Assembly (NCBI RefSeq): GCF_027497235.1
Contig: NZ_CP114902.1
Coordinates: 2,245,501-2,309,500, forward strand
Length of the DNA: 64,000 nucleotides
Direction of reading: 5' to 3'
Origin: Micromonospora sp. WMMD1128
Lineage (GTDB): Bacteria > Actinomycetota > Actinomycetes > Mycobacteriales > Micromonosporaceae
Shown one piece after another: positions 1-64,000 of the stretch. The first letter of the stretch is position 1. Every line of letters begins with the position of its first letter. A program made the position numbers and the translations under genes. The notes beneath the pieces are model-generated. The model saw nothing but the letters and a program-made list of their open reading frames with translations, made no database searches and was not told the DNA's origin.

Positions 1-444
1 CGGATCCTCGCCTTCGTCGGCGCGCTGCTCCTGGCCGGCCTGCTCTACCTGCTGCTGCAACGCACCCGGCTGGGCACGGCGATCCGCGCGGTGGCCGCCA
101 ACGACACCGGCGCGCAGCTCGTCGGCATCGACACCCGGGTGATCTACGCGGTGACCTTCGCGCTTGGCACCGCCTGCGCGGGCGCCGCCGGCACGCTCGT
201 CGCGCCGCTCGTCACCATCGAGCCCACCACCGGCGCGCTGTTCAACATCGTGGCCTTCGTGGTGGTCGTGCTCGGCGGCATGGGCAACGTGGTCGGCGCG
301 CTCGTCGGCGGCCTGGTCATCGGGCTGGCCGAGCAGCTCGGCGGCATCTACCTGCCCGGCCAGTCGCCGTTGCTGTCGGTGTTCATCGTCTTCGTGCTGG
401 TGCTCTTCCTGCGTCCGCAGGGACTCTTCGGGAGGTCGGCATGA
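1..444 (+). CDS. livH: Branched-chain amino acid-type ABC transporter permease (LivH), 5' end outside window
   Basis: This is the C-terminal 147 codons of a LivH-type inner-membrane permease. The reading frame is open from base 1, so the true start lies upstream of the window. The visible part has alternating hydrophobic helices and the family's cytoplasmic loop motif (TRLGTAIRAVAANDTGAQL) followed by GGMGNVVGALVGG near the C-terminus. LivH and LivM together form the channel of LIV/HAAT importers for amino acids, ureides or small carboxylates. Its stop overlaps the livM start (ATGA), so the two are translationally coupled. The catabolic genes behind the transporter suggest that the imported substrate is not simply leucine. 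Confidence 0.9.
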   Translation, partial: RILAFVGALLLAGLLYLLLQRTRLGTAIRAVAANDTGAQLVGIDTRVIYAVTFALGTACAGAAGTLVAPLVTIEPTTGALFNIVAFVVVVLGGMGNVVGALVGGLVIGLAEQLGGIYLPGQSPLLSVFIVFVLVLFLRPQGLFGRSA

Positions 445-1490
445 CGACCACCACCGCCCCGCCGGCGCCGGAGGCCGCGACCGGCAAGCCGCTGCCCCGC
501 CTGCCGTGGAACCGGCACCTGCTCGCCATCGCGGTGGTCGCCGTGCTGCTGGTGCCGTTGCCGCTGGTCCTGCCGCCGGCGCAGGCGTCGGTCGCGGTGC
601 GGGTGCTCATCTTCGCGCTGATGAGCATCGGCTGGAACATGATGAGCGGCTTCGGCGGCCTGTTCAGCTTCGGGCACGCGGCCTACTTCGGCATCGGCGC
701 GTACGCCGGCGCCTGGCTCCTGGTCGAGCGCCAGGTGTCGCCGTGGATCGGGATGCTCGTCGGCATGGTGCTCGCCGCCGCGTTCGCCACCCTGATCGGC
801 TTCCTCGCGCTGCGTTACAAGCTGCGCGGCGCCTACTTCGCGCTTGCCACCTTCGCGTTCGCCGAGATGCTCCGGCTCTGGGCGACGAACAGCGACTTCG
901 TCAACCGGGCGGTCGGCTACCACGTGCCGCTGCGCCCCGACGCCTCGTGGTGGTGGCTCCAGTTCGAGCCCAGCTCGCCGAACTACTTCTGGGTCGCGCT
1001 CGCGCTCACCGTCGCCGCGCTCGTGGTCAGCGTGCTGTACGTCCGCTCCCGGGCCGGGCAGTTCACCAAGGCGGCCCGCGACGACGAGGACGCCGCCGCC
1101 GCGGTCGGCATCCCGGTGATGCGCTACAAGCTGACGACCATGGCGCTCTCGGCCGCGATCACCGCGGTCGCCGGGACCTTCTACGTGCAGTACTTCCTGT
1201 TCATCGACCCCGACCTGGCGTTCGGGTCGAGCGTGTCGATCCAGGCGATCCTGCCCGCGGTGATCGGCGGCGTGGCGACCATCTGGGGCCCGGTGATCGG
1301 CTCGGTGGTGATGGGTCCGCTGAACGACGTGACGGCGACGTTGCTGCGCAACCCGCCGCCCGGGCTGGAGTTCCTCCAGGGCCGCAGCGGGCTCGACGTG
1401 ATCGTCTACGGGGCCCTGCTGATCATCATCGTGCTGGTCCTGCCGAAGGGCATCTACGGAACGATCCGGCAAAGGTGGTCCCGACGATGA
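441..1490 (+). CDS. livM: Branched-chain amino acid-type ABC transporter permease (LivM)
   Basis: This 349-residue protein is a polytopic membrane permease of the LivM family and the partner of the upstream LivH. After a Pro/Ala-rich cytoplasmic N-terminus, the first membrane span starts near residue 30. The family hallmarks GWNMMSGFGGLFSFGHAAYFGIGAYA and the EAA-like loop (GQFTKAARDDEDAAAAVGIP) are both present. The ATG overlaps the livH stop by four bases, and its own stop overlaps the livG ATG, showing strict translational coupling. Substrate specificity cannot be read from permeases. The periplasmic binding protein would be expected upstream, outside the window. Confidence 0.92.
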   Translation: MTTTTAPPAPEAATGKPLPRLPWNRHLLAIAVVAVLLVPLPLVLPPAQASVAVRVLIFALMSIGWNMMSGFGGLFSFGHAAYFGIGAYAGAWLLVERQVSPWIGMLVGMVLAAAFATLIGFLALRYKLRGAYFALATFAFAEMLRLWATNSDFVNRAVGYHVPLRPDASWWWLQFEPSSPNYFWVALALTVAALVVSVLYVRSRAGQFTKAARDDEDAAAAVGIPVMRYKLTTMALSAAITAVAGTFYVQYFLFIDPDLAFGSSVSIQAILPAVIGGVATIWGPVIGSVVMGPLNDVTATLLRNPPPGLEFLQGRSGLDVIVYGALLIIIVLVLPKGIYGTIRQRWSRR

Positions 1491-2218
1491 CGCTGCTGCG
1501 GGTCGACAACATCTCCAAGTCGTTCAAGGGCCTGCGCGCGGTCGACGAGGTGAGCTTCGAGGTCGCCGAGGGCAGCATCCTCGGCGTCATCGGGCCCAAC
1601 GGCGCCGGCAAGACCACCATCTTCAACCTCATCGCGGGCGCGTTGCGGCCGGACTCCGGCCGGGTGCACCTGGCCGGTCGGGAGATCACCGGGCACTCGC
1701 CGCACCAGGTGACCGCCGCCGGCATGACCCGCACGTTCCAGCTGATGCGTCCGTTCCACTCGATGACCGTGCTGGAGAACGTCGCCGTCGCGGTGCTGGC
1801 CGGCGGCGCCGCCAAGCGGACCGCCCGGACCGCCGCCGCCGAGCTGATCGAGCGGGTCGGCCTCGGCCGGTGGCGCGACGCACCCACCGAGGGCCTGCCC
1901 ACCGCCGCGCTCAAACGGTTGGAACTCGCCCGGGCGTTGGCCAGCAGGCCCCGCGTGCTGCTGCTGGACGAGGTGCTGGCCGGGCTGGTGCCGGCGGAGC
2001 GGGCGCCGGTGATGGAGCTGCTGGAACAGCTGCGCACCGCCGACGGCGTGACGCTCGTCTTCGTCGAGCACATCATGGCCGCCGTCATGCGGTTGTCGGA
2101 CTCGGTGCTCGTGCTCGACCTGGGCCGGGTGCTCACCACCGGCGCGCCGGAGGAGGTGACCCGCGACCCGCGGGTCATCGAGGCATACCTCGGGGAGGAC
2201 CCGCATGCTCACGCTTGA
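1487..2218 (+). CDS. livG: Branched-chain amino acid-type ABC transporter ATPase (LivG)
   Basis: This 243-residue ATPase energises the LIV-type importer. Walker A is GPNGAGKTT near residue 40, with a Q-loop in TRTFQLMRPF. The signature is atypical: LPTAALKRLELARAL replaces the usual LAYGQQRRLEIARAL. Walker B continues as LLLDEVLAGL rather than LLLDEPAAGL. An actinobacterial LivG subfamily carries similar DEV-type Walker B sequences, so I read this as a family variant and not as decay. I chose the ATG overlapping the livM stop. A longer open frame exists upstream, but it only shadows livH and livM. Confidence 0.9.
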   Translation: MTLLRVDNISKSFKGLRAVDEVSFEVAEGSILGVIGPNGAGKTTIFNLIAGALRPDSGRVHLAGREITGHSPHQVTAAGMTRTFQLMRPFHSMTVLENVAVAVLAGGAAKRTARTAAAELIERVGLGRWRDAPTEGLPTAALKRLELARALASRPRVLLLDEVLAGLVPAERAPVMELLEQLRTADGVTLVFVEHIMAAVMRLSDSVLVLDLGRVLTTGAPEEVTRDPRVIEAYLGEDPHAHA

Positions 2219-2906
2219 GGGGCTCAGCGCCGGCTACCACGGCCTGCAGATCCTGCACCAACTCGACCTGCGGGTCGCCGAGGGCGAGATCGTGGCGATC
2301 GTCGGCGCCAACGGCGCCGGCAAGACCACCACGCTCAAGGCGATCTCCGGGCTGATCAGGCCGACCGCGGGCACGATCACCTTCGACGGCCGGCGGGCCG
2401 ACGGCGTACGCCCGAGCGAACTGGTCGGCCGCGGCCTGCTGCACGTGGCGGAGGGGCGGGCGCTGTTCGGGCCGCTCAGCGTCGAGGAGAACCTGCGGAT
2501 GGGCGGCTGGACCCGGGGGCGCAAGCCGCTCGACGAGCCGCTGCGCGAGGTCTACGACCTGTTCCCGATCCTCGCCGAGCGGCGCGCCCAGGCCGCCGAG
2601 ACGCTCAGCGGCGGGCAGCAGCAGATGCTCGCCATCGGCCGGGCGTTGATGGCCGGGCCGCGGCTGCTGCTGCTCGACGAGCCGTCCACCGGCCTGTCGC
2701 CGAAGCTGACCTGGACCGTGCTCGACGCGATCCGGGCGATCCGCGACCGGGGCGTCTCGGTGCTGCTGGTCGAGCAGAACGCCGCGCACGCGCTCAACCT
2801 GGCCGACCGGGCGTACGTGCTGGAGAGCGGCAGCCTGGTCCTCGACGGCCCGGGGCCGGAGCTGGCCCGCGACGACCGGGTCCGCGCCGCGTACCTGGGG
2901 CTCTGA
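2205..2906 (+). CDS. livF: Branched-chain amino acid-type ABC transporter ATPase (LivF)
   Basis: This 233-residue second ATPase of the LIV importer has a canonical Walker A (GANGAGKTT), signature (LSGGQQQMLAIGRAL) and Walker B with the LLLDEPSTGLSP continuation typical of LivF. The H-loop His of most ABC proteins is replaced by the LivF-type VEQN. Its ATG lies 14 bases inside the end of livG, consistent with coupled translation. Paired with LivG it should form the heterodimeric nucleotide-binding domain on the inner face of the membrane. Confidence 0.92.
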   Translation: MLTLEGLSAGYHGLQILHQLDLRVAEGEIVAIVGANGAGKTTTLKAISGLIRPTAGTITFDGRRADGVRPSELVGRGLLHVAEGRALFGPLSVEENLRMGGWTRGRKPLDEPLREVYDLFPILAERRAQAAETLSGGQQQMLAIGRALMAGPRLLLLDEPSTGLSPKLTWTVLDAIRAIRDRGVSVLLVEQNAAHALNLADRAYVLESGSLVLDGPGPELARDDRVRAAYLGL

Positions 2907-2907
2907 C

Positions 2908-4242
2908 GTGACGTCCACCGTGGCGGCCGTGGCCCGGCTCGGCGCCTGGACCGCCGGGCTGCGCTGGGCCGACGTCCCGGACGCCGCCCGCGACCAGCTC
3001 GGGCTGGTGCTGCTCGACTCGCTCGGCGTGACGGCGGTCGGCGCCCGGCAGGCCGAGCAGCGGGCGCTGGCCGCGGCGTGGCGGCCCGGCCCCGGGCCGG
3101 CGCCGCTCGTGGGCGGCGGCGCGACCACCACCGTGGAGGCCGCCGCCTGGCTCAACGCGACGGCGATGGCCCGGCTCGAACTCGACGAGGGACACAAGTA
3201 CGCCAAGGGCCATCCGGCGGCGCACGGGCTGCCCGCGGTGCTCGCGCTCGCCGCCGACCTCGGCGCCCCCGGTCCGGAGACGATGACGGCGCTGCTCGCG
3301 GCCTACGAGGTGGCGGCCCGGTTCGGCCGGGCCACCAACCTGCGGTCCGGGCTGCATCCGCACGGCAGTTGGGGCGTCGCGGGCGCGGCGGCCGGCTGCG
3401 CGCGACTGCTCGGTCTGTCGGGCGAGGGCGTCGCCGCGGCGATCGACGCGGGCGCCGGCCTGCCGGTGGCCGGTCACTTCGCCAGCGCGCTCGACGGCAA
3501 CCCGGTCCGGGACGCCTGGCTGGGCGCGTCCAACCTGTCCGGGCTGGCGGCGGCGCGGATGGCCGCCGCCGGTGTCGCCCGCAACACCGGCACGCCCGCG
3601 GTGTCGCTCGGTGACGTGCTCGGCCGGTTCGACCCGGCGCCGCTCACCGACGGGCTCGGCACGCGCTGGGACGTGCGGCTCGGCTATTTCAAACGGCACG
3701 CGGCGTGCTCGTTCACCCACCCGGCCGCCGACGCGGCCCTGCTGCTGCGCGCCGACGGGCTGGCCCTCGACACCGTCGAGGAGATCCTGGTCGAAACGCA
3801 TTCGCTGGCCGGCGGACTGGCCCGGACGACCTGGGACAGCCGGCTGGCCGCGCTCTTCTCGACGCCGTTCGTGGTGGCCGCCGCGCTTGTGCACGGCGCC
3901 GTCGACCCGGCGGTCTCCGCCGAGGGCCGGCGCGACGACCCGCGGGTACGCGAGCTGGCCGGCAGGGTGGTGCTCCGGGTGGCCCCCGACCTCGACGCGC
4001 GGCTGCCCGACGAGCGGGCGGCCCGGGTGACCGTGCGCCGCGTCGGCGCGCCGCCCCGGGTGATCGAGGTGCCCAACCCGGTCGGCGACGCGGCCCACCA
4101 CCCGATGGCCGAGGGTGACGTGCTCGCGTTGCTCGGCCGCCTGCTCGACGCCGACACCGTCGGGATCGTGCGCGAGGTCGCCGCCGGCCTGGCCGGCAGC
4201 GCCGACGTCGGGCCCGACCTGCGCCGGCTCGCCGAGATCTAG
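2908..4242 (+). CDS. MmgE/PrpD family protein
   Basis: This 444-residue protein belongs to the MmgE/PrpD fold, whose members include 2-methylcitrate dehydratase and cis-aconitate decarboxylase. It shows the family N-terminus (WADVPDAARDQLGLVLLDSLGV), the central LELDEGHKYAKGHPAAHGLPA segment with His and Lys residues that line the active site in relatives, and the later HAACSFTHPAADA segment. The GTG start lies two bases after the livF stop, so the gene is in the transporter operon. The neighbouring racemase, FAD dehydrogenase, hydantoinase and CoA-transferase suggest handling of a di- or tricarboxylate or ureide intermediate. The exact reaction cannot be assigned. Confidence 0.85.
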   Translation: MTSTVAAVARLGAWTAGLRWADVPDAARDQLGLVLLDSLGVTAVGARQAEQRALAAAWRPGPGPAPLVGGGATTTVEAAAWLNATAMARLELDEGHKYAKGHPAAHGLPAVLALAADLGAPGPETMTALLAAYEVAARFGRATNLRSGLHPHGSWGVAGAAAGCARLLGLSGEGVAAAIDAGAGLPVAGHFASALDGNPVRDAWLGASNLSGLAAARMAAAGVARNTGTPAVSLGDVLGRFDPAPLTDGLGTRWDVRLGYFKRHAACSFTHPAADAALLLRADGLALDTVEEILVETHSLAGGLARTTWDSRLAALFSTPFVVAAALVHGAVDPAVSAEGRRDDPRVRELAGRVVLRVAPDLDARLPDERAARVTVRRVGAPPRVIEVPNPVGDAAHHPMAEGDVLALLGRLLDADTVGIVREVAAGLAGSADVGPDLRRLAEI

Positions 4243-4251
4243 GAGAAGACC

Positions 4252-4896
4252 GTGCGGATCTACGCCGTGACCCCGATCCACGTCGACGCCGAGGAACTGG
4301 CCCGCCGGCAGGCGCGCTACGCCGCGCTCGCGCCGCCCGGCGTCGAGGTCGTGCTGCACGACCTCGGGCCGGACGCGCCGCGCGCCCTGGACACCGACGC
4401 GCAGGTACGCCGGAGTGAGGAACTCGTCGTCGCCGCGCTGCGCGGCGCGCCGGCCGGATTCGACGCGCTGCTGCCGGACTGCGTCCTCGACCCGGGTGTC
4501 GCGGACCTCGCCGGCACCCTGCCGGTGCCGGTCCTCGGGTTGCTCCGGCTCAGCCTCGGGTGGGCGGTGCTGACCGGCCGCCGGTGCGCGGCGGTGGCCC
4601 GCAACCGGGCGATCGCCGACGAGATGGTGGCCCGGGCCCGGGTCTACGGCTGGTCGGCCGACCTGCTCGGGGTCGAGGTGCTGGACCTGGACGTGCACGC
4701 GATCGCCGACACCGCCCGCTGGGCGGACGCGCTGGGCGGGGTCGTCGCGACGATGGCCGCGGACGGCGCGCGTACCGTGATCAACGGCTGCTCGGCGGTG
4801 GACGTGCCGGCCGGCGTCACCCTGCCGGCCCGGGTGGTGGATCCGACCGCGCTGGCGCTGCGGCTGATCGCCGCGGGGGAGGTGACTCCCTCATGA
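4252..4896 (+). CDS. Asp/Glu/hydantoin racemase family protein
   Basis: This 214-residue protein is of the Asp/Glu racemase superfamily, which also includes hydantoin racemase, maleate cis-trans isomerase and arylmalonate decarboxylase. The two catalytic-cysteine regions are visible: DCVLDPG near residue 83 and NGCSAVDVP near residue 183. An AGGA-type ribosome site precedes the GTG start. With a hydantoinase-like gene two positions downstream, a hydantoin racemase role is plausible. Maleate isomerase-like chemistry fits the MmgE/PrpD and CoA-transferase neighbours equally well. The stop overlaps the next ATG. Confidence 0.78.
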   Translation: MRIYAVTPIHVDAEELARRQARYAALAPPGVEVVLHDLGPDAPRALDTDAQVRRSEELVVAALRGAPAGFDALLPDCVLDPGVADLAGTLPVPVLGLLRLSLGWAVLTGRRCAAVARNRAIADEMVARARVYGWSADLLGVEVLDLDVHAIADTARWADALGGVVATMAADGARTVINGCSAVDVPAGVTLPARVVDPTALALRLIAAGEVTPS

Positions 4897-6290
4897 CCGG
4901 GCCCGACCTCGTGGTGGCCGGCGCCGGCGGCGGCCTGGTGGCCGCCCTGCGCGCCGCGCAGCTCGGCCTCGACGTGCTGGTGGTGGAGGCCAGCGAGCAC
5001 TTCCGCCGGGGCAACAACACCTCGATGTCGACCGCGATGATCCCGGGCGCCGGCTCGCGGTGGCAGCGGGCGGCCGGGATCGACGACTCGGCCGAGCGGT
5101 TCGCCGCGGACGTCGCAGGCAAGACCAAGGGCCAGGGCGACCAGCGGCTCGCCCGCGCGCTCGGCGCGGTGAGCGCGGAGCTGGTCGAGTGGCTGACCGA
5201 CCACGTCGGGCTGGAGCTGTCCCTGGTCACCGACTTCCACTACCCGGGCCACTCGGTCGACCGCTGCCACACCGTCGAGGGCCGGCACGGCACCGTCCTG
5301 CTCGACCACCTGGTCCAGCGGGTGAGCCGGGCCGACATCGACCTGCTGGTGCCGGCCCGCCTGGTCGACGTGCTGGTGGACGACGACGGGGTGTCCGCCG
5401 CCGTGGTCGAGCGGCCGGACGGCACCCGGGAGGAGATCCCGACCCGGGCGGTGCTGCTGGCCACCAACGGCTACGGCGCGGACCGGGCGCTCGTCGCCGA
5501 GCACCTGCCGGAGATCGCCCGGGCGGTCTACCACGGCAGCGAGACGTCCCGCGGCGACGCGCTGCGGATCGGGGCCGCGCTCGGCGCGCAGAGCGCCTTC
5601 CTCGACGCCTACCAGGGGCACGCCGCGCTCTCGGCGAGCGCCGCGACGCTGGTCGGCTGGGCGACCGTGATGCACGGCGGCTTCCTGCTGGACGCCACCG
5701 GCCGGCGGTTCGGGGACGAGACCACCGGCTACTCCGAGTACGCCGCCGCGCTCGCGGCCCGCCCGGACGCGGCCGGCTGGCTGGTGCTCGACCGTCGGAT
5801 CCACGACGCCTGCCTGGCGTTCACCGACTTCCGGCAGAGCGTGGAGTCCGGCGCGCTGCGGGAGGCCGCCGACGCCGCCGCCCTGGCGTCGGTGACCGGG
5901 CTGCCGGCCGAGGCGGTGGACGCGGAACTCGCCGAGACCGCCGCGGTGGCCCGGGGCGAGCGCGCCGACCGGTTCGGCCGCGCCTTCTTCGCGGCCCCGC
6001 TGGAGCCGCCGTACCTCGTCGCCCGGGTGGTGCCGGCGCTCTTCCACACCCAGGGCGGCCTGGTGGTCGACGAGCACGCCCGGGTGCTGCGCGCGGACGG
6101 CGGGCCGATCCCCGGGCTGTACGCCTCGGGCGGCGCCGCGGCCGGCATCTCCGGTCACGGCGCGGCCGGTTACCTCGCCGGCAACGGCCTGCTGCCCGCG
6201 CTCGGCCTCGCCTACCTCGCGGCGAACCACGTCGCGGCCACCGGGCAGTCCCGCACCACGCAAGCCCGAACCACGGAAGGAAGCGCATGA
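4893..6290 (+). CDS. FAD-dependent dehydrogenase of the fumarate reductase/tricarballylate dehydrogenase type
   Basis: This 465-residue flavoprotein has an N-terminal dinucleotide-binding motif (LVVAGAGGGLVAALRAAQLG) followed by the acidic end of beta-2 (VVEAS). The C-terminal FAD-binding block (GPIPGLYASGGAAAGISGHG) is typical of the fumarate reductase/succinate dehydrogenase flavoprotein family. The length matches soluble single-domain members such as tricarballylate dehydrogenase TcuA (about 465 residues). It probably oxidises a saturated acid to the enoate. The ATG is chosen because it overlaps the racemase stop; upstream in-frame sequence only shadows the racemase. No signal peptide is seen, so it is likely cytoplasmic. 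Confidence 0.82.
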   Translation: MTGPDLVVAGAGGGLVAALRAAQLGLDVLVVEASEHFRRGNNTSMSTAMIPGAGSRWQRAAGIDDSAERFAADVAGKTKGQGDQRLARALGAVSAELVEWLTDHVGLELSLVTDFHYPGHSVDRCHTVEGRHGTVLLDHLVQRVSRADIDLLVPARLVDVLVDDDGVSAAVVERPDGTREEIPTRAVLLATNGYGADRALVAEHLPEIARAVYHGSETSRGDALRIGAALGAQSAFLDAYQGHAALSASAATLVGWATVMHGGFLLDATGRRFGDETTGYSEYAAALAARPDAAGWLVLDRRIHDACLAFTDFRQSVESGALREAADAAALASVTGLPAEAVDAELAETAAVARGERADRFGRAFFAAPLEPPYLVARVVPALFHTQGGLVVDEHARVLRADGGPIPGLYASGGAAAGISGHGAAGYLAGNGLLPALGLAYLAANHVAATGQSRTTQARTTEGSA

Positions 6291-7756
6291 AACCGCTGGA
6301 GACTTTGATCAAGAACGTCACCGTGGTACGCCCCGACGCCGGCTCGCCGGACGGCGACCGGCTCGACATCGGCGTCGCCGGTGGCAAGGTGGTGCGGTTG
6401 GCGGCGGACATCCCGGCCGACGAGGCGCAGGTCGTGGTGGACGGTCGCGGCCGGTTCGCGTACCCGGGCGCGGTCGACGCGCACCAGCACTGGGGCATCT
6501 ACAACCCGCTGGCCGAGGACACCGCCACGGAGAGCCGCGCCAGCGCGCAGGGCGGCGTCACCACCGGGCTCACCTACATGCGGACCGGGCAGTACTACCT
6601 CAACCGGGGCGGCTCGTACGCGGAGTTCTTCCCGCACGTGCTCGCCGCGTCGGAGGGCCGGTCGTTCATCGACTACGGTTTCCACCTCGCGCCGATGATG
6701 CGGGAGCACATCGACGAGATCCCGTCGATCGTGGAGAACTTCGGCGTCACCTCCTTCAAGATCTTCATGTTCTACGGCAGCCACGGGCTGCACGGGCGCT
6801 CCGCCGACCAGAGTTCGTTCCTGATGATCCCGCCGGACGAGCGCTACGACCTCGCGCACTTCGAGTTCGTGATGCGCGGCGTGCAGGCGGCGCGGGAGAA
6901 GCTGACCGAGGCCGCGCCGCACGTGTCGCTGTCGCTGCACTGCGAGACCGCCGAGATCATGACCGCCTACACCAGGCTGGTCGAGCAGGACGCGTCGCTG
7001 TCCGGCCTCGCCGCCTACAGCGCGTCGCGACCGCCGCACTCGGAGGGGCTCGCGGTGTCGATCGCGGCGTTCCTGGCCGACGAGACCGGCCTGCCCAACA
7101 TCAACCTGCTGCACCTGTCCTCGCGCAAGGCGCTGCGGGCCGCGATGCTGATGGCGAAGACGTTCCCGCACGTCGACTTCCGCCGTGAGGTGACCATCGG
7201 GCACCTGCTGGCCGACGTGGACACCGCGCACGGTCTGGGCGGCAAGGTGAACCCGCCGCTGCGCCCGCGGGAGGACGTGGAGGCGCTCTGGGAGTACGTG
7301 CTCGACGGCAGCGTCGACTGGGTGGTCAGCGACCACGCGTGCTGCAAGGACGAGATGAAGTTCGGCGACCCGCGCGACGACGTCTTCGCCGCGAAGTCCG
7401 GCTTCGGCGGCGCCGAGTACCTGGTGCCCGGCCTGGTCTCCGAGGGGCGCAAGCGAGGGCTGTCGCACCAGCGGATCGCGCAGCTGATCGCCTGGAACCC
7501 GGCCCGCCGCTACGGCCTGCCCGGCAAGGGCACCATCGGGGTCGGCTTCGACGCCGACCTGTGCCTGGTGGAGAACGCCAGCTGGACCGTGCGCGCGGCC
7601 GACTCGGCGTCCACCCAGGAGTACACGCCGTTCGAGGGCTTCGAGATCGGCGCCCGGGTCACCGACACCTGGGTCCGGGGGCGGCGCGTGCTCGACGCCG
7701 GCAACGTCGTCGGCACGCCGAGCGGCCGTTACGTCCACCGTCCGTACCAGGGGTGA
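6287..7756 (+). CDS. Hydantoinase/dihydropyrimidinase-type amidohydrolase
   Basis: This 489-residue cyclic-amide hydrolase is of the D-hydantoinase/dihydropyrimidinase/allantoinase group. Metal-site elements appear in order: the first His pair in VDAHQHWG near residue 64 (HxH, Gln between), the lysine normally carboxylated in SFKIFMFYGS near residue 160, LHCET, LLHLSS and the final Asp in VVSDHACC near residue 350. The TIM-barrel is followed by the beta-sandwich tail (GTIGVGFDADLCLVE). It opens cyclic ureides or imides to carbamoyl or half-amide products. Its place between an FAD dehydrogenase and a CoA-transferase suggests that the acid product is then activated. The ATG overlaps the previous stop. 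Confidence 0.85.
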   Translation: MKPLETLIKNVTVVRPDAGSPDGDRLDIGVAGGKVVRLAADIPADEAQVVVDGRGRFAYPGAVDAHQHWGIYNPLAEDTATESRASAQGGVTTGLTYMRTGQYYLNRGGSYAEFFPHVLAASEGRSFIDYGFHLAPMMREHIDEIPSIVENFGVTSFKIFMFYGSHGLHGRSADQSSFLMIPPDERYDLAHFEFVMRGVQAAREKLTEAAPHVSLSLHCETAEIMTAYTRLVEQDASLSGLAAYSASRPPHSEGLAVSIAAFLADETGLPNINLLHLSSRKALRAAMLMAKTFPHVDFRREVTIGHLLADVDTAHGLGGKVNPPLRPREDVEALWEYVLDGSVDWVVSDHACCKDEMKFGDPRDDVFAAKSGFGGAEYLVPGLVSEGRKRGLSHQRIAQLIAWNPARRYGLPGKGTIGVGFDADLCLVENASWTVRAADSASTQEYTPFEGFEIGARVTDTWVRGRRVLDAGNVVGTPSGRYVHRPYQG

Positions 7757-7758
7757 CC

Positions 7759-8964
7759 ATGTCCGACGGAACCGACGGGCCGCTCGTCGGCCTGCGCGTG
7801 CTCGACGTGTCGACGATCCTGGCCGGTCCGCTCGTGGCGCAGGTGCTCGGCGACTTCGGCGCCGAGGTGATCAAGATCGAACACCCGGGTCGCGGCGACG
7901 GCATGCGCGGGCACGGGCTGGCCAAGGACGACCAGCCGCTGTGGTGGAAGATGATCGCCCGCAACAAGCGGACGGTCGGGCTCTATCTCGGCGACCCGGC
8001 CGGAGCGGAGATCTTCCGGAAGCTCGCGGCCACCGCCGACGTGGTGATCGAGAACTTCCGGCCCGGCACGCTGGAGCGCTGGGGGCTCGGCTACGACGTG
8101 CTCTCCGCCGACAACCCGGGCCTGGTCCTGCTGCGGGTCACCGGCTTCGGCCAGTCCGGCCCGTACGCGGCGCGGCCGGCGTTCGGCACGCTCGTCGAGT
8201 CGATGAGCGGGTTCGCCCACCTGACCGGCGAGCCGGACGGCCCGCCGACGCTGCCGGCGTTCGGCCTGGCTGACTCGATCGCCGGCATGGCGGGTGCGGC
8301 GGCGGTCTCGATGGCGCTGTTCCAGCGGTCGAAGGACGGTCGCGGGCAGGAGATCGACCTCGACCTGCTCAGCCCGATCATGACCGCGGTCGGGCCGGGC
8401 GTGATCTACGCCGACCAGCTCGGCATCGACCAGCAGCGCACCGGCAACCGGTCGGCGAACAACGCGCCGCGCAACACCTACCGCACCGCCGACGGGCACT
8501 GGGTGGCCGTCTCCACGAGCGCCGGCAGTATCGCCCGGCGGGTGCTGACGCTCGTCGGCCACCCCGAGGTGATCGACGAACCCTGGTTCGCCACCGGACG
8601 CCAGCGGGCCCAGCACGCCGACCTGCTCGACGGTTACGTGGGGGAGTGGATCGGGGCGCGGACCCGCGACGAGGTGCTGCGCGAGTTCGCGGAGGCGGGG
8701 GCCGCGGTGGGTCCGGTCTACAAGCCGAGCGAGCTGCTCGACGACCCGCAGGTGCGGGCGCTGGAGCTGGTGACCACCGTGGACGACCCGGACCTGGGTC
8801 CGATCCGGATGCAGAACGCGCTGTGGCGGATGAGCCGCACACCGGGCCGGATCCGGTTCACCGGGCGGGCGTTGGGCGCCGACACCGACGCGGTGCTCGG
8901 CGACGAGCTGGGTCTGTCCCCGGCGGAGCTGGCGGCCCTGCGGGAGCGTGGCGTGCTCGGCTAG
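7759..8964 (+). CDS. Class III (CaiB/BaiF) CoA-transferase
   Basis: This 401-residue class III CoA-transferase has the characteristic N-terminus (LVGLRVLDVSTILAGP), GDFGAEVIKIEHPGRGD, the NKRTVGLYL strand and VIENFRPGTLERWGLGYD. The catalytic Asp is probably the one in GLADSIAGMAG. It would move CoA between an acyl-CoA donor and the acid made by the preceding enzymes, the usual last step before beta-oxidation or the TCA cycle. It starts two bases after the hydantoinase stop. A 17-bp palindrome begins on the last base of its stop codon, so this is the natural end of the operon. Confidence 0.9.
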   Translation: MSDGTDGPLVGLRVLDVSTILAGPLVAQVLGDFGAEVIKIEHPGRGDGMRGHGLAKDDQPLWWKMIARNKRTVGLYLGDPAGAEIFRKLAATADVVIENFRPGTLERWGLGYDVLSADNPGLVLLRVTGFGQSGPYAARPAFGTLVESMSGFAHLTGEPDGPPTLPAFGLADSIAGMAGAAAVSMALFQRSKDGRGQEIDLDLLSPIMTAVGPGVIYADQLGIDQQRTGNRSANNAPRNTYRTADGHWVAVSTSAGSIARRVLTLVGHPEVIDEPWFATGRQRAQHADLLDGYVGEWIGARTRDEVLREFAEAGAAVGPVYKPSELLDDPQVRALELVTTVDDPDLGPIRMQNALWRMSRTPGRIRFTGRALGADTDAVLGDELGLSPAELAALRERGVLG

Positions 8965-8980
8965 TTCCGCTGAGCGGAAC
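8964..8980. promoter_or_regulatory. Operator-like palindrome upstream of tannase promoter
   Basis: GTTCCGC and GCGGAAC form perfect 7-bp arms around a TGA spacer. The site lies 15 bases before the -35 of the promoter at 8995-9023. A near-identical copy occurs at 9053-9069. Size and symmetry resemble binding sites of IclR-family regulators of aromatic catabolism. The regulator itself is not known. Confidence 0.6.
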
Positions 8981-8994
8981 GACGGGGCTCGATA

Positions 8995-9023
8995 TTGACA
9001 GCAGGTATTACCAGCTCTAGCGT
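8995..9023 (+). promoter_or_regulatory. Predicted promoter of the tannase gene
   Basis: TTGACA at 8995-9000 and TAGCGT at 9018-9023 are separated by 17 bases, an excellent match to a housekeeping-type promoter. The start site would lie near 9030, between the two palindromes. The overlap argues against translation from the TTG at 8995. Confidence 0.6.
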
Positions 9024-9052
9024 CATCTCCCCGGCCGTGGTCGGCAAGCCAC

Positions 9053-9069
9053 GTTCCGCTCAGCGAAAC
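9053..9069. promoter_or_regulatory. Second operator-like palindrome, in tannase leader
   Basis: GTTCCGC, spacer TCA, GCGAAAC: the same 17-bp architecture as the site at 8964-8980 with one mismatch between the arms. It sits just downstream of the predicted transcription start, where a bound repressor would block transcription. The spacing between the two sites is 89 bp. Confidence 0.55.
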
Positions 9070-9081
9070 ACTGGAGGCATC

Positions 9082-10668
9082 GTGCTCCACAGGTTACGTC
9101 TCCGCACCGGACTGGCCGTCGTCGCCGGCCTCGTCGTCGCCGGTTCCCCCGGCCCCGCCCTCGCGCACGGCAAGCCCAACCCCCGACCCGACTGCTCCGC
9201 CGTCGCCGCCGGCAAGCTCAGTCGCGCCGTCGGCCAGCCGACGACCGTCACCTCCGCCACCACCGGCGCCACCGCGGCCGGCACGTCCTACTGCGACGTG
9301 CGGGCCGGCATCACGGTCCGCGCCCACGACCGCAGCACCTCGGTCGTCCAGCTCCGCCTCCAGGTGCCAACAGACTGGAACCGCCGCTACGTCCAACTGG
9401 GCGGCGGCGGCTTCTGCGGCAGCATCCCCACCGCCGGCACGTCCGGCGACGGCACCGTCGACCTCGGCTACGCGGTCGCTTCCGACGACACCGGGCACGT
9501 CGGCGGCGGCTCGGACGCCTCGTTCGCGTACGACGACACCGCCGCCCAGAACACCTGGGGCTACCTGTCCGAGCACCTGACCGCGCTGGCGGCCAAGGCG
9601 ATCCTCAAGGCGGTGACCCGGCAGACGACCGCGTACGCCTACTTCGTCGGCTGCTCGACCGGCGGCCGGCAGGCCCTCATCGAGGCGCAGCGCTGGCCCG
9701 GCGACTTCGACGGGATCGTGGCCGGCGCGCCGGCCAACCGGCAGAACTACCTCGCGCCCCTCTCCCAGGGGACACGCGAGTTGCAGAACCGGGACGCCGA
9801 CTTCCGGCAGATCGTCGACGCGTCCGCGGCGGCGGTGCTGGCCCGGGGCGTGCTGGCGGCCTGCGACGGGGTGGTCCGCGACGGTGTGGTCGACGACCCG
9901 CGTACCTGCCGGTTCGACCCGGCGACGCTGCTCTGCCCGGGCGGCACGGCCGCGCCGGACTGCCTCAGCGCCGCCCAGGTCGCGGTGGCGCGGAAGTGGT
10001 ACGACAGTCCCCGCGACGAGCGGGGTCGCGAGCTCTACCCGGGCGGGCTGCCGCTCGGCTCCGAGGGCGGCTGGGTCGGCGCCGACATCAGCACCTCGCC
10101 GACCGGGCTCAGCGGCGGTGGCGCGTACGCCGAGCAGGTCCTGCGCTACCTGGCGTTCCCGACCGATCCGGGGCCGACCTACTCGCTGCGGGACTTCGAC
10201 CCGAGCCGGGACGCGGCCCGCCTGGCCGCGATGGCGAAGGTCTACAACGCCGACACCACGAACCTCGACGCGTTCCGCCGGGCGGGCGGCAAGTTGATGC
10301 TCTACCACGGCCTGGCCGACCCGCTGATCACCCCGTTCGGCACCATCCAGTACTACGAGGACGTGGTGCGGCGGTACGGCTCACTGGCCCGGACGCAGCA
10401 GTTCGCCCGGCTGTACCTGCTGCCCGGCGTCTACCACTGCGCCGGCGGTCCCGGTCCGGACCGGGTCGACTGGCTCGGCGCGATCCGCGCCTGGACCGAG
10501 CGGGGCCGGGCGCCGGCCTCGGTGCTGGCCGGCAAGGTGAGCGGCGGCGTGACCACGATGGAACGGCCGGTGTACGCGTACCCGCTGCGGGCCCGCTACG
10601 ACGGCAGCGGCGACCCGAACGCGGCGGCCAACTGGCGGCCGGCGCCCGGCCCGCGCGGCCGGCGCTGA
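9082..10668 (+). CDS. Secreted tannase/feruloyl esterase family hydrolase
   Basis: This 528-residue serine esterase of the tannase/feruloyl esterase family cleaves esters of gallic, ferulic or related aromatic acids. A signal peptide is evident: basic start, hydrophobic core, and ALA cleavage site near residue 28. The family's CS-D-HC pattern is complete: Cys191-Ser192 in GCSTGG, Asp413 in LADPL, and His452-Cys453. The two cysteines are expected to pair and hold Ser and His together. I prefer the GTG at 9082, with GGAGG four bases upstream, over the TTG at 8995, which overlaps the promoter. It fits an extracellular supplier of aromatic acids. Confidence 0.9.
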   Translation: MLHRLRLRTGLAVVAGLVVAGSPGPALAHGKPNPRPDCSAVAAGKLSRAVGQPTTVTSATTGATAAGTSYCDVRAGITVRAHDRSTSVVQLRLQVPTDWNRRYVQLGGGGFCGSIPTAGTSGDGTVDLGYAVASDDTGHVGGGSDASFAYDDTAAQNTWGYLSEHLTALAAKAILKAVTRQTTAYAYFVGCSTGGRQALIEAQRWPGDFDGIVAGAPANRQNYLAPLSQGTRELQNRDADFRQIVDASAAAVLARGVLAACDGVVRDGVVDDPRTCRFDPATLLCPGGTAAPDCLSAAQVAVARKWYDSPRDERGRELYPGGLPLGSEGGWVGADISTSPTGLSGGGAYAEQVLRYLAFPTDPGPTYSLRDFDPSRDAARLAAMAKVYNADTTNLDAFRRAGGKLMLYHGLADPLITPFGTIQYYEDVVRRYGSLARTQQFARLYLLPGVYHCAGGPGPDRVDWLGAIRAWTERGRAPASVLAGKVSGGVTTMERPVYAYPLRARYDGSGDPNAAANWRPAPGPRGRR

Positions 10669-10674
10669 CCGCTA

Positions 10675-10709
10675 CCGCGGGGCCCGTGCGTCGCGCGCGG
10701 GCCCCGCGG
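10675..10709. terminator. Bidirectional hairpin terminator between tannase and PAP2 genes
   Basis: CCGCGGGGCCCG at 10675-10686 and CGGGCCCCGCGG at 10698-10709 form a perfect 12-bp stem with an 11-base loop. It begins seven bases after the tannase stop and ends seven bases before the convergent PAP2 stop. There is no T tract on either side, as is common in actinobacteria. Confidence 0.75.
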
Positions 10710-10715
10710 CCGGTC

Positions 10716-11309
10716 TCAGGACAGGAGCAGGAACGTCGGCACCGCGATCAGGGCGCCGACGAGCGCGCCGGCCACCACCTGGCCGGTCGTGTGGTCACCC
10801 AGTCGGACCCGGGACCAGCCCACCAGGGCGACGAGCGCCAGCGCGGGGAGCAGCGCCGGCCCGAGCACGACGACGAGCACGGCCGTCGAACCGGCGACCA
10901 CCGCGGCGTGCGCGCTGAGCTTCCACACCTGGTTGACCGCGGTGACGACGAGCAGCACCGCGAACATCACCACGACCATGGCGACGAGCGGCGCGGGCGC
11001 GCCGGCCACCACGAGCAGGGCGAGACCGACCAGGACGGAGAACATGCCGTAGACGAGCGGCATGCGGCGCTGCTCGCGTACCCCGATGTGGTGGTCGGTC
11101 AGCCGGCCCCGGCGGACGCCGACCCAGATGACGGCGTACGGGACGACGGAGCAGAACAGGACGGCGAGCAGGGCCCAGCCGAGACCGGCCGCGACGGCGG
11201 GCGCGGTGCTGTGCACCGCGATGACAAGCGGCATCACGGCCGCGAGAACGGCCGGCGCGCAGATCTCGGTGACGGCCCGGGCCACTCGGGCGGAGGCGGG
11301 GGCGGGCAC
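10716..11309 (-). CDS. PAP2-superfamily-like membrane protein
   Basis: This 197-residue protein has about five or six hydrophobic segments and is convergent with the tannase. Elements of the PAP2 phosphatase signature are visible: KLSAHAA in the SGH region and SRVRLGDHTTGQVVAG in the SRxxxxxHxxxD region, with RRMPLVYG near the first motif. The first and second motifs are loose: SAH replaces SGH. It could be a phosphatidate or undecaprenyl-phosphate phosphatase or a degenerate relative. No operon partner is visible. Confidence 0.7.
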   Translation of the reverse strand: MPAPASARVARAVTEICAPAVLAAVMPLVIAVHSTAPAVAAGLGWALLAVLFCSVVPYAVIWVGVRRGRLTDHHIGVREQRRMPLVYGMFSVLVGLALLVVAGAPAPLVAMVVVMFAVLLVVTAVNQVWKLSAHAAVVAGSTAVLVVVLGPALLPALALVALVGWSRVRLGDHTTGQVVAGALVGALIAVPTFLLLS

Positions 11310-11861
11310 GTGACGGGTCTACCTTCCGGACGGCTGCGGGCGTGGTGGGCGCGGCGGCGGACGCGGCGCCCGCGACGACCGTAGCGGTCAACGGTGACGA
11401 GATCGCACGGGCGACCTCGTCACCTGGTCGGTGGCGCCGAGGTCGTCGGTGGCCGGTCGCAAGCCGGGCCCGGCGCAGCAGGGCCGACGGCTGGACCGTG
11501 ATCCGTCTACGCCCTCAGGTTCGTAGGCGCTCACGGGCGATCCCGCCGGCACCGAAGACGCGTCGGACACCCATACCGTTCCACCCATCGCGGGTGCCGG
11601 GCGCGGGCGGGGCTGGGCGCGCGGGCGGGGGCGGCCGTCGCCGGGGGATCGCGGGGGCGGCGTTCCTGAGCGCCGTGCGACACGCCGAACGCGAAGAATT
11701 TTTTCGTCGGGCGAGCGTGCCGTCGTCGCGGCCGGGGGCCGACGCCGCCCGCGTCGTCCGCATCCCGCCGCTCAACTGGTGCAACGTTGAAAACTTGACC
11801 CCGAATAGGGCTCCGTCATTAGCGCCCGGACCCGCCCGATCGGCCTCCTGATCATCCGCTT

Positions 11862-11896
11862 CCCGACAGCCGAGAGTTTGCGGAATGGCTGTCGGG
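11862..11896. promoter_or_regulatory. Hairpin in NRPS leader
   Basis: CCCGACAGCC at 11862-11871 and GGCTGTCGGG at 11887-11896 form a perfect 10-bp inverted repeat around 15 bases. No T tract follows. It could be an attenuator, an mRNA-stability element or an operator. It is the strongest structure in the leader. Confidence 0.4.
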
Positions 11897-12039
11897 CGTT
11901 GCAGAATGAGTGCTGTCCGCAGATGTCGGGGGATCCACTGCGGTTGACGAACTTAAGGATCGTAAAGGTCTTGGGGGAGTGGGTAGATGATCTCTGCGGT
12001 GTGGTCGTAGCGGGGTAAATCCCGACACTTGGTGACACA

Positions 12040-12050
12040 ACACAGTGTGT
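12040..12050. promoter_or_regulatory. Short palindrome in NRPS leader
   Basis: ACACAGTGTGT is an 11-bp palindrome about 120 bases before the first NRPS start, in an AT-richer stretch. It is a possible regulator site. No pathway-specific regulator gene is visible in the cluster. Confidence 0.3.
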
Positions 12051-12172
12051 GACCTGGCCACTTTCTAGATCAACCTGACCGGCGGAATGAGTTGCTCGTG
12101 TGGCATTTCCGCTTCGCCACACCTTCTGCCTAATGGTGAATGGGCGGCATTGGGCTTCGACGGCCCGGCTGA

Positions 12173-15100
12173 ATGGTGCGCCGTGCTGCCCTGTCGGATC
12201 GTGAACAAGCCCGTCGCCTGCCAGTTTCCAGCCGAGGGGAATTTGAATTGCGACAGCTAGCGAACTGCGTCCAGAATGAATACGCTGCGTCGTTTTCCCA
12301 GCATCGTATGTGGTTCCTGGATCGGTTGGACTCAGGCCACGGCACCGCGTACGTCACGACCCCGATGTGGCGGGTGCACGGCCCGCTCGACCGGGCGCGA
12401 CTCCAGGCCGCGCTCGACACGGTGGTCGCCCGGCACGACGTGCTGCGCGCGGTCTTCCTGGAACGCGACGGCACGCCCCGGGTCGTCCTGACCCCGTCGG
12501 TCGACCTCACCATCGACTGGCGGGACGCCACCTCGGCCGACGAGATCGCCCGGCAGGCCGGCGCCGAGGCCGAGCGGCCGTTCGACCTGACCACCGGTCC
12601 GCTGCTGCGGGTGGTCGCCTGGCGGCTCACCGACACCGAGCACGTGCTGCTGGCCGCGACGCACCACATCGTCTCCGACGGCTGGTCGGTGGGCCTCCTG
12701 GCCCGCGAGCTGGCCACCGCGTACGCCGGGGAACCGCTGCCCGACCTGCCCGTCCGGTACGTCGACTTCGCCCAGACGCAGCGTCGGGAACTCGACGGTG
12801 ACCGGCTCGCCGCCGACCTGGACCACTGGCGGCGCCAGCTCGCCGGCCTGCCCGCGCTGACCCTGCCCACCGACCGGCCGCGCCCGGAGCATCCCTCCCA
12901 CGCGGCGGCGACGACCGAGTTCGTCCTCGGCCCGGACCTGGTGGCCGGGCTGCACCGGCTCGGCCGGGAGCACGGCGTCACGCTCTACATGACGCTGCTG
13001 GCCGCCTTCCAGGTGCTGCTGTCCCGGTGGAGCGGGCAGCGTGACTTCGGCATCGGCTCGCCGGTGGCCGGCCGGAACTCCCCGGAGGTGGAGAACCTCA
13101 TCGGCCTGTTCGTCAACACCGTGGTCCTGCGGGCCCGCCTGGCCGGCGACCCGACCTTCGCCGAACTGCTCGCCCGGGTCCGCGATGACGCCCTCGACGC
13201 CCTCGACCACCAGGAGGTCCCGTACGAACGGGTGGTCCAGGAGCTGCGCCCCGACCGGCCGGACACCGACTCGCTCATCGACGCCTGGTTCGCCATGCAG
13301 AACGTGCCCGGCGACGGCCCGTCGGCCGGCCCGCTGCGCTTCACCGACTTCGAGGTCGACCGGCCGAAGGCGCTGTTCGCGGTGTCGCTGTTCGCCCAGC
13401 CTCGCGGCGACGAACTGGCGATGACAGTCGTCTACCGCTCGGACCTGTTCGACGCGGCGACCGTCGACCGCCTGGCGCGGCGGTGCCGGGAGTTGCTGGC
13501 GGCCGTGGTGGCCGATCCGGGGATCCGGGTCGGTGCGGTGGAGCTGCCGGCGGACGAGACGGCGGTGCTGCGACGGTTCGGCGCGGCCGAGGTGACCGGC
13601 CGGGTGGTCGACCCGGTGGCAGCCCTCACCGACCGGGTCCGGCGGGACGGTGCCGCCGCTGCCGCCCTGACCGGCGACGCGACGGTCAGCTACGCGGAGC
13701 TGAACGCGCGGGCCAACCGGGTCGCGTGGTGGCTGCGGGAGCGGGGGGTGAGGCCGGAGAGTCCGGTCGGGATCCGGTTGCCGCGCGGGGTGGACATGCT
13801 CGCCGCCGTGCTCGGGGTGCTGAAGGCCGGCGGGGCGTACGTGCCGCTGGACCCGGCCTGGCCGGCCGAGCGCGTCGACGTCGTCCGCGCCGACGCCGGC
13901 CTCGACATCCTGCTCGACGGGCCGCTGCCGGACGGTGGCCGGGAGGACGACCCGGCGGTGGCGGTGGATCCGGCGCAGTTGGCGTACGTGATCTACACGT
14001 CGGGGTCGACGGGTCGGCCGAAGGGGGTCGGGGTGTCGCGGGGGGCGATGGCGGCGCACGTGTCGCGGATGCGGCGGCGGTTCGGGCTGGGTCCGGCCGA
14101 CCGGGTGTTGCAGTTCGCCGCGCTGGCGTTCGACGCCTCGATCGACCAGATCTTCCCGGCGCTGTCCTGTGGCGCGGCGCTGGTGCTGCCCGAACACGGC
14201 CTCGTCGCGCCCGCCACGCTGCTGCCGCTGCTGGACCGGCACGGCGTCACGCTCGTCAACCTGCCGCCGGCGTACTTCGGCGAGCTGGTCGCCGAACTGA
14301 CCGAGCGGGGCGGGACCGTGCCGCGCGCGCTGCGGACGGTGGTGCTCGGCGGTGACGTCGTCCGACCCGCCGACGTGGACCGCTTCGGCACGTGCTGCCC
14401 CGACGTGGCGGTGCTCAACGCGTACGGGCCGACCGAGACCACCGTCACCACGACGGTCGCCGAGGTCCCGTGCGGCCTCAGCGGCGCCGTGCCGATCGGC
14501 CGCGCCCTCGCCGACCGCGACCTGTACGTGCTCGACGCCGCGCTGCGCGACGTGCCGGTGGGCGCGGTGGGTGAGCTGTTCGTCGGCGGCACGCAGCTCG
14601 CGCGCGGCTATCTGGGCCGCCCGGGGCTGACCGGCGAGCGGTTCGTGCCGGACCCGTACGGGCGGACACCCGGCGGCCGGTTGTACCGGACCGGGGACCT
14701 GGTGCGGTGGCGGCCGGACGGGCAGGTGGAGTTCCACGGCCGGGCCGACGGCCAGGTGAAGGTGCGCGGGTTCCGGGTCGAGGTCGGTGAGGTCGAGGCC
14801 CGGCTGCGGGAGCACCCGGGCGTGCGGGACGCGGTGGTGGTCGCCTGGCAGGACCGGCTGGTGGCCTACCTGACCGGCGACGGCGTCACCGGCGCGCAGG
14901 TGCGGGAGCGGCTGGCCGAACGGCTGCCGGAGTTCATGGTGCCGGCCGTGGTGGTGGTGCTCGACGAGTTGCCGCGCACCGTCGGCGGCAAGGTCGACCG
15001 GGGCCGGCTGCCCGACCCGGAGGGACACCGCCCGGAGGTGACCGACGGCTTCGCCGAGCCGCGCACCCCGACCGAGGAGACGATCGCGGACGTGTGGCGG

Positions 15101-17563
15101 CAGGTGCTGCGGGTCGACCGGATCGGCGTCCACGACAACTTCTTCGACCTGGGCGGCCACTCGCTGCTCGCCACGCTCGCGGTGGCCCGGCTGGTGAAGG
15201 CGCTCGACCGGCCGGTCGACGTCCGGTCCTTCTTCGCCCACCCGACCATCGCCGAGTTCGCCGCCGCCCTGCCACCGGCCGCCGCCGGCCCCGGCCCCGA
15301 GCCCGCGCCCGCGATCACCCGGCTGCGCCGCAGCGGCGACTTCCCGCTCTCCTTCGCCCAGGAACGGATGTGGTTCCTCAACCGGCTGGAGCCGGACGCG
15401 CCCGACTACATGGCGGCGCTGGCCTGGCGGGTGGACGGGCCGCTCGACCGGGGTCGGCTCGACCGGGCCCTGCGGCAGCTCGTCGACCGGCACGAGTCGC
15501 TGCGGACCACCTTCCCGGTGGTCGACACGGCCCCGACGCAGCGGGTCGCCGCCGCCGGCGAGGTGGCCGCCGACTGGCACGACGTGACCGCGGAGACCGA
15601 CCCGTACGCCACCGCCGTGGCCCGGGCCGGGGCGGAGCTGCACCGCCCGTTCGACCTGGCCGCCGGCCCGCTGTTCCGGGCCCTGGTCTGGCGGCTCGGG
15701 CCGGCGGACCACCTGCTGGTGCTGGCCATGCACCACATCGTCTCGGACGGCTGGTCGATGGGCGTGCTGGTGCGCGAGCTGGGCGCCGCGTACGCCGGCG
15801 AGGCCCTGCCGGAGCTGCCGGTGCAGTACGCCGACTACGCCGGCTGGCAGCGTCGGGAACTCACCGGTGACCGACTCGCCACCGAGCTGGGGCACTGGCG
15901 CGAACGGCTGGCCGACCTGCCGGCGCTCGAACTGCCTACCGACCGTCCCCGGCCCGCCCACCCCTCCTGGGCCGGCGCGACCCACGAGTTCACCCTGGAC
16001 CCCGAGCTGGTGGCCGGGCTGGAACGGCTGGGCCGCCGGCACGGCGCGACGCTCTACATGACGCTGCTGGCGGCGTTCCAGGCGCTGTTGTCCCGGTGGA
16101 CCGGGCAGCACGACTTCGGCGTCGGGGTGCCGGTGGCCGGACGTACCCGGCCCGAGGTGGAGAACGTCATCGGGTTCTTCGTCAACACCCTCGTCATGCG
16201 CGCCGACACCGGCGGCGACCCGACCTTCGCCGAGTTGCTGGGCCGGGTGCGGGACCGGGCGCTCGACGCCTACCAGTACCAGGAGCTGCCCTTCGAGCGG
16301 GTGGTGGAGGAGCTACGGCCGGACCGGGAGTCGGGCCGGTCCCCGCTGTTCCAGGTCATGTTCGACCTGGAGGCGCGGGCGATCGCCGCGCCCCGGCTCG
16401 GCGCCGCCCGGCTGCGTCCCGCCGAGATCCCGTTCGACGTGACCAAGTTCGACCTGATGGTCACGTTCACCACCGAACCCGGCGCGGCCGGCGGGTTCGT
16501 GCAGTACCGCACGGACCTGTTCGACGCGGCCACCATCGACCGGCTGGTGCGGCGGGGTCAGGAACTGCTCGCCGCGGTGGCCGCCGCGCCGGACACCCGG
16601 CTCGGCACGACCGCGCTGCCGGCCGACGAGACCGCCCTGCTGCGGCGCTTCGGCGCGGCCGAGACGCCCGGCCGGGTGACCGACCCGGTGGTGGCGTTCG
16701 AGGGCCGGGCCCGCCGGGATCCGGGCGCGCTCGCCGCGATCGCCGCCGACGGCGTGCTGTCGTACGCGGAGCTGAACGCGCGGGCCAACCGGGTCGCGTG
16801 GTGGCTGCGGGCGCGGGGCGTGCGGGCGGAGACGCCGGTGGTGGTCCGCCTGCCGCGCGGGGTGGAGATGCTCGCCGCCGTGCTCGGGGTGCTGAAGGCC
16901 GGCGGGGCGTACGTGCCCGTCGACCCAACGTGGCCGGCCGAGCGGGCCGACCTGGTCACCGCCGACGTGGGCGCGTCCGTGGTGCTGGACGGGCCGCTGC
17001 CGGACGGTGGCCGGGAGGACGACCCGGCGGTGGCGGTGGATCCGGCGCAGTTGGCGTACGTGATCTACACGTCGGGGTCGACGGGTCGGCCGAAGGGGGT
17101 CGGGGTGTCGCGGGGGGCGATGGCGGCGCACGTGTCGCGGATGCGGCGGCGGTTCGGGCTGGGTCCGGCCGACCGGGTGTTGCAGTTCGCCGCGCTGGCG
17201 TTCGACGCCTCGATCGAGCAGATCTTCCCGGCGCTGTCCTGCGGCGCGGCGCTGGTGCTGCCCGAGCACGGGCTGGTCGCGCCGGCCCAGATCGTCGCCG
17301 ACGTGGAACGCCACCGGGTGACCGTGATGGAGGTGGTCCCCGGCTACCTCACCGAGCTGATCGCCGAGGTCACCGGCGACGGCACCACCGCGCCCACCTG
17401 GAGTCCGGCCCGGCTGCGGCTGCTGGTGCTCGGCGGGGACGCGGTCCGCCCCGCGGACCTGGCGTGGTGGCGCCGGCACCACCCGGACGTGTCAGAGGGT
17501 GGTTCGGTAGCTTTCGTCCATTGTGGGTTCGGCCCGGCATGTGAAGGTGAGCCGTGGTCGTAA
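12173..17563 (+). CDS. NRPS A, 5' part (C-A-T-C-A'), interrupted by an IS element
   Basis: This is the first 1774 codons of a nonribosomal peptide synthetase, plus 22 codons read into the IS. Domains in order: condensation with HHIVSDG near residue 164; adenylation A1 with YTSGSTG near 608 and NAYGPTE near 750; thiolation with GGHSLLA near 994; condensation with HHIVSDG near 1187; adenylation A2 with YTSGSTG near 1632. A2 is cut before its A5 motif at 17494 and continues at 18924. Without the IS the protein would be 2086 residues (C-A-T-C-A-T). The stop at 17561 lies within the IS. The ATG at 12173 has no clear ribosome site, so the exact start is uncertain. Confidence 0.9.
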   Translation: MVRRAALSDREQARRLPVSSRGEFELRQLANCVQNEYAASFSQHRMWFLDRLDSGHGTAYVTTPMWRVHGPLDRARLQAALDTVVARHDVLRAVFLERDGTPRVVLTPSVDLTIDWRDATSADEIARQAGAEAERPFDLTTGPLLRVVAWRLTDTEHVLLAATHHIVSDGWSVGLLARELATAYAGEPLPDLPVRYVDFAQTQRRELDGDRLAADLDHWRRQLAGLPALTLPTDRPRPEHPSHAAATTEFVLGPDLVAGLHRLGREHGVTLYMTLLAAFQVLLSRWSGQRDFGIGSPVAGRNSPEVENLIGLFVNTVVLRARLAGDPTFAELLARVRDDALDALDHQEVPYERVVQELRPDRPDTDSLIDAWFAMQNVPGDGPSAGPLRFTDFEVDRPKALFAVSLFAQPRGDELAMTVVYRSDLFDAATVDRLARRCRELLAAVVADPGIRVGAVELPADETAVLRRFGAAEVTGRVVDPVAALTDRVRRDGAAAAALTGDATVSYAELNARANRVAWWLRERGVRPESPVGIRLPRGVDMLAAVLGVLKAGGAYVPLDPAWPAERVDVVRADAGLDILLDGPLPDGGREDDPAVAVDPAQLAYVIYTSGSTGRPKGVGVSRGAMAAHVSRMRRRFGLGPADRVLQFAALAFDASIDQIFPALSCGAALVLPEHGLVAPATLLPLLDRHGVTLVNLPPAYFGELVAELTERGGTVPRALRTVVLGGDVVRPADVDRFGTCCPDVAVLNAYGPTETTVTTTVAEVPCGLSGAVPIGRALADRDLYVLDAALRDVPVGAVGELFVGGTQLARGYLGRPGLTGERFVPDPYGRTPGGRLYRTGDLVRWRPDGQVEFHGRADGQVKVRGFRVEVGEVEARLREHPGVRDAVVVAWQDRLVAYLTGDGVTGAQVRERLAERLPEFMVPAVVVVLDELPRTVGGKVDRGRLPDPEGHRPEVTDGFAEPRTPTEETIADVWRQVLRVDRIGVHDNFFDLGGHSLLATLAVARLVKALDRPVDVRSFFAHPTIAEFAAALPPAAAGPGPEPAPAITRLRRSGDFPLSFAQERMWFLNRLEPDAPDYMAALAWRVDGPLDRGRLDRALRQLVDRHESLRTTFPVVDTAPTQRVAAAGEVAADWHDVTAETDPYATAVARAGAELHRPFDLAAGPLFRALVWRLGPADHLLVLAMHHIVSDGWSMGVLVRELGAAYAGEALPELPVQYADYAGWQRRELTGDRLATELGHWRERLADLPALELPTDRPRPAHPSWAGATHEFTLDPELVAGLERLGRRHGATLYMTLLAAFQALLSRWTGQHDFGVGVPVAGRTRPEVENVIGFFVNTLVMRADTGGDPTFAELLGRVRDRALDAYQYQELPFERVVEELRPDRESGRSPLFQVMFDLEARAIAAPRLGAARLRPAEIPFDVTKFDLMVTFTTEPGAAGGFVQYRTDLFDAATIDRLVRRGQELLAAVAAAPDTRLGTTALPADETALLRRFGAAETPGRVTDPVVAFEGRARRDPGALAAIAADGVLSYAELNARANRVAWWLRARGVRAETPVVVRLPRGVEMLAAVLGVLKAGGAYVPVDPTWPAERADLVTADVGASVVLDGPLPDGGREDDPAVAVDPAQLAYVIYTSGSTGRPKGVGVSRGAMAAHVSRMRRRFGLGPADRVLQFAALAFDASIEQIFPALSCGAALVLPEHGLVAPAQIVADVERHRVTVMEVVPGYLTELIAEVTGDGTTAPTWSPARLRLLVLGGDAVRPADLAWWRRHHPDVSEGGSVAFVHCGFGPACEGEPWS
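13916..14145 (+). repeat. Perfect 230-bp repeat, copy 1 (A1 domain)
   Basis: These 230 bases are identical to 16988-17217, exactly 3072 bases (1024 codons) downstream. They cover the A2-A3 core motifs and the start of the specificity pocket region. Codons here favour G at the third position, whereas flanking codons favour C, which points to gene conversion between modules. Confidence 0.9.
16988..17217 (+). repeat. Perfect 230-bp repeat, copy 2 (A2 domain)
   Basis: This is the second copy of the segment at 13916-14145. It lies in adenylation domain 2, about 280 bases before the IS insertion point. A further near-identical stretch links the C-terminal parts of the two adenylation domains (about 14629-14906 and 19139-19416). 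Confidence 0.9.
17495..17520 (+). repeat. Left terminal inverted repeat of the IS
   Basis: This end begins GAGGGTGGTTCGGTAGC directly after the TCA target copy. The first 13 bases match the right end perfectly; about 18 of 26 match overall. Confidence 0.85.
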
Positions 17564-17594
17564 CCGGTGACGTGGTGGCCGCGTTGGGCTGATC

Positions 17595-18437
17595 ATGGGT
17601 GAGCGTGCGGCGTATCCGAGTGACCTGACCGATGAGCAGTGGGCGGTGGTCGGGCCGTTCCTGCAGGCGTGGAAGGACCGGCACCCGTCGGTGTCGGGGC
17701 ATCAGGGCCGTTACGAGTTGCGGGAGATCGTGAACGCGATCTTCTACCAGAACCGGACCGGGTGCCAGTGGGCGTACCTGCCGCACGACCTGCCGCCGAA
17801 GTCGGCCACCTACTACTACTTCGCCCTGTGGCGTGATGACGGCACCGACCAGGTGATTCACGATCTGCTGCGCTGCCAGGCACGGGAGAAGGCCGGCCGC
17901 CGGGAGGATCCGACCGCGGTGGTGCTGGACACTCAGTCGATTCGGGCGGCCAACCACGTCCCGGCCGCCACGACCGGCAAGGACGCCGCGAAGAAGGTGC
18001 CGGGCCGTAAGCGGGGCCTCGCGGTCGACGCCCTCGGGTTGATCATCGCGGTGGTGGTCACCGCCGCGTCGGTCACCGACAACGCGATCGGCGTGAAGCT
18101 GCTGGACAACGTCCTCGCGCACACGCCGACGGTGACCAAGGCATGGGTCGACGCCGGGTTCAAAGACGACGTGCAGATCCACGGCGCGGTCCGAGGTGTC
18201 GACGTGGAGCAGGTCCTGCGGTCCGACACGACCGCCGGGTTCGTGCCGATCAAGCGGCGGTGGGTGGTCGAGCAGACCAACGGCACGCTGATGCTGCACC
18301 GCCGCCTGGTCCGCGAGTACGAAAGCCGACCCGCCTCCGCGGTGTCCCACACCTGGTGGGCCTCGACAGCGAACCTCATCCGCCGGCTGACCGGCACCGC
18401 CACCACGTCCTGGCGCGACCCAGGCCACCAGCGGTGA
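17595..18437 (+). CDS. IS5-family DDE transposase
   Basis: This 280-residue transposase has an N-terminal DUF4096-like domain (YPSDLTDEQWAVVGPFL ... FYQNRTGCQW) and an IS5/IS4-type catalytic core. The DDE residues are apparent: Asp in VVLDTQS, Asp in AWVDAGF, Glu in WVVEQTNG. The gene starts 100 bases inside the left end, looks undamaged, and would catalyse cut-and-paste movement of this element. Its stop overlaps the start of the next gene by four bases (GTGA). Confidence 0.92.
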   Translation: MGERAAYPSDLTDEQWAVVGPFLQAWKDRHPSVSGHQGRYELREIVNAIFYQNRTGCQWAYLPHDLPPKSATYYYFALWRDDGTDQVIHDLLRCQAREKAGRREDPTAVVLDTQSIRAANHVPAATTGKDAAKKVPGRKRGLAVDALGLIIAVVVTAASVTDNAIGVKLLDNVLAHTPTVTKAWVDAGFKDDVQIHGAVRGVDVEQVLRSDTTAGFVPIKRRWVVEQTNGTLMLHRRLVREYESRPASAVSHTWWASTANLIRRLTGTATTSWRDPGHQR

Positions 18438-18853
18438 CCCAGCCGTCGCTGCTGACCCTGCTCACTGAACGCGAAACCGCCGCCGGCCTCGCCGTCGAAC
18501 GGCTCCGCGCCCAGATCGCCTCCCTCGACGAGCAGCTCACCGCCGCCGAGACCGAGGTGGCCGAACTCGCCATCACCCGCAAGACGCTGCTGAGCCTGGG
18601 CGGCCCACTCGACGCGGTCGCACCTGCTGACCCGACCATCGCCAGCCCCGCCTACCAGCAGATCCTCGCCGTGTTCCACGCCGGGACCGCACCGATGCGC
18701 GCCAAGGACATCTGCAAAGCGCTGGGCGCCGGGACCACCGCGAAGGACACCGAGAATCTCCGCGCCAAGCTCAAACGCCTCGTCGCCCGCCAGATCCTCA
18801 CCGAACCCGACGCCGGACTGTTCACCCTGGCTCCACCGACGACGTCCGCGTAA
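18434..18853 (+). CDS. IS-borne accessory protein: coiled coil plus winged-helix-like domain
   Basis: This 139-residue protein is encoded inside the IS, with its GTG overlapping the transposase stop. The N-terminal half is a heptad-rich helix (AVERLRAQIASLDEQLTAAE ...) that probably dimerises. The C-terminal half resembles a small winged helix (MRAKDICKALG ... ENLRAKLKRLVARQIL ... GLFTL). Similar small proteins accompany IS5-type transposases in actinomycetes as far as I recall, but I know of no assigned role. It could bind DNA ends, regulate the transposase or be a passenger. The coupling suggests function with the transposase. Confidence 0.75.
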   Translation: MTQPSLLTLLTERETAAGLAVERLRAQIASLDEQLTAAETEVAELAITRKTLLSLGGPLDAVAPADPTIASPAYQQILAVFHAGTAPMRAKDICKALGAGTTAKDTENLRAKLKRLVARQILTEPDAGLFTLAPPTTSA

Positions 18854-18894
18854 CCCCACCAACCAGGGCCGCTAACGAACCACCAAGTCCGCAT

Positions 18895-18920
18895 CGGACA
18901 TAGCCTCCCGAACCACCCTC
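18895..18920 (-). repeat. Right terminal inverted repeat of the IS
   Basis: Read on the minus strand it begins GAGGGTGGTTCGGGAGG, matching the left end over 13 bases. It abuts the second TCA copy at 18921-18923. Confidence 0.85.
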
Positions 18921-18923
18921 TCA

Positions 18924-19862
18924 GTGGTCAACACGTACGGACCGACCGAGACCACGATCAGCGCCACCGTCTACGACGTGCCGGCCGACGTGGACGGCGT
19001 CGTGCCGATCGGCCGCGCGGTGGGGGACCGGGCGCTGTACGTGCTCGACGGTGACCTCGCCGAGGTGCCGGTGGGCGCGGTCGGCGAGCTGTTCGTCGGC
19101 GGCACCCAACTCGCCCGGGGCTACCTGGGCCGGCCGGGGCTGACCGGCGAGCGGTTCGTGCCGGACCCGTACGGGCCGGAGCCCGGCGGCCGGCTGTACC
19201 GGACCGGGGACCTGGTCCGCTGGCGGGCCGACGGGCAGGTGGAGTTCCACGGCCGGGCCGACGGCCAGGTGAAGGTGCGCGGGTTCCGGGTGGAGGTGGG
19301 CGAGGTCGAGGCCCGGCTGCGGGAGCACCCGGGCGTGCGGGACGCGGTGGTGGTCGCCTGGCAGGACCGGCTGGTGGCCTACCTGACCGGCGACGGCGTC
19401 ACCGGCGCGCAGGTGCGGGACCGGCTGGCCGAACGGCTGCCCGGATTCATGGTGCCGGCCGTGCTGATCGTCCTCGACGAGCTGCCGCGCACCGTCGGCG
19501 GCAAGGTCGACCGGGACCGGCTGCCCGACCCGGCCGGACACCGGCCGGCGCCCGCCGCCGACGCGGAACCGCCGCGCACCCCGACCGAGGAGACGGTCGC
19601 CGACATCTGGCGGCAGGTCCTGCGGGTCGACCGGATCGGCATCCACGACAACTTCTTCCACCTGGGCGGCCACTCCCTGCTCGCCACCCGGGTCGCCATC
19701 CGGCTGCGCGCGGCCTTCGGCTGCGAGGTGGCCGTCCGAACCCTCTTCGAGGAGCCCACCGTGGCCCGGCTCGCCGCCGCCGTCGAGGACCGGCTGATGG
19801 CCGAGATCGCGGCGATGAGCAGCGAGGACGTCGAGCAGGCACTGAAGGAGCAGAACCAGTGA
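18924..19862 (+). pseudogene. NRPS A, 3' part (A2 C-terminus and thiolation domain), separated by the IS
   Basis: This 313-codon remainder of NRPS A begins exactly at the IS junction with VVNTYGPTETT (A5 motif). It continues through the A7-A10 motifs (GRLYRTGDLVRW, GRADGQVKVRGFRVE, GGKVDRDRLP) and ends with a thiolation domain (DNFFHLGGHSLLATRV) and a short linker. It has no ribosome site or native start. Any translation would have to begin inside IS-adjacent sequence, and the product would lack the core A-domain fold. Its stop overlaps the start of the next NRPS gene (GTGA), so loss of translation here may also reduce expression downstream. Confidence 0.88.
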
Positions 19863-22800
19863 GCACGATCCACGGATTGGTCGAGGCGCAGGTCCGGCGT
19901 ACCCCGGACGCGGTCGCCCTGGAGTTCGAGGGCGCGGAGCTGACCTACCGCGACCTGGACCGGCGGGCCAACCGGCTCGCCCACGCCCTGCGCCGGGCCG
20001 GCGCCGGTCCGGAGACGGTGGTCGCCGTCGGCGCCCAGCGCTCCCTGGACCTGCTCGTCACGCTGCTCGGCGTGCTCAAGAGCGGCGCCGCCTACCTGCC
20101 GCTGGACCTGGAGCTGCCCACCGACCGGCTGACCTACATGGCCGGTCAGGGCGGCGCGAAGGTCCTGGTCCGCGGCCCGGGCATGGACATCGACCTGGGC
20201 CTGCCCGGCCTGCCCGAGCTGACGCTCGCCGACACCGGGGCAGAGTCCGACGAGCCGTGCGACGTCGGCGTCGACGGGCGCAACGCCTGCTACGTCATGT
20301 ACACCTCCGGTTCGACCGGCCGGCCCAAGGGCGTGGTCGTCGAGCACCGGGGCGTGGTCAACCGGCTGCGCTGGGGCCAGCACGAGTACGGCATGACCTC
20401 CGACGAGCGGGTGCTCCAGAAGACCCCGTACGCCTTCGACGTGTCGGTGCACGAGCTGTTCTGGCCGCTGATGGTCGGCGCCCGGCTGGTCATCGCCCGG
20501 CCCGGCGGGCACCGGGACACCCGCTACCTGGTGGAGACCATCAGGCGGCGCGGCATCACCAGCGCGCACTTCATCCCGACCATGCTGGCCCTGTTCGTCG
20601 GCGAACCCGGCGTCGCCGACTGCCACAGCCTGCGCCGGATCCTGGCCAGCGGCGAGGCGCTCCCCACCGACCTGCAGAACCGGGTGCTGCGCGCCCTGCC
20701 CGACGTCGAGCTGCACAACCTCTACGGCCCGACCGAAGCCTCCATCGAGGTCAGCGCGTGGGCCTGCCAACCGGAGTGGTCCGGGGCGAGCGTGCCGATC
20801 GGCGCGGCCGTCGACCACACCCAACTGCACATCCTCGACGCCGAGCTGCGCCCGGCACCGGGCGACGGCCCGGGGGAGCTGTACCTGGCCGGGGTGCAGC
20901 TCGCGCGCGGCTACCTCGGCCAGCCCGGCCTGACCGCCGAGCGGTTCCTGCCCGACCCGTACGGCGAGCCGGGCGGGCGGATGTACCGCAGTGGCGACCT
21001 GGCCGGCTGGCACCGCCCCGGCGTGGTCGACTACCTCGGGCGGGTCGACGAGCAGCTCAAGCTCGCCGGCAACCGGGTGGAGCTGGGCGAGATCCAGGCG
21101 GTGCTCGACGACCAGCCGGGCGTCCGCGCCTCGGTGGTGGTGGCCACCGGCGAGGCCGCCGAGAAGCGGCTCGTCGCGTACGTCGTGGGGGACCGGCCGG
21201 ACCTGGACGCGCTGCGGGACCGGCTGGCCGAACGGCTGCCCGGCTACATGGTGCCGTCGACGTTCGTGCCGCTGGCCGAACTGCCGCTGACCCCGAGCGG
21301 GAAACTGGACCGCAAGGCGCTGCCCGCGCCGGACCGGCCCGACCTGGCGGTGGCGTACCGGGCCCCGGAGAACCCGGCGCAGGAACGCCTCGCCAAGGTC
21401 TGGACCGACGTGTTCGGGGTGGCCCGGGTCGGTGTCGACGACACCTTCTTCGCCCTCGGCGGGCACTCGCTGCTGGCCGTGCGGCTGATCGCCCGCCTCC
21501 GCGAGGAACTGGGCGTCGAGGTGTCCATCCGGGACCTGTTCGGCGGGCTGACCGTCGCCGACCTGGCCGAGGCCGTCACCGCCGCGCCCGACGGGGACAC
21601 CGCGCCGGCGCTCGTGGCCGGCGGCGACGACGCGCCCGCGGTGGCCTCGTTCGGCCAGGAACGGCTGCTGTTCCTCCAGCGGATCCACCCGGACAGCCCC
21701 AGCTACGTCATCCCGGTCGCCTGGCGGGTCGACGGTCACCTCGACGAGACCACCCTGCGCCGGGCCCTGCACCGGCTCGCCGTGCGGCACGACGCGCTGC
21801 GGACCCGGTTCGCCGGCGACGTGCCGGTGGTGGATCCGGAACCGGCGGTGGAGCTGGCCCGGGTCGACGCGGACACCTGGACCGACGAGTTGGCGGCGGC
21901 CCGCATCCGCGAGCCGTTCGACCTGGCCACCGGGCCGCTGTGGCGGGCCACGCTGGTCCGCCTGCCCGACCACGACGTGCTGCTGCTGGTGCTGCACCAC
22001 GTCGTCGCCGACGGCTGGTCGCTCGGCGTGGTCGCCCGCGAACTCGGCGACCTCTACGCCGGCGCGACGCCACCCGCGCCGCCGGTGCGGTACGCCGACT
22101 TCGCCCGCTGGCAGCGCGCCGACCTCGACCCGGGCCGGCTCGCCGCGGAGCTGGACTGGTGGCGGGACGCCCTGGCCGGCGTACCCGCGCTGGAACTGCC
22201 CACCGACCGGCCCCGCCCGGCGGTGCTCGGCGCGGACGGCGCCACCCACCGCTTCGCGCTGCCGCCGGACGCGCTGCGCCGGCTCGCCGCGTTCGCCCAG
22301 GAGCAGCGGACCACGGTGCACACGGTGCTGCTGGCGGTGTTCCAGGCGCTGCTGGGCCGGTGGAGCGGGCAGCACGACTTCGCCGTCGGCACGCCGGTGG
22401 CCGGCCGGTCCCGCGCCGAGGTGGAGAACGTCGTCGGCTTCTTCGTCAACACGCTCGCGGTGCGGGCCGACCTGACCGGCGACCCGACCCTGACCGAGCT
22501 GGTCGGGCGGGTCCGGGAGGCCACCCTCGGTGCCTACGAACACCAGGACGTGCCGTTCGAACAGGTGGTCGCGGAGCTGCGCCCCGAGCGCGACCTCAGC
22601 CGGACGCCCGTCTACCAGACCATGTTCGCGTTGCGGGACACCGCGGTCACCGCGCTGCGGCTGCCCGGCCGGACCGTCACCGAGCTGCCGCTGGGCTGGC
22701 GGACCGCCAAGTTCGACCTCACCCTCTTCGTCGACGAGGCGCCGGACGGGACCCGGACCGGCCTGTTCGAGTACGCCACCGACCTGTTCGGCCCGGCCAC

Positions 22801-25800
22801 CGTGGCGCGGCTCGCCGAGGCGTACGTCCGGCTGCTCGACGCGCTGGCCGGCGACCCGGGCAGCCGGTTCGGCGACTGGCCGGTGCTCGACCCCATGCAG
22901 CGCGACGCCCTGCTGGCGGCGGGCACCGCGGCGACACCGGCGCTGCCGGCCCGACCGCTGCACCACCTGGTCGCCGACCGGGTCACCGCCGATCCCGCCC
23001 GACCCGCCGTGGTCGACGGCGCGACCGTCTGGACGTACGCGGAGCTGGACCGGCGGGCCAACCAGCTCGCCCACCACCTGGTCGACCTCGGGGTGGGCCC
23101 GGAGACCGTGGTGGCGGTCAGCCTGCCGCGCGGCGCCGAACTGGTCCGCGCGCAGCTCGCCGTGCTCCGGGCCGGCGGCGCCTACCTGCCGCTGGACGCC
23201 GACCAGCCGGCCGAGCGCAGCCGGCACATGGTCGCCGGCGCCGACGCCACCCTGCTGGTCACCGCCGCCGGGCACCACGACGGCGCGGGACTGGACTGCC
23301 GCGTCGTCGACCTGGCCCGGGACGCCGCCGATGTGGACCGGCGACCGGCGGCCGACCCGGCGGTCGCGGTCGACCCCGGGCAGCTCGGCTTCGTGGTGCA
23401 CACCTCCGGCTCCACCGGCCGCCCGAAGGGCATCGGCATCACTCACCGGGGCCTGGTCCGCACCGTCCACGACGGCGGATACCTGGACCTGACGCCGGAG
23501 GACCGGGTGGCGTTCGCCGCCAACCCGATCTTCGACGCGGCCACGTTCGAGGTCTGGGCCACGCTGGTCGCCGGCGCGACGATCGTGGTCACCCCACCCG
23601 ACGTGGCGCTCTCCACCGCCGCGCTCGCCGACCACCTGGCACGGCACCGGGTCACCACGCTGTTCCTCACCACCGCGCTGTTCCACCAGGTCGCCCGGGA
23701 ACGCCCGGACGCGCTGCGCGGGCTGCGGCACGTGCTCTTCGGCGGCGAGACCGCCGACCCGGCCACCGTGGACGCCCTGCTCGCCCGCGGCGGCAGCGGC
23801 CGACTGCGGCACATGTACGGCCCGGCCGAGTGCACCACGTTCGCCACCTGGCACCCGGTCACCGCGCCGACCGGCGACGCCGGCCGGGTGCCGATCGGCC
23901 GGCCCATCCACCACACCACGGCCTACGTGGTGGACCGGGAGCTGCGGCCCGTCCCGGTCGGGGTGGTCGGCGAGCTGCTGCTCGGCGGCGCCGGACTGGC
24001 CCGGGGGTACGTCGGCGCGCCGGCCCGCACCGCCGAGCGGTTCCTGCCCGACCCGTTCGGCGCGCCGGGCGGCCGGGTCTACCGCACCGGCGACCTGGTG
24101 CGGTGGACCGTCGACGGGGCGCTGGAGTTCGTCGGCCGCGCCGACGGGCAGGTGAAGGTCCGTGGCTTCCGGGTGGAGCCGGGCGAGGTCGAGACGGCGG
24201 CCCGCCGCCACCCGGCGGTCCGGGACGCGGTGGTGCTCGCCCGGCCGGACCGCGCCGGCGCGCTGAGCCTCGTCGCGTACGTCGCCGCCGACCCGACGGA
24301 GCTGGGCGACCTGCGGGCGTACCTCGGGCGGACGCTGCCGGCGTACCTGGTGCCGGCCGCCGTGGTGGTCCTCGACGAGCTGCCGCTGACCGGGAACGGC
24401 AAGGTCGACCGGGCCGCCCTGCCCGAGCCGACGTACGCCACCGGGGCGGGCCGGCGGGAGCCGGCGACGGAACGGGAACGCCAGCTCGCGGAGATCTTCA
24501 CCGAGGTGCTCGGCGTCGCCGACCCGGGCATGGACGACGACTTCTTCGCCCTCGGCGGGCACTCGCTGCTGGCCATCAGGGTGGTCGGTGCGGTGGCCGC
24601 CCGCACCGGCCGGGAGATCACCTTCCGGGATCTGTTCACCGCCCGCAGCATCGCCGGGCTGGCCCGCCTGCTCGCCGACGCCGACCCGGTGCTCGCCCCG
24701 ATCAGCCGGGGCGAGGAGACCGCCGGGCTGCCCGTCTCCTTCGGACAGGAACGGCTGGTCTTCCTGGACCGGCTGGAGGGCGCCGGGGCGGCGTACACCG
24801 TTCCGCTGGCCTGGCGGTTGACCGGGCCGGTTGACGCCGACCGGCTGGCCGCCGCGCTTGATGCGCTCGTCGACCGGCACGAGTCGCTGCGGACCCGGTT
24901 CACGCTTGTCGACGGCGTGGTCCGGCAGGACGTCACGCCCGGCTGGGCGGGCCTGGAGCGGCGCGACGCGGCCACCGTGGCCGCCGCGGAGGCCGACCTG
25001 GCCGACGTGGCCCGCCGGCCGTTCGACCTGACCACCGGGCCGCTGTTCCGGGCCGTCCTGTGGCGGGCCGGCGACACCCACCTGCTGCTGCTCGCCATGC
25101 ACCACGCGGTCTCCGACGGCTGGTCGGCGGCGGTGCTGGTGCGCGAGTTGGAGGCCGGCTACGACGGGGTGGACGTGCCCCGCCCGCCGGTGCGCTACGC
25201 CGACTTCGCCGCCTGGCAGCGCGACCGGCTCGCCGGTGACCGGCTGGCCGGCGAGCTGGACCACTGGCGCCGGCGGCTGGCCGACCTGCCCACCCTGGAG
25301 CTGCCCACCGACCGGCCCCGCCCCAAGGCGCGCGGCGGCGCCGGGGCGAGCGTCGGGTTCACCGTCGAACCGGACCTGCTCGCCGCGCTGGAACGACTCA
25401 GCCGGGCGCACGGCGCGACCCTGTTCATGACGCTGCTCGCCGCCTACCAGGCGCTGCTGGGCCGGTGGAGCGGGCAGGCCGACTTCGCGGTCGGCACGCC
25501 CGTCGCCGGTCGGGGCCGCCCGGAGGTCCGCGACGTGGTCGGGTTCTTCCTCAACACGCTCGTGCTGCGCGCCGACCTGTCCGGCCGGCCCGCCTTCGCC
25601 GCCCTGCTCGACCGGGTACGCGACGACGCGCTCGCCGCGTACGAGCACCAGGAGCTGCCGTTCGGCCGGCTCGTCGAGGAGCTGAGCCCGGACCGCGACC
25701 TCAGCCGCTCACCGCTGTTCCAGGCGCTGTTCAGCTACAACGACTGGACGCTCGACACGCTGCGGCTCGGCGCCACGACAGGTGTCGCGCAGCCGGTGGA

Positions 25801-27748
25801 CCGGGGGGCCGCCAAGCTCGACCTGACCCTGGAGCTGGTGCACGGCCCGGACGGGTTGGCCGGCGCGCTCGACTACACCACCGACATCTTCGACGCCGCC
25901 ACGATCGAGCGGATGGCCGACGCGTACGTCCGGCTGTTGCGGGCCGTCGCCGCCGACCCGACGGCCCGGATCGACGACCTGCCGCTGGCCGAGCCCGCCA
26001 CCGCCCCGGCGGTGGTCCGGCCGGCCGCGCCGTTCCGTTCGCTGCTCGACCGGATCGCCGGTCAGGTGCGGGCCACGCCGGACGCGGTGGCGGTGGTCGG
26101 CCCCGGCGGGGAGCTGACCTACGCGGAGCTGGACCGGCGGTCCAACCGGCTCGCCCACCACCTGCGGGAGCGGGGGATCGGTGCGGAGGACCGGGTCGGG
26201 CTGCGGCTGCCCCGGTGCGTCGACACCGTGGTCGCCGTGCTCGGCGTGTGGAAGGCCGGCGGGGCGTTCGTCGGGCTCGACCCGGAGCTGCCGGCGCGTC
26301 GCCGCGCCCACCTGGAGCGGGACGCCGGGGTGCGGCTGGTGCTCGACCCGGAGACCGTCGCCGGCGCGGCGCTCACCGCCCACCCGGCCACCGCGCCGGA
26401 CGTCGACACCCGGCCCGAGCAGCTCGCCTACGTCGTCTACACCTCCGGCTCCACCGGCGAGCCGAAGGGCGTGCTGGCCGAGCACGGCGGCGTCACCGCC
26501 TACCTCGACACCATCGCCGCCCACTACCGGCTGGACGCCGACGACGTGGTCCTGCAACGCGCCGCACCCAGCTTCGACGCGTTCCTGCGCGACTGCGTCG
26601 GCCCGCTCACCGTCGGCGCGACAGTGCTGATGGCCGGCCGGTCCGACCTGTCCACGCTCGCCGCCGACCTGCCCGGCCGGCCCGCGCCCACCGCGCTGCT
26701 GAGCATGGTCCCGTCGCTGCTGCACCAGCTCCTCGACGCCGGTGACGTCGGCGCGGCGACCCTGCCCGCGCTGCGGCTGCTGGTGCTCAGCGGGGAGCCG
26801 TGCACCCCGGCGCTGCTGGCCCGGGTGCACGAGGCGCTGCCCGGCCTGCGCCGGGTGGTCAACCAGTACGGCCCCACCGAGGCCACGGTCACCACCACCG
26901 TCGCCGACCTCGACCCGGGCCGGCGGTACGAGTCGGTGGGCATCGGCGTACCGATGCCGGGGACCAGCGTGCGGGTGCTCGACGCGGCGCTGCGCCCGAC
27001 GCCGGTGGGCGTCTTCGGCGAGGTGCACATCGGCGGGTCCGGGGTCAGCCGCGGCTACCGCAACCGGCCCGGCCTCACCGCCGCCGCCTACCTGCCCGAC
27101 CCGGCCGGACCGCCCGGCGCGCGGATGTACCGCACCGGCGACGCGGCGCGCTGGCTGGCCGACGGGACGCTGGAGTTCCGGGGCCGGCTGGACCGGCAGG
27201 TCAAGGTGCGTGGCGTCCGGGTGGAACCGGCCGAGGTGGAGGCCGCGCTCGCCGGCCACCCGGCGGTCGGGGCGGCGGCCGTGGTGGCCCGCCCGGACGG
27301 GCCGAACGGCTGGCGGCTCGCCGGCTACGCCCAACGCGCCCCGGGCGGCGACGTCACCGAGGCGGACCTGCGCCACCACCTGGAGGCCGCCCTGCCGTAC
27401 GCGATGATCCCGGCCGAACTGCTGGTCCTGGACGCGCTGCCGCTGCTCGGCAACGGGAAGGTGGACCGGTCGGCGCTGCCCGAGGTCGGTGCCGGGCGGA
27501 CCGGCGCGACCCGGGTCGCCCCGCGTACCGACACCGAGCGGGTCATCGCCGAGGTCTGGGCGGACCTGCTGGACCGGCCCGACGTCGGCGTCGAGGACGA
27601 CTTCTTCGCCCTCGGCGGCCACTCGCTCACCGCGCTGCGGGTCATCTCCCGGCTGCGCGACCGACTGACCGCCCCGCTCACCCTGCGCATCTTCTTCGAG
27701 GCCCGCACCATCGCCCGGCTCGCCCGGAAACTGGAGGAAACCCGATGA
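19859..27748 (+). CDS. NRPS B: A-T-C-A-T-C-A-T
   Basis: This is a 2629-residue trimodular synthetase. It begins directly with an adenylation domain (YTSGSTG near residue 149, NLYGPTE near 292) and thiolation (GGHSLLA near 534). Module two follows: condensation HHVVADG near 713, adenylation HTSGSTG near 1181, thiolation near 1566. Module three: condensation HHAVSDG near 1748, adenylation YTSGSTG near 2194, thiolation GGHSLTA near 2586. The lack of an N-terminal condensation domain marks it as the likely initiating protein, although it is the second gene. A4 has a DAF..F..TF-like pocket suggesting an aliphatic residue; A3 and A5 give no pocket I recognise. Starts and stops overlap both neighbours. 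Confidence 0.93.
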   Translation: MSTIHGLVEAQVRRTPDAVALEFEGAELTYRDLDRRANRLAHALRRAGAGPETVVAVGAQRSLDLLVTLLGVLKSGAAYLPLDLELPTDRLTYMAGQGGAKVLVRGPGMDIDLGLPGLPELTLADTGAESDEPCDVGVDGRNACYVMYTSGSTGRPKGVVVEHRGVVNRLRWGQHEYGMTSDERVLQKTPYAFDVSVHELFWPLMVGARLVIARPGGHRDTRYLVETIRRRGITSAHFIPTMLALFVGEPGVADCHSLRRILASGEALPTDLQNRVLRALPDVELHNLYGPTEASIEVSAWACQPEWSGASVPIGAAVDHTQLHILDAELRPAPGDGPGELYLAGVQLARGYLGQPGLTAERFLPDPYGEPGGRMYRSGDLAGWHRPGVVDYLGRVDEQLKLAGNRVELGEIQAVLDDQPGVRASVVVATGEAAEKRLVAYVVGDRPDLDALRDRLAERLPGYMVPSTFVPLAELPLTPSGKLDRKALPAPDRPDLAVAYRAPENPAQERLAKVWTDVFGVARVGVDDTFFALGGHSLLAVRLIARLREELGVEVSIRDLFGGLTVADLAEAVTAAPDGDTAPALVAGGDDAPAVASFGQERLLFLQRIHPDSPSYVIPVAWRVDGHLDETTLRRALHRLAVRHDALRTRFAGDVPVVDPEPAVELARVDADTWTDELAAARIREPFDLATGPLWRATLVRLPDHDVLLLVLHHVVADGWSLGVVARELGDLYAGATPPAPPVRYADFARWQRADLDPGRLAAELDWWRDALAGVPALELPTDRPRPAVLGADGATHRFALPPDALRRLAAFAQEQRTTVHTVLLAVFQALLGRWSGQHDFAVGTPVAGRSRAEVENVVGFFVNTLAVRADLTGDPTLTELVGRVREATLGAYEHQDVPFEQVVAELRPERDLSRTPVYQTMFALRDTAVTALRLPGRTVTELPLGWRTAKFDLTLFVDEAPDGTRTGLFEYATDLFGPATVARLAEAYVRLLDALAGDPGSRFGDWPVLDPMQRDALLAAGTAATPALPARPLHHLVADRVTADPARPAVVDGATVWTYAELDRRANQLAHHLVDLGVGPETVVAVSLPRGAELVRAQLAVLRAGGAYLPLDADQPAERSRHMVAGADATLLVTAAGHHDGAGLDCRVVDLARDAADVDRRPAADPAVAVDPGQLGFVVHTSGSTGRPKGIGITHRGLVRTVHDGGYLDLTPEDRVAFAANPIFDAATFEVWATLVAGATIVVTPPDVALSTAALADHLARHRVTTLFLTTALFHQVARERPDALRGLRHVLFGGETADPATVDALLARGGSGRLRHMYGPAECTTFATWHPVTAPTGDAGRVPIGRPIHHTTAYVVDRELRPVPVGVVGELLLGGAGLARGYVGAPARTAERFLPDPFGAPGGRVYRTGDLVRWTVDGALEFVGRADGQVKVRGFRVEPGEVETAARRHPAVRDAVVLARPDRAGALSLVAYVAADPTELGDLRAYLGRTLPAYLVPAAVVVLDELPLTGNGKVDRAALPEPTYATGAGRREPATERERQLAEIFTEVLGVADPGMDDDFFALGGHSLLAIRVVGAVAARTGREITFRDLFTARSIAGLARLLADADPVLAPISRGEETAGLPVSFGQERLVFLDRLEGAGAAYTVPLAWRLTGPVDADRLAAALDALVDRHESLRTRFTLVDGVVRQDVTPGWAGLERRDAATVAAAEADLADVARRPFDLTTGPLFRAVLWRAGDTHLLLLAMHHAVSDGWSAAVLVRELEAGYDGVDVPRPPVRYADFAAWQRDRLAGDRLAGELDHWRRRLADLPTLELPTDRPRPKARGGAGASVGFTVEPDLLAALERLSRAHGATLFMTLLAAYQALLGRWSGQADFAVGTPVAGRGRPEVRDVVGFFLNTLVLRADLSGRPAFAALLDRVRDDALAAYEHQELPFGRLVEELSPDRDLSRSPLFQALFSYNDWTLDTLRLGATTGVAQPVDRGAAKLDLTLELVHGPDGLAGALDYTTDIFDAATIERMADAYVRLLRAVAADPTARIDDLPLAEPATAPAVVRPAAPFRSLLDRIAGQVRATPDAVAVVGPGGELTYAELDRRSNRLAHHLRERGIGAEDRVGLRLPRCVDTVVAVLGVWKAGGAFVGLDPELPARRRAHLERDAGVRLVLDPETVAGAALTAHPATAPDVDTRPEQLAYVVYTSGSTGEPKGVLAEHGGVTAYLDTIAAHYRLDADDVVLQRAAPSFDAFLRDCVGPLTVGATVLMAGRSDLSTLAADLPGRPAPTALLSMVPSLLHQLLDAGDVGAATLPALRLLVLSGEPCTPALLARVHEALPGLRRVVNQYGPTEATVTTTVADLDPGRRYESVGIGVPMPGTSVRVLDAALRPTPVGVFGEVHIGGSGVSRGYRNRPGLTAAAYLPDPAGPPGARMYRTGDAARWLADGTLEFRGRLDRQVKVRGVRVEPAEVEAALAGHPAVGAAAVVARPDGPNGWRLAGYAQRAPGGDVTEADLRHHLEAALPYAMIPAELLVLDALPLLGNGKVDRSALPEVGAGRTGATRVAPRTDTERVIAEVWADLLDRPDVGVEDDFFALGGHSLTALRVISRLRDRLTAPLTLRIFFEARTIARLARKLEETR

Positions 27749-30700
27749 CCGCGCTCACCCCCGCCCAGCAGGAGCTGCTCCGCCGGCGGCTCGCCGGAGA
27801 CGCCGGGCGTGCCGCCCCGGCGGGGATCACCCGCGGCGACGGCACCCGCGACCTGCCGGTCTCGTTCGGGCAGGAACGGCTGGTGTTCCTGGACCGGCTC
27901 GACGGCGCCGGCGCGGCGTACACCATCCCGGTGGCGTGGCGGCTGACCGGGCCGCTGGACCGCGACCGGCTCGACGCGGCGTTCGCCGCCCTGGTCGAGC
28001 GGCACGAGTCGCTGCGGACCCGGTTCACCGTCGACGACGGCGTGGTCCGGCAGGAGATCGTGGCCGGTTGGCCGGGCGTCGACTGGCGGGACGCGGACGA
28101 CGCCGCCGAGGTCGCCGAGGCGGGCCGGCAGGTGGCGGCGGAGCCGTTCGACCTGGAGACCGGGCCGCTGTTCCGGGTCACCGGGTGGCGGCTCACACCG
28201 ACCGACCACGTGGTCCTGCTGACCCTGCACCACGTCGTCGCGGACGGCTGGTCGACCGGCGTGCTGGCCCGTGACCTGGAGGCGTTCTACGCCGGGACGC
28301 CCACGCCCGAGCCGCCGGTGCGGTACGCCGACTACGCCGCCTGGCAGCGCCGCACGGCCACCGGAGATCGGCGGGACGGGGACCTGGCGTACTGGCGGGG
28401 TCGCCTGGGCGGGCTGCCGCCGCTGGAGCTGCCCACCGACGGCGAGCGTTCAACCCGCCGGTCCACCACCGGTGCGGCCTGCGACCTCACCGTGCCGGCG
28501 GAGCTCGTCGACGCGCTGGAGCGGTTCGCCCGGCAGCGCGGCGCGACCCTCTACATGGCGCTGCTCGCGGCGTTCCAGGCGGTGCTGGGCCGGCTCGCCG
28601 GCCAGGTCGACTTCGGCGTCGGCACGCCTGTCGCCGGCCGCGACCGGTCCGAGGTCGAGCAGGTGGTCGGCTTCTTCGTGAACACCCTGGTGCTGCGCGC
28701 CGACCTGGCCGGGAACCCGTCCTTCACCGACCTGCTCGACCGGGTCCGCGCCGACGCGCTCGGCGCGTACGACCACCAGGAGACGCCGTTCGAGCGGGTC
28801 GTCGACCTGCTCGCCCCGGACCGCAGCCTGGACCGGACCCCGCTGTTCCAGGCCATGTTCAGCCTCGACGACGCCGACGACGACCGGCCGGTACGCCTCG
28901 GCGCGGTCACCGGCGCGCGGTTCGACCTGGACCTCGACGCGGTCAAGTTCGACCTGATCCTGCAGACCGCGCGCCGCCCCGACGGGCTGGCCGCCGCGTT
29001 CTTCCACCGGTCGGACCTGTGGCGGCCGGCGACGGTCCGGCGGTGGGCGGCGCAGTACCGGCGGCTGCTGGAGCAGGTCGTCGCGCACCCGGACACCCCG
29101 CTGGCCGACCTGGACCTGCTGCCGGACGAGGAGCGCCGGCAGCTCGCCGCCTGGGGCGCCCCGGCGGGCGACTACCCCTCGACGGACCTGCTGCACGAAC
29201 GGTTCGCCCGGCACGTCGCCGCCACGCCGGACGCGGTCGCCGTGGTGGCCGGCGGGCAGCGCGTCGACTACGGCACGCTCAACGCGCGGGCCAACCAGCT
29301 CGCCCACCGGCTGCGCGCGGCCGGCGTCGGGCCGGAGACCCCGGTGGCGCTCTGCGTGCGCCGCGACGCCGACCTGGCGGTCGGCGTCCTCGGCATCCTC
29401 AAGGCCGGCGGGACGTACGTGCCGCTGGACCCGGACCACCCGCGCGACCGGCTGGCCTACGTGGTCGACGACGCCGGGGTACGCCTGGCCGTGGTCTCGC
29501 CGGACCTCGCCGACCGGGTGCCCGTGACGCCGGCCGGGCTGCTGCGCCTGGACGACCCGACGATCGCCTCCGCGTCCACCGAGGACCCGACGCCGGTCAC
29601 CGACGCCGACCACCTCGCCTACGTCATCTACACCTCCGGTTCCACCGGCCGGCCCAAGGGCGTGGGGGTCGCGCACCGGCAGGTGGTCCGTCTCCTGGAC
29701 TCCTGCGTGGACGCGCTCGACCTGCCGCCCGGCGGGGTGTGGAGCCTGTTCCACTCGTACGCCTTCGACTTCTCGGTGTGGGAGCTGTGGGGCGCGCTGA
29801 CCCGCGGTGGCACGGTCGTGGTGGTGGACAAAGCCACCGCCCGCGACCCGCGGCGGTTCGCCGGGCTGCTCGCCGACGAGCGGGTGACGATGCTCAGCCA
29901 GACGCCCGGCGCGTTCCGCAACCTGCGCGCCGCGCTCGGCGACCGGCCGCTGGCCGACCTCGGCGTGCGGCACGTGGTGCTCGGCGGCGAGAAGCTCGAC
30001 CTGCCCGAGCTGGACGGCTGGCTGGACGGCCCCGGCGCGGGCGTGCGGGTGGTCAACATGTACGGCATCACCGAGACCACCGTGCACGTCACGCACCGCC
30101 TGGTCACCGCCGCCGACCTGGCCGGCGACGCCACCTCCCCGATCGGACGGCCGCTCGGCGACCTGACCGTGCACGTGCTCGACCGGCACCTGCGGCCGGT
30201 CCCGGTCGGCGCCACCGGCGAGATGTACGTCGGCGGCGCCGGCCTGGCCCGCGGTTACCTCGGCCGGCCGGGGCTGACCGCGGAACGGTTCGTGCCGGAC
30301 CCGTTCTCCGCCGTCCCCGGCGCCCGGCTCTACCGCACCGGCGACCGGGCCCGCCACCTGCCCGGCGGCGAGCTGGAGTACCGGGGCCGCGCCGACGACC
30401 AGGTGAAGATCCGCGGGCACCGGATCGAGCTGGGCGAGGTGGAGGCCGCCCTGCTGCGCCACGACGCGGTGGGTCAGGCCGCCGTGGTGGCCCGCGGGGA
30501 CCGCAGCGGCGAGCACCGGTTGCACGCCTACCTGGTCGTCGACGGCGACCTGACCGGCGACGAGCTGCGGCGCTGGCTGCGGGAGCGGCTGCCGGAGGCG
30601 ATGGTGCCGGCCACCTTCACCGTGCTGCCGGCGCTGCCGTTGACCGCCAACGGCAAGGTGGACCGGCGGGCGCTGCCGGACGTCGACGGCGCGACGCTGG

Positions 30701-33700
30701 ACGCCGCCCGCGAACACGTGCCGCCGGCCACCCCCACCGAGCGGCTGCTGGCCGAGGTGTGGTGCACGGCCCTCGGCGTCGACCGGGTCGGCGTCGGCGA
30801 CCGCTTCTTCGACCTCGGCGGCGACTCGATCCTCGCGTTGCGCGTGGTGGGGCTCGCCGAGCGGCGCGGCGTCACCGTGTCGCTGCGCGACGTCTTCGCC
30901 CACCAGGCGCTCGGCGAGCTGGCCCGGGCCGTCGACGCCGCCGCCGACCGGCGCGCCGCCGACCCGGCCGGGACGCCGTCGGTGGAGCGGTTCGCCATGG
31001 TCGCGCCCGCCGACCGGGGCCGGCTGCCGGCCGGGCTCGCGGACGCCTACCCGCTGACCCGGATGCAGCAGGGCATGCTCTACGAGCTGCTCGCCGACGC
31101 CGGCAAGGGCGCCTACCACAACGTGACGAGCTTCCGGGTGCAGGAGCCGGCCGGGTTCGACGCCACCGCCATGCGGGCCGCGGCGGACGCGGTCGTCGAC
31201 CGGTACGAGATCCTGCGCACCGGGTTCGACTGGAGTTCCTACGAGGAGCCGCTGCAACTGGTGCACGAGCGGGCCACGCTGCCGGTCGGGGTGGACGACC
31301 TGCGTAGCCTGCCGGAGGAGGTCCAGCTCCAGCGGGTCCGGGAGCATCTGCACGCCGAGTCGGTGCGCTGGTTCGAGCTGGCCGAGCCGCCGCTGATCCG
31401 GCTGCACGTGCACGTGCTCAACGACGCCGAGTACCGGCTCACCATCACCGACTGCCACGCCGTCCTGGACGGCTGGAGCCTGACCTCGCTCATCGCCGAG
31501 CTGGTCGACCGGCACCGCCGGTCGGTCAACGGCGCGGCGCAGGAGCCACCGGCCGGTCCGGTGCCCCGCTTCGCCGAGTACGTGGCGCTCGAACGGGCCG
31601 CGGTCGCCGACCCGGCCGCCCGGGCGTTCTGGGACGCCATGGTGGAGCAGTTCCCGCCGGTGCGGGTGCCGCGTTCGGTCGGCGCGGAGCCGGCCGACAA
31701 GTCCACCTGCGAGGTGCTGCGCGACTACCGGCACCTCACGGCCGGCATCGACGCGCTGGCCGCCCGCGCCGGGGTGCCCCGCAAGACGGTCCTGTTCACC
31801 GCCTACCACCACCTGATGGGACAGCTCGCCGACGGCGCGGCGTACGCCACCGGCTTCGCCACCAACGGGCGGCTGGAGCGGGCCGGCGCGGAGGGCATGC
31901 GCGGGCTCTTCCTCAACGTGGTGCCGTTCGGGCTGCGGTCGTCCGCCACGAGCTGGGTGGGGCTGCTGCGCGACGTCTTCGCCGCCGAGCGGGACCTCCT
32001 GCCGCACCGGCGGTTCCCCCTCGCCGAGCTGCAACGGGGCCGGTGGGCCGGTGAGGTGCTCGTCGACACCGCCTTCAACTACGTGCACTTCCACGCCCTG
32101 GGCAGCGAGCACAAGGAGGAGATCGAGGAGATCGCCCGGACCAACTTCGGGCTGATGGTCACCACCGGCCCGCAGGGGGTCTCCTTCGAGGCCGACGCCG
32201 GCCGGATGTCCCCCGGCGAGGTGGCGCGGCTGGCCGACGCGTACTGCGCGCTGCTGGCGCGGATGGTCGCCGACCCGGACGCGGCGCCCGGGGTGCCCAC
32301 CCCGACCGAGCGGACCCGACCCCGGGTCGCCGCCGCGACGCACGACCCGCGCAGCCTGGTCGACGTCCTGGCCACCCAGGTCGCCGCCCAGCCGGGGCGG
32401 GTCGCGCTGGCCACCCCGGACGGTCCGGTCCGCTACGCCGAGCTGGACGCGCGGGCCAACCGGGTCGCCCACCACCTGCGCCGCCACGGCGTCGGGCCGG
32501 AGCGGGTGGTCGGGCTCTGCGCCGAGCGGTCCGTGGACCTGATCGTCGGCATGCTCGGCATCCTCAAGGCCGGCGCGGCGTACCTGCCGATGGACCCGCG
32601 GGACCCGCGCCGCCGGCTCGACCTGCTCGCGGCGGACGCCGGCGCCGACCTGGTCCTGGCGCAGCCCGCCTGGCGGCACCAGGTGCCCGCGCGGATCACC
32701 ACAGTGCTCACGCTCGCGGAGGAGACCTTCGCCGCCGAGCCGGCCGACCCGCCGGCGGCGGCGCCGGACGCCGACGCCCTGGCGTGCGTGCTCTACACCT
32801 CGGGCTCCACCGGGCGGCCCAAGGGCATCGCGGTGACCCACCGGTCCGTCGTCGACTCGCTGCTGCGGCAGGACTTCGCCCACCTCGGCGCGGACGAGAC
32901 CGTGCTGCACCTGAGCAGCGTCAACTGGGACGCGGCGATCTTCGAGATCTTCGGTCCGCTGCTGCACGGCGGCACCTGCGCGCTCTACCCGGCCGAGCCG
33001 GTCACCCCGGCCGGCATCGGCGCGGCGATCCGCCGCCACGCCGTGACCACCGCGTTCCTCACCACCACGCTGTTCAACCTGACGGTCGAGGAGGAACCGG
33101 CCGGGCTGGGCGAGCTGCGGCAGCTCGTCCTCGGTGGCGAGGCGGCGTCCGCGCCGCACTGCCGGGACCTGGCCGCCCGCTGGCCACACCTGCGGATCGT
33201 CAACGGGTACGGGCCGGTCGAGGCGATCTTCGTGGTCACCGCGCACCAGGTCCGGGACCTGCCGGTCGACGCGGTGAGCGTGCCGATCGGCCGGCCGCTG
33301 GCCCGGACCACGGTGCTCGTGCTCGACGACGCCCTGCGGCCCGCGCCGGTCGGCGTGGCCGGCGAGATCTACCTCGGCGGCGAGTGCCTGGCCCGGGGCT
33401 ACCTCGGGCAGCCCGGGCTGACCGCGGACCGGTTCGTGCCCGACCCGGCCGGCGGCGGACGTCGGCTGTACCGCACCGGTGACCGGGGGCGGTGGCGCGC
33501 CGACGGCAGCCTGGACTTCGGCGGCCGGGTCGACGGGCAGGTGAAGATCCGGGGCCGGCGGATCGAACCGGGTGAGATCGAGGCGGTGCTGTCCGCCCGG
33601 CCGGACGTGGCGGTGGCCGCGGTGGCCGCCCACGCCGCCGACGCCGACCGGCCGGGCGACGCCCGCCTCGTCGCCTACCTGGTGCCGGCCGCCGGGCTGG

Positions 33701-34959
33701 ACCTGCCCGACGCCGCCGAACTGCGCCGCTGGCTGCGGGACCGGCTGCCCGCCTACCTGGTGCCGGCCGCGTTCGTCACGCTCGACGCGCTGCCGGTGAC
33801 CGGCAACGGCAAGCTCGACCGGGCCGCGCTGCCGGCGCCGACGGCGGCGAGCGAGCCGGACCGCCCGTACCTGGAGCCGCGGACCGAGGTCGAGGTGACG
33901 CTGGCGAAGCTGTGGGCGGAGACGCTGCGGCTGGACCGGGTCGGCGTGCACGACGACTTCTTCGACCTCGGCGGGCACTCGCTGGCCATCGTGCGGCTCG
34001 CCGCCCGCGCCTGCGACCTGGGCCTGCCGGTCGGGGTGGCCGACCTGGTGGAGCACCCGACGGTGGCGGCGCTGGCCGGCGTGCTCGCCACCCGGCGACC
34101 CGGCCCGGCCGGCACGGCGGCACGCCGCGACGCGGGCGTGGTGGTGACCCTGCGCGACGGGACCGCCGGCCACCGTCCGCTGTGGTGCGTGCACCCCAGC
34201 GGCGGCAGCGTCGCCTGGTACCTGCCGCTGGCCCAGGCGCTGCCCGCCGGCCGGCCGGTGCGCGGCCTCCAGGCCCGGGGCATCGACGGCGGCGTGGACG
34301 CCGACACCATGACCGGGCTGGCCGACGACTATCTGCGCGAGCTGCGGGCGCACCAGCCGCACGGCCCGTACGCGCTGCTCGGCTGGTCGATGGGGGCGAA
34401 CATCGCCCAGGAGATGGCGGTCCGGCTGACCGCCGCCGGCGAGCGGGTGGACGTGCTGCTGCTCCTCGAACCGGCGGTGCCCGACGAGACCGGGACGTTC
34501 GCCGTCACCGAGGCGCTGGACCTGCTGGACCGGGCGGTGGCGATGCGCGCGGCGATCCGCGAGCTGACCCCGGGCACCCCGGCCCGGCTCAGCCAGGAAC
34601 GGGAGCTGGTCGCCACGCTCGTCGCGGCCGGCGTCAACGAGGCCGAGGCGGAACTCGGCGCGGACTGGCCGGTAGCGATGTGGACGGCGCTGCTGCGCGC
34701 CGCCGCCGGCTACCGCCCCCAGCCCTACCGGGGGCCGGCGCACCTGCTGGTCACCGCCGAGGCGGCCACCGCCGGCCCGGGCCGCCCGTCGGTGGTGGCC
34801 GGCGAGGACGGGCCCGGCTACGAACAGCGCTGCCGGGAGATGTTCCCGGGCGCGCTCACCGTGCACCACCTGCCCGGCACCCACCGGAGCATGGTCACCG
34901 ACCCGGGCGTGGCGGCCGTCGCCGACCTCGCCGCCGAGCTGCTGGAGCGCACCCCATGA
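27745..34959 (+). CDS. NRPS C: C-A-T-C-A-T-TE, terminal synthetase
   Basis: This 2404-residue synthetase ends the line. Module one: condensation HHVVADG near 162, adenylation YTSGSTG near 629 and NMYGITE near 771, thiolation GGDSILA near 1026. Module two: an unusual condensation domain (YPLTRMQQGMLYE; active-site motif CHAVLDGW near 1237), adenylation YTSGSTG near 1684, thiolation GGHSLAI near 2077. A type I thioesterase follows, with GWSMG nucleophile elbow near 2213 and final His in LPGTHRSM. The pocket of the first adenylation domain resembles the threonine code (DFW..MVH pattern); the last suggests a hydrophobic residue. TE would release a linear or cyclised heptapeptide. Confidence 0.93.
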   Translation: MTALTPAQQELLRRRLAGDAGRAAPAGITRGDGTRDLPVSFGQERLVFLDRLDGAGAAYTIPVAWRLTGPLDRDRLDAAFAALVERHESLRTRFTVDDGVVRQEIVAGWPGVDWRDADDAAEVAEAGRQVAAEPFDLETGPLFRVTGWRLTPTDHVVLLTLHHVVADGWSTGVLARDLEAFYAGTPTPEPPVRYADYAAWQRRTATGDRRDGDLAYWRGRLGGLPPLELPTDGERSTRRSTTGAACDLTVPAELVDALERFARQRGATLYMALLAAFQAVLGRLAGQVDFGVGTPVAGRDRSEVEQVVGFFVNTLVLRADLAGNPSFTDLLDRVRADALGAYDHQETPFERVVDLLAPDRSLDRTPLFQAMFSLDDADDDRPVRLGAVTGARFDLDLDAVKFDLILQTARRPDGLAAAFFHRSDLWRPATVRRWAAQYRRLLEQVVAHPDTPLADLDLLPDEERRQLAAWGAPAGDYPSTDLLHERFARHVAATPDAVAVVAGGQRVDYGTLNARANQLAHRLRAAGVGPETPVALCVRRDADLAVGVLGILKAGGTYVPLDPDHPRDRLAYVVDDAGVRLAVVSPDLADRVPVTPAGLLRLDDPTIASASTEDPTPVTDADHLAYVIYTSGSTGRPKGVGVAHRQVVRLLDSCVDALDLPPGGVWSLFHSYAFDFSVWELWGALTRGGTVVVVDKATARDPRRFAGLLADERVTMLSQTPGAFRNLRAALGDRPLADLGVRHVVLGGEKLDLPELDGWLDGPGAGVRVVNMYGITETTVHVTHRLVTAADLAGDATSPIGRPLGDLTVHVLDRHLRPVPVGATGEMYVGGAGLARGYLGRPGLTAERFVPDPFSAVPGARLYRTGDRARHLPGGELEYRGRADDQVKIRGHRIELGEVEAALLRHDAVGQAAVVARGDRSGEHRLHAYLVVDGDLTGDELRRWLRERLPEAMVPATFTVLPALPLTANGKVDRRALPDVDGATLDAAREHVPPATPTERLLAEVWCTALGVDRVGVGDRFFDLGGDSILALRVVGLAERRGVTVSLRDVFAHQALGELARAVDAAADRRAADPAGTPSVERFAMVAPADRGRLPAGLADAYPLTRMQQGMLYELLADAGKGAYHNVTSFRVQEPAGFDATAMRAAADAVVDRYEILRTGFDWSSYEEPLQLVHERATLPVGVDDLRSLPEEVQLQRVREHLHAESVRWFELAEPPLIRLHVHVLNDAEYRLTITDCHAVLDGWSLTSLIAELVDRHRRSVNGAAQEPPAGPVPRFAEYVALERAAVADPAARAFWDAMVEQFPPVRVPRSVGAEPADKSTCEVLRDYRHLTAGIDALAARAGVPRKTVLFTAYHHLMGQLADGAAYATGFATNGRLERAGAEGMRGLFLNVVPFGLRSSATSWVGLLRDVFAAERDLLPHRRFPLAELQRGRWAGEVLVDTAFNYVHFHALGSEHKEEIEEIARTNFGLMVTTGPQGVSFEADAGRMSPGEVARLADAYCALLARMVADPDAAPGVPTPTERTRPRVAAATHDPRSLVDVLATQVAAQPGRVALATPDGPVRYAELDARANRVAHHLRRHGVGPERVVGLCAERSVDLIVGMLGILKAGAAYLPMDPRDPRRRLDLLAADAGADLVLAQPAWRHQVPARITTVLTLAEETFAAEPADPPAAAPDADALACVLYTSGSTGRPKGIAVTHRSVVDSLLRQDFAHLGADETVLHLSSVNWDAAIFEIFGPLLHGGTCALYPAEPVTPAGIGAAIRRHAVTTAFLTTTLFNLTVEEEPAGLGELRQLVLGGEAASAPHCRDLAARWPHLRIVNGYGPVEAIFVVTAHQVRDLPVDAVSVPIGRPLARTTVLVLDDALRPAPVGVAGEIYLGGECLARGYLGQPGLTADRFVPDPAGGGRRLYRTGDRGRWRADGSLDFGGRVDGQVKIRGRRIEPGEIEAVLSARPDVAVAAVAAHAADADRPGDARLVAYLVPAAGLDLPDAAELRRWLRDRLPAYLVPAAFVTLDALPVTGNGKLDRAALPAPTAASEPDRPYLEPRTEVEVTLAKLWAETLRLDRVGVHDDFFDLGGHSLAIVRLAARACDLGLPVGVADLVEHPTVAALAGVLATRRPGPAGTAARRDAGVVVTLRDGTAGHRPLWCVHPSGGSVAWYLPLAQALPAGRPVRGLQARGIDGGVDADTMTGLADDYLRELRAHQPHGPYALLGWSMGANIAQEMAVRLTAAGERVDVLLLLEPAVPDETGTFAVTEALDLLDRAVAMRAAIRELTPGTPARLSQERELVATLVAAGVNEAEAELGADWPVAMWTALLRAAAGYRPQPYRGPAHLLVTAEAATAGPGRPSVVAGEDGPGYEQRCREMFPGALTVHHLPGTHRSMVTDPGVAAVADLAAELLERTP

Positions 34960-36176
34960 CCACTGCCACCCGGACCGACCGCTACCTGCTCGACGACGAC
35001 CTCGTCGCCGACCCGTACCCGTACCTGGCGGAGCTGCGGGCCGCCGAGCCGGTGCACTGGAGCCCGGTGCACCGGGCCTGGCTGGTGACCGGCTACGACG
35101 CGGCGACGGCGTGCTACACCGAGCCGGCGATCTCCGCGGACCGGATCGGGCCGATGCTGGCCCAGACCCCGCCGGACCTGCTCAGCCCGGAGGCCGCCCG
35201 CGCCTTCTCGATCATGGCGGGGTGGATGGTCTTCGTCGACCCGCCCGAGCACCGTCGGCTGCGCGCCGTCTTCCGGGGCGCGTTCGGGGCCCGGCAGGTG
35301 CGCCGCAACCGCCCGATGGTGCAGGAGGCGGTGACCCGGCTGGCCGTCCGGGCCGGCGCCGGCGACGTCATCGACCTGGTCACCGAGTTCGCCCGGCCGC
35401 TGCCGGCGACCGTCGCGGCGGCCTGGATGGGCGTGCCGGTCGAGGACACCGCGATGTTCCAGCGCTGGGCGATCCAGGTCGGTGACCTCGCCCTCGGCGC
35501 GGTGCAGTCGCCGGAGGAGCACGAGCGCTCGCAGCGGGCCCTGCTGGACCTCTTCGACTACCTGCGGGCGCTGGTCCGGGCCCGCCGGGCCGCGCCCCGC
35601 GAGGACCTGATCAGCGCCGCGCTCGCCAACGGCCTGGTGGGGGAGTCGGTGAGCGAGGACGAGTTCGTGGCCATGCTCACCCACGTGGCATTCGCCGGCG
35701 GCGAGACCACGAGCAACCTGATCGCCGTGGGCACCTGGAACCTGCTGCGCCACCCCGACCAGCTCGCCCTGCTGCGGGCCGATCCGGAGCTGGCGCCGGT
35801 GGCCGTGGAGGAGCTGCTGCGCTTCGACGGACCGTCCAAGATGTCCATCCGGCACGTCCGGGACGACGTCGAGCTGGCCGGTGCGCGGCTGCGGGCCGGG
35901 CAGCGGCTCTACGTGGTCACCGCCGGGGCGAACCGGGACCCGTCCCGCTTCGACCGCCCCGACGAGCTGGACCTGCGCCGGCAGCCAAATCCGCACCTGG
36001 GCTTCGGGCAGGGCGGCCACTTCTGCCTGGGCGCGCCGCTGGCCCGGCTGGTGGCCGGCGCGGCCCTCACCGACCTGCTGGCCGCCGCGCCCGCACTGGC
36101 GCTCGCCACGACCGGGGCGCGCTGGCAGCCCTCGCTGCTCAACCGCAGCCTCCAGGCGCTGCCGGTCCGCCTGTAG
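34956..36176 (+). CDS. Cytochrome P450
   Basis: This 406-residue bacterial class I P450 has the I-helix AFAGGETTSN, K-helix EELLR and heme loop FGQGGHFCLGAPLAR, with the proximal ligand Cys357. The ATG overlaps the NRPS C stop, so it belongs to the cluster and probably hydroxylates or cross-links a carrier-bound amino acid or the released peptide. The I-helix Ala-Gly-Gly-Glu-Thr replaces the common AGxDT acid with Glu. No ferredoxin gene is adjacent, so electrons must come from elsewhere. Confidence 0.93.
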   Translation: MTTATRTDRYLLDDDLVADPYPYLAELRAAEPVHWSPVHRAWLVTGYDAATACYTEPAISADRIGPMLAQTPPDLLSPEAARAFSIMAGWMVFVDPPEHRRLRAVFRGAFGARQVRRNRPMVQEAVTRLAVRAGAGDVIDLVTEFARPLPATVAAAWMGVPVEDTAMFQRWAIQVGDLALGAVQSPEEHERSQRALLDLFDYLRALVRARRAAPREDLISAALANGLVGESVSEDEFVAMLTHVAFAGGETTSNLIAVGTWNLLRHPDQLALLRADPELAPVAVEELLRFDGPSKMSIRHVRDDVELAGARLRAGQRLYVVTAGANRDPSRFDRPDELDLRRQPNPHLGFGQGGHFCLGAPLARLVAGAALTDLLAAAPALALATTGARWQPSLLNRSLQALPVRL

Positions 36177-36273
36177 CTCCCGCGGGGGCCCACCGCCGGG
36201 CCGCCCGCGCCGCACACCTCCCGGTCGCCCGACCGGGGTCAGACCGATTAACCGAACGAGAAGGAGAACGACG

Positions 36274-36486
36274 ATGGCTGTCGACGACGACGACCGCACC
36301 TACCGGGTCGTGATGAACCACGAGGAGCAGTACTCGATCTGGTTCGCCGACCGTGAGCTGCCGGCGGGCTGGACCGCCACGGGCTTCTCCGGCGCCCGCG
36401 CGGACTGCCTGGCCCACATCGACGAGGTGTGGACCGACATGCGGCCGAAGAGCCTGCGCGAGCGGATGGCCGCCGCGCGGGGCTGA
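36274..36486 (+). CDS. MbtH-like protein
   Basis: This 70-residue MbtH-family chaperone binds NRPS adenylation domains and supports their folding and activity. Family landmarks are visible: VMNHEEQYSIWF, LPAGW, the invariant tryptophans, and a C-terminal DMRPKSLRERM. A strong ribosome site (AAGGAG) precedes the ATG. Its presence in the cluster suggests that one or more of the seven adenylation domains require MbtH. Confidence 0.96.
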   Translation: MAVDDDDRTYRVVMNHEEQYSIWFADRELPAGWTATGFSGARADCLAHIDEVWTDMRPKSLRERMAAARG

Positions 36487-36492
36487 CCCGTA

Positions 36493-36530
36493 CCGGGGTC
36501 GGGGCGGTCCGGGTGACCGTCCCGACCCGG
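36493..36530 (+). terminator. Hairpin after mbtH
   Basis: CCGGGGTCGGGGCGGTC pairs with GACCGTCCCGACCCGG across a short loop, with one bulge and one mismatch. It begins seven bases after the mbtH stop and has no T tract. It may attenuate transcription into the aminomutase and exporter genes. Confidence 0.5.
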
Positions 36531-36583
36531 CCGTCCGACGGCGGCCGTTCCTGTCCCATCCCGCTGACAACGAGGCGACGGTG

Positions 36584-37849
36584 ATGAAGGTCTACTCCCA
36601 CGAACGCCTGGCGCGGCTCGCCGGCGCGCGGGGCATGCCCGAGGAGTACGTGCACGACCTGCGGGTCGTATCCTCGGTGCTGCCGTTCAAGGTCAACCAG
36701 TACGTCGTGGACGAACTCATCGACTGGTCGGCCGTCCCGGACGATCCCATCTTCCGGCTCACCTTCCCACACCGGGACATGCTGCCGCCGGAGCTCTACG
36801 ACCACCTGTCGGCGCTGCACCTGTCCGCAGCCGATCCGGGGGTGATCCGGAAGGCGGCCCGGGACGCCCACGCGCGGCTCAACCCGAACCCGGGCGCCCA
36901 GTTGGAGGCCAACGTGCCCACCCACCGGGGACGCCGGCTGCTCGGCCTGCAACACAAGTACGCCGAGACCGTGCTCGTCTTCCCGTCGCAGGGGCAGACC
37001 TGCCACTCGTACTGCGGCTACTGCTTCCGCTGGGCCCAGTTCGTCGGTAACGCGGAGATCCGGCAGGCCGCCTCGGACGTCGCGGACGTCGCCGGATACC
37101 TCGCCGACCAGCCGGGCGTGACCGACGTCCTGTTCACCGGTGGCGACCCGATGATCATGAGCGCGGCGGTGCTGGACCGGTGGGTGTCCCCACTGCTCGA
37201 CCCGGCGCTGGAGCGGATCCGCACGCTGCGCTTCGGCACCAAGGCGCTGTCGTACTGGCCGGCCCGGTTCACCACCGACCCGGACGCCGACGACCTGCTG
37301 CGCCTCTTCGAGCGGATCGTGGCCGGCGGTCGCCACGTCGCCGTGATGGCCCACTTCTCCCACCCCCGGGAGTTGGCCACCGACGAGGTGCGCCGGGCCA
37401 TCGCCCGGATCCGGGCCACCGGCGCGGTGATCCGCACCCAGGCCCCGCTGATCGCGCACGTCAACGACCGGGCGGGGGACTGGGCGGCGATGTGGCAGCG
37501 GTCGGTGGAGCTGGGCATGGTCCCGTACTACATGTTCGTGGAGCGGGACACCGGCGCGCGCAGCTACTTCAGCGTGCCGCTGGAGCGGGCCTGGCAGGTC
37601 TACACCGACGCGGTCCGGTCGGTCTCCGGGCTGGCCCGCACCGCGCGCGGCCCGGTCATGTCGGCCGCGCCGGGCAAGGTGCTCGTCGACGGCGTGGCGC
37701 GGGTCGGCGGGGCCGACCTGTTCAGCCTGCGCATGCTCCAGGCCCGCGACGCGGGCGACGTGGGTCGGCAGTTCTTCGCCCGGTACGATCCGACCGCGGA
37801 ATGGTTCGACGACCTGCGTCCCGCGCACGGCTCCTGGTGGCCGGCATGA
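36584..37849 (+). CDS. Radical SAM aminomutase-like protein (lysine 2,3-aminomutase/KamA family)
   Basis: This 421-residue protein is homologous in layout to lysine 2,3-aminomutase. The radical SAM cluster cysteines are Cys140, Cys144 and Cys147 (CHSYCGYC), followed by FTGGDPM. A lysine in SAAPGKVLVDG is positioned like the PLP-binding Lys of the family. The region that recognises the lysine side chain in true LAM is not obviously conserved, so another alpha- to beta-amino acid shift is possible. In an NRPS cluster it most likely supplies a beta-amino acid building block. Start chosen at ATG 36584; an in-frame GTG lies three bases upstream. Its stop overlaps the exporter ATG. Confidence 0.83.
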   Translation: MKVYSHERLARLAGARGMPEEYVHDLRVVSSVLPFKVNQYVVDELIDWSAVPDDPIFRLTFPHRDMLPPELYDHLSALHLSAADPGVIRKAARDAHARLNPNPGAQLEANVPTHRGRRLLGLQHKYAETVLVFPSQGQTCHSYCGYCFRWAQFVGNAEIRQAASDVADVAGYLADQPGVTDVLFTGGDPMIMSAAVLDRWVSPLLDPALERIRTLRFGTKALSYWPARFTTDPDADDLLRLFERIVAGGRHVAVMAHFSHPRELATDEVRRAIARIRATGAVIRTQAPLIAHVNDRAGDWAAMWQRSVELGMVPYYMFVERDTGARSYFSVPLERAWQVYTDAVRSVSGLARTARGPVMSAAPGKVLVDGVARVGGADLFSLRMLQARDAGDVGRQFFARYDPTAEWFDDLRPAHGSWWPA

Positions 37850-39141
37850 GCGCCGCCACGCAGCCGGCCCCGACCACATCCGACGAGGAGCCGATGCCCA
37901 CCGTCACCGATCCGCCGGTGCCGGGCGCCGAGCGCCCGGTCAGCCTCTGGCGCAACCGCGACTTCAACCTGCTCTGGATCAGCCAGTGCTTCTCCGACCT
38001 CGGCGCCGCCATGTCGAATCTGGCGATGCCGCTGCTGGTGCTCTTCCTCACCGGCTCGGCCGCCCAGGCCGGTCTGGTCGGCAGCGCGGGGCTGCTCACC
38101 ACGCTCGCCTGCCGGTTGCCGGCCGGTGTGGTGGCCGACCGCTTCTCCCGCCGTACGCTGCTGGTGGCCTGTGACGTGATCCGGCTGGTGGTCTACCTGG
38201 CGCTTGCCGGCGCGGTGCTCGCCGGGATCGCCAACCTGCCGATGGTCCTGGTGGTCACCGTGATCGGCGCCGCCGCCAACGCGGTCTTCGGCACCGCGGA
38301 GCACGCCGCGGTGCGCAACCTCGTGCCGGGTGCGCAGTTGTCCACCGCCGTCGCGCGCAACGAGGCCCGCTCCTACGGCACCCAGCTCGCCGGGCCGCCG
38401 TTGGGTGGCCTGCTCTACGGGCTCGGCCGGTCCCTGCCGTTCGTCGGCAACGCGCTGTCCTATCTGCTCTCCCTGCTGGCGGTGCTGCTCATCCGCCGGC
38501 CGATGGAGCAGCCCCGCACCGAGCAGGCCCGGCAGTCCGGCGGCGCCGCGGTGGCCGAGGGCATCCGGTTCGTGCTGGCCAACCCGTTCCTGCGGGCGCT
38601 GCTGGTGATCGCGGCGCCGCTGAACATGGCCTTCACCGGGATGATCTTCACGATCATCGTGTCCCTTCAGCGCTCCGGCACCCCCTCGGTCCTGGTCGGC
38701 CTGGCCAGCACGATCTTCGGGCTGGGCGGCTTCCTGGGCGCGCTCGCCGCGCCGGCGGTGCAGCGCTGGCTGCGACTGCCCGCGCTGGTGATCGTGCTGT
38801 GCTGGGCCACCACCGTGTTGATGGCGAGCAGCGCGTTCGTGTCGACGAGCGTGCTGGCCGCGATGCCACTGGCGGCGGCGGTGTTCCTCGGCCCGACCGC
38901 CAACGCGGTGCTCTTCGGCTATCAGGCGGCGATCACCCCGGACCGGCTCCAGGGGCGGGTGGTGAGCGTCATCTTCCTGGCCGCCACCTCGGCCGCCGCG
39001 CTCGCGCCCGGCCTGGCGGGGCTGCTGCTGGCCCACTTGTCGGCCGCCGTGACGATGCTTGTCTTCGCCGGCCTGGTCGCGGTCTCGGCGGTCACCGCGA
39101 CGCTGAGCAGCGGCATCAGGTCGATGAGCACAGTCGACTGA
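37846..39141 (+). CDS. MFS transporter, probable peptide exporter
   Basis: This 431-residue major facilitator protein has about twelve hydrophobic segments and a 40-residue cytoplasmic N-terminus. Family loop motifs include RLPAGVVADRFSRRTLL between helices 2 and 3, and a related loop later (TPDRLQGRVVSV). It resembles the EntS-like exporter subfamily found in peptide and siderophore clusters. The start overlaps the aminomutase stop, making it the last gene of the NRPS operon, with a likely role in product export or self-protection. Confidence 0.88.
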   Translation: MSAATQPAPTTSDEEPMPTVTDPPVPGAERPVSLWRNRDFNLLWISQCFSDLGAAMSNLAMPLLVLFLTGSAAQAGLVGSAGLLTTLACRLPAGVVADRFSRRTLLVACDVIRLVVYLALAGAVLAGIANLPMVLVVTVIGAAANAVFGTAEHAAVRNLVPGAQLSTAVARNEARSYGTQLAGPPLGGLLYGLGRSLPFVGNALSYLLSLLAVLLIRRPMEQPRTEQARQSGGAAVAEGIRFVLANPFLRALLVIAAPLNMAFTGMIFTIIVSLQRSGTPSVLVGLASTIFGLGGFLGALAAPAVQRWLRLPALVIVLCWATTVLMASSAFVSTSVLAAMPLAAAVFLGPTANAVLFGYQAAITPDRLQGRVVSVIFLAATSAAALAPGLAGLLLAHLSAAVTMLVFAGLVAVSAVTATLSSGIRSMSTVD

Positions 39142-39244
39142 CTCGGCAGAGGCCGGACGGGCGCGCCAGATACACGTCGAACGGTCAGTACGGACGTACC
39201 GGCCGGCCCTTGGCGGGGGTGGGGGAACGTGCTGGACTGAACGG

Positions 39245-40468
39245 GTGACCACCGTCCCACCGGGAGGTCAGGTGTCCCGTTTCCCGTACCGCCCCGACGT
39301 CGTGCTCGCGCCGGCGTGGGTGGCGGAGCGCCCCGAGACGATCGACCGGCTCAACGAGTTGCTGGCCGACGCGGGCTTCGGTCGTCCGCTGTCGCCGCCG
39401 GCCGCCCCTGCGCCCCCTGACGTCGCACTGATCGAGGTGCCCGTCCAGGGTGACCCGGTGGCCGTGGCCAGGGCCAGCCGCTGGCTGTCCGGCCGTGCCG
39501 AGGGCGTGCCCGAGTGCCTGCCCGACTACGAGTGCACGGCCGCCACCGTGGAGGACGGCGCCCGGCGGGAAGCCAACCTCTACCCCAACTACCGGGCTGG
39601 TGGGCGCAAGAGCGGCCACGGCACCGTCGCCTGGCTCCCGGCGCCCGACCACGTGATGCCACCGAAACCCCGACGCCGTCCGGACCGCGACTTCCCGGCC
39701 GGACGGCCCGTGGTGGCGCTGCTCGACACCGGGGTACGGGAGCACGACTGGCTGGTGGAGGCGGACGGCGAGCCGTGCTGGGAGGAGGCGGAGGGGTGGA
39801 CGCCGCCGCGCGCCATTCCGGAGATCGCGGGTCAGGACGGTCGCGGCGACGAGAGCGACGAGGTGGATTTCGGCAGCCACTGGGGGCACGGCACGTTCCT
39901 CACCGGACTGATGCGGCTGGAAGCGCCCGACGCGAAGATCCTCTCGGTACGGGTGATGAGCGACGCCGGTCGGGTCAGCGACCTGAACGCGGCACACGCA
40001 CTGAACTGGCTGGCCGACCGGGCCGGCGACGGCCGTCGGCTCGACGTGGTGCTGACCGCGTTCGGCCGTCCCGGCTCGGATGGGGACGAGGAGCTGAGAC
40101 CGGTCCGGAAAGCACTGGAGCGGTTGGCGGACCTCGGCGTCCAGGTGGTCGCCTCGGCCGGCAACGGCGGCGCCGACGATCCGGTCTATCCGGCGGCGTT
40201 CGCGGCCGACCCGACGCTCACGGTGATCAGCGTCGGGGCCCGCTCCTCGCCGACCGTGCGGGCGCCCTACAGCAATCACGGGGTGTGGGTGAGCCGGTGG
40301 CACGAGGGCACCCATGCGGTGAGCACCATGCCGTTGGCCACGACCCCCGCCGCGACGGGGGGCGCGTACGCCTACTGGAGCGGCACGTCGTTCGCGGCGG
40401 CTAGGTGCGCGGGCCGGCTCGCCCACCGGTTGGCGCCGGCGTCCGCGCCCGTGCGGCTCCCGGAGTGA
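39245..40468 (+). CDS. Subtilisin-like (S8) serine peptidase, cytoplasmic
   Basis: This 407-residue S8-family peptidase has a complete triad: Asp161 in ALLDTGV, His215 in HWGHGTF, Ser382 in GTSFAAA. The oxyanion region SAGNGG is also present. There is no signal peptide or propeptide-like hydrophobic start, so it probably acts in the cytoplasm. The first 150 residues are not a known inhibitor domain and could be a recognition module. The sigma factor starts four bases after its stop and a TPR-CHAT protein lies three genes on, suggesting that it is part of a signalling module. The GTG at 39245 is chosen; an in-frame GTG at 39272 is possible. Confidence 0.86.
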   Translation: MTTVPPGGQVSRFPYRPDVVLAPAWVAERPETIDRLNELLADAGFGRPLSPPAAPAPPDVALIEVPVQGDPVAVARASRWLSGRAEGVPECLPDYECTAATVEDGARREANLYPNYRAGGRKSGHGTVAWLPAPDHVMPPKPRRRPDRDFPAGRPVVALLDTGVREHDWLVEADGEPCWEEAEGWTPPRAIPEIAGQDGRGDESDEVDFGSHWGHGTFLTGLMRLEAPDAKILSVRVMSDAGRVSDLNAAHALNWLADRAGDGRRLDVVLTAFGRPGSDGDEELRPVRKALERLADLGVQVVASAGNGGADDPVYPAAFAADPTLTVISVGARSSPTVRAPYSNHGVWVSRWHEGTHAVSTMPLATTPAATGGAYAYWSGTSFAAARCAGRLAHRLAPASAPVRLPE

Positions 40469-40472
40469 CGTC

Positions 40473-41063
40473 GTGTCCACGGTGTCCGGAAGCCCGGTGG
40501 ACCGCGCGACCCGGCTCGGCGAGTGCCTCGACCGGGCCCGGGCGGGCGACCGGGGCGCCCTCGACGAGGTGGTCCGGGAGCTCAACCCGTTGCTGTGGCG
40601 CGTCGCCCGCGCCCAGGGTCTGACCGCCGAGGAGGCCGCCGACGTCGTGCAGACGACCTGGCTGGAGCTGGTACGCGGACTGCACGCCATCCGGTCCTCG
40701 ACGTCGCTCGCCGCGTGGCTGGTGACCACCACCCGCCGGGAAGCCTGGCGGGTGCGCGGGCTCGCGCAGCGGCAGGCCCCGCACCCCGCGGCGGACCTCG
40801 AATCCTCGCCCGACCCGGATCCCGGCCCGGTCGACGTGCTGCTGTCCGAGGAACGTGACCGGGCGCTGTGGCGGCACGTCGCGCGACTGCCGGAGCGGTG
40901 CCGGACGCTGCTGCGGATCGTCGCCCACGTCGATCGTCCCGACTACGCGGCGGTGGCCCAGGCGCTGGGCATGCCACGCGGCAGCATCGGACCGACCCGT
41001 GGCCGGTGCCTGGCGAAGCTGCGGGAGTTGCTGGCCGCCGACTCGACGTGGAGCCCCACATGA
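40473..41063 (+). CDS. ECF-type RNA polymerase sigma factor
   Basis: This 196-residue sigma-70-like factor has a region 2 in the first half (RELNPLLWRVARAQGLTAEE, ADVVQTTWLELVRGL) and a region 4 helix-turn-helix near residues 135-180 (DYAAVAQALGMPRGSIGPTR). It lies in an operon with a subtilase and a CHAT protein, and no classical anti-sigma factor with a zinc-binding or membrane segment is encoded alongside. The next protein overlaps its stop (ATGA) and is the best candidate partner. Control by proteolysis is a reasonable inference. Confidence 0.9.
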   Translation: MSTVSGSPVDRATRLGECLDRARAGDRGALDEVVRELNPLLWRVARAQGLTAEEAADVVQTTWLELVRGLHAIRSSTSLAAWLVTTTRREAWRVRGLAQRQAPHPAADLESSPDPDPGPVDVLLSEERDRALWRHVARLPERCRTLLRIVAHVDRPDYAAVAQALGMPRGSIGPTRGRCLAKLRELLAADSTWSPT

Positions 41064-41548
41064 CCGCCCCGCACTCCGCCGACCAGCCGCTCGACGACCT
41101 GGACCAGGCGATCCTGGACCAGTTGGCCGCGGTGCTCACCCGACTGGATCCGCCGCCCGCCGATCTCGACGACCGGGTGCGCCTCGTGCTGGACCTCGAC
41201 GACGTCGACCGGGAGGTCGCCCGGCTGCGCGACGAGCACCTCGTCGGCACGGTCCGGGGCACCGAACGGAGCCGTACCCTGACGTTCGACTCGGAGAGCC
41301 GGACCGTGATGATCACGATCGTGGACCGGCCCGACGGCCTCGTACGGGTCGACGGCTGGCTCGCGCCCGGCGCCGCCGTGCGCGTCGAACTGCGGCACCC
41401 GGCTCCCGACCCGGCCCAGACCGTGGAGTCCGACGCGGAGGGGCGGTTCGTGCTGGACGGCGTGCCGCACGGCTTGGCGCAGCTCGTCGTGCACCCGGCG
41501 CCGGGCGAACACACGCCGCAGGTGGTCACGCCGGCCCTCGCCCTGTGA
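41060..41548 (+). CDS. Small acidic protein with carboxypeptidase-regulatory-like beta-sandwich
   Basis: This 162-residue protein is translationally coupled to the sigma gene and has no recognised function. The N-terminal third is acidic and helical (DQPLDDLDQAILDQLAAVL ... LDDVDREVARLRD). The rest looks like a beta-sandwich (GLVRVDGWLAPGAAVRVEL, EGRFVLDGVPHGLAQLVV) similar to carboxypeptidase-regulatory-like domains. It has no membrane segment or cysteine cluster. Position suggests a sigma-binding or adaptor role, possibly a substrate of the adjacent proteases. Confidence 0.7.
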   Translation: MTAPHSADQPLDDLDQAILDQLAAVLTRLDPPPADLDDRVRLVLDLDDVDREVARLRDEHLVGTVRGTERSRTLTFDSESRTVMITIVDRPDGLVRVDGWLAPGAAVRVELRHPAPDPAQTVESDAEGRFVLDGVPHGLAQLVVHPAPGEHTPQVVTPALAL

Positions 41549-41549
41549 C

Positions 41550-44072
41550 GTGGAGCCGGCCGTGCTCGCCCGCCGGGCAGCCCGCTGGCACGCGGCGGGC
41601 GTGGCTTCGAGCGACGCCGGCCAGCCGGGTCGGGCCGCCCGGGAACTGCGGGCGGGCCTGCGGTTGGCCAGGCACAACCCGGCCCTGCGCGAGGTCCACG
41701 TCCGGCTGCTGATCAGTCTCGCCTGGGCCGAGTCCGAACGGGGTCGGGTGGAGCTGGGCTTCCGGTTGCTCGACGAGGCCGAGGCGCTCGTGGCCGCGCC
41801 GCAGTGGCCGATCCTGCTCGGCCAGCGAGCCCTCCTGCTCAAGCGCAGCGGTCGCAACGCGGAGGCGTTGCGTCAGTACGACGCGGCCGTCGGCCTGTTG
41901 AACGACATGGCGCATCCGTCCGACCTGGTCAAGGCGCTCAACAACCGCAGCCTCGTGCACCTGGAGGCGGGCCACGTCCGGCTGGCCCGGGCCGACCTGC
42001 GACGTTGCGTCGAGATCGCCGCACGACACGGGTTCACCCTGCATGTGGCGATGGCGCGGACGAACCTGGGTTGTCTCGACGTGATCGCCGGTGACCTGCC
42101 CTCCGCGTTGCGCGCGTTCACCCTGTCCGACGCCGACTACCGGTCGCTCGCGCCGGGCCGGCTCGCGAACCTGGCCGTGGAACGGGCCCGCGCACTTGTC
42201 GCGGCCGGGCTCTACCGGGAGGCGGACCGGCAACTGGCTGATGCGGTGCAGCGGGCGACGCAGCAGCAGCTCGGACACACGTACGCCGATGCGCTCCAGG
42301 TCCGCGCGGAGGCGGCCCTGCTCGCCGGCGAGCCGATCGCTGCCGCCCGGTGGGCGTCGCGAGCCCGGGCCGCGTTCCTCGGCCGGGCCAACGTCCGCCG
42401 GGCCGCTCTCGCCGCGCTGCTCGAGCTGCGCGCCGACCAGGCGGCCGGCGCGGTCGACCAGGAGACGGTGTTACGGCGAGCCGGGGCGCTGGCCGGGCGG
42501 TTGACCCGGCTCGGGCTGACGGAGGACGCCCGGGTCGCCCACCTGGTCAAGATCCGGGCGTTGGTGTCCGCGGGACGACCGCGGCGGGCTGCGGAGCAGA
42601 TCGGGCGACAGGCCGGACCACGGCGGACCGACCGGCTCGACACGCGCCTGCTCTGGCACCTGACCCGGGCGGAGGTGGCGGCCTCCGCCGGCCGGGCCGG
42701 TGAGGCTCGGCGGAGCCTGCTGGCCGGAGTGACCGCGCTGCACCGGTACCGCGCCCGGTTCGGCTGCGCCGATCTTCAGACGGGGGCCGCGGTGCACGGC
42801 CGCGACCTGGCCCGGGCCGGGCTTGCCGCGGCGTTGTCCGGTGGCTCGGCCAACGCCGTCTACCGGTGGTCCGAGCGCGTTCGGGCTCAGGCGCTGCTGC
42901 TGCCGCCGGTACGACCCCCCGATGACCCGATCGCCGCCGAGGCCCTGGAGGAACTGCGCCAGTTGCGGCACAGCCTCCGTGAGGCCGAACTCGCCGGCCG
43001 CCCGACGCGGAGCTTCCGCAGCCGGTCGGAGGAGCTCCAGCGGGTGATCCGGGAGCGGGCCTGGGCGACCCCGGGCCCTCGGGACGCGGTGCCCTCGGCG
43101 CCGGCGCCGCTTGCCGCCGTGACGGCGGAGCTGGCCGGCGCGGCGCTCGTGCTGTACGTGAACGCCGGGGACATCCTGCACGCGCTCGTGGTCACCGACC
43201 GGGCGGCCACGGTGGTGGCGCTCGGCCGGCGCGCCACGGCCGAGGAGGCGGTCCGGCGGTTGCGCGCCGACCTCGACGCGCAGGCGGGCCGCGCCATGCC
43301 CGGACGGCTGGCCGCGGTGGTCCGCGCCGCAACTCGACGGGATGCCGACCTGGTGGGCGCGACGGTGCTCGACCCGGTTCTTCCCCTGGTCGGCGATCGG
43401 GAACTGGTGGTGGTTCCGACCGGGATGCTGCTGACCACGCCGTGGCACACACTGCCGGCGTGCGCGTCCCGGCCGGTCACGGTGGCGCCGTCGGTCGCGG
43501 TCTGGTTGGCCGCCCGGCGTCGCCTGCACGCCGGCGCCCCCACCGGCGGCGCGGTGGTGGTGTCGGGTCCGGGTATCCACCGGGGTGAGGCGGAGGCCCG
43601 GGCCGTGGCATCGCTGCATCCGGGCGCGGTGGTGCTGACCGGAGCGGAGGCGACCCCGGCCGCGGCGCTCATCGCGCTGGCCGGCGCCCGCGTCGCCCAC
43701 GTCGCCGCGCACGGACAGCACCAGACCGAGAACCCGTTGTTCTCCACGTTGGAGCTGACCGGCGGCCCGCTTATGGGTTACGACGTGCAGGGGCTGCGGG
43801 TCGCGCCGCGTACCGTCGTGCTGTCCTGTTGTGACCTGGGCCTGACCGACGTGCGGCACGGCGACGAGGCGCTCGGCATGCCGACCGCCCTGCTCGCCGC
43901 GGGCACCGCCACGGTCGTCGCGAGCGTCGCCCGGGTCGGCGACGAGGCGGCGACGGAGGCGATGGTGGCCTATCACCGCGCGGTCGGGGCGGGCCGGAGC
44001 CCGGCCGCGGCGCTGGCCGAGGCGGCAACCGGCGACCAGCCCTCGGCCTTCGTGTGTTTCGGCGCCGGCTGA
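41550..44072 (+). CDS. TPR-CHAT protein (caspase-like protease)
   Basis: This 840-residue protein has an N-terminal array of TPR-like helical pairs over roughly residues 1-450 and a C-terminal CHAT domain. CHAT domains are caspase-like cysteine protease folds. The likely dyad is His721 in HVAAHGQHQTENPLF and Cys761 in LSCCDLG. The TPR region would sense a partner or ligand and gate the protease. It starts one base after the preceding stop. Proteins of this architecture act in bacterial immunity and signalling, for example in the Craspase complex where TPR-CHAT cleaves a factor that controls an ECF sigma. Here there is no CRISPR component, and the sigma is in the same operon. Confidence 0.85.
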   Translation: MEPAVLARRAARWHAAGVASSDAGQPGRAARELRAGLRLARHNPALREVHVRLLISLAWAESERGRVELGFRLLDEAEALVAAPQWPILLGQRALLLKRSGRNAEALRQYDAAVGLLNDMAHPSDLVKALNNRSLVHLEAGHVRLARADLRRCVEIAARHGFTLHVAMARTNLGCLDVIAGDLPSALRAFTLSDADYRSLAPGRLANLAVERARALVAAGLYREADRQLADAVQRATQQQLGHTYADALQVRAEAALLAGEPIAAARWASRARAAFLGRANVRRAALAALLELRADQAAGAVDQETVLRRAGALAGRLTRLGLTEDARVAHLVKIRALVSAGRPRRAAEQIGRQAGPRRTDRLDTRLLWHLTRAEVAASAGRAGEARRSLLAGVTALHRYRARFGCADLQTGAAVHGRDLARAGLAAALSGGSANAVYRWSERVRAQALLLPPVRPPDDPIAAEALEELRQLRHSLREAELAGRPTRSFRSRSEELQRVIRERAWATPGPRDAVPSAPAPLAAVTAELAGAALVLYVNAGDILHALVVTDRAATVVALGRRATAEEAVRRLRADLDAQAGRAMPGRLAAVVRAATRRDADLVGATVLDPVLPLVGDRELVVVPTGMLLTTPWHTLPACASRPVTVAPSVAVWLAARRRLHAGAPTGGAVVVSGPGIHRGEAEARAVASLHPGAVVLTGAEATPAAALIALAGARVAHVAAHGQHQTENPLFSTLELTGGPLMGYDVQGLRVAPRTVVLSCCDLGLTDVRHGDEALGMPTALLAAGTATVVASVARVGDEAATEAMVAYHRAVGAGRSPAAALAEAATGDQPSAFVCFGAG

Positions 44073-44136
44073 GCCACGCGAGCCGGAGCGGGTCGGCCGC
44101 GGGTATCCAGTCGGCGGCTCCGTCCCCCATCCAGGC

Positions 44137-45096
44137 ATGACTGACCACACCATGAGAAGGCTCCCACGCCGTGCGGCTCTCGCCGCCGGCCTCACCGTGC
44201 TCACGCTGGCAGCCAGCCCTCTGGCCGGGTGCCGGACGAACGGCGGCGCGTCCGGTGGCGGCGCCGCGAACGGCTCGGTCGCCGGCGCGGCCGACGGCCT
44301 CGCGAAGGTCGCCGGTGGCGGCTGCCCGGCGGCCGGCACCCGGACCGGCGGGCTGCTGCCGAAGCTGGGCGAGGAGGACTACACCTCGATCGAGAACCCC
44401 TGCCTGCCCTACACGGATCTGGTGAGCGAGGTGACGGGGCGGATCGTTCCCGGGCAGCGGGCCCAGGCCGGGCAGTTCCTCGACCACCTCGGCCGGTTCG
44501 CCGACCGGCTCGGTCAGGTCAACGACGCCGTCGAGTGCGCGTACCGGACGGACCGGCTGGCGGTGCGCATCTACCAGAGCCGGCGCGACTCGTGGGCCGT
44601 CGGCGTCGTGGCGGTCGTCCGGGGCCGCCTCGGCGCGGTCGCCGACACCACCGCCTGCTTCCTGATCCAGCAGATCCCACTCCTGGGCCTGGCCACCCAG
44701 GGCGACGGACCGCGCCGGGACGCTCCGGCGTACTGCTTCGACACCACCCACCAACGGCGGGGCGGCGAGGACTACACCATCATGTGGATCGGCTCGTCCT
44801 CGTTGACCTGCCGAGGGCTCCAGGAGGGCCTGGTCCCGGGCGACGGCCGGCTCGTCGCGGTGGCGGCCCGGACCGGTGCGTCCCTCCGCTCGGGTCCGGG
44901 CACCTCAGCCCGGGCGTTGCGACAGGTGCCCGGCGGCACGCTGGGCCGGATGACCTGCTACCGCCGCGGCGAAGCCGTCGACGGCGAGGACGCCTGGGCG
45001 CGGGCGACGGTCCTCGGCGACACGGGCTGGATCGCGGCGGCGTACCTGGACAGCTCCCTGCCGATCCGGAGCGCCCCCGTCTGCTCGGACGGTTGA
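44137..45096 (+). CDS. Lipoprotein with C-terminal SH3-like domain
   Basis: This 319-residue exported lipoprotein has a twin-Arg-containing basic start, a hydrophobic segment and a lipobox LAGC near residue 31, followed by a Gly/Ala-rich linker. The middle part has several cysteines and no recognised fold. The last 80 residues resemble a bacterial SH3 domain (VAARTGASLRSGPGTSARAL ... WIAAAYLDSS), usually a peptidoglycan-binding or protein-binding module. It lies 64 bases after the CHAT gene on the same strand and before the peptide gene, so it may be the envelope component of the same locus. A second in-frame ATG is at 44152. Confidence 0.75.
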   Translation: MTDHTMRRLPRRAALAAGLTVLTLAASPLAGCRTNGGASGGGAANGSVAGAADGLAKVAGGGCPAAGTRTGGLLPKLGEEDYTSIENPCLPYTDLVSEVTGRIVPGQRAQAGQFLDHLGRFADRLGQVNDAVECAYRTDRLAVRIYQSRRDSWAVGVVAVVRGRLGAVADTTACFLIQQIPLLGLATQGDGPRRDAPAYCFDTTHQRRGGEDYTIMWIGSSSLTCRGLQEGLVPGDGRLVAVAARTGASLRSGPGTSARALRQVPGGTLGRMTCYRRGEAVDGEDAWARATVLGDTGWIAAAYLDSSLPIRSAPVCSDG

Positions 45097-45209
45097 GCGG
45101 CAGCCGGTCGGAACGGAATCCGGCGGCTCGGTATCTGGCGGCGGCCCCGCCGCCACACATGAGCAAGGCCGGCGGGAAGCCGTCCCAGCCGGGGAAGGGA
45201 GCAGGACCG

Positions 45210-45443
45210 ATGTGTGTCATTCAGGTCGGTGCCGAGGATCTGGAGAACATCCTCGCCAGCCGAGGGCCGGACATCGCCGGTGAGGAGGCTGCCGCGTGCG
45301 GAGTCCAGGTCGGGACGCCGGAGCTGAGCCGGATCCTGGCCAACCGCAAGGCCGCGCCGCTCGCGGCCGAGGCGGCCTGCGGAATCCAGGTCGGCGCGCC
45401 GGAGAACGTCGCGTTGCCGCGCGACGCCGATCCGGCCGCCTAG
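45210..45443 (+). CDS. Candidate RiPP precursor with three C-x-x-Q-V-G repeats
   Basis: This 77-residue peptide contains three units beginning at Cys2, Cys30 and Cys57: CVIQVGAEDL, CGVQVGTPEL and CGIQVGAPEN. The spacing is 28 and 27 residues. The first two units continue with a matching ILASR/ILANR ending. There are no other cysteines. A strong ribosome site (GAAGGGAG, eight bases before) supports ATG 45210; an in-frame ATG at 45159 would add 17 residues. A radical SAM/SPASM gene follows after a hairpin. I infer a substrate peptide in which each repeat is modified, but I do not recognise the family. Confidence 0.72.
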   Translation: MCVIQVGAEDLENILASRGPDIAGEEAAACGVQVGTPELSRILANRKAAPLAAEAACGIQVGAPENVALPRDADPAA

Positions 45444-45460
45444 CCGGACGCACCACTCGC

Positions 45461-45495
45461 GGGGCCCGCCGTCCGCCGCACGGCCGGCGGGCCCC
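45461..45495 (+). terminator. Strong hairpin between peptide and maturase genes
   Basis: GGGGCCCGCCG at 45461-45471 and CGGCGGGCCCC at 45485-45495 form a perfect 11-bp stem with a 13-base loop, 17 bases after the peptide stop. It probably acts as a partial terminator or RNA stabiliser that keeps precursor expression above that of the maturase. Confidence 0.65.
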
Positions 45496-45534
45496 ACCAC
45501 CGCGGTACCCCACAATCCGTACGGAAGGAAAGCC

Positions 45535-46719
45535 ATGATCGGCACTCGCCTGGACGATGTTGACGCGCCGCGCCTGATCCGCGGCGCGTACGGCTGGTGG
45601 TTCATCGGGAACCAGACCTGGACTCTGCTGCGTCCGGAGTGTGTGGGGCCCGACGGGACGGTGGACGGCGACGCCGTCGGTTTCCTTCGCCGCGTCGGGG
45701 CGTTCCGGCCGCGCACGCCGACCTCGTTCTCCCTGACCGTGCTCACCACCACCACCTGCAACCTCGGCTGTGGTTACTGCTTCCAGAACACCGGACTGGA
45801 CGAGACGGGTGGCGCACGGCCGCCGCGAATCGGGCGGGCCTGGCTTGACGACGACGTGATCGACCGCGTCATCGCGTTCACCCGCGACCGGATGCGTCGG
45901 TGCGAGATGGACCGCCTCTTCCTGCTGCTGTTCGGCGGTGAGCCGCTACTCAACCCGCGCGGCTGCCTCAACCTGCTGGACCGGGCCCGCACGATCGGCC
46001 TCGACAGGTGCGCGATGACGACGAACGGCGTGCTGCTGACGCCGAGGCTGGCGCGTGAGTTGTACGCGGCGGGTCTCCACGGCGCGCAGGTGACGTTCGA
46101 CGGGAGCCGGGCGGACCACGACCGGATCCGGGTCAAGCGGTCCGGGGCGCCCACCTTCGACACCATCCTGCGCAACGTGGCCCGTGCGATCGAGGTGACC
46201 GGGCTCAACTGGAATCTGCGGGTCAATGTGTCGCACCACAACGTCGACCGGATCGGTGACCTGGTCGGTGAGTTGGCCGCCGACCTCATCCCCGACCGGT
46301 GCACGGTGACGTTCGCCTGGGTGGGTGACGCGGGCTTCGGCTACCGCAACACCATGCGGCATCTGGACGAGGTGAGCGACGCCTTCGTGAGCTGGAGCAT
46401 CGCGGCGTTGGAGGCGGGGTTCCGGATGGCCCGGCCCGGGATGAGGACCACCTGCCAGATCTGCTCGGTGCCCGGAGGCCGCTACGGCGCGGTGGTCAAC
46501 GCCGACGGCAAGCTCTTCAGTTGTTGGCAGTCGGCCGGGAAACCCGGCTTCGAGGTGGGTGACGTCGACGAGGGTTACCTGGACGTGGCAGGTGTCCCGG
46601 AGCGCTGGGTGACCTGCGGGTACGAGTACGAGCAACCCGACCGGGCACGGTTCGACTCGTTCCAGGACCGGGTGGACGGCCGGCTGTTGGACTACCTGCA
46701 CACAACCGGTCGCCTGTGA
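45535..46719 (+). CDS. Radical SAM/SPASM-type peptide maturase
   Basis: This 394-residue radical SAM protein has the cluster motif Cys75, Cys79 and Cys82 (CNLGCGYC), followed by LLFGGEPLL and a TTNGVLL strand. A C-terminal SPASM or twitch-like region contributes CQIC near residue 307, SCWQS near 330 and CGYEYE near 361 as probable auxiliary-cluster ligands. The N-terminal segment (RLIRGAYGWWFIGNQTWTLL) may bind the leader. A good ribosome site (GGAAGGAAAG) precedes the ATG. This architecture is typical of enzymes that form thioether, C-C or C-N links in peptides. The repeat peptide directly upstream is its obvious substrate. Confidence 0.88.
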   Translation: MIGTRLDDVDAPRLIRGAYGWWFIGNQTWTLLRPECVGPDGTVDGDAVGFLRRVGAFRPRTPTSFSLTVLTTTTCNLGCGYCFQNTGLDETGGARPPRIGRAWLDDDVIDRVIAFTRDRMRRCEMDRLFLLLFGGEPLLNPRGCLNLLDRARTIGLDRCAMTTNGVLLTPRLARELYAAGLHGAQVTFDGSRADHDRIRVKRSGAPTFDTILRNVARAIEVTGLNWNLRVNVSHHNVDRIGDLVGELAADLIPDRCTVTFAWVGDAGFGYRNTMRHLDEVSDAFVSWSIAALEAGFRMARPGMRTTCQICSVPGGRYGAVVNADGKLFSCWQSAGKPGFEVGDVDEGYLDVAGVPERWVTCGYEYEQPDRARFDSFQDRVDGRLLDYLHTTGRL

Positions 46720-46727
46720 CCCGGATG

Positions 46728-47396
46728 TCATCCGACGGTCGGCGGATCGTTGTACCGGTCGGCGACCTCCTGGCCGGACAGTTTCTGGATGGCGGTCATG
46801 ATCTCGTCGGTGACCGCCCGTCGGGCCTGCCCGCCGCTGCCGGCGGGCTGCCGGGTGAAGCGCAGCGGTGTGCCGAACCGCACGGTGATCCGCCCAGGTC
46901 TGGGCAGCCGGGCGCCGACGGGTTGGATCCGGTCGGTGCCGAGCAGGGCGACCGGGACCACCGGGGCGCCGGAGGCGAGCGCGAGCCAGGCGACGCCGGT
47001 CCGGCCGCGGTAGAGCCGCCCGTCGCGGGACCGGCTGCCCTCCGGGTGGATGCCGAAGGCGCGCCCGGCGGCGAGCACGTCGAGCGCCACCCGCAGCGAC
47101 TCCTGCGCCGAGCGGTGGCCGCCCCGCTCCACCGGAATGGCGTCGATCCCGGTGAGGCAGGTCCGGGTCAGCCATCCCTTCACGCCGGGCTGCCGGAAAT
47201 ATTCGGCCTTGGCCAGGAAGGCGACCGGTCGGGGGGCCACCAGCGGGATCACCACACTGTCGAGGAAGGACAGGTGGTTGGCGGCCAGGATCACCGGCCC
47301 GTGCCTCGGCACGTTGTCCCGGCCTTCGACCGCCGGCCGGAAGGCGAGCCGGCCCAGCGGGGCCAGCAGCAGCCGCGTGCCGGTCTGCGTCAGCAC
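46728..47396 (-). CDS. 1-acyl-sn-glycerol-3-phosphate acyltransferase (PlsC) family protein
   Basis: This 222-residue lysophospholipid acyltransferase has the catalytic NHLSFLD motif (NHxxxxD) near residue 44 and the substrate-binding HPEGSRSRDG block near residue 117, plus the later PVVPVALLG. It would acylate lysophosphatidic acid or a related acceptor at the membrane. I chose the GTG at 47396, which has GGAGGA four bases upstream and overlaps the TetR stop by seven bases, over a longer frame that runs into the TetR gene. It is cotranscribed with, and probably controlled by, that regulator. Confidence 0.85.
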   Translation of the reverse strand: MLTQTGTRLLLAPLGRLAFRPAVEGRDNVPRHGPVILAANHLSFLDSVVIPLVAPRPVAFLAKAEYFRQPGVKGWLTRTCLTGIDAIPVERGGHRSAQESLRVALDVLAAGRAFGIHPEGSRSRDGRLYRGRTGVAWLALASGAPVVPVALLGTDRIQPVGARLPRPGRITVRFGTPLRFTRQPAGSGGQARRAVTDEIMTAIQKLSGQEVADRYNDPPTVG

Positions 47397-47986
47397 GTGA
47401 TCCTCCGATCGAGGTGGGCCGTCAGCGCGGCGCGCAGCAGCGGTTCGAGATCGTCGTCGCGCACCATGAGCTGGAGACTGCCCCACTGCCCGAGCTCGGC
47501 GATGCCGTGCAGGTTGGCCCAGAGCGCGCCGGCGACGACCTGTGGCGCGGGGGAGCCGGGCACCTCGGGCCGGGCCCGGGTGACGAGGTCGACCAGGACG
47601 CCGAAGAGTCCCTCGCTGGCCTCCCGCAGCCCGACGCCGTTGCCCCGGAGCAGGTCGTGCCGGAACATCAGCTCGAACATGCCGCGGTGGGTGCGCGCGA
47701 ACGTCAGGTAGAGCCGGCCCAGGGCGAGCAGTTGCCGGTGTGGGTCGGCGTCACCCTGGCGGGCGAGCGTCTCGGCGACCTCGCGGCCGAGCTGTTGGTA
47801 GCCCTCCCGCGCGATGGCTGCCAGCAGAGCGAGGTGGGTCGGGAAGTAGCGGCGCGGCGCGCCGTGGGAGACCCCGGCCCGGCGGGCGATCGCGCGCAGC
47901 GTCAGCGCCTCGGCGCCCTCCCGGGCGAGCAGGTCCACGCCGGCGGAGACCAGGCGGGTGCGGAGGCTGCTGTCCGGCGGCGGCAT
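47390..47986 (-). CDS. TetR-family transcriptional regulator
   Basis: This 198-residue repressor has a typical N-terminal helix-turn-helix (ALTLRAIARRAGVSHGAPRRYFPTH) and a ligand-binding C-terminal domain of the WHG/TetR_C type (MFELMFRHDL). The start codon itself overlaps a palindrome at 47986-47998, and a second copy lies at 48008-48022, a clear sign of autoregulation. It leads a two-gene unit with the acyltransferase. Because the sites also lie upstream of the Rieske oxygenase gene, they could affect that gene as well. Confidence 0.9.
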   Translation of the reverse strand: MPPPDSSLRTRLVSAGVDLLAREGAEALTLRAIARRAGVSHGAPRRYFPTHLALLAAIAREGYQQLGREVAETLARQGDADPHRQLLALGRLYLTFARTHRGMFELMFRHDLLRGNGVGLREASEGLFGVLVDLVTRARPEVPGSPAPQVVAGALWANLHGIAELGQWGSLQLMVRDDDLEPLLRAALTAHLDRRITC

Positions 47987-47998
47987 AGACAGTGTCTA
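47986..47998. promoter_or_regulatory. TetR operator 1
   Basis: TAGACAGTGTCTA: 6-bp arms around a central G, overlapping the first base of the TetR start codon. It has the same arms as the site 23 bp away (centre to centre). Confidence 0.7.
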
Positions 47999-48007
47999 CC
48001 ACGGTGT

Positions 48008-48022
48008 GTAGACACTGTCTAC
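48008..48022. promoter_or_regulatory. TetR operator 2
   Basis: GTAGACACTGTCTAC: perfect 7-bp arms around a central C. The two copies lie about two helical turns apart, as for cooperative binding by two repressor dimers, and they fill the TetR/oxygenase intergenic region. Confidence 0.75.
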
Positions 48023-48115
48023 CTTCCACTCAGTGAAAGCCCGGCTCCCGGTCGGGGCCGCCGCGCGGGAGGATCCGCGAACACATCGACGTTCGTCCGC
48101 GAGGAGGTCGACCGC

Positions 48116-49159
48116 ATGGTGTTCGCGCGCAACCAGTGGTACGTGGCGGCCTACGGCAACGAGGTCGGGCGGGACCTGCTCGCCCGCACGGTGCTCGGTG
48201 AGCCGCTGGTGCTCTACCGCACCGGGGCCGGGGCGGCGGTGGCGCTCGCCGACCGGTGCGTGCACCGGCGCTACCCGCTGTCGGAGAGCCGGCTCGACGG
48301 CGACACGATCGTCTGCGGCTACCACGGCTTCACCTACGACCCGACCGGCGCGTGCGTCTTCGTACCGGGGCAGCAGCGCATCCCGCGTACCGCCCGGGTC
48401 CCGTCCTACCCGGTGGTGGAACAGGACTCGCTCGTCTGGGTGTGGATCGGCGACCGGGACCGGGCCGATCCGGCCGCGATTCCCCGCGCGCCGTGGCTTG
48501 CCGACCCGCGGTACGCGGTGGTGCGCGGGATGGCGCCGCTGAACGCGCGGTACGGCCTGCTCGTGGACAACCTCATGGACCTGTCCCACGAGACCTACCT
48601 GCACGGTGGCTACATCGGCACGCCCGAGGTGGCGAACACCCCGATCACCACCGAGGTCGACGACGAGCGGGGCGTCGTCCACGTGAGCCGGCACATGGAC
48701 GACGCCGAGTGCCCGCCGTTCTACGCGCGCTCCACCGGGATCACCGGCCGGATCACCAGGTGGCAGGACATCGAGTACCACCCGCCCTGCCTCTATCTCC
48801 TGCACAGCCGGATCGCGCCGCAGGGCCACTACCCGCCCGCCGAGGGCGAGGACAGCGCGGCCTTCCACGCCGAGATCGTGTACGCCATCACCCCGTCGAC
48901 GGAGCACACCACGTACGACTTCTGGGCGGTGGCGCGCGACTTCGCGATCGACGACGAGTCGGTGAGCGAGTATCTCCACCGGAGCAACCACACGGTGGTC
49001 ATGCAGGATGTGGCGGCGCTCGACATCCTGGAGCGGGTGATCGCGGCCGAACCGGACCGGTACCAGGAGCTGAGCATCAACATCGACACCGGTGGCCTGG
49101 CCGCCCGGCGGCTGCTGGCCCGGCTGGTCGAGTCGGGGAAGGCGGGAGCGGCGCGGTGA
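48116..49159 (+). CDS. Rieske non-heme iron oxygenase, VanA-like O-demethylase component
   Basis: This 347-residue aromatic oxygenase subunit has the Rieske cluster ligands Cys48/His50 and Cys67/His70 (RCVHR and CGYHGF). The mononuclear iron region contains DNLMDLSHETYLH, whose two His and Asp are the usual ligands. Length and N-terminus match vanillate O-demethylase oxygenase and relatives. Together with the reductase two genes on, it should demethylate or hydroxylate a methoxylated aromatic acid. The substrate is inferred from the surrounding pob/pca genes. The ATG is chosen by the family start (MVFARNQWYVAAY); upstream in-frame sequence runs back through the TetR gene. Confidence 0.88.
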   Translation: MVFARNQWYVAAYGNEVGRDLLARTVLGEPLVLYRTGAGAAVALADRCVHRRYPLSESRLDGDTIVCGYHGFTYDPTGACVFVPGQQRIPRTARVPSYPVVEQDSLVWVWIGDRDRADPAAIPRAPWLADPRYAVVRGMAPLNARYGLLVDNLMDLSHETYLHGGYIGTPEVANTPITTEVDDERGVVHVSRHMDDAECPPFYARSTGITGRITRWQDIEYHPPCLYLLHSRIAPQGHYPPAEGEDSAAFHAEIVYAITPSTEHTTYDFWAVARDFAIDDESVSEYLHRSNHTVVMQDVAALDILERVIAAEPDRYQELSINIDTGGLAARRLLARLVESGKAGAAR

Positions 49160-49362
49160 GCGCCCGCCCCGGGGACCGGGTCTACCGGATCCACTGGATG
49201 CCCGGCACGGACGCCCTGCGCGGGGTCTGCCACTGCGGGGCCGAGCGCGTGGCCGAGGAGCCGGTCGAGCTGTGGGAGTGGCTGCTCGCCCACCCGCGCG
49301 GGCACCGGGGCGCGACCGCGCCGACGCCCGGGCCGGCGAGCCGGCCGGCGGTGCCGGTGTGA
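49156..49362 (+). CDS. Small protein of unknown function between oxygenase and reductase
   Basis: This 68-residue protein has its GTG overlapping the oxygenase stop (GTGA) and its own stop overlapping the reductase GTG in the same way, strong evidence that it is a real translated gene. It contains a CHCG pair near residue 26 and a short Trp-rich helix (VELWEWLLAHPRGH), followed by a Pro-rich tail. I do not recognise a family. It could be a small chaperone or metal-binding partner of the Rieske system. Confidence 0.65.
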   Translation: MSARPGDRVYRIHWMPGTDALRGVCHCGAERVAEEPVELWEWLLAHPRGHRGATAPTPGPASRPAVPV

Positions 49363-50312
49363 CCGGGGCGGAGCAGGCCGGGGTCGAGCTGCTGGTCGCG
49401 GGCCGGGACCCGGTGGCGACCGGGGTCGTCGAGCTGCGCCTGTGCCGTCCGGGCGGTGGCGACCTGCCCGGGTGGACGCCGGGCGCGCACATCGACCTGG
49501 AGGTGGGCGCCGGGCTGCTCCGCCAGTACTCGCTCTGCGGCGACCCGGCGGACCGGTCCGCGCTGCGGATCGCCGTGCAGCGGGAACCGGACGGGCGCGG
49601 CGGCTCGCGGCTGGTGCACGAGCGGCTGACCGTCGGCGCGACGGTGCGGATGCGCGGGCCCCGCAACACCTTCCCGCTGGTCGCGGCGGCGCGTTACCTC
49701 TTCGTCGCCGGGGGCATCGGCATCACCCCGATCCGACCGATGGTCGCCGCCGCCGACGCCGCCGGCGCGGACTGGCGGCTGGTGTACGGGGGACGCAGCC
49801 GCGCCACCATGGCGTTCGCCACCGGCCTGCGGGAGCGGTACGGCGACCGGGTGAGCCTGCATCCGCGGGACGAGACCGGGTTGCTCGACCTGGCCGGGCT
49901 GCTCGGTCGACCCGACCCGGGGGTGGTCTACTGCTGCGGTCCGGAGTCGCTCGTCGACGCCGTGGCGGAGCACTGTCGCGGCTGGCCGCCGGGCCGCCTG
50001 CACGTCGAGCGCTTCTCGCCGGTGGCCGCCCCCGGCGGCGCGGAGACGGCCTTCGAGGTCGAGCTGGCCCGCTCCGGGCGGACCGTCACCGTGCCACCGG
50101 GCACGCCGATCCTGCGGGCGGTGGAGGAAGCCGGCGTGCCGGTCCTCTCGTCCTGCCGGGAGGGCACCTGCGGCACCTGCGAGACGCCGGTGCTCGCCGG
50201 CGTGCCGGAGCACCGCGACAGCCTGCTCACCGAGCAGGAACGCGCCGCCGGGGACACCATGATGATCTGTGTCTCCCGGGCCCGTACGCCCCGGCTCGTG
50301 CTGGAGCTGTGA
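49359..50312 (+). CDS. Phthalate dioxygenase reductase-type flavoprotein, VanB-like
   Basis: This 317-residue reductase has three domains in order: FMN binding (RQYSLCGDP), NAD(H) binding (FVAGGIGITPIRPM ... CCGPESLVDAV) and a C-terminal plant-type 2Fe-2S domain with cysteines in SCREGTCGTC and a later IC. It passes electrons from NADH to the Rieske oxygenase encoded two genes upstream. The GTG start overlaps the small gene's stop. Confidence 0.9.
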   Translation: MTGAEQAGVELLVAGRDPVATGVVELRLCRPGGGDLPGWTPGAHIDLEVGAGLLRQYSLCGDPADRSALRIAVQREPDGRGGSRLVHERLTVGATVRMRGPRNTFPLVAAARYLFVAGGIGITPIRPMVAAADAAGADWRLVYGGRSRATMAFATGLRERYGDRVSLHPRDETGLLDLAGLLGRPDPGVVYCCGPESLVDAVAEHCRGWPPGRLHVERFSPVAAPGGAETAFEVELARSGRTVTVPPGTPILRAVEEAGVPVLSSCREGTCGTCETPVLAGVPEHRDSLLTEQERAAGDTMMICVSRARTPRLVLEL

Positions 50313-50321
50313 CCGGCCGGC

Positions 50322-51113
50322 GTGGACGGCGATGATGGCGGGGTGCGCGCGGAGCCGGGGCGGTCGGTCACCAGCAAGGTGCTGGCGCTGCTGGGCGCGT
50401 TCAGTCCGGCCGTGCCGGCGTTGACCCTGAGCGAGTTGGCCCGGCGCGCCGGGCTGCCGTTGCCCACGGCCCACCGGCGGGTGGCGGAACTCGTCGCGTG
50501 GGGGGCGTTGGAGCGTGGCGACGACGGGCGCTACCGGATCGGCCTGCGGTTGTGGGAGGTGGGTTCGCTCGCGCCGAGGGGCCTGGGGCTGCGGGAGCTG
50601 GCCCTGCCGGTGATGGAGGACCTGTACGAGGTGACCCACGAGAACGTCCAGCTCGCCGTCCGGCAGGACCTGGAGGTCGTCTTCATCGAACGCCTCGCCG
50701 GACGGGACGCGGTGCCGGTGCTCACCCGGGTGGGCGGTCGCTTCGCGTTGCACGCCACGGGCGTCGGGCTGGTCCTCCTCGCCCACGCGCCCGCCGAGGT
50801 CCAGGAGCAGGTGCTGGCCGCGCCGCTGGAGCGGTACACCGAACTGACCGTGACCGAGCCGGGTCGGCTGCGCCGCTGCCTCGCCGACGTGCGCCGGACG
50901 GGGTACGCGGTGAGCGACCGCCAGGTCACCATGGACGCCCTCTCGGTGGCCGCGCCGATCTCCGGCCCGCAGGGCGTGGCGGCGGCGATCTCGCTCGTGG
51001 TCGCGTACGACCGGGCGGATCCGGTGGCCCTGGCGCCACTGGTCCAGGCGGCGGGCCGGGCGCTGTCCCGGGCGCTCGGCGACTCCCGCCACGCCGGGCG
51101 GCCGGCGACATAG
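50322..51113 (+). CDS. IclR-family transcriptional regulator
   Basis: This 263-residue regulator has an N-terminal winged helix (LTLSELARRAGLPLPTAHRRV) and the C-terminal effector domain of IclR proteins (VPVLTRVGGRFALHATGVG, YAVSDRQVTMDALSVAAPI). IclR proteins commonly control protocatechuate and aromatic-acid pathways. It sits between the demethylase genes and an SDR operon, 76 bases before the SDR start. That gap holds a 13-bp direct repeat which may be its binding site. A GTG at 50343 is an alternative start. Confidence 0.9.
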   Translation: MDGDDGGVRAEPGRSVTSKVLALLGAFSPAVPALTLSELARRAGLPLPTAHRRVAELVAWGALERGDDGRYRIGLRLWEVGSLAPRGLGLRELALPVMEDLYEVTHENVQLAVRQDLEVVFIERLAGRDAVPVLTRVGGRFALHATGVGLVLLAHAPAEVQEQVLAAPLERYTELTVTEPGRLRRCLADVRRTGYAVSDRQVTMDALSVAAPISGPQGVAAAISLVVAYDRADPVALAPLVQAAGRALSRALGDSRHAGRPAT

Positions 51114-51118
51114 ACATA

Positions 51119-51159
51119 TTGCAAAACGTTGACGCCCGGCCAGAATTTGCATTACGTTG
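51119..51159. promoter_or_regulatory. Direct repeats TTGCAwwACGTTG before the SDR operon
   Basis: TTGCAAAACGTTG at 51119-51131 and TTGCATTACGTTG at 51147-51159 differ at two bases and have a 28-bp period. They lie directly between the IclR gene and the SDR gene. The first copy runs into a -35-like TTGACG. Candidate operator for the IclR regulator. Confidence 0.55.
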
Positions 51160-51189
51160 CCCCTGCGCGTGTCACCGGGAGGAGCACCC

Positions 51190-52116
51190 ATGTCACTGGA
51201 CGGCAAGGTCGCCATCGTCACCGGATCCGGCCGGGGCCTCGGCCTCGCCTACGCGCGGGAGCTGGCGCGGCGCGGCGCGGCGGTCGTGGTCAACGACGTC
51301 GACGAGCAGGCCGCCGCCGACGCCGTCGCCACCGTCCAGGCGGCCGGCGGACGGGCCGTCGCGGTGGTCGCACCGGTCGGCCCGACCGAGACCGCGAAGG
51401 AACTCGTCCGCACGGCGGTCGAGCACTTCGGGCGGCTGGACATCCTCGTCACCAACGCCGGCGTCCTGCGCGACACCATGCTGTGGAAGATGACCGACGA
51501 CGACTTCGACACGGTCATCGAGGTGCACCTGCGCGGCACGTTCACCACCGTGCGCGAGGCGGTGCGGCACATGCGTCCCGCCGGTGCGGGCGGGCGGATC
51601 ATCTGCGTCGGGTCGCCCACCGGGCAGCGGGGCAACATCGGGCAGACCAACTACGCGGCGGCCAAGGCGGGCATCGTCGGCATGGTCCGCACCTGGGCGC
51701 TCGAACTCGCGCGGGCCGGCATCACCGCCAACACCGTCGTACCGGTCGCCGCGACCGCGATGACCGCCACCGTTCCCTACTTCGCCGCGGCGGTGCGGGC
51801 CGAGGCGGACGGCGAGCCGATGCCGGCGTTCTTCCGGCGCGATCTCGGCTTCGGCACGGCGGACGACGTGGCCGGGCTGATCGCGTTCCTCGGCTCCGAC
51901 GCGGCGGCCTCGGTGACCGGGCAGGTGATCGGCGTGGGCGGTGACCGGCTCCAGGTGTGGACCCACCCGGAGGCGGCGCTGACCGCCCACCGCGAGGGCG
52001 GCTGGACCTACGACGCCCTGGTCGAGGCGTGGCCGACGACCTTCGCCGGCGTCACCCAGAGCGTCGGGGAACACTTCCCGGAACTCCCCGCGGAGTTCGC
52101 GCCGGCGACCTCCTGA
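51190..52116 (+). CDS. Short-chain dehydrogenase/reductase (SDR)
   Basis: This 308-residue NAD(P)-dependent oxidoreductase has the cofactor motif TGSGRGLGLAYA (TGxxxGxG) near residue 11, NAG near residue 93, and a catalytic Ser/Tyr/Lys set in VGSPTG ... NYAAAKAG. The C-terminal 60 residues extend beyond the classical 250-residue SDR and resemble the tail of multifunctional-enzyme-type 3-hydroxyacyl-CoA dehydrogenases. With a MaoC hydratase and acyl-CoA ligase downstream, oxidation of a hydroxyacyl-CoA is plausible. GGGAGGAG lies just before the ATG. Confidence 0.88.
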   Translation: MSLDGKVAIVTGSGRGLGLAYARELARRGAAVVVNDVDEQAAADAVATVQAAGGRAVAVVAPVGPTETAKELVRTAVEHFGRLDILVTNAGVLRDTMLWKMTDDDFDTVIEVHLRGTFTTVREAVRHMRPAGAGGRIICVGSPTGQRGNIGQTNYAAAKAGIVGMVRTWALELARAGITANTVVPVAATAMTATVPYFAAAVRAEADGEPMPAFFRRDLGFGTADDVAGLIAFLGSDAAASVTGQVIGVGGDRLQVWTHPEAALTAHREGGWTYDALVEAWPTTFAGVTQSVGEHFPELPAEFAPATS

Positions 52117-52153
52117 CCCGGCCGACCGGCCCGCCCGACGGAGGTTGCCGCCC

Positions 52154-53035
52154 ATGTACCGACCCGCGATCGACCTCGACACCGTCACGGCGATCGACAT
52201 GCACGTGCACATCGAGGTCGACGACCACGGTCACGCCTCCCTGCCCGAGCCGCTCGTCGCGGCGGTGTCGAAGTATTTCCGCACGGACGGGCCCCGGCCG
52301 GCGGTGGACGCGGTGGCGCGGTACTACCGCGAGCGCGACATGGCCGCCGTCGTCTTCACCGTGGACGCGGGCACGCAGCTGAGGCATCCGCCGCTGTCGA
52401 GTGTCGACATCGCCCGCGCGGCGGCCGAGCACGCCGACGTGCTCATCCCCTTCGGCTCGGTCGACCCGCGCACCGGCGCGGCGGCCCTCGACCTCGCCGC
52501 CCGGCTGATCGAGGAGGAGGGCGTACGCGGCTTCAAGTTCCACCCCACGGTGCAGGGGTTCGACCCGAGCCACGACGAGTACGCGCCGCTGTGGGGTCTC
52601 CTCGAACGGGCCGGCGTCCCGGCGCTGTTCCACACCGGACAGACCGGGATCGGCGCGGGCCTCCCGGGCGGCTACGGCCTGCGGCTCGGCCTGTCCAACC
52701 CGATCCTGCTCGACCCGGTCGCGGCCGACTTCCCGGACCTTCAGATCATCATGGCGCACCCGTCGGTGCCGTGGCAGGACGAGGCGCTCTCGGTCGCCAC
52801 GCACAAGCACAACACCTGGATCGACCTGTCCGGCTGGAGCCCGAAATACTTCCCGGCCGAGCTGGTGCGGCACGCGAACTCCCGGCTCCGGCAGCGGGTG
52901 CTCTTCGGCACCGACTACCCGTTGCTCACCCCCGACCGGTGGCTGCGCGACGTGGCCGCCACCGACCTGAAGCCGGACGTGCTCCCCGGCATCCTGAAGG
53001 ACAACGCGGTCCGGCTGCTGGGCCTCGCCCGGTGA
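52154..53035 (+). CDS. Amidohydrolase-2 family metal-dependent hydrolase/decarboxylase
   Basis: This 293-residue TIM-barrel protein is of the ACMSD/gamma-resorcylate decarboxylase group. Metal ligands appear as His17 and His19 (DMHVH), the mid-barrel His in FHTGQTG, a further His in IIMAHPS and the final Asp in FGTDYP. Members decarboxylate hydroxybenzoates or hydrolyse ring-cleavage products, which fits an aromatic island. The ATG at 52154 has ACGGAGG ten bases upstream; a TTG three codons earlier is possible. It lies 37 bases after the SDR. Confidence 0.84.
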   Translation: MYRPAIDLDTVTAIDMHVHIEVDDHGHASLPEPLVAAVSKYFRTDGPRPAVDAVARYYRERDMAAVVFTVDAGTQLRHPPLSSVDIARAAAEHADVLIPFGSVDPRTGAAALDLAARLIEEEGVRGFKFHPTVQGFDPSHDEYAPLWGLLERAGVPALFHTGQTGIGAGLPGGYGLRLGLSNPILLDPVAADFPDLQIIMAHPSVPWQDEALSVATHKHNTWIDLSGWSPKYFPAELVRHANSRLRQRVLFGTDYPLLTPDRWLRDVAATDLKPDVLPGILKDNAVRLLGLAR

Positions 53036-53052
53036 CGACGAGAGGAAGCGCC

Positions 53053-53505
53053 ATGACGACCACCATCGCCTACGACCAGCTGGCCGACCTGGCCGGCGCC
53101 GATCTCGGGCACACCGCCTACCGGACCGTCACCCAGGACCAGGTGGACCTGTTCGCCGACGCCACCGACGACCACCAGTGGATCCACGTCGACCCCGAGC
53201 GGGCCCGGAGCGGCCCGTTCGGCGCGCCGATCGCGCACGGCTTCCTCACCCTCTCGCTCGCCGTTCCCCTCTGGACCGAGCTGCTCGAGGTCAAGGGCGT
53301 GTCCACCAAGCTGAACTACGGCCTCGACCGGGTGCGCTTCCCGGCGCCGGTCGTGGTCGGCTCCCGGGTGCGCATGCGGGCCACAGTCGTCGAGGTCACC
53401 GAGGTCCGCGGCGGCTACCAGCTCGCCGTCGACCAGACCATCGAGATCGAGGGCGGGGAAAAGCCCGCGGTCGTCGCGCGCGGGCTGTACCGCTTCCACG
53501 CCTGA
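53053..53505 (+). CDS. MaoC-like (R)-hydratase
   Basis: This 150-residue hot-dog-fold protein has the MaoC/NodN motif FADATDDHQWIHVDP with the following AHGFLTLSL. Such proteins hydrate trans-2-enoyl-CoA to 3-hydroxyacyl-CoA. In order with the acyl-CoA ligase and the SDR, it suggests side-chain shortening of an aromatic or alkyl acid after CoA activation. GAGGAAG precedes the ATG. Confidence 0.87.
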   Translation: MTTTIAYDQLADLAGADLGHTAYRTVTQDQVDLFADATDDHQWIHVDPERARSGPFGAPIAHGFLTLSLAVPLWTELLEVKGVSTKLNYGLDRVRFPAPVVVGSRVRMRATVVEVTEVRGGYQLAVDQTIEIEGGEKPAVVARGLYRFHA

Positions 53506-53518
53506 GCCGGGGGCGACG

Positions 53519-55042
53519 ATGCGTCAGCACGGCATCGGCGCCTGGTTGGCCAGGCGCCGGCTCAGGTCCCCGGACAAGGTCGCCCTCATCCACGGCGAGC
53601 TGTCGACCATGACGTACGGCCAGTTCGCCGACGCCGCGGACCGGGTCTCGGCGACGCTGTGGGAGCGGGGCGTCGGCACCGGTGACGCGGTCGCCTACCT
53701 CGGTGAGAACAGCCCGGAGTTCCTCCAGGTGATGTTCGGCGCGGCCCAGCTCGGCGCCGTCTTCGTGCCGGTCAACACCCGGCTCGCGCCACCCGAGATC
53801 GCCCACGTCGTCACGGACTCCGGCGCGCGGGTGCTCATCCACGACCCGGAGTTCACCGGGCCGGTGGCCGCCGCCGGGCTCGCCGCCGGGAGCCGGCACG
53901 TCATCGTCACCGGCGAGGGGACCGCGGACCGCCCGGGGCTGGCCCGGCTGGCGCGGGCCGCCGCCGGCTTCGCCGGCCCGGTCCGCACCGACCTCCACGA
54001 CCCGGCGGCGATCATCTACACCTCGGGCACGACCGGCCGGGCCAAGGGTGCCGTGCTGACCCACGGGAACCTCACCTGGGTCGCGCTCAACTGCGTGGTC
54101 GACTACGACGTCGTCTCGACCGACGTGGCGCTGATGATCTCGCCGTTGTTCCACGTCGCCTCGCTCGGCATGGGCGCGCTGCCGGTCTTCCTCAAGGGCG
54201 CCACCATGGTCCTCGAGAAGGGCTTCGAGCCGGGCCGGGCGCTGGCCCGGATCGAGCGGCACGGGGTGACCATGCTCAGCGGGGTGCCGACCACCTACCA
54301 GCTGATGGCCGACCATCCGGCGTGGGCCGCGACCGACCTGTCGACGCTGGCGAAGCTCACCTGCGGCGGCTCGGCGGTGCCGACCCGCGTCCTCGACGCG
54401 TACGAGGCGCGGGGGTTGTCGTTCTCGCAGGGTTACGGCATGACCGAGGCCGCGCCGGGCGTCACCGCGCTGCCGCCGGCGATGACCCGCGCCAAGCAGG
54501 GCAGCGTCGGCCTGCCGCACTTCTTCACCGACGTGCGGATCACCGACGGGACGGGTGACGTGGTGCCCGCCGGTGACGTCGGTGAGATCGAGATCGCCGG
54601 CCCCAACGTCTTCCCCGGCTATCACGGGCTGCCGGAGGCGACCGCCGAGGCGTTCACCGCCGACGGATGGTTCCGCTCCGGCGACCTGGGCCACCTGGAC
54701 GCCGACGGTTACCTCCACATCTCCGGCCGGCTCAAGGACATGATCATTTCGGGAGGCGAGAACATCTACCCGGCCGAACTCGAACAGCTGCTCGCCGAGA
54801 TCGACGGGGTGACCTCGGCGGCGGTCATCGGGGTGCCGGACGAGCGTTGGGGGGAGGTGCCGTGGGCGGTCGTGACCGTACGCCCGGGGGTGTCCCTCGA
54901 CACCGACGCCGTGCGGGACCACCTCGACGGCCGGCTCGCGCGCTACAAGCTGCCGAAGAACGTCGTCATCGTGGACGAGTTGCCGCGGACCGCGTCGGGG
55001 AAGGTGCGGAAGGCCGAGCTGCGGGCCCGCTTCGGCGCCTGA
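53519..55042 (+). CDS. Acyl-CoA synthetase (AMP-forming ligase)
   Basis: This 507-residue ANL-superfamily ligase has the P-loop IIYTSGTTGRAKG, the A5-like QGYGMTEAAPG, the hinge DGWFRSGDLGHLD ... GRLKDMIISGGENI, and the catalytic lysine in RTASGKVRKAEL. It activates an aromatic or short-chain carboxylic acid to its CoA thioester. It closes the SDR-amidohydrolase-MaoC-ligase unit and its 3' end overlaps the convergent PaaX gene by 77 bases. The acid specificity cannot be read directly. Confidence 0.9.
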   Translation: MRQHGIGAWLARRRLRSPDKVALIHGELSTMTYGQFADAADRVSATLWERGVGTGDAVAYLGENSPEFLQVMFGAAQLGAVFVPVNTRLAPPEIAHVVTDSGARVLIHDPEFTGPVAAAGLAAGSRHVIVTGEGTADRPGLARLARAAAGFAGPVRTDLHDPAAIIYTSGTTGRAKGAVLTHGNLTWVALNCVVDYDVVSTDVALMISPLFHVASLGMGALPVFLKGATMVLEKGFEPGRALARIERHGVTMLSGVPTTYQLMADHPAWAATDLSTLAKLTCGGSAVPTRVLDAYEARGLSFSQGYGMTEAAPGVTALPPAMTRAKQGSVGLPHFFTDVRITDGTGDVVPAGDVGEIEIAGPNVFPGYHGLPEATAEAFTADGWFRSGDLGHLDADGYLHISGRLKDMIISGGENIYPAELEQLLAEIDGVTSAAVIGVPDERWGEVPWAVVTVRPGVSLDTDAVRDHLDGRLARYKLPKNVVIVDELPRTASGKVRKAELRARFGA

Positions 55043-55853
55043 CCCCGCCCGGCGCCGCGACGAGGTCGGCGAACTCGGCGGCGGACGCCTCGGCCAGCGT
55101 GTCATGCGTGCGGCGGTAGGTCTCCGCCGAGCGGGTCGCCGGCCACTGCGCGTCCATGAACTCGGCCGGCAGCCTCGGGTCGGCGCGCAGCAGCGCGAGC
55201 CAGTCCGCCACGAGCATCGTCCGCACGGTGAGCGCGCCGGGCGCCGTCGTCGTCGCGGCCGGGTCGTCCCACACCTCGATGAACGCGAGGTGCTGACGCC
55301 GGATCGCCTCGATGTCCCACGCCGCGCGCACGCTCTCGCCGATCGGGAAACCGTCGAGTTCGCGGGCGTGGAACGCCACCACGGCGTGCGGCGGGAGGTC
55401 CTGCCGCAGCGGCTCCAACGACCCGGCGAGGTCGACCTCGCCGGGCGCCAGCCAGAGCCCGTCCCGCAGCGGCGCGAAGCCCTCCCAGGTCAGGGTCGAG
55501 CGCAGCCGGTGCCGCAGCATCCGCTGGCCCTCCGGGATGGAGAAGGTGACAAGCGTCCATCCGCTGCCCTGGGGATCGAACGGCCGCGGCCCGCGGACCC
55601 GGTCCTTCGCCTCGCGCAGCACCGCGGCCCCGTGCTCGGTCAGCGAGAACAGGGTCTCCCGACCGCTGCGGGCGCGGGCGAGGATGCCGCTGTGCACGAG
55701 GCGGTCGAGGGTGGCGCGGGTCGCCGGCGCGGCGACGCCGGCGCCCTCCAGCACGCCGATCAGCACGCTCGCCCGGATCGGCCCGGTCGCGGCGTCGACG
55801 ACGTGCTCGCCGAAGAACGCGAGCAGCAGTTGCTTCGGTTGACGACTACGCAC
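54966..55853 (-). CDS. PaaX-family transcriptional repressor
   Basis: This 295-residue regulator is related to PaaX, which represses the phenylacetic acid pathway and responds to an aryl-CoA. The N-terminal winged helix is KQLLLAFFGEHV ... RATLDRLVHSGILAR ... LFSLTEHGAAVL. The central PaaX domain (SGWTLVTFSIPEGQRMLRHR) and C-terminal region (ADWLALLRADPRLPAEFM) follow. The GTG at 55853 is preceded by GGGAGGG. A CoA-ester-sensing repressor beside an acyl-CoA ligase makes a sensible feedback pair. Its 3' end overlaps the ligase gene. Confidence 0.85.
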   Translation of the reverse strand: MRSRQPKQLLLAFFGEHVVDAATGPIRASVLIGVLEGAGVAAPATRATLDRLVHSGILARARSGRETLFSLTEHGAAVLREAKDRVRGPRPFDPQGSGWTLVTFSIPEGQRMLRHRLRSTLTWEGFAPLRDGLWLAPGEVDLAGSLEPLRQDLPPHAVVAFHARELDGFPIGESVRAAWDIEAIRRQHLAFIEVWDDPAATTTAPGALTVRTMLVADWLALLRADPRLPAEFMDAQWPATRSAETYRRTHDTLAEASAAEFADLVAAPGGVRRRSGPAARPSAPSPTRSAATRPR

Positions 55854-55891
55854 AGCCCTCCCTCTCGGCGATGCCGGTGTGGCGGCCCGGG

Positions 55892-56704
55892 TCACCGAGC
55901 GGATCGCGGGGCCACCGCCGGTCCGCGCCGGGCCCGCTGGATCTGGCCGTAGACGTGCGTCCGCAGCTCCGTGAAACGGGGCAGGGCACGGGTCGTGATC
56001 TGGTCGCGCTCCGGCGGCAGGTCGATCGCCAGGTCCTCCCGGACCCGGGTCGGCGAGGTGGACAATACTAGAACCCGCTGGCCGAGATACACCGCCTCGT
56101 CGATGTCGTGGGTGACGAACAGCGTCGAGATCCGGCGGCTGGCGTGCAGCTCGCGGACCAGGTCCTCCAGGTCCGCGCGGGTCTGGGCGTCCACCGCGGC
56201 GAACGGCTCGTCCATGATCAGAATCTCCGGCTCGTACGCGATGGCTCGCGCGATCGCCACCCGCTGCTGCATCCCGCCGGAGAGCTGCCACGGGTGGCTG
56301 CGCGTGGCGTGCGCGAGGCCGACCGCGTCGATCGCGTCGGCGACAAGCCTGTCCCGTCGGGCCCGGGGCAGTTTCTTGTGCCGCAGCGGAAGCTCGACAT
56401 TGCCGCGCACGGTCAGCCACGGGTAGAGGCTGCGACCGTACTCCTGGAACACGACGGCCATGGCGGGGCTCGGCCCGGTCACCGGCGCGCCGTCCATCTC
56501 GACCAGGCCGCTCGTCGGCCGCAGCAGACCGGCGAGGCACTTCAGCAGCGTGGTCTTGCCGCACCCGGACGGCCCGACGATGCAGACCAGCTCACCGGCG
56601 TCCATGGTGAAGCTGAGGTCCCCGATCGCCTCCACGTCCCCGGTCGTGGACCCGTAGACCTTCCGCAGGTGCTCCACCCGCAGCAGGGTGCTCCGATCAG
56701 GCAC
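55892..56704 (-). CDS. NitT/TauT-type ABC transporter ATPase
   Basis: This 270-residue ATPase of the SsuB/TauB/NrtD group has Walker A GPSGCGKTT, Q-loop VFQEYGRSLYPWLTV, signature LSGGMQQRVAIARAI, Walker B ILIMDEPFAAVD and the H-loop in FVTHDIDEAVYL. Members drive import of sulfonates, nitrate, pyrimidines or aromatic acids such as phthalate. It overlaps the first permease by eight bases in a four-gene minus-strand importer operon. Confidence 0.92.
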   Translation of the reverse strand: MPDRSTLLRVEHLRKVYGSTTGDVEAIGDLSFTMDAGELVCIVGPSGCGKTTLLKCLAGLLRPTSGLVEMDGAPVTGPSPAMAVVFQEYGRSLYPWLTVRGNVELPLRHKKLPRARRDRLVADAIDAVGLAHATRSHPWQLSGGMQQRVAIARAIAYEPEILIMDEPFAAVDAQTRADLEDLVRELHASRRISTLFVTHDIDEAVYLGQRVLVLSTSPTRVREDLAIDLPPERDQITTRALPRFTELRTHVYGQIQRARRGPAVAPRSAR

Positions 56705-57521
56705 GGCTGGCCTCCCTGACTCCGTGGTACCAGCGCAGGACGCGCCGTTCGACGAGACCGAACACGACGGCGAGGAAGACGCCGACGAGGCCGAGCAGGA
56801 GGATGCCGCTCCACATCTCGGCGATGAGGTAGTTGCGCTGGAAGTAGGCGATCCGGTAGCCGAGCCCCGACGACGAGGCGAACATCTCGGAGATCACCAT
56901 GAGGATGAGCGCGACCGACAGGGCCTGCCGGACACCGGTCATGATGCGGGGGCCGGCGGCGGGCAGCACGAGGAACCACAACCGCTCCCACCAGGTGATT
57001 CGGAACGAGGCCGCGGTCTCGGTCATGACGCTGTCCGTCGCCCGGACCCCCTCGATCGTGTTCAGCAGGATCGGCCAGAGCGCGCCGGAGACGATCACCG
57101 CCACCTTCATCGTGTCGGTGATGCCGAGCAGGAGCATGACCACCGGGATCAGCACCGGCGGCGGGACGGCCCGGAAGAACTCCAGCAGCGGTTCGAGCAG
57201 GTCGCGCAGCCAGGGGAACAGGCCGATCACCGTGCCGGCGGCGACACCGAACACGATCGACCCGGTGACACCGAGGCCGAGGCGGTAGAGGCTCGGCAGC
57301 ACGTCCTCAACGAAGGCCGGGCCGACCCAGGTGTCCACGAAGGCCCGGGCGATCTCCGCCGGGCCGGGGAAGAACCCGCTCGTCGCCCTGCTCGCCACCA
57401 GCCCCCACGCCACCAGGAGCAGCATCGGCAGCCCGAGCGCGTGGAGCAGACCCGCCCCGAGCCGGGCGCCGACGCCCGGGCCGCGCGGCGTGGCGGCGAT
57501 CCGGCCGGGGTACGCGGTCAC
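56697..57521 (-). CDS. NitT/TauT-type ABC transporter permease 1
   Basis: This 274-residue membrane permease has about six hydrophobic segments and the EAA loop (ETAASFRITWWERLWFLVLPAAGP) that docks on the ATPase. A preceding FRAVPPPVLIPVVMLLLGI segment is typical of the SsuC/TauC family. Its start overlaps the stop of the second permease (ATG/TGA overlap), consistent with coupled translation. Two different permeases in one operon imply a heterodimeric channel. Confidence 0.9.
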   Translation of the reverse strand: MTAYPGRIAATPRGPGVGARLGAGLLHALGLPMLLLVAWGLVASRATSGFFPGPAEIARAFVDTWVGPAFVEDVLPSLYRLGLGVTGSIVFGVAAGTVIGLFPWLRDLLEPLLEFFRAVPPPVLIPVVMLLLGITDTMKVAVIVSGALWPILLNTIEGVRATDSVMTETAASFRITWWERLWFLVLPAAGPRIMTGVRQALSVALILMVISEMFASSSGLGYRIAYFQRNYLIAEMWSGILLLGLVGVFLAVVFGLVERRVLRWYHGVREASRA

Positions 57522-58318
57522 CGCGCCTCCTCGCCGCGTACCGACTGGTGCCAGGACAGCGTCAGGCGTTCGACGAACCGGAAGACCAGGTTCACCGCGA
57601 GCCCGAGCAGGCCGGTGACCACGACCAGGGCGTACAGGCCGGTCGCGTCCCCGGCGGACCGGGACAGCTCGATCATGCGTCCGAGGCCGGGGTTGCCGAT
57701 GACCATCTCGGCGGTGACGGCGAGGATCAGCGCGACCGCCGCCGCGAGCCGCAGACCCGTCATGAGGTACGGCAGGGCGGTCGGCAGGACGAGGTGCGTC
57801 AACCGCTCCCGCCGGGTCAGGCCGAAGCTGCGGGCGGTGTCGCGGGCGACCGCGTCGACGTCGGCCACCCCGTAGATCACCTGCACGAACACCTGCCAGA
57901 ACGACGCGTAGACGATGATGACGAGGGCAGCCCGCATCTGGATGCCGAACATCAGCACGGCGAGCGGGATGAGGGCGACCGACGGGATCGGTCGCAGGAA
58001 CTCGACTGCGGTGTGGGTGGCGCGCCGCAGGAACGGCACCAGGCCGACGACCGTGCCGAGGACGACGGCGGCGACAGTCGCCAGGCTCAGGCCGATCGCC
58101 CAGGACGTCATGGTGCTGCCCAGCCGACGCCAGAAGGCGAGGTCGACGAGTTGTTCGGACAGCCGCGCCAGCACGTCCGTCACGTACGGCAGGTACTGCG
58201 GGTCGATCAGGCCCAACGTGGGGATCGACTGCCAGATGGCGAGGAACCCGGCCAGGCCGGCGACGCCGAGCAACGCCTTGCGGGACGCGCGCCGGCCCCG
58301 GCCGGAGAGGACGCCCAT
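57518..58318 (-). CDS. NitT/TauT-type ABC transporter permease 2
   Basis: This 266-residue second permease is clearly related to permease 1 (FLRPIPSVALIPLAVLMFGI and the EAA loop DTARSFGLTRRERLTHLVLP). The ATG at 58318 lies five bases after the stop of the substrate-binding protein. A longer in-frame start upstream would overlap the binding protein over its whole end, so I reject it. Confidence 0.88.
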   Translation of the reverse strand: MGVLSGRGRRASRKALLGVAGLAGFLAIWQSIPTLGLIDPQYLPYVTDVLARLSEQLVDLAFWRRLGSTMTSWAIGLSLATVAAVVLGTVVGLVPFLRRATHTAVEFLRPIPSVALIPLAVLMFGIQMRAALVIIVYASFWQVFVQVIYGVADVDAVARDTARSFGLTRRERLTHLVLPTALPYLMTGLRLAAAVALILAVTAEMVIGNPGLGRMIELSRSAGDATGLYALVVVTGLLGLAVNLVFRFVERLTLSWHQSVRGEEAR

Positions 58319-58323
58319 GCCGG

Positions 58324-59298
58324 CTACTGCTGTTGGATCAGGCGGTCGAAGTCGGGCTGCTTGTCGAGCACCTTGTACTTCTGTGCCAGCTCGGCGAGCG
58401 TGCGCAGGCTCGCCCGGTCGACCTCCCACCCGAACGCCGGGAGCCGCACCGACTCCGCGACCGGCGGGGGCAACTCGAGGTTGTCCTTGATGGCCTGCCG
58501 GACGGCCGGCTCGTTGGCCGGGTCCTCGGCCCACTGAAGCGTCTCCTTCATCGCGGCCGAGAAGTCCGCGACCAGTTCGGCGTCCTTCTCGGTACGTTCC
58601 TTGGTGGTGATCGTGGTGAGGGTGGCCAGGCCGGGCACGACCGCCTGGTAGGGCTCGACGACGATCGTGTCGCCGCGGTTCTTCAGCTGGGTGACGAAGG
58701 GCTCCGGCACCCACGCGGCGTCGATGTTGCCGGCCTGGAGTTGGGCCGGGGTGTCCGGGAATGCGACCTCGACGAACTTGACCTTGGACGGGTCGCCGCC
58801 GTCCTTCTCCACCGCCGCCATGATCGTCACGTCACCGGCGGCGCCGAGGCTGTTGACCGCGACCCGCTTGCCGGCGAGCTCGGCCGGGCGCTTGATGCCG
58901 GACTTCGCCGAGGCCACCACCGCGTTGATGTCGTCGCCGTCGGCGTACGAGGAGGCGTAGTTGCCGATGATGACGACGCCGAGGTTGCTCAGGTCGGCCC
59001 GGAACGGGCCGAAGGGCTGGCCGATCGCGAAGTCGATGTCGCCGTTGGTCAGGGCGGGAATGGCCTGCGCGCCGCCCTGGGCGGGCAGCACCTCGACCTT
59101 GAGGCCGTGCGCGGCGAAGATGCCCGCCTTGATGCCGCCCCACAGCGCGGCGGTCTCGGTGATGGGCAGCGCCGCGACCCGGACCTGGCGCAACTCGCCC
59201 GAGCCCTGGTCGGACGGGGGTGGCGCGTCGGAGTCGGTGCATCCGGTGAGGGCGATCGCGGTGGCGGCGATCAGCCCGAGTGCCATGACCTTCTTCAT
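58324..59298 (-). CDS. NitT/TauT-type substrate-binding lipoprotein
   Basis: This 324-residue solute receptor is of the SsuA/TauA/NMT1 type. The N-terminus is a lipoprotein signal (MKKVMALGLIAATAIALTGC) with lipid-anchored Cys20. The body carries family features such as LPITETAALWGGIKAGIF near the start, a central PAELAGKRVAVNSLG and DAAWVPEPF. Neighbouring pobA and pca genes suggest an aromatic acid ligand, which is inference. It is the first gene of the importer operon, whose promoter must lie in 59299-59371. Confidence 0.9.
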   Translation of the reverse strand: MKKVMALGLIAATAIALTGCTDSDAPPPSDQGSGELRQVRVAALPITETAALWGGIKAGIFAAHGLKVEVLPAQGGAQAIPALTNGDIDFAIGQPFGPFRADLSNLGVVIIGNYASSYADGDDINAVVASAKSGIKRPAELAGKRVAVNSLGAAGDVTIMAAVEKDGGDPSKVKFVEVAFPDTPAQLQAGNIDAAWVPEPFVTQLKNRGDTIVVEPYQAVVPGLATLTTITTKERTEKDAELVADFSAAMKETLQWAEDPANEPAVRQAIKDNLELPPPVAESVRLPAFGWEVDRASLRTLAELAQKYKVLDKQPDFDRLIQQQ

Positions 59299-59343
59299 GG
59301 ACGGGACCCTTCCTGGGCGGGGGTGGGGAAATGGTCAGCCACG

Positions 59344-59353
59344 TCGATATCGA
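59344..59353. promoter_or_regulatory. Palindrome upstream of the importer operon
   Basis: TCGATATCGA is a perfect 10-bp palindrome about 45 bases upstream of the binding-protein start on the minus strand, where an operator or promoter element would be expected. Confidence 0.35.
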
Positions 59354-59360
59354 AAGTCAA

Positions 59361-59400
59361 GAAAATCTGACGCCCGTCATGGATAAGTTAAACGACGGGC
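59361..59400 (-). terminator. Terminator of pobA
   Basis: On the minus strand GCCCGTC and GACGGGC (59394-59400 and 59372-59378) form a 7-bp stem around the pobA stop codon, followed by a T-rich tract ending near 59361. A rare near-classical terminator for this genome. Confidence 0.55.
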
Positions 59401-60560
59401 AGTCCGACGTAGTTCTCGGCCAGGCTGGTGGCGTAGGCGCGGGAGGTGGCGACGTATCGCAGCGTGGCGGTCTGCAGCTTCGCCTCGTACGGGTCGTCCC
59501 GCTCCAACCGGTGCAGCATGGAGGTCATCCACCAGGAGAAGTGCTGGGCCCGCCAGACCCGGCGCAGCGCCGTCGCCGAGTAGCCCGCCAGAAGGTCCGT
59601 GCGCCCCCGGTCGTACCACGCGGCGAAGGCGTCCCCGAGCAACGCGACGTCGGCGAGGGCCAGGTTCATGCCCTTCGCGCCGGTCGGCGGCACGATGTGC
59701 ACCGCGTCCCCGGCCAGGAACAGCCGCTCCCACCGCATCGGCTCGACCACGAAGCTCCGCATCGGCGTGATCGACTTCTCCAGGACCGGCCCCTCGTGGA
59801 GCGACCAGCCCGGCACCGTCTCCAGCCGCGTCCGCAGCTCCGCCCAGATCCGCTCGTCCGGCCACGCGGCGATGTCCTCGTCCGGAGCGACCTGAAGATA
59901 GAGCCGGGAGATCTCCGGTGAACGCATGCTGTAGAGGGCGAAACCGCGGTCGTGGTGGGCATAGACGAGTTCCTCCACCGCGGGCGCGGCGGCGGCGAGC
60001 ACGCCCAGCCAGGCGAACGGGTACGTCCGCTCGTACGTGGTCAGCACCCCGTCGGGCACCGCGGCGCGGCTGACCCCGTGGAACCCGTCGCAGCCGGCCA
60101 CGAAGTCGCACCGCAGCGCCTCCTCCCGTCCGTTCCGGCGGAAGTGGACGGTCGGCGCGTCCGTGTCCAGGCCGTCCAGGCGGACCGCCTCGGCCTCGAA
60201 CCGGATCGCGCCGCCGGCCGCGAGCCGGGCCGCGATCAGGTCCTTGACCACCTCCTGCTGCCCGTAGACGGTGATCGCCCGTCCGGTCAGCTCCGTCATC
60301 GGCACCCGATGCGACTCCCCGGCGAAGCGCAGCTCGATGCCCTCGTGCCGCAGCCCCTCCCGATCCAGCCGCGCACCGAGGCCGGTGCGGCGGAGCAGGT
60401 CGACCGAGCCCTGTTCGAGGACGCCCGCCCGGACCCGGTGCTCGACGTGGTCCCGGCTGCGGCTCTCCAGCACCACCGACTCGATTCCGCGCAGGTGCAG
60501 CAGGTGCGACAGCATGAGCCCCGCCGGCCCGGCGCCGACGATGCCGACCTGGGTACGCAT
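59388..60560 (-). CDS. pobA: 4-hydroxybenzoate 3-monooxygenase
   Basis: This 390-residue flavin hydroxylase converts 4-hydroxybenzoate to protocatechuate with NAD(P)H and oxygen. The length equals classical PobA (about 390-394). Motifs: VGIVGAGPAGLML at the N-terminus, AGCDGFHGVSR in the middle (DG motif), and FLAGDAVHIVPPTGAKGMN (GD motif). The ATG at 60560 is preceded by GAGAGGAG; a longer frame upstream crosses the operator region and is rejected. It is divergent from the pca operon, sharing a 236-base control region, and feeds it directly. Confidence 0.93.
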   Translation of the reverse strand: MRTQVGIVGAGPAGLMLSHLLHLRGIESVVLESRSRDHVEHRVRAGVLEQGSVDLLRRTGLGARLDREGLRHEGIELRFAGESHRVPMTELTGRAITVYGQQEVVKDLIAARLAAGGAIRFEAEAVRLDGLDTDAPTVHFRRNGREEALRCDFVAGCDGFHGVSRAAVPDGVLTTYERTYPFAWLGVLAAAAPAVEELVYAHHDRGFALYSMRSPEISRLYLQVAPDEDIAAWPDERIWAELRTRLETVPGWSLHEGPVLEKSITPMRSFVVEPMRWERLFLAGDAVHIVPPTGAKGMNLALADVALLGDAFAAWYDRGRTDLLAGYSATALRRVWRAQHFSWWMTSMLHRLERDDPYEAKLQTATLRYVATSRAYATSLAENYVGLPVV

Positions 60561-60654
60561 CTCGGGCTCCTCTCGCAGGTCAGAACGGCTAGCGCGGGAC
60601 CGCGCCCCGCGCCGGTGAGCCACTGGGGCGTCCGCCCGGAAGGGTCTTCGACAT

Positions 60655-60688
60655 GTTCGCTGACCGAACGGCTGTTCTCTGTTTGAAC
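60655..60688. promoter_or_regulatory. Tandem operator-like inverted repeats between pobA and pca operon
   Basis: GTTCGCTGACCGAAC at 60655-60669 (5-bp arms) and a looser GTTC-N7-GAAC at 60674-60688, centres 19 bp apart. Their position between divergent pobA and pcaI and their likeness to the palindromes near the tannase suggest an IclR-family regulator. Nothing else notable is seen in 60561-60796. Confidence 0.55.
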
Positions 60689-60796
60689 GTTGGCACGTGG
60701 CCCGGCCCGCGTCAACGGCGTTGACGGATGTCGCTCTCCGTCGTACGTTCGTTCTCAGCACGACAGTCCGCATGGCGAACAGGGCGGGGGAGGCTC

Positions 60797-61612
60797 ATGG
60801 CGAAGCTGGTCCCGCTGGCCGACGGTGTGGCCGAGCTGGTCCGCGACGGCGACGTGGTGGCCCTGGAGGGGTTCACCCACCTCATTCCGTTCGCCGCCGG
60901 ACACGAGATCATCCGGCAGGGGCGGCGCGATCTGACCCTGGTGCGGATGACTCCCGACGTCATCTACGACCAGCTCATCGGCGCCGGGTGCGCCCGCCGC
61001 CTGGTCTTCTCCTGGGGCGGCAACCCGGGCGTCGGGTCGCTGCACCGCTTCCGGGACGCGGTGCGGCACGCCTGGCCGGGTCCGCTCGAGCTGGAGGAGC
61101 ACAGCCACGCGGGCATGGCGAACCGCTACGTGGCCGGGGCGGCCGGGCTGCCGTTCGCCGTCCTGCGCGGCTACACCGGCACCGACCTGGCCCGGCACAC
61201 CACGAACATCCGGCCGATCACCTGCCCCTTCACCGGGGAGACCCTGACCGCCGTGCCCGCCCTGCGCCCCGACGTGACGGTGGTGCACGCGCAGCGCGCC
61301 GACCGGGCCGGCAACGTGCAGATGTGGGGCATCACCGGCGTGCAGAAGGAGGCGGTGCTCGCCGCCCACCGGTCGCTTGTCACCGTCGAGGAGATCGTGG
61401 ACGAGCTGTCACCCGTGCCCGGTCAGGTCGTCCTGCCCGGATGGGCGGTCACCGCGGTGGCCGAGGCGCCCGGCGGCGCGCACCCCTCCTACGCCCAGGG
61501 CTACTCGACCCGGGACAACGACTTCTACCGGGCCTGGGACGAGGTCAGCCGGGACCGCGACACCTTCCGCGCCTGGTTGGACCGGCACGTGCACCTGGTC
61601 GGCACCCCGTGA
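60797..61612 (+). CDS. pcaI: 3-oxoadipate CoA-transferase subunit A
   Basis: This 271-residue alpha subunit of a family I CoA-transferase belongs to the glutaconate CoA-transferase-like branch seen in actinobacterial pca operons (KLVPLADGVAELVRDGD, ALEGFTHLIPFAAGHEIIRQ). With PcaJ it transfers CoA from succinyl-CoA to 3-oxoadipate, the penultimate step of the beta-ketoadipate pathway. Start ATG 60797 has GGGGGAGG six bases upstream; an in-frame upstream start at 60728 lies in the control region. Its stop overlaps pcaJ. Confidence 0.87.
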   Translation: MAKLVPLADGVAELVRDGDVVALEGFTHLIPFAAGHEIIRQGRRDLTLVRMTPDVIYDQLIGAGCARRLVFSWGGNPGVGSLHRFRDAVRHAWPGPLELEEHSHAGMANRYVAGAAGLPFAVLRGYTGTDLARHTTNIRPITCPFTGETLTAVPALRPDVTVVHAQRADRAGNVQMWGITGVQKEAVLAAHRSLVTVEEIVDELSPVPGQVVLPGWAVTAVAEAPGGAHPSYAQGYSTRDNDFYRAWDEVSRDRDTFRAWLDRHVHLVGTP

Positions 61613-62400
61613 GCGCGGCGGAGTGGACGGCGGACGAGATGATGACCGTCGCCGCCGCCCGGCAACTGCGCGACGGCGCAGCCTGCTTCGTCGGGATCGG
61701 GCTGCCGAGCACCGCGGCGAACCTGGCCCGGGCCACCCACGCCCCGAACCTGGTGCTCGTCTACGAGTCCGGCTGCCTCGGCGCGAAGCCGGACCGGCTT
61801 CCGCTGTCCATCGGGGACGGTGTCCTCGCCGACACGGCCGACGCGGTGGTGTCGGTGCCCGAGGTGTTCAACTACTGGCTGCAACCCGGCCGGATCGACG
61901 TCGGCTTCCTCGGCGCCGCGCAGCTCGACCGGTACGGCAACATCAACACCACGGTCATCGGCGGCGACTACGACGCTCCCGAGGTCCGCCTGCCCGGCGC
62001 CGGTGGCGCGCCGGAGATCGCCGCCTCCTGCGGCGAGGTCGTGGTCATCGTCCGGCAGAACCCGCGGACGTTCACCGCGCGGGTCGACTTCGTCACCTCG
62101 GTCGGCTACGGATCGGGGCCGGGCGACCGGGAGCGGCTCGGCCTGCGCGGCGGCGGTCCCCGACTGGTGATCACCGACCTCGGCGTCCTCGAACCGGACC
62201 CGGTCACCTGCGAGCTGACGCTGACCCGGCTGCATCCGGGCGTGACCGTGGAGCGGGCCCGGGCGGCCACCGGCTGGGACCTGGCCGTCGCCGGGCGGCT
62301 GGTCACCGGGGAGCCGCCGACGGCGCGCGAACTCACGGCGCTGCGAGCGCTGGAGGCGACCAGGATCGGCCGCGCCGAGCCGGACGGGAGAGGAACATGA
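61609..62400 (+). CDS. pcaJ: 3-oxoadipate CoA-transferase subunit B
   Basis: This 263-residue beta subunit partners PcaI. It shows the family N-terminus (MMTVAAARQLRDGAACFVGIGLPSTAAN) and the active-site glutamate in LVYESGCLG, which forms the covalent CoA thioester in family I transferases, then the GNINTTVIGGDY strand. The GTG overlaps the pcaI stop and the stop overlaps the pcaH ATG. Confidence 0.88.
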   Translation: MSAAEWTADEMMTVAAARQLRDGAACFVGIGLPSTAANLARATHAPNLVLVYESGCLGAKPDRLPLSIGDGVLADTADAVVSVPEVFNYWLQPGRIDVGFLGAAQLDRYGNINTTVIGGDYDAPEVRLPGAGGAPEIAASCGEVVVIVRQNPRTFTARVDFVTSVGYGSGPGDRERLGLRGGGPRLVITDLGVLEPDPVTCELTLTRLHPGVTVERARAATGWDLAVAGRLVTGEPPTARELTALRALEATRIGRAEPDGRGT

Positions 62401-63146
62401 CCACCCGGGACACCGCCCACCAGGGCGGCCTGGTGCTGCCGCGCTACCGGCGGGACGACGTCGACGCCCATCCGCCCCTGCTCAGCCCCGGCTACGGGTC
62501 CACCGTGGCGCGGGCGCCGCAGCAGCCGCTCGCCTACCTGCCGCAGCGCCTGACCGAGGTCACCGGGCCGCTGCTGGGGGAGGGGCGTCTCGGCGCGCTC
62601 GACCACGACCTGACCCGCCAGCACGACGGCGAGCCGCAGGGGCAGCGGATCGTCGTGCACGGCCGGGTCCGCGACGGCGACGGCCGTCCGGTGGCCGGCA
62701 CGCTCGTGGAGATCTGGCAGGCCAACGCCGCCGGCCGCTACCGCCACGCGTCGGACACCTGGCCGGCGCCGCTCGACCCGCACTTCGAGGGGGTGGGCCG
62801 GGCGCTCACCGACGCCCGGGGGCGCTACCGGTTCGTCACCGTGCAGCCCGGCGCCTATCCCTGGCGCAACCACGACAACGCCTGGCGGCCGGCGCACATC
62901 CACTTCTCCCTCTTCGGCCGCGCGTTCACCCAGCGGCTGGTGACCCAGATGTACTTCCCGGGCGACCCGCTGTTCTTCCAGGACCCGATCTTCAACGCGG
63001 TCACCGACCCGGCCGCCCGCCAACGGATGGTCGCCCGGTACGACCACGCCACCACGGTGCCGGAGTGGGCCCTGGCGTACGAGTTCGACATCGTGCTGCG
63101 GGGCCGGGAGAGCACTCCCTTCGAGGACGGTGACGACGATGACTGA
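62397..63146 (+). CDS. pcaH: Protocatechuate 3,4-dioxygenase beta subunit
   Basis: This 249-residue iron-bearing subunit of the intradiol ring-cleaving enzyme has the Fe(III) ligands of the family: Tyr in ANAAGRYRH, Tyr in QPGAYPWRN, and the two His of WRPAHIHFS. It opens protocatechuate to 3-carboxy-cis,cis-muconate. The N-terminal segment (LPRYRRDDVDAHPPLLSPGY) is typical of PcaH. It overlaps pcaG by eight bases. Confidence 0.94.
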   Translation: MTTRDTAHQGGLVLPRYRRDDVDAHPPLLSPGYGSTVARAPQQPLAYLPQRLTEVTGPLLGEGRLGALDHDLTRQHDGEPQGQRIVVHGRVRDGDGRPVAGTLVEIWQANAAGRYRHASDTWPAPLDPHFEGVGRALTDARGRYRFVTVQPGAYPWRNHDNAWRPAHIHFSLFGRAFTQRLVTQMYFPGDPLFFQDPIFNAVTDPAARQRMVARYDHATTVPEWALAYEFDIVLRGRESTPFEDGDDDD

Positions 63147-63711
63147 ACGGCTGGGCGTCACGCCCGCGCAGACGGTCGGGCCGTACCTGCACATCGGTCT
63201 GCGCTGGCCCGACGGCCCGTACGTGGTGCCCGAGGGCACGCCTGGCGCGTTCTGGATCCGGGGCCGGATCGTCGACGGCGCCGGAGCGCCGGTGGTCGAC
63301 GCGATGGTGGAGAGCTGGCAGGCCGACCCGGACGGCCGGTTCGACCACCCGGACGACCCGCGCGGGGCCCGGCCGCCCGCGCTCCCGGGTTTCCGGGGGT
63401 TCGGCCGCAGCGAGACCGACGGGCAGGGCTGCTACCGGCTGCTGACCGTCAGGCCCGGCGCGCTGCCCGACCCGGACGGCGGCGTCGAGGCCCCCCACCT
63501 GACCCTGTCGGTGCTGGGACGGGGGCTGCTGCACCGTCTCGTCACCCGGCTCTACTTTCCCGACGAGCCGGCGGCGAACGCCGCCGATCCGGTGCTGCGC
63601 GGCGTCGACGCGGATCGCCGGGACACGCTGCTGGCGAGCGCCGCGCCGGACGGGTTCCGCTTCGACATCCACCTCCAGGGCGACCGTGAGACCGTCTTCT
63701 TCGCCGTCTGA
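63139..63711 (+). CDS. pcaG: Protocatechuate 3,4-dioxygenase alpha subunit
   Basis: This 190-residue subunit is homologous to PcaH but lacks the full set of iron ligands, as expected for the alpha chain. The start (MTERLGVTPAQTVGPYLHIGL) and the centre (MVESWQADPDGRF, VRPGALPDPDGG, APHLTLSVLGRGLLHRL) match PcaG. I chose ATG 63139, which overlaps the pcaH stop, over a GTG nine bases upstream. Confidence 0.93.
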   Translation: MTERLGVTPAQTVGPYLHIGLRWPDGPYVVPEGTPGAFWIRGRIVDGAGAPVVDAMVESWQADPDGRFDHPDDPRGARPPALPGFRGFGRSETDGQGCYRLLTVRPGALPDPDGGVEAPHLTLSVLGRGLLHRLVTRLYFPDEPAANAADPVLRGVDADRRDTLLASAAPDGFRFDIHLQGDRETVFFAV

Positions 63712-64000
63712 CGGCCTGCTCGGCGGTCTCTCCGGCGCCCCGGACGTCGACGCGGAACTCGGCGACGTGTCCCTGCTCCAGGCGATGCTCGACGTGGAGG
63801 CCGCGCTCGCCCAGGCCGCCGCCGACACCGGCATCGTGCCCCCGGCGGTGGCGGAGGCGATCGGCGGCCGGTGCCGCGCCGAGCGGTTCGACCCGGCGGC
63901 GCTCGGCCGGGCCGCCGAGGCCGCCGGCAACCCGGTCGTCCCGCTGGTCCGCGAGTTGACCGCCGCGGTGCCCGAGCACGCCCGGGCCTGGGTGCACGCC
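63686..64000 (+). CDS. pcaB: 3-carboxy-cis,cis-muconate cycloisomerase, 3' end outside window
   Basis: An open frame runs to the window edge from GTG 63686, inside the end of pcaG. The 105 visible codons read as the N-terminus of a fumarase/aspartase-superfamily cycloisomerase (GDVSLLQAMLDVEAALAQAA, GIVPPAVAEAI, FDPAALGRAAEAAGNPVVPLV). This is the expected next enzyme, lactonising 3-carboxymuconate. The 26-base overlap with pcaG makes the exact start uncertain. Confidence 0.82.
   Translation, partial: MRPSSSPSDGLLGGLSGAPDVDAELGDVSLLQAMLDVEAALAQAAADTGIVPPAVAEAIGGRCRAERFDPAALGRAAEAAGNPVVPLVRELTAAVPEHARAWVHA

Follow-up and report, generated by a model that had tools for sequence, protein, structure and literature searches.

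A three-core peptide beside a radical SAM enzyme in Micromonospora sp. WMMD1128: a probable RiPP gene pair from a broad, apparently unnamed actinobacterial family

The three-core peptide gene and its adjoining enzyme

The window analysed here is a stretch of 64,000 nucleotides from the genome of Micromonospora sp. WMMD1128. Its forward strand carries a short gene for a peptide with three repeated cores, followed by a gene for a radical SAM enzyme and preceded by a block of protease, regulator-like and lipoprotein-like genes. The features are as follows.

39245..45096, + strand: S8 protease, sigma factor, small protein, TPR-CHAT protease and SH3 lipoprotein-like protein; co-travelling neighbours
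45210..45443, + strand: precursor peptide gene, 77 amino acids, three C-x-[VI]-Q-V-G cores; open reading frame, protein-level selection and conservation in homologues
45213..45230, + strand: core 1, CVIQVG, from the sequence; CxIQxG in 8/8 distinct peptides
45243..45263, + strand: inter-core element 1, ENILASR, a possible counterpart of VVAH; IL..RGP unchanged in 8/8
45297..45314, + strand: core 2, CGVQVG, from the sequence; CGxQxG in 8/8 distinct peptides
45327..45347, + strand: inter-core element 2, SRILANR; LANR unchanged in 8/8
45378..45395, + strand: core 3, CGIQVG, from the sequence; CGIQxG in 8/8 distinct peptides
45461..45495, + strand: G+C-rich hairpin separating the precursor and enzyme genes; kept in two relatives
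45535..46719, + strand: radical SAM peptide maturase, 394 amino acids; open reading frame
45757..45780, + strand: CX3CX2C cluster motif CNLGCGYC; each of the three Cys in 64/64 enzymes
46453..46617, + strand: C-terminal Cys C307, C310, C330 and C361; in 64, 64, 59 and 64 of 64 enzymes

The frame, the three cores and the Cys positions agree with the preliminary description: the only Cys of the peptide are residues 2, 30 and 57, which are 28 and 27 positions apart. A GA-rich, ribosome-binding-like stretch lies right 5' of the ATG at 45210. When the residues of the peptide were permuted 200,000 times, the pattern C..Q[VI]G arose at least once in 325 permutations and at least twice in none. Eight distinct peptides were compared (those of the window, L085, L086 and L092, and P0002 to P0005; all are from Micromonosporaceae except P0005, whose source is unlabelled), and in all eight the Cys, Gln and last Gly of the three cores and the Arg of both inter-core elements are unchanged. 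The invariant Cys and Gln fit the earlier suggestion that each repeat is likely modified once, within its stretch from Cys to Gln.

The pairwise dN/dS of the peptide gene is 0.27-0.52 among the window, L085, L086 and L092, and reaches 0.56 in a three-sequence alignment. L085 and L086 differ at 3, 4 and 8 first, second and third codon positions, a third-position excess; the differences in the two pairs that include the window are spread across codon positions (13, 14, 19 and 16, 12, 18). The frame at 45210-45443 is a genuine gene, on which purifying selection is moderate. The frame 5' of its ATG is open in the window, L001 (the M. acroterricola locus) and L002 (the M. parastrephiae locus). An upstream start, which would place a leader before Met1, was rejected because the ribosome-binding-like stretch lies directly at the ATG and the 36 codons before it show no third-position excess (9-14-9, 7-12-8 and 4-3-5).

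The enzyme matches Pfam PF04055 with 54.7 bits against a cutoff of 29.5, and its motif and fold likewise place it in the radical SAM superfamily. At the N-terminus, where a RiPP recognition element, a winged-helix domain, would lie, residues 13-53 are predicted to form a helix and three short strands, and the alignment of the enzyme to 5why begins at residue 9. C307, C310, C330 and C361 are probable ligands of an auxiliary cluster; two further conserved Cys lie earlier in the chain, C144 (57/64) and C256 (62/64). A full SPASM domain has seven Cys in its C-terminal motif. The preliminary description was right about the CX3CX2C motif and the C-terminal Cys, but its term SPASM does not fit an enzyme with four conserved Cys after the core domain, a pattern that may be of the shorter twitch type. 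By sequence and by fold alike, the enzyme is best matched by entries that concern thioether formation; among solved structures its nearest relative is 5wgg, a thioether-forming maturase. With PADLOC, the enzyme was matched by viperin models at 41.8 and 24.1 bits, as is expected for many radical SAM proteins.

A hairpin is indeed present between the two genes, but by energy alone it is hardly the strong one first described: in the window, 6/200 shuffled sequences fold as well (z -1.9), and the whole interval has a z of -1.1. The hairpin is conserved in two Micromonospora relatives despite stem substitutions, with z of -3.9 and -3.8. Across 24 loci the hairpins of the precursor-enzyme interval amount to a trend only, since their z ranges from -0.7 to -5.3 (60 shuffles each). 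Rfam gave nothing at the gathering threshold over 44000-47500. The hairpin at 45461-45495 is perhaps a partial terminator that favours the precursor transcript.

Distribution of the pair and the wider peptide-enzyme family

The peptide adjoins the enzyme in all four Micromonosporaceae genomes in which the searches found an enzyme at least 84% identical to that of the window (G000, G004, G039 and G160). Within the genus, the peptide is present in 3/160 genomes, and the enzyme is found at E <=1e-60 in 6/160, with at least 86% identity to the window in the same three genomes that hold the peptide. Over 350 genomes of the family, the enzyme is found at E <=1e-130 in four, including G160 of another genus, whose locus has the peptide with all cores. 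A protein search with the peptide returned four matches besides the window's own; three of them are named, all as Micromonospora 'hypothetical protein'. A short precursor gene thus stands beside a putative modifying enzyme and is inherited together with it, the type of gene pair expected of a RiPP.

A scan of genome contigs gave 62 loci with related enzymes, mostly from Streptomyces, Kitasatospora and other actinobacteria. A short peptide with a Cys core lies within 5 kb of the enzyme in 59/62: 56 were found by an automated ORF script, and L001, L002 and L035, dropped by the script's filters, were added. The 56 include L057, whose peptide was found with a pattern made for it that demands C-x-x-[NHQD] and which is therefore no test of the rule for the residue three places after Cys (+3). 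The remaining three loci (L027, L028 and L043) have at most 2.2 kb of contig upstream. As a control, a general pattern (poor in basic residues, with a VVAH-like element and a Cys but any residue at +3) matched 56/62 real loci, where a few of the matches are other ORFs (e.g. in L015 and L031), 1/62 dinucleotide-shuffled loci and 0/6 unrelated 11-kb pieces of the window. The preliminary description would have given up the RiPP reading had the small frame lacked homologues beside related enzymes or signs of protein selection. The precursor-like peptides at 59/62 loci and the dN/dS of 0.27-0.56 contradict both, and with the pair in 4/4 genomes with a close enzyme they support a RiPP-type precursor beside a radical SAM maturase.

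A typical peptide of the family is short and acidic, with E-[VI]-V-A-H and then, some 4-22 residues on, a Cys; the next two residues are mostly small or aliphatic, and the third is N, H, Q or D. Examples of the cores are CIVNNS, CVINTG, CGVNTG, CGVHQE, CFSNSG and CIGDMT. In most peptides of the family, C-x-x-[N/H/Q/D] comes after a VVAH-like element; the number of copies is 1-6, and several have two to six. The C-x-x-Q-V-G of the window is thus one branch of a broad actinobacterial family. As a general rule, the C-x-x-Q-V-G proposed at first was too narrow: in relatives the place of Gln is taken by N, H or D, and V-G is specific to the branch.

The +3 residue is N, H, Q or D at 100/116 Cys (62 precursor-like ORFs from 58 loci plus three hand-added peptides) and at 85/99 Cys under an automatic filter with the window branch left out; both sets include a few spurious ORFs, and the counts are not independent events because related loci share ancestry. 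Five of the 16 exceptions in the larger set are in spurious-looking ORFs of L015 and L087, and many others have a second Cys; a spurious ORF of L015 also supplies at least one of the 100 conforming Cys. A protein search with an 18-row alignment of single-core peptides gave 270 relatives at E <=10. Among the 120 of these that were listed, none has a functional name, and the +3 residue over 122 Cys is N in 108, H in 5, D in 5 and another in 4, a count that leans to Asn because the query alignment is itself rich in C-x-x-N. Two of the 120 peptides listed end exactly at the +3 Asn (C-L-I-N).

The best bridge between the wider family and the window is L016 of Streptomyces lilacinus, whose peptide has three units, each made up of VIAH or VVAH and, after it, CVVQLG or CGVQLG. 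In the window-type peptides, cores 2 and 3 are each preceded by ILA[S/N]R at a distance of 13-14 residues, as the L016 cores are by VVAH; for inter-core element 1, the distance from its A to the Cys is 14 residues, versus 13 in unit 2 of L016. On position alone, ILA[S/N]R may correspond to the VVAH of relatives. Homology of the two elements found no support in a profile comparison, which aligned the core alone (probability 2.6%). Core 1 has no preceding ILA[S/N]R or VVAH-like element, so nothing stands before it, as the preliminary description held; its statement that no leader is obvious does not extend to the many relatives with a VVAH-like element ahead of each core, and perhaps not to cores 2 and 3 of the window with their preceding ILA[S/N]R.

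The window enzyme is 44-71% identical to those of loci outside Micromonospora, except L057 (36%). In the enzyme tree it stands next to L003, L004, L005 and L054, and core type, with labels assigned by hand, tracks the enzyme clade. L016 is missing from the tree owing to an assembly gap in its enzyme, of which the two parts that can be read show 67 and 71% identity to the window enzyme. A distant enzyme, L088 of Micromonospora G047, is preceded by a peptide with C-x-x-N (CAINL); the searches used for it found no C-x-x-N peptide for the enzyme of G089. Just upstream of position 6439 in L088, two successive ORFs end in the same 19-residue peptide, MAIEIYDLDETRGNCAINL, and are unusually small candidate precursors. 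In L006 and L055, three differing precursor-like peptides lie in tandem upstream of one enzyme, and their core residues differ. A search with the enzyme, in which only the 7,997 candidates with the most words in common were scored, gave 680 proteins at E <=1e-40.

Among the entries listed by open-access literature and protein searches, none gave a name for the family, and its motif strings matched no radical SAM or RiPP paper. In PMC9062424, 22 unexplored radical SAM RiPP pathways are reported, and these may include the present family, as may the atlas of Clark and Seyedsayamdost (2022). The peptide-enzyme family is widespread and apparently unnamed.

Neighbouring genes, proposed chemistry and rival readings

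Neighbouring genes were clustered over the 62 loci and the window with a rough G+C-based gene caller, which may include wrong-strand ORFs. Conserved clusters include an MFS protein in 39 loci, a DUF6895/no-Pfam cluster in 35, an S9 prolyl oligopeptidase in 33 and a second radical SAM protein in 25; these counts are approximate because the caller recovered the known enzyme in only 46/63 loci. The cluster names rest on one or two members each; in the 35-locus cluster, the L018 member is a DUF6895 protein and the L037 member has no Pfam match. Judging by the title of a 2026 paper, a DUF6895 protein is reportedly a lasso-peptide epimerase. None of the four was found close to the window pair in the neighbour scans; many relatives have the MFS protein and the prolyl oligopeptidase nearby, whereas the window pair lacks both.

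The second radical SAM protein, at L037:985-2067 and in 24 other loci, lies near many single-core loci, and the one member scanned is closest to YydG-type peptide epimerases (37 bits, cutoff 300). A cytochrome P450 cluster lies beside several CGVHQE-type loci (L007:3085-4455 and 10 other loci). The MFS protein 3' of the enzyme at L003:6196-7566 bears DVVAH at its C-terminus, like the element of the precursors; this may be due to chance, or may be a docking or fused precursor tail.

The locus is best explained as a two-gene RiPP pathway with one crosslink per core between Cys and the +3 residue, a reading to which we assign a probability of roughly 0.55. The 77-residue peptide would be a precursor with three cores, and the radical SAM enzyme would bind it, cleave SAM at the CX3CX2C cluster and modify each core once. 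In the most likely product, a side-chain carbon of the +3 residue (Gln in the window; Asn, His or Asp in relatives) would be bonded to the Cys sulfur, so that a small ranthipeptide-like thioether ring would form three times per window peptide. That the enzyme modifies the peptide is very probable, and the modification site probably consists of the Cys and the +3 residue. We infer that the two are joined from the analogy with Cys-Asn and Cys-Asp non-alpha thioethers and from the best structural match, which is a thioether enzyme; the chance that the bond is a non-alpha thioether is about even. Cys is joined to the C-beta of Asn in NxxcA and to Asp in freyrasin (PMC13361665, PMC8326336).

Would the peptide belong to the genes upstream instead? 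The run of S8 protease, sigma-like factor, small protein and TPR-CHAT protease (39245-44072) is sporadic in Micromonospora; the terms sigma factor and lipoprotein come from reading the sequence, with no family match, and PADLOC has no model for the five upstream proteins. The S8 protease was considered as a leader peptidase and set aside, its similarity to QhpE (55.7 bits, cutoff 165) being a lead only. According to this alternative, the peptide would be a substrate or signal of the S8-sigma-CHAT-SH3 module, and cleavage by the CHAT protease behind the Arg that is invariant in ILA[S/N]R would leave one core per fragment. Proteases of the CHAT clan often cut after Arg, this Arg is invariant in both linkers (8/8), and the CHAT protein of the window has its His and Cys motifs. 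The order S8, sigma, small ORF, CHAT, peptide, enzyme is shared by three single-contig loci (window, L085 and L092), with SH3 in the window and L085; the block from S8 to SH3 shares a contig with the pair in G004 and, but for SH3, in G160, and is divided between contigs in G039. CHAT (E <=1e-100) and SH3 (E <=1e-20) occur in the same 4/160 genus genomes, three of which are the only peptide holders. However, G160 keeps the peptide and the enzyme, yet its CHAT frame is interrupted (L092) and SH3 is absent. The CHAT frame is also interrupted in G053 (L084) and changed at a contig edge in G039 (L086), and is intact only in the window and G004; G053, a fragmented assembly, holds CHAT and SH3 with no match to peptide or enzyme. 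The peptide begins about 650 bases past SH3 in L085 and 590 in L086, and the genes therefore hardly form one operon. Within the flanks compared, the CHAT and SH3 neighbour clusters (16 and 17) are limited to L001, L002 and the window. CHAT or SH3 as a required partner is weakened by the interrupted CHAT frames and the lack of SH3 in G160, and we find the protease-module reading very doubtful. Because CHAT is interrupted in relatives and G053 has no peptide or enzyme match, the block is treated here as a co-travelling neighbour of the pair, with a putative functional tie.

The remaining alternatives concern the peptide itself and its chemistry. Short ORFs of G+C-rich DNA are mostly spurious, and the dN/dS of this one is only moderately low; that it is not a gene, or is unconnected to the enzyme, is nevertheless scarcely conceivable, given three repeats that exceed chance in 200,000 shuffles, invariant cores in eight distinct homologues and a like pairing at most related loci versus 1/62 shuffled loci. 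The enzyme may change the Cys alone, for example by C-beta oxidation as by anSME, and the polar +3 residue would then only aid binding. This is unlikely in view of the N, H, Q or D at +3 of 100/116 and 85/99 Cys, the two peptides among the 120 of 270 relatives listed that stop exactly at this residue, and the thioether-formation entries as best sequence and fold matches. Another crosslink, such as an alpha-thioether, a C-C bond or a link from Cys to the first or second aliphatic residue, would accord with the frequent V or I at +1 or +2 and with the many bond types made by radical SAM maturases (PMC9062424, PMC8326336). But +1 is Gly in 47/116, and +2 may be V, I, G, T, S or another residue; with no one aliphatic partner conserved, we regard such a bond as improbable.

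The Cys-to-+3 crosslink is our preferred reading, and a wider form of it can be put forward tentatively, as possible though somewhat short of probable. One radical SAM lineage might join Cys to the +3 side chain, accepting Asn, Asp, His and Gln, and would then define an undescribed, widespread actinobacterial RiPP class, in which the window enzyme would act three times, with recognition elements between the cores, to make a chain of Cys-Gln rings. We know of no report of a chain of this kind.

Relation to named systems

Together, our results place the locus in an already known kind of system, the radical SAM RiPP; what appears to be new is an apparently unnamed precursor family and its rule of Cys with a polar residue at +3. 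If this holds, a large RiPP family would follow a simple C-x-x-polar rule with natural variation of the acceptor. The window version would make acceptor choice, iteration and leader placement approachable with one enzyme, and its three sites in one peptide would make mass-based tests easy.

Among NCBIfam models, the highest-scoring were the radical SAM/SPASM maturases TIGR04463 and CefB (NF038107), at 106.9 and 101.7 bits against cutoffs of 525 and 600, and the window enzyme is therefore not a member of either. PDB entries 5wgg and 5why are CteB, a SCIFF ranthipeptide maturase. CteB is about 17% identical to the window enzyme, which scores 58 bits with the SCIFF maturase model (cutoff 425), is not a member and has fewer auxiliary Cys; the cores of the window precursor have one Cys each, whereas SCIFF has six. 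The NxxcA/NxxcB system of Streptococcus likewise has one Cys and one Asn three residues apart and a radical SAM maturase, but there the Asn is upstream of the Cys and a single bridge is made, whereas in the present family it is downstream. Freyrasin resembles the family in its repeated Cys-to-Asp units, Asp being found in the present family too (CIGD). Its spacing is C-x3-D, which differs from the C-x2-X of the present family, and with 70.7 bits against a cutoff of 340 the window enzyme is not a member of the PapB model.

A meeting with another RiPP class is seen at Phytohabitans L003, where a LanKC-type gene adjoins the same radical SAM family. L003:2212-2349 and 2309-4891 encode a 46-residue precursor, with an LDLQ-type leader, the DVEAH element and SCSPLC, and a LanKC-type synthetase; the system resembles that of a class III lanthipeptide. 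The window differs in having no LanKC among the scanned genes beside its pair and no Ser in its cores. L003 is likely a lanthipeptide-radical SAM hybrid, and, if so, its pairing with LanKC would show how radical and lanthionine chemistry combine.
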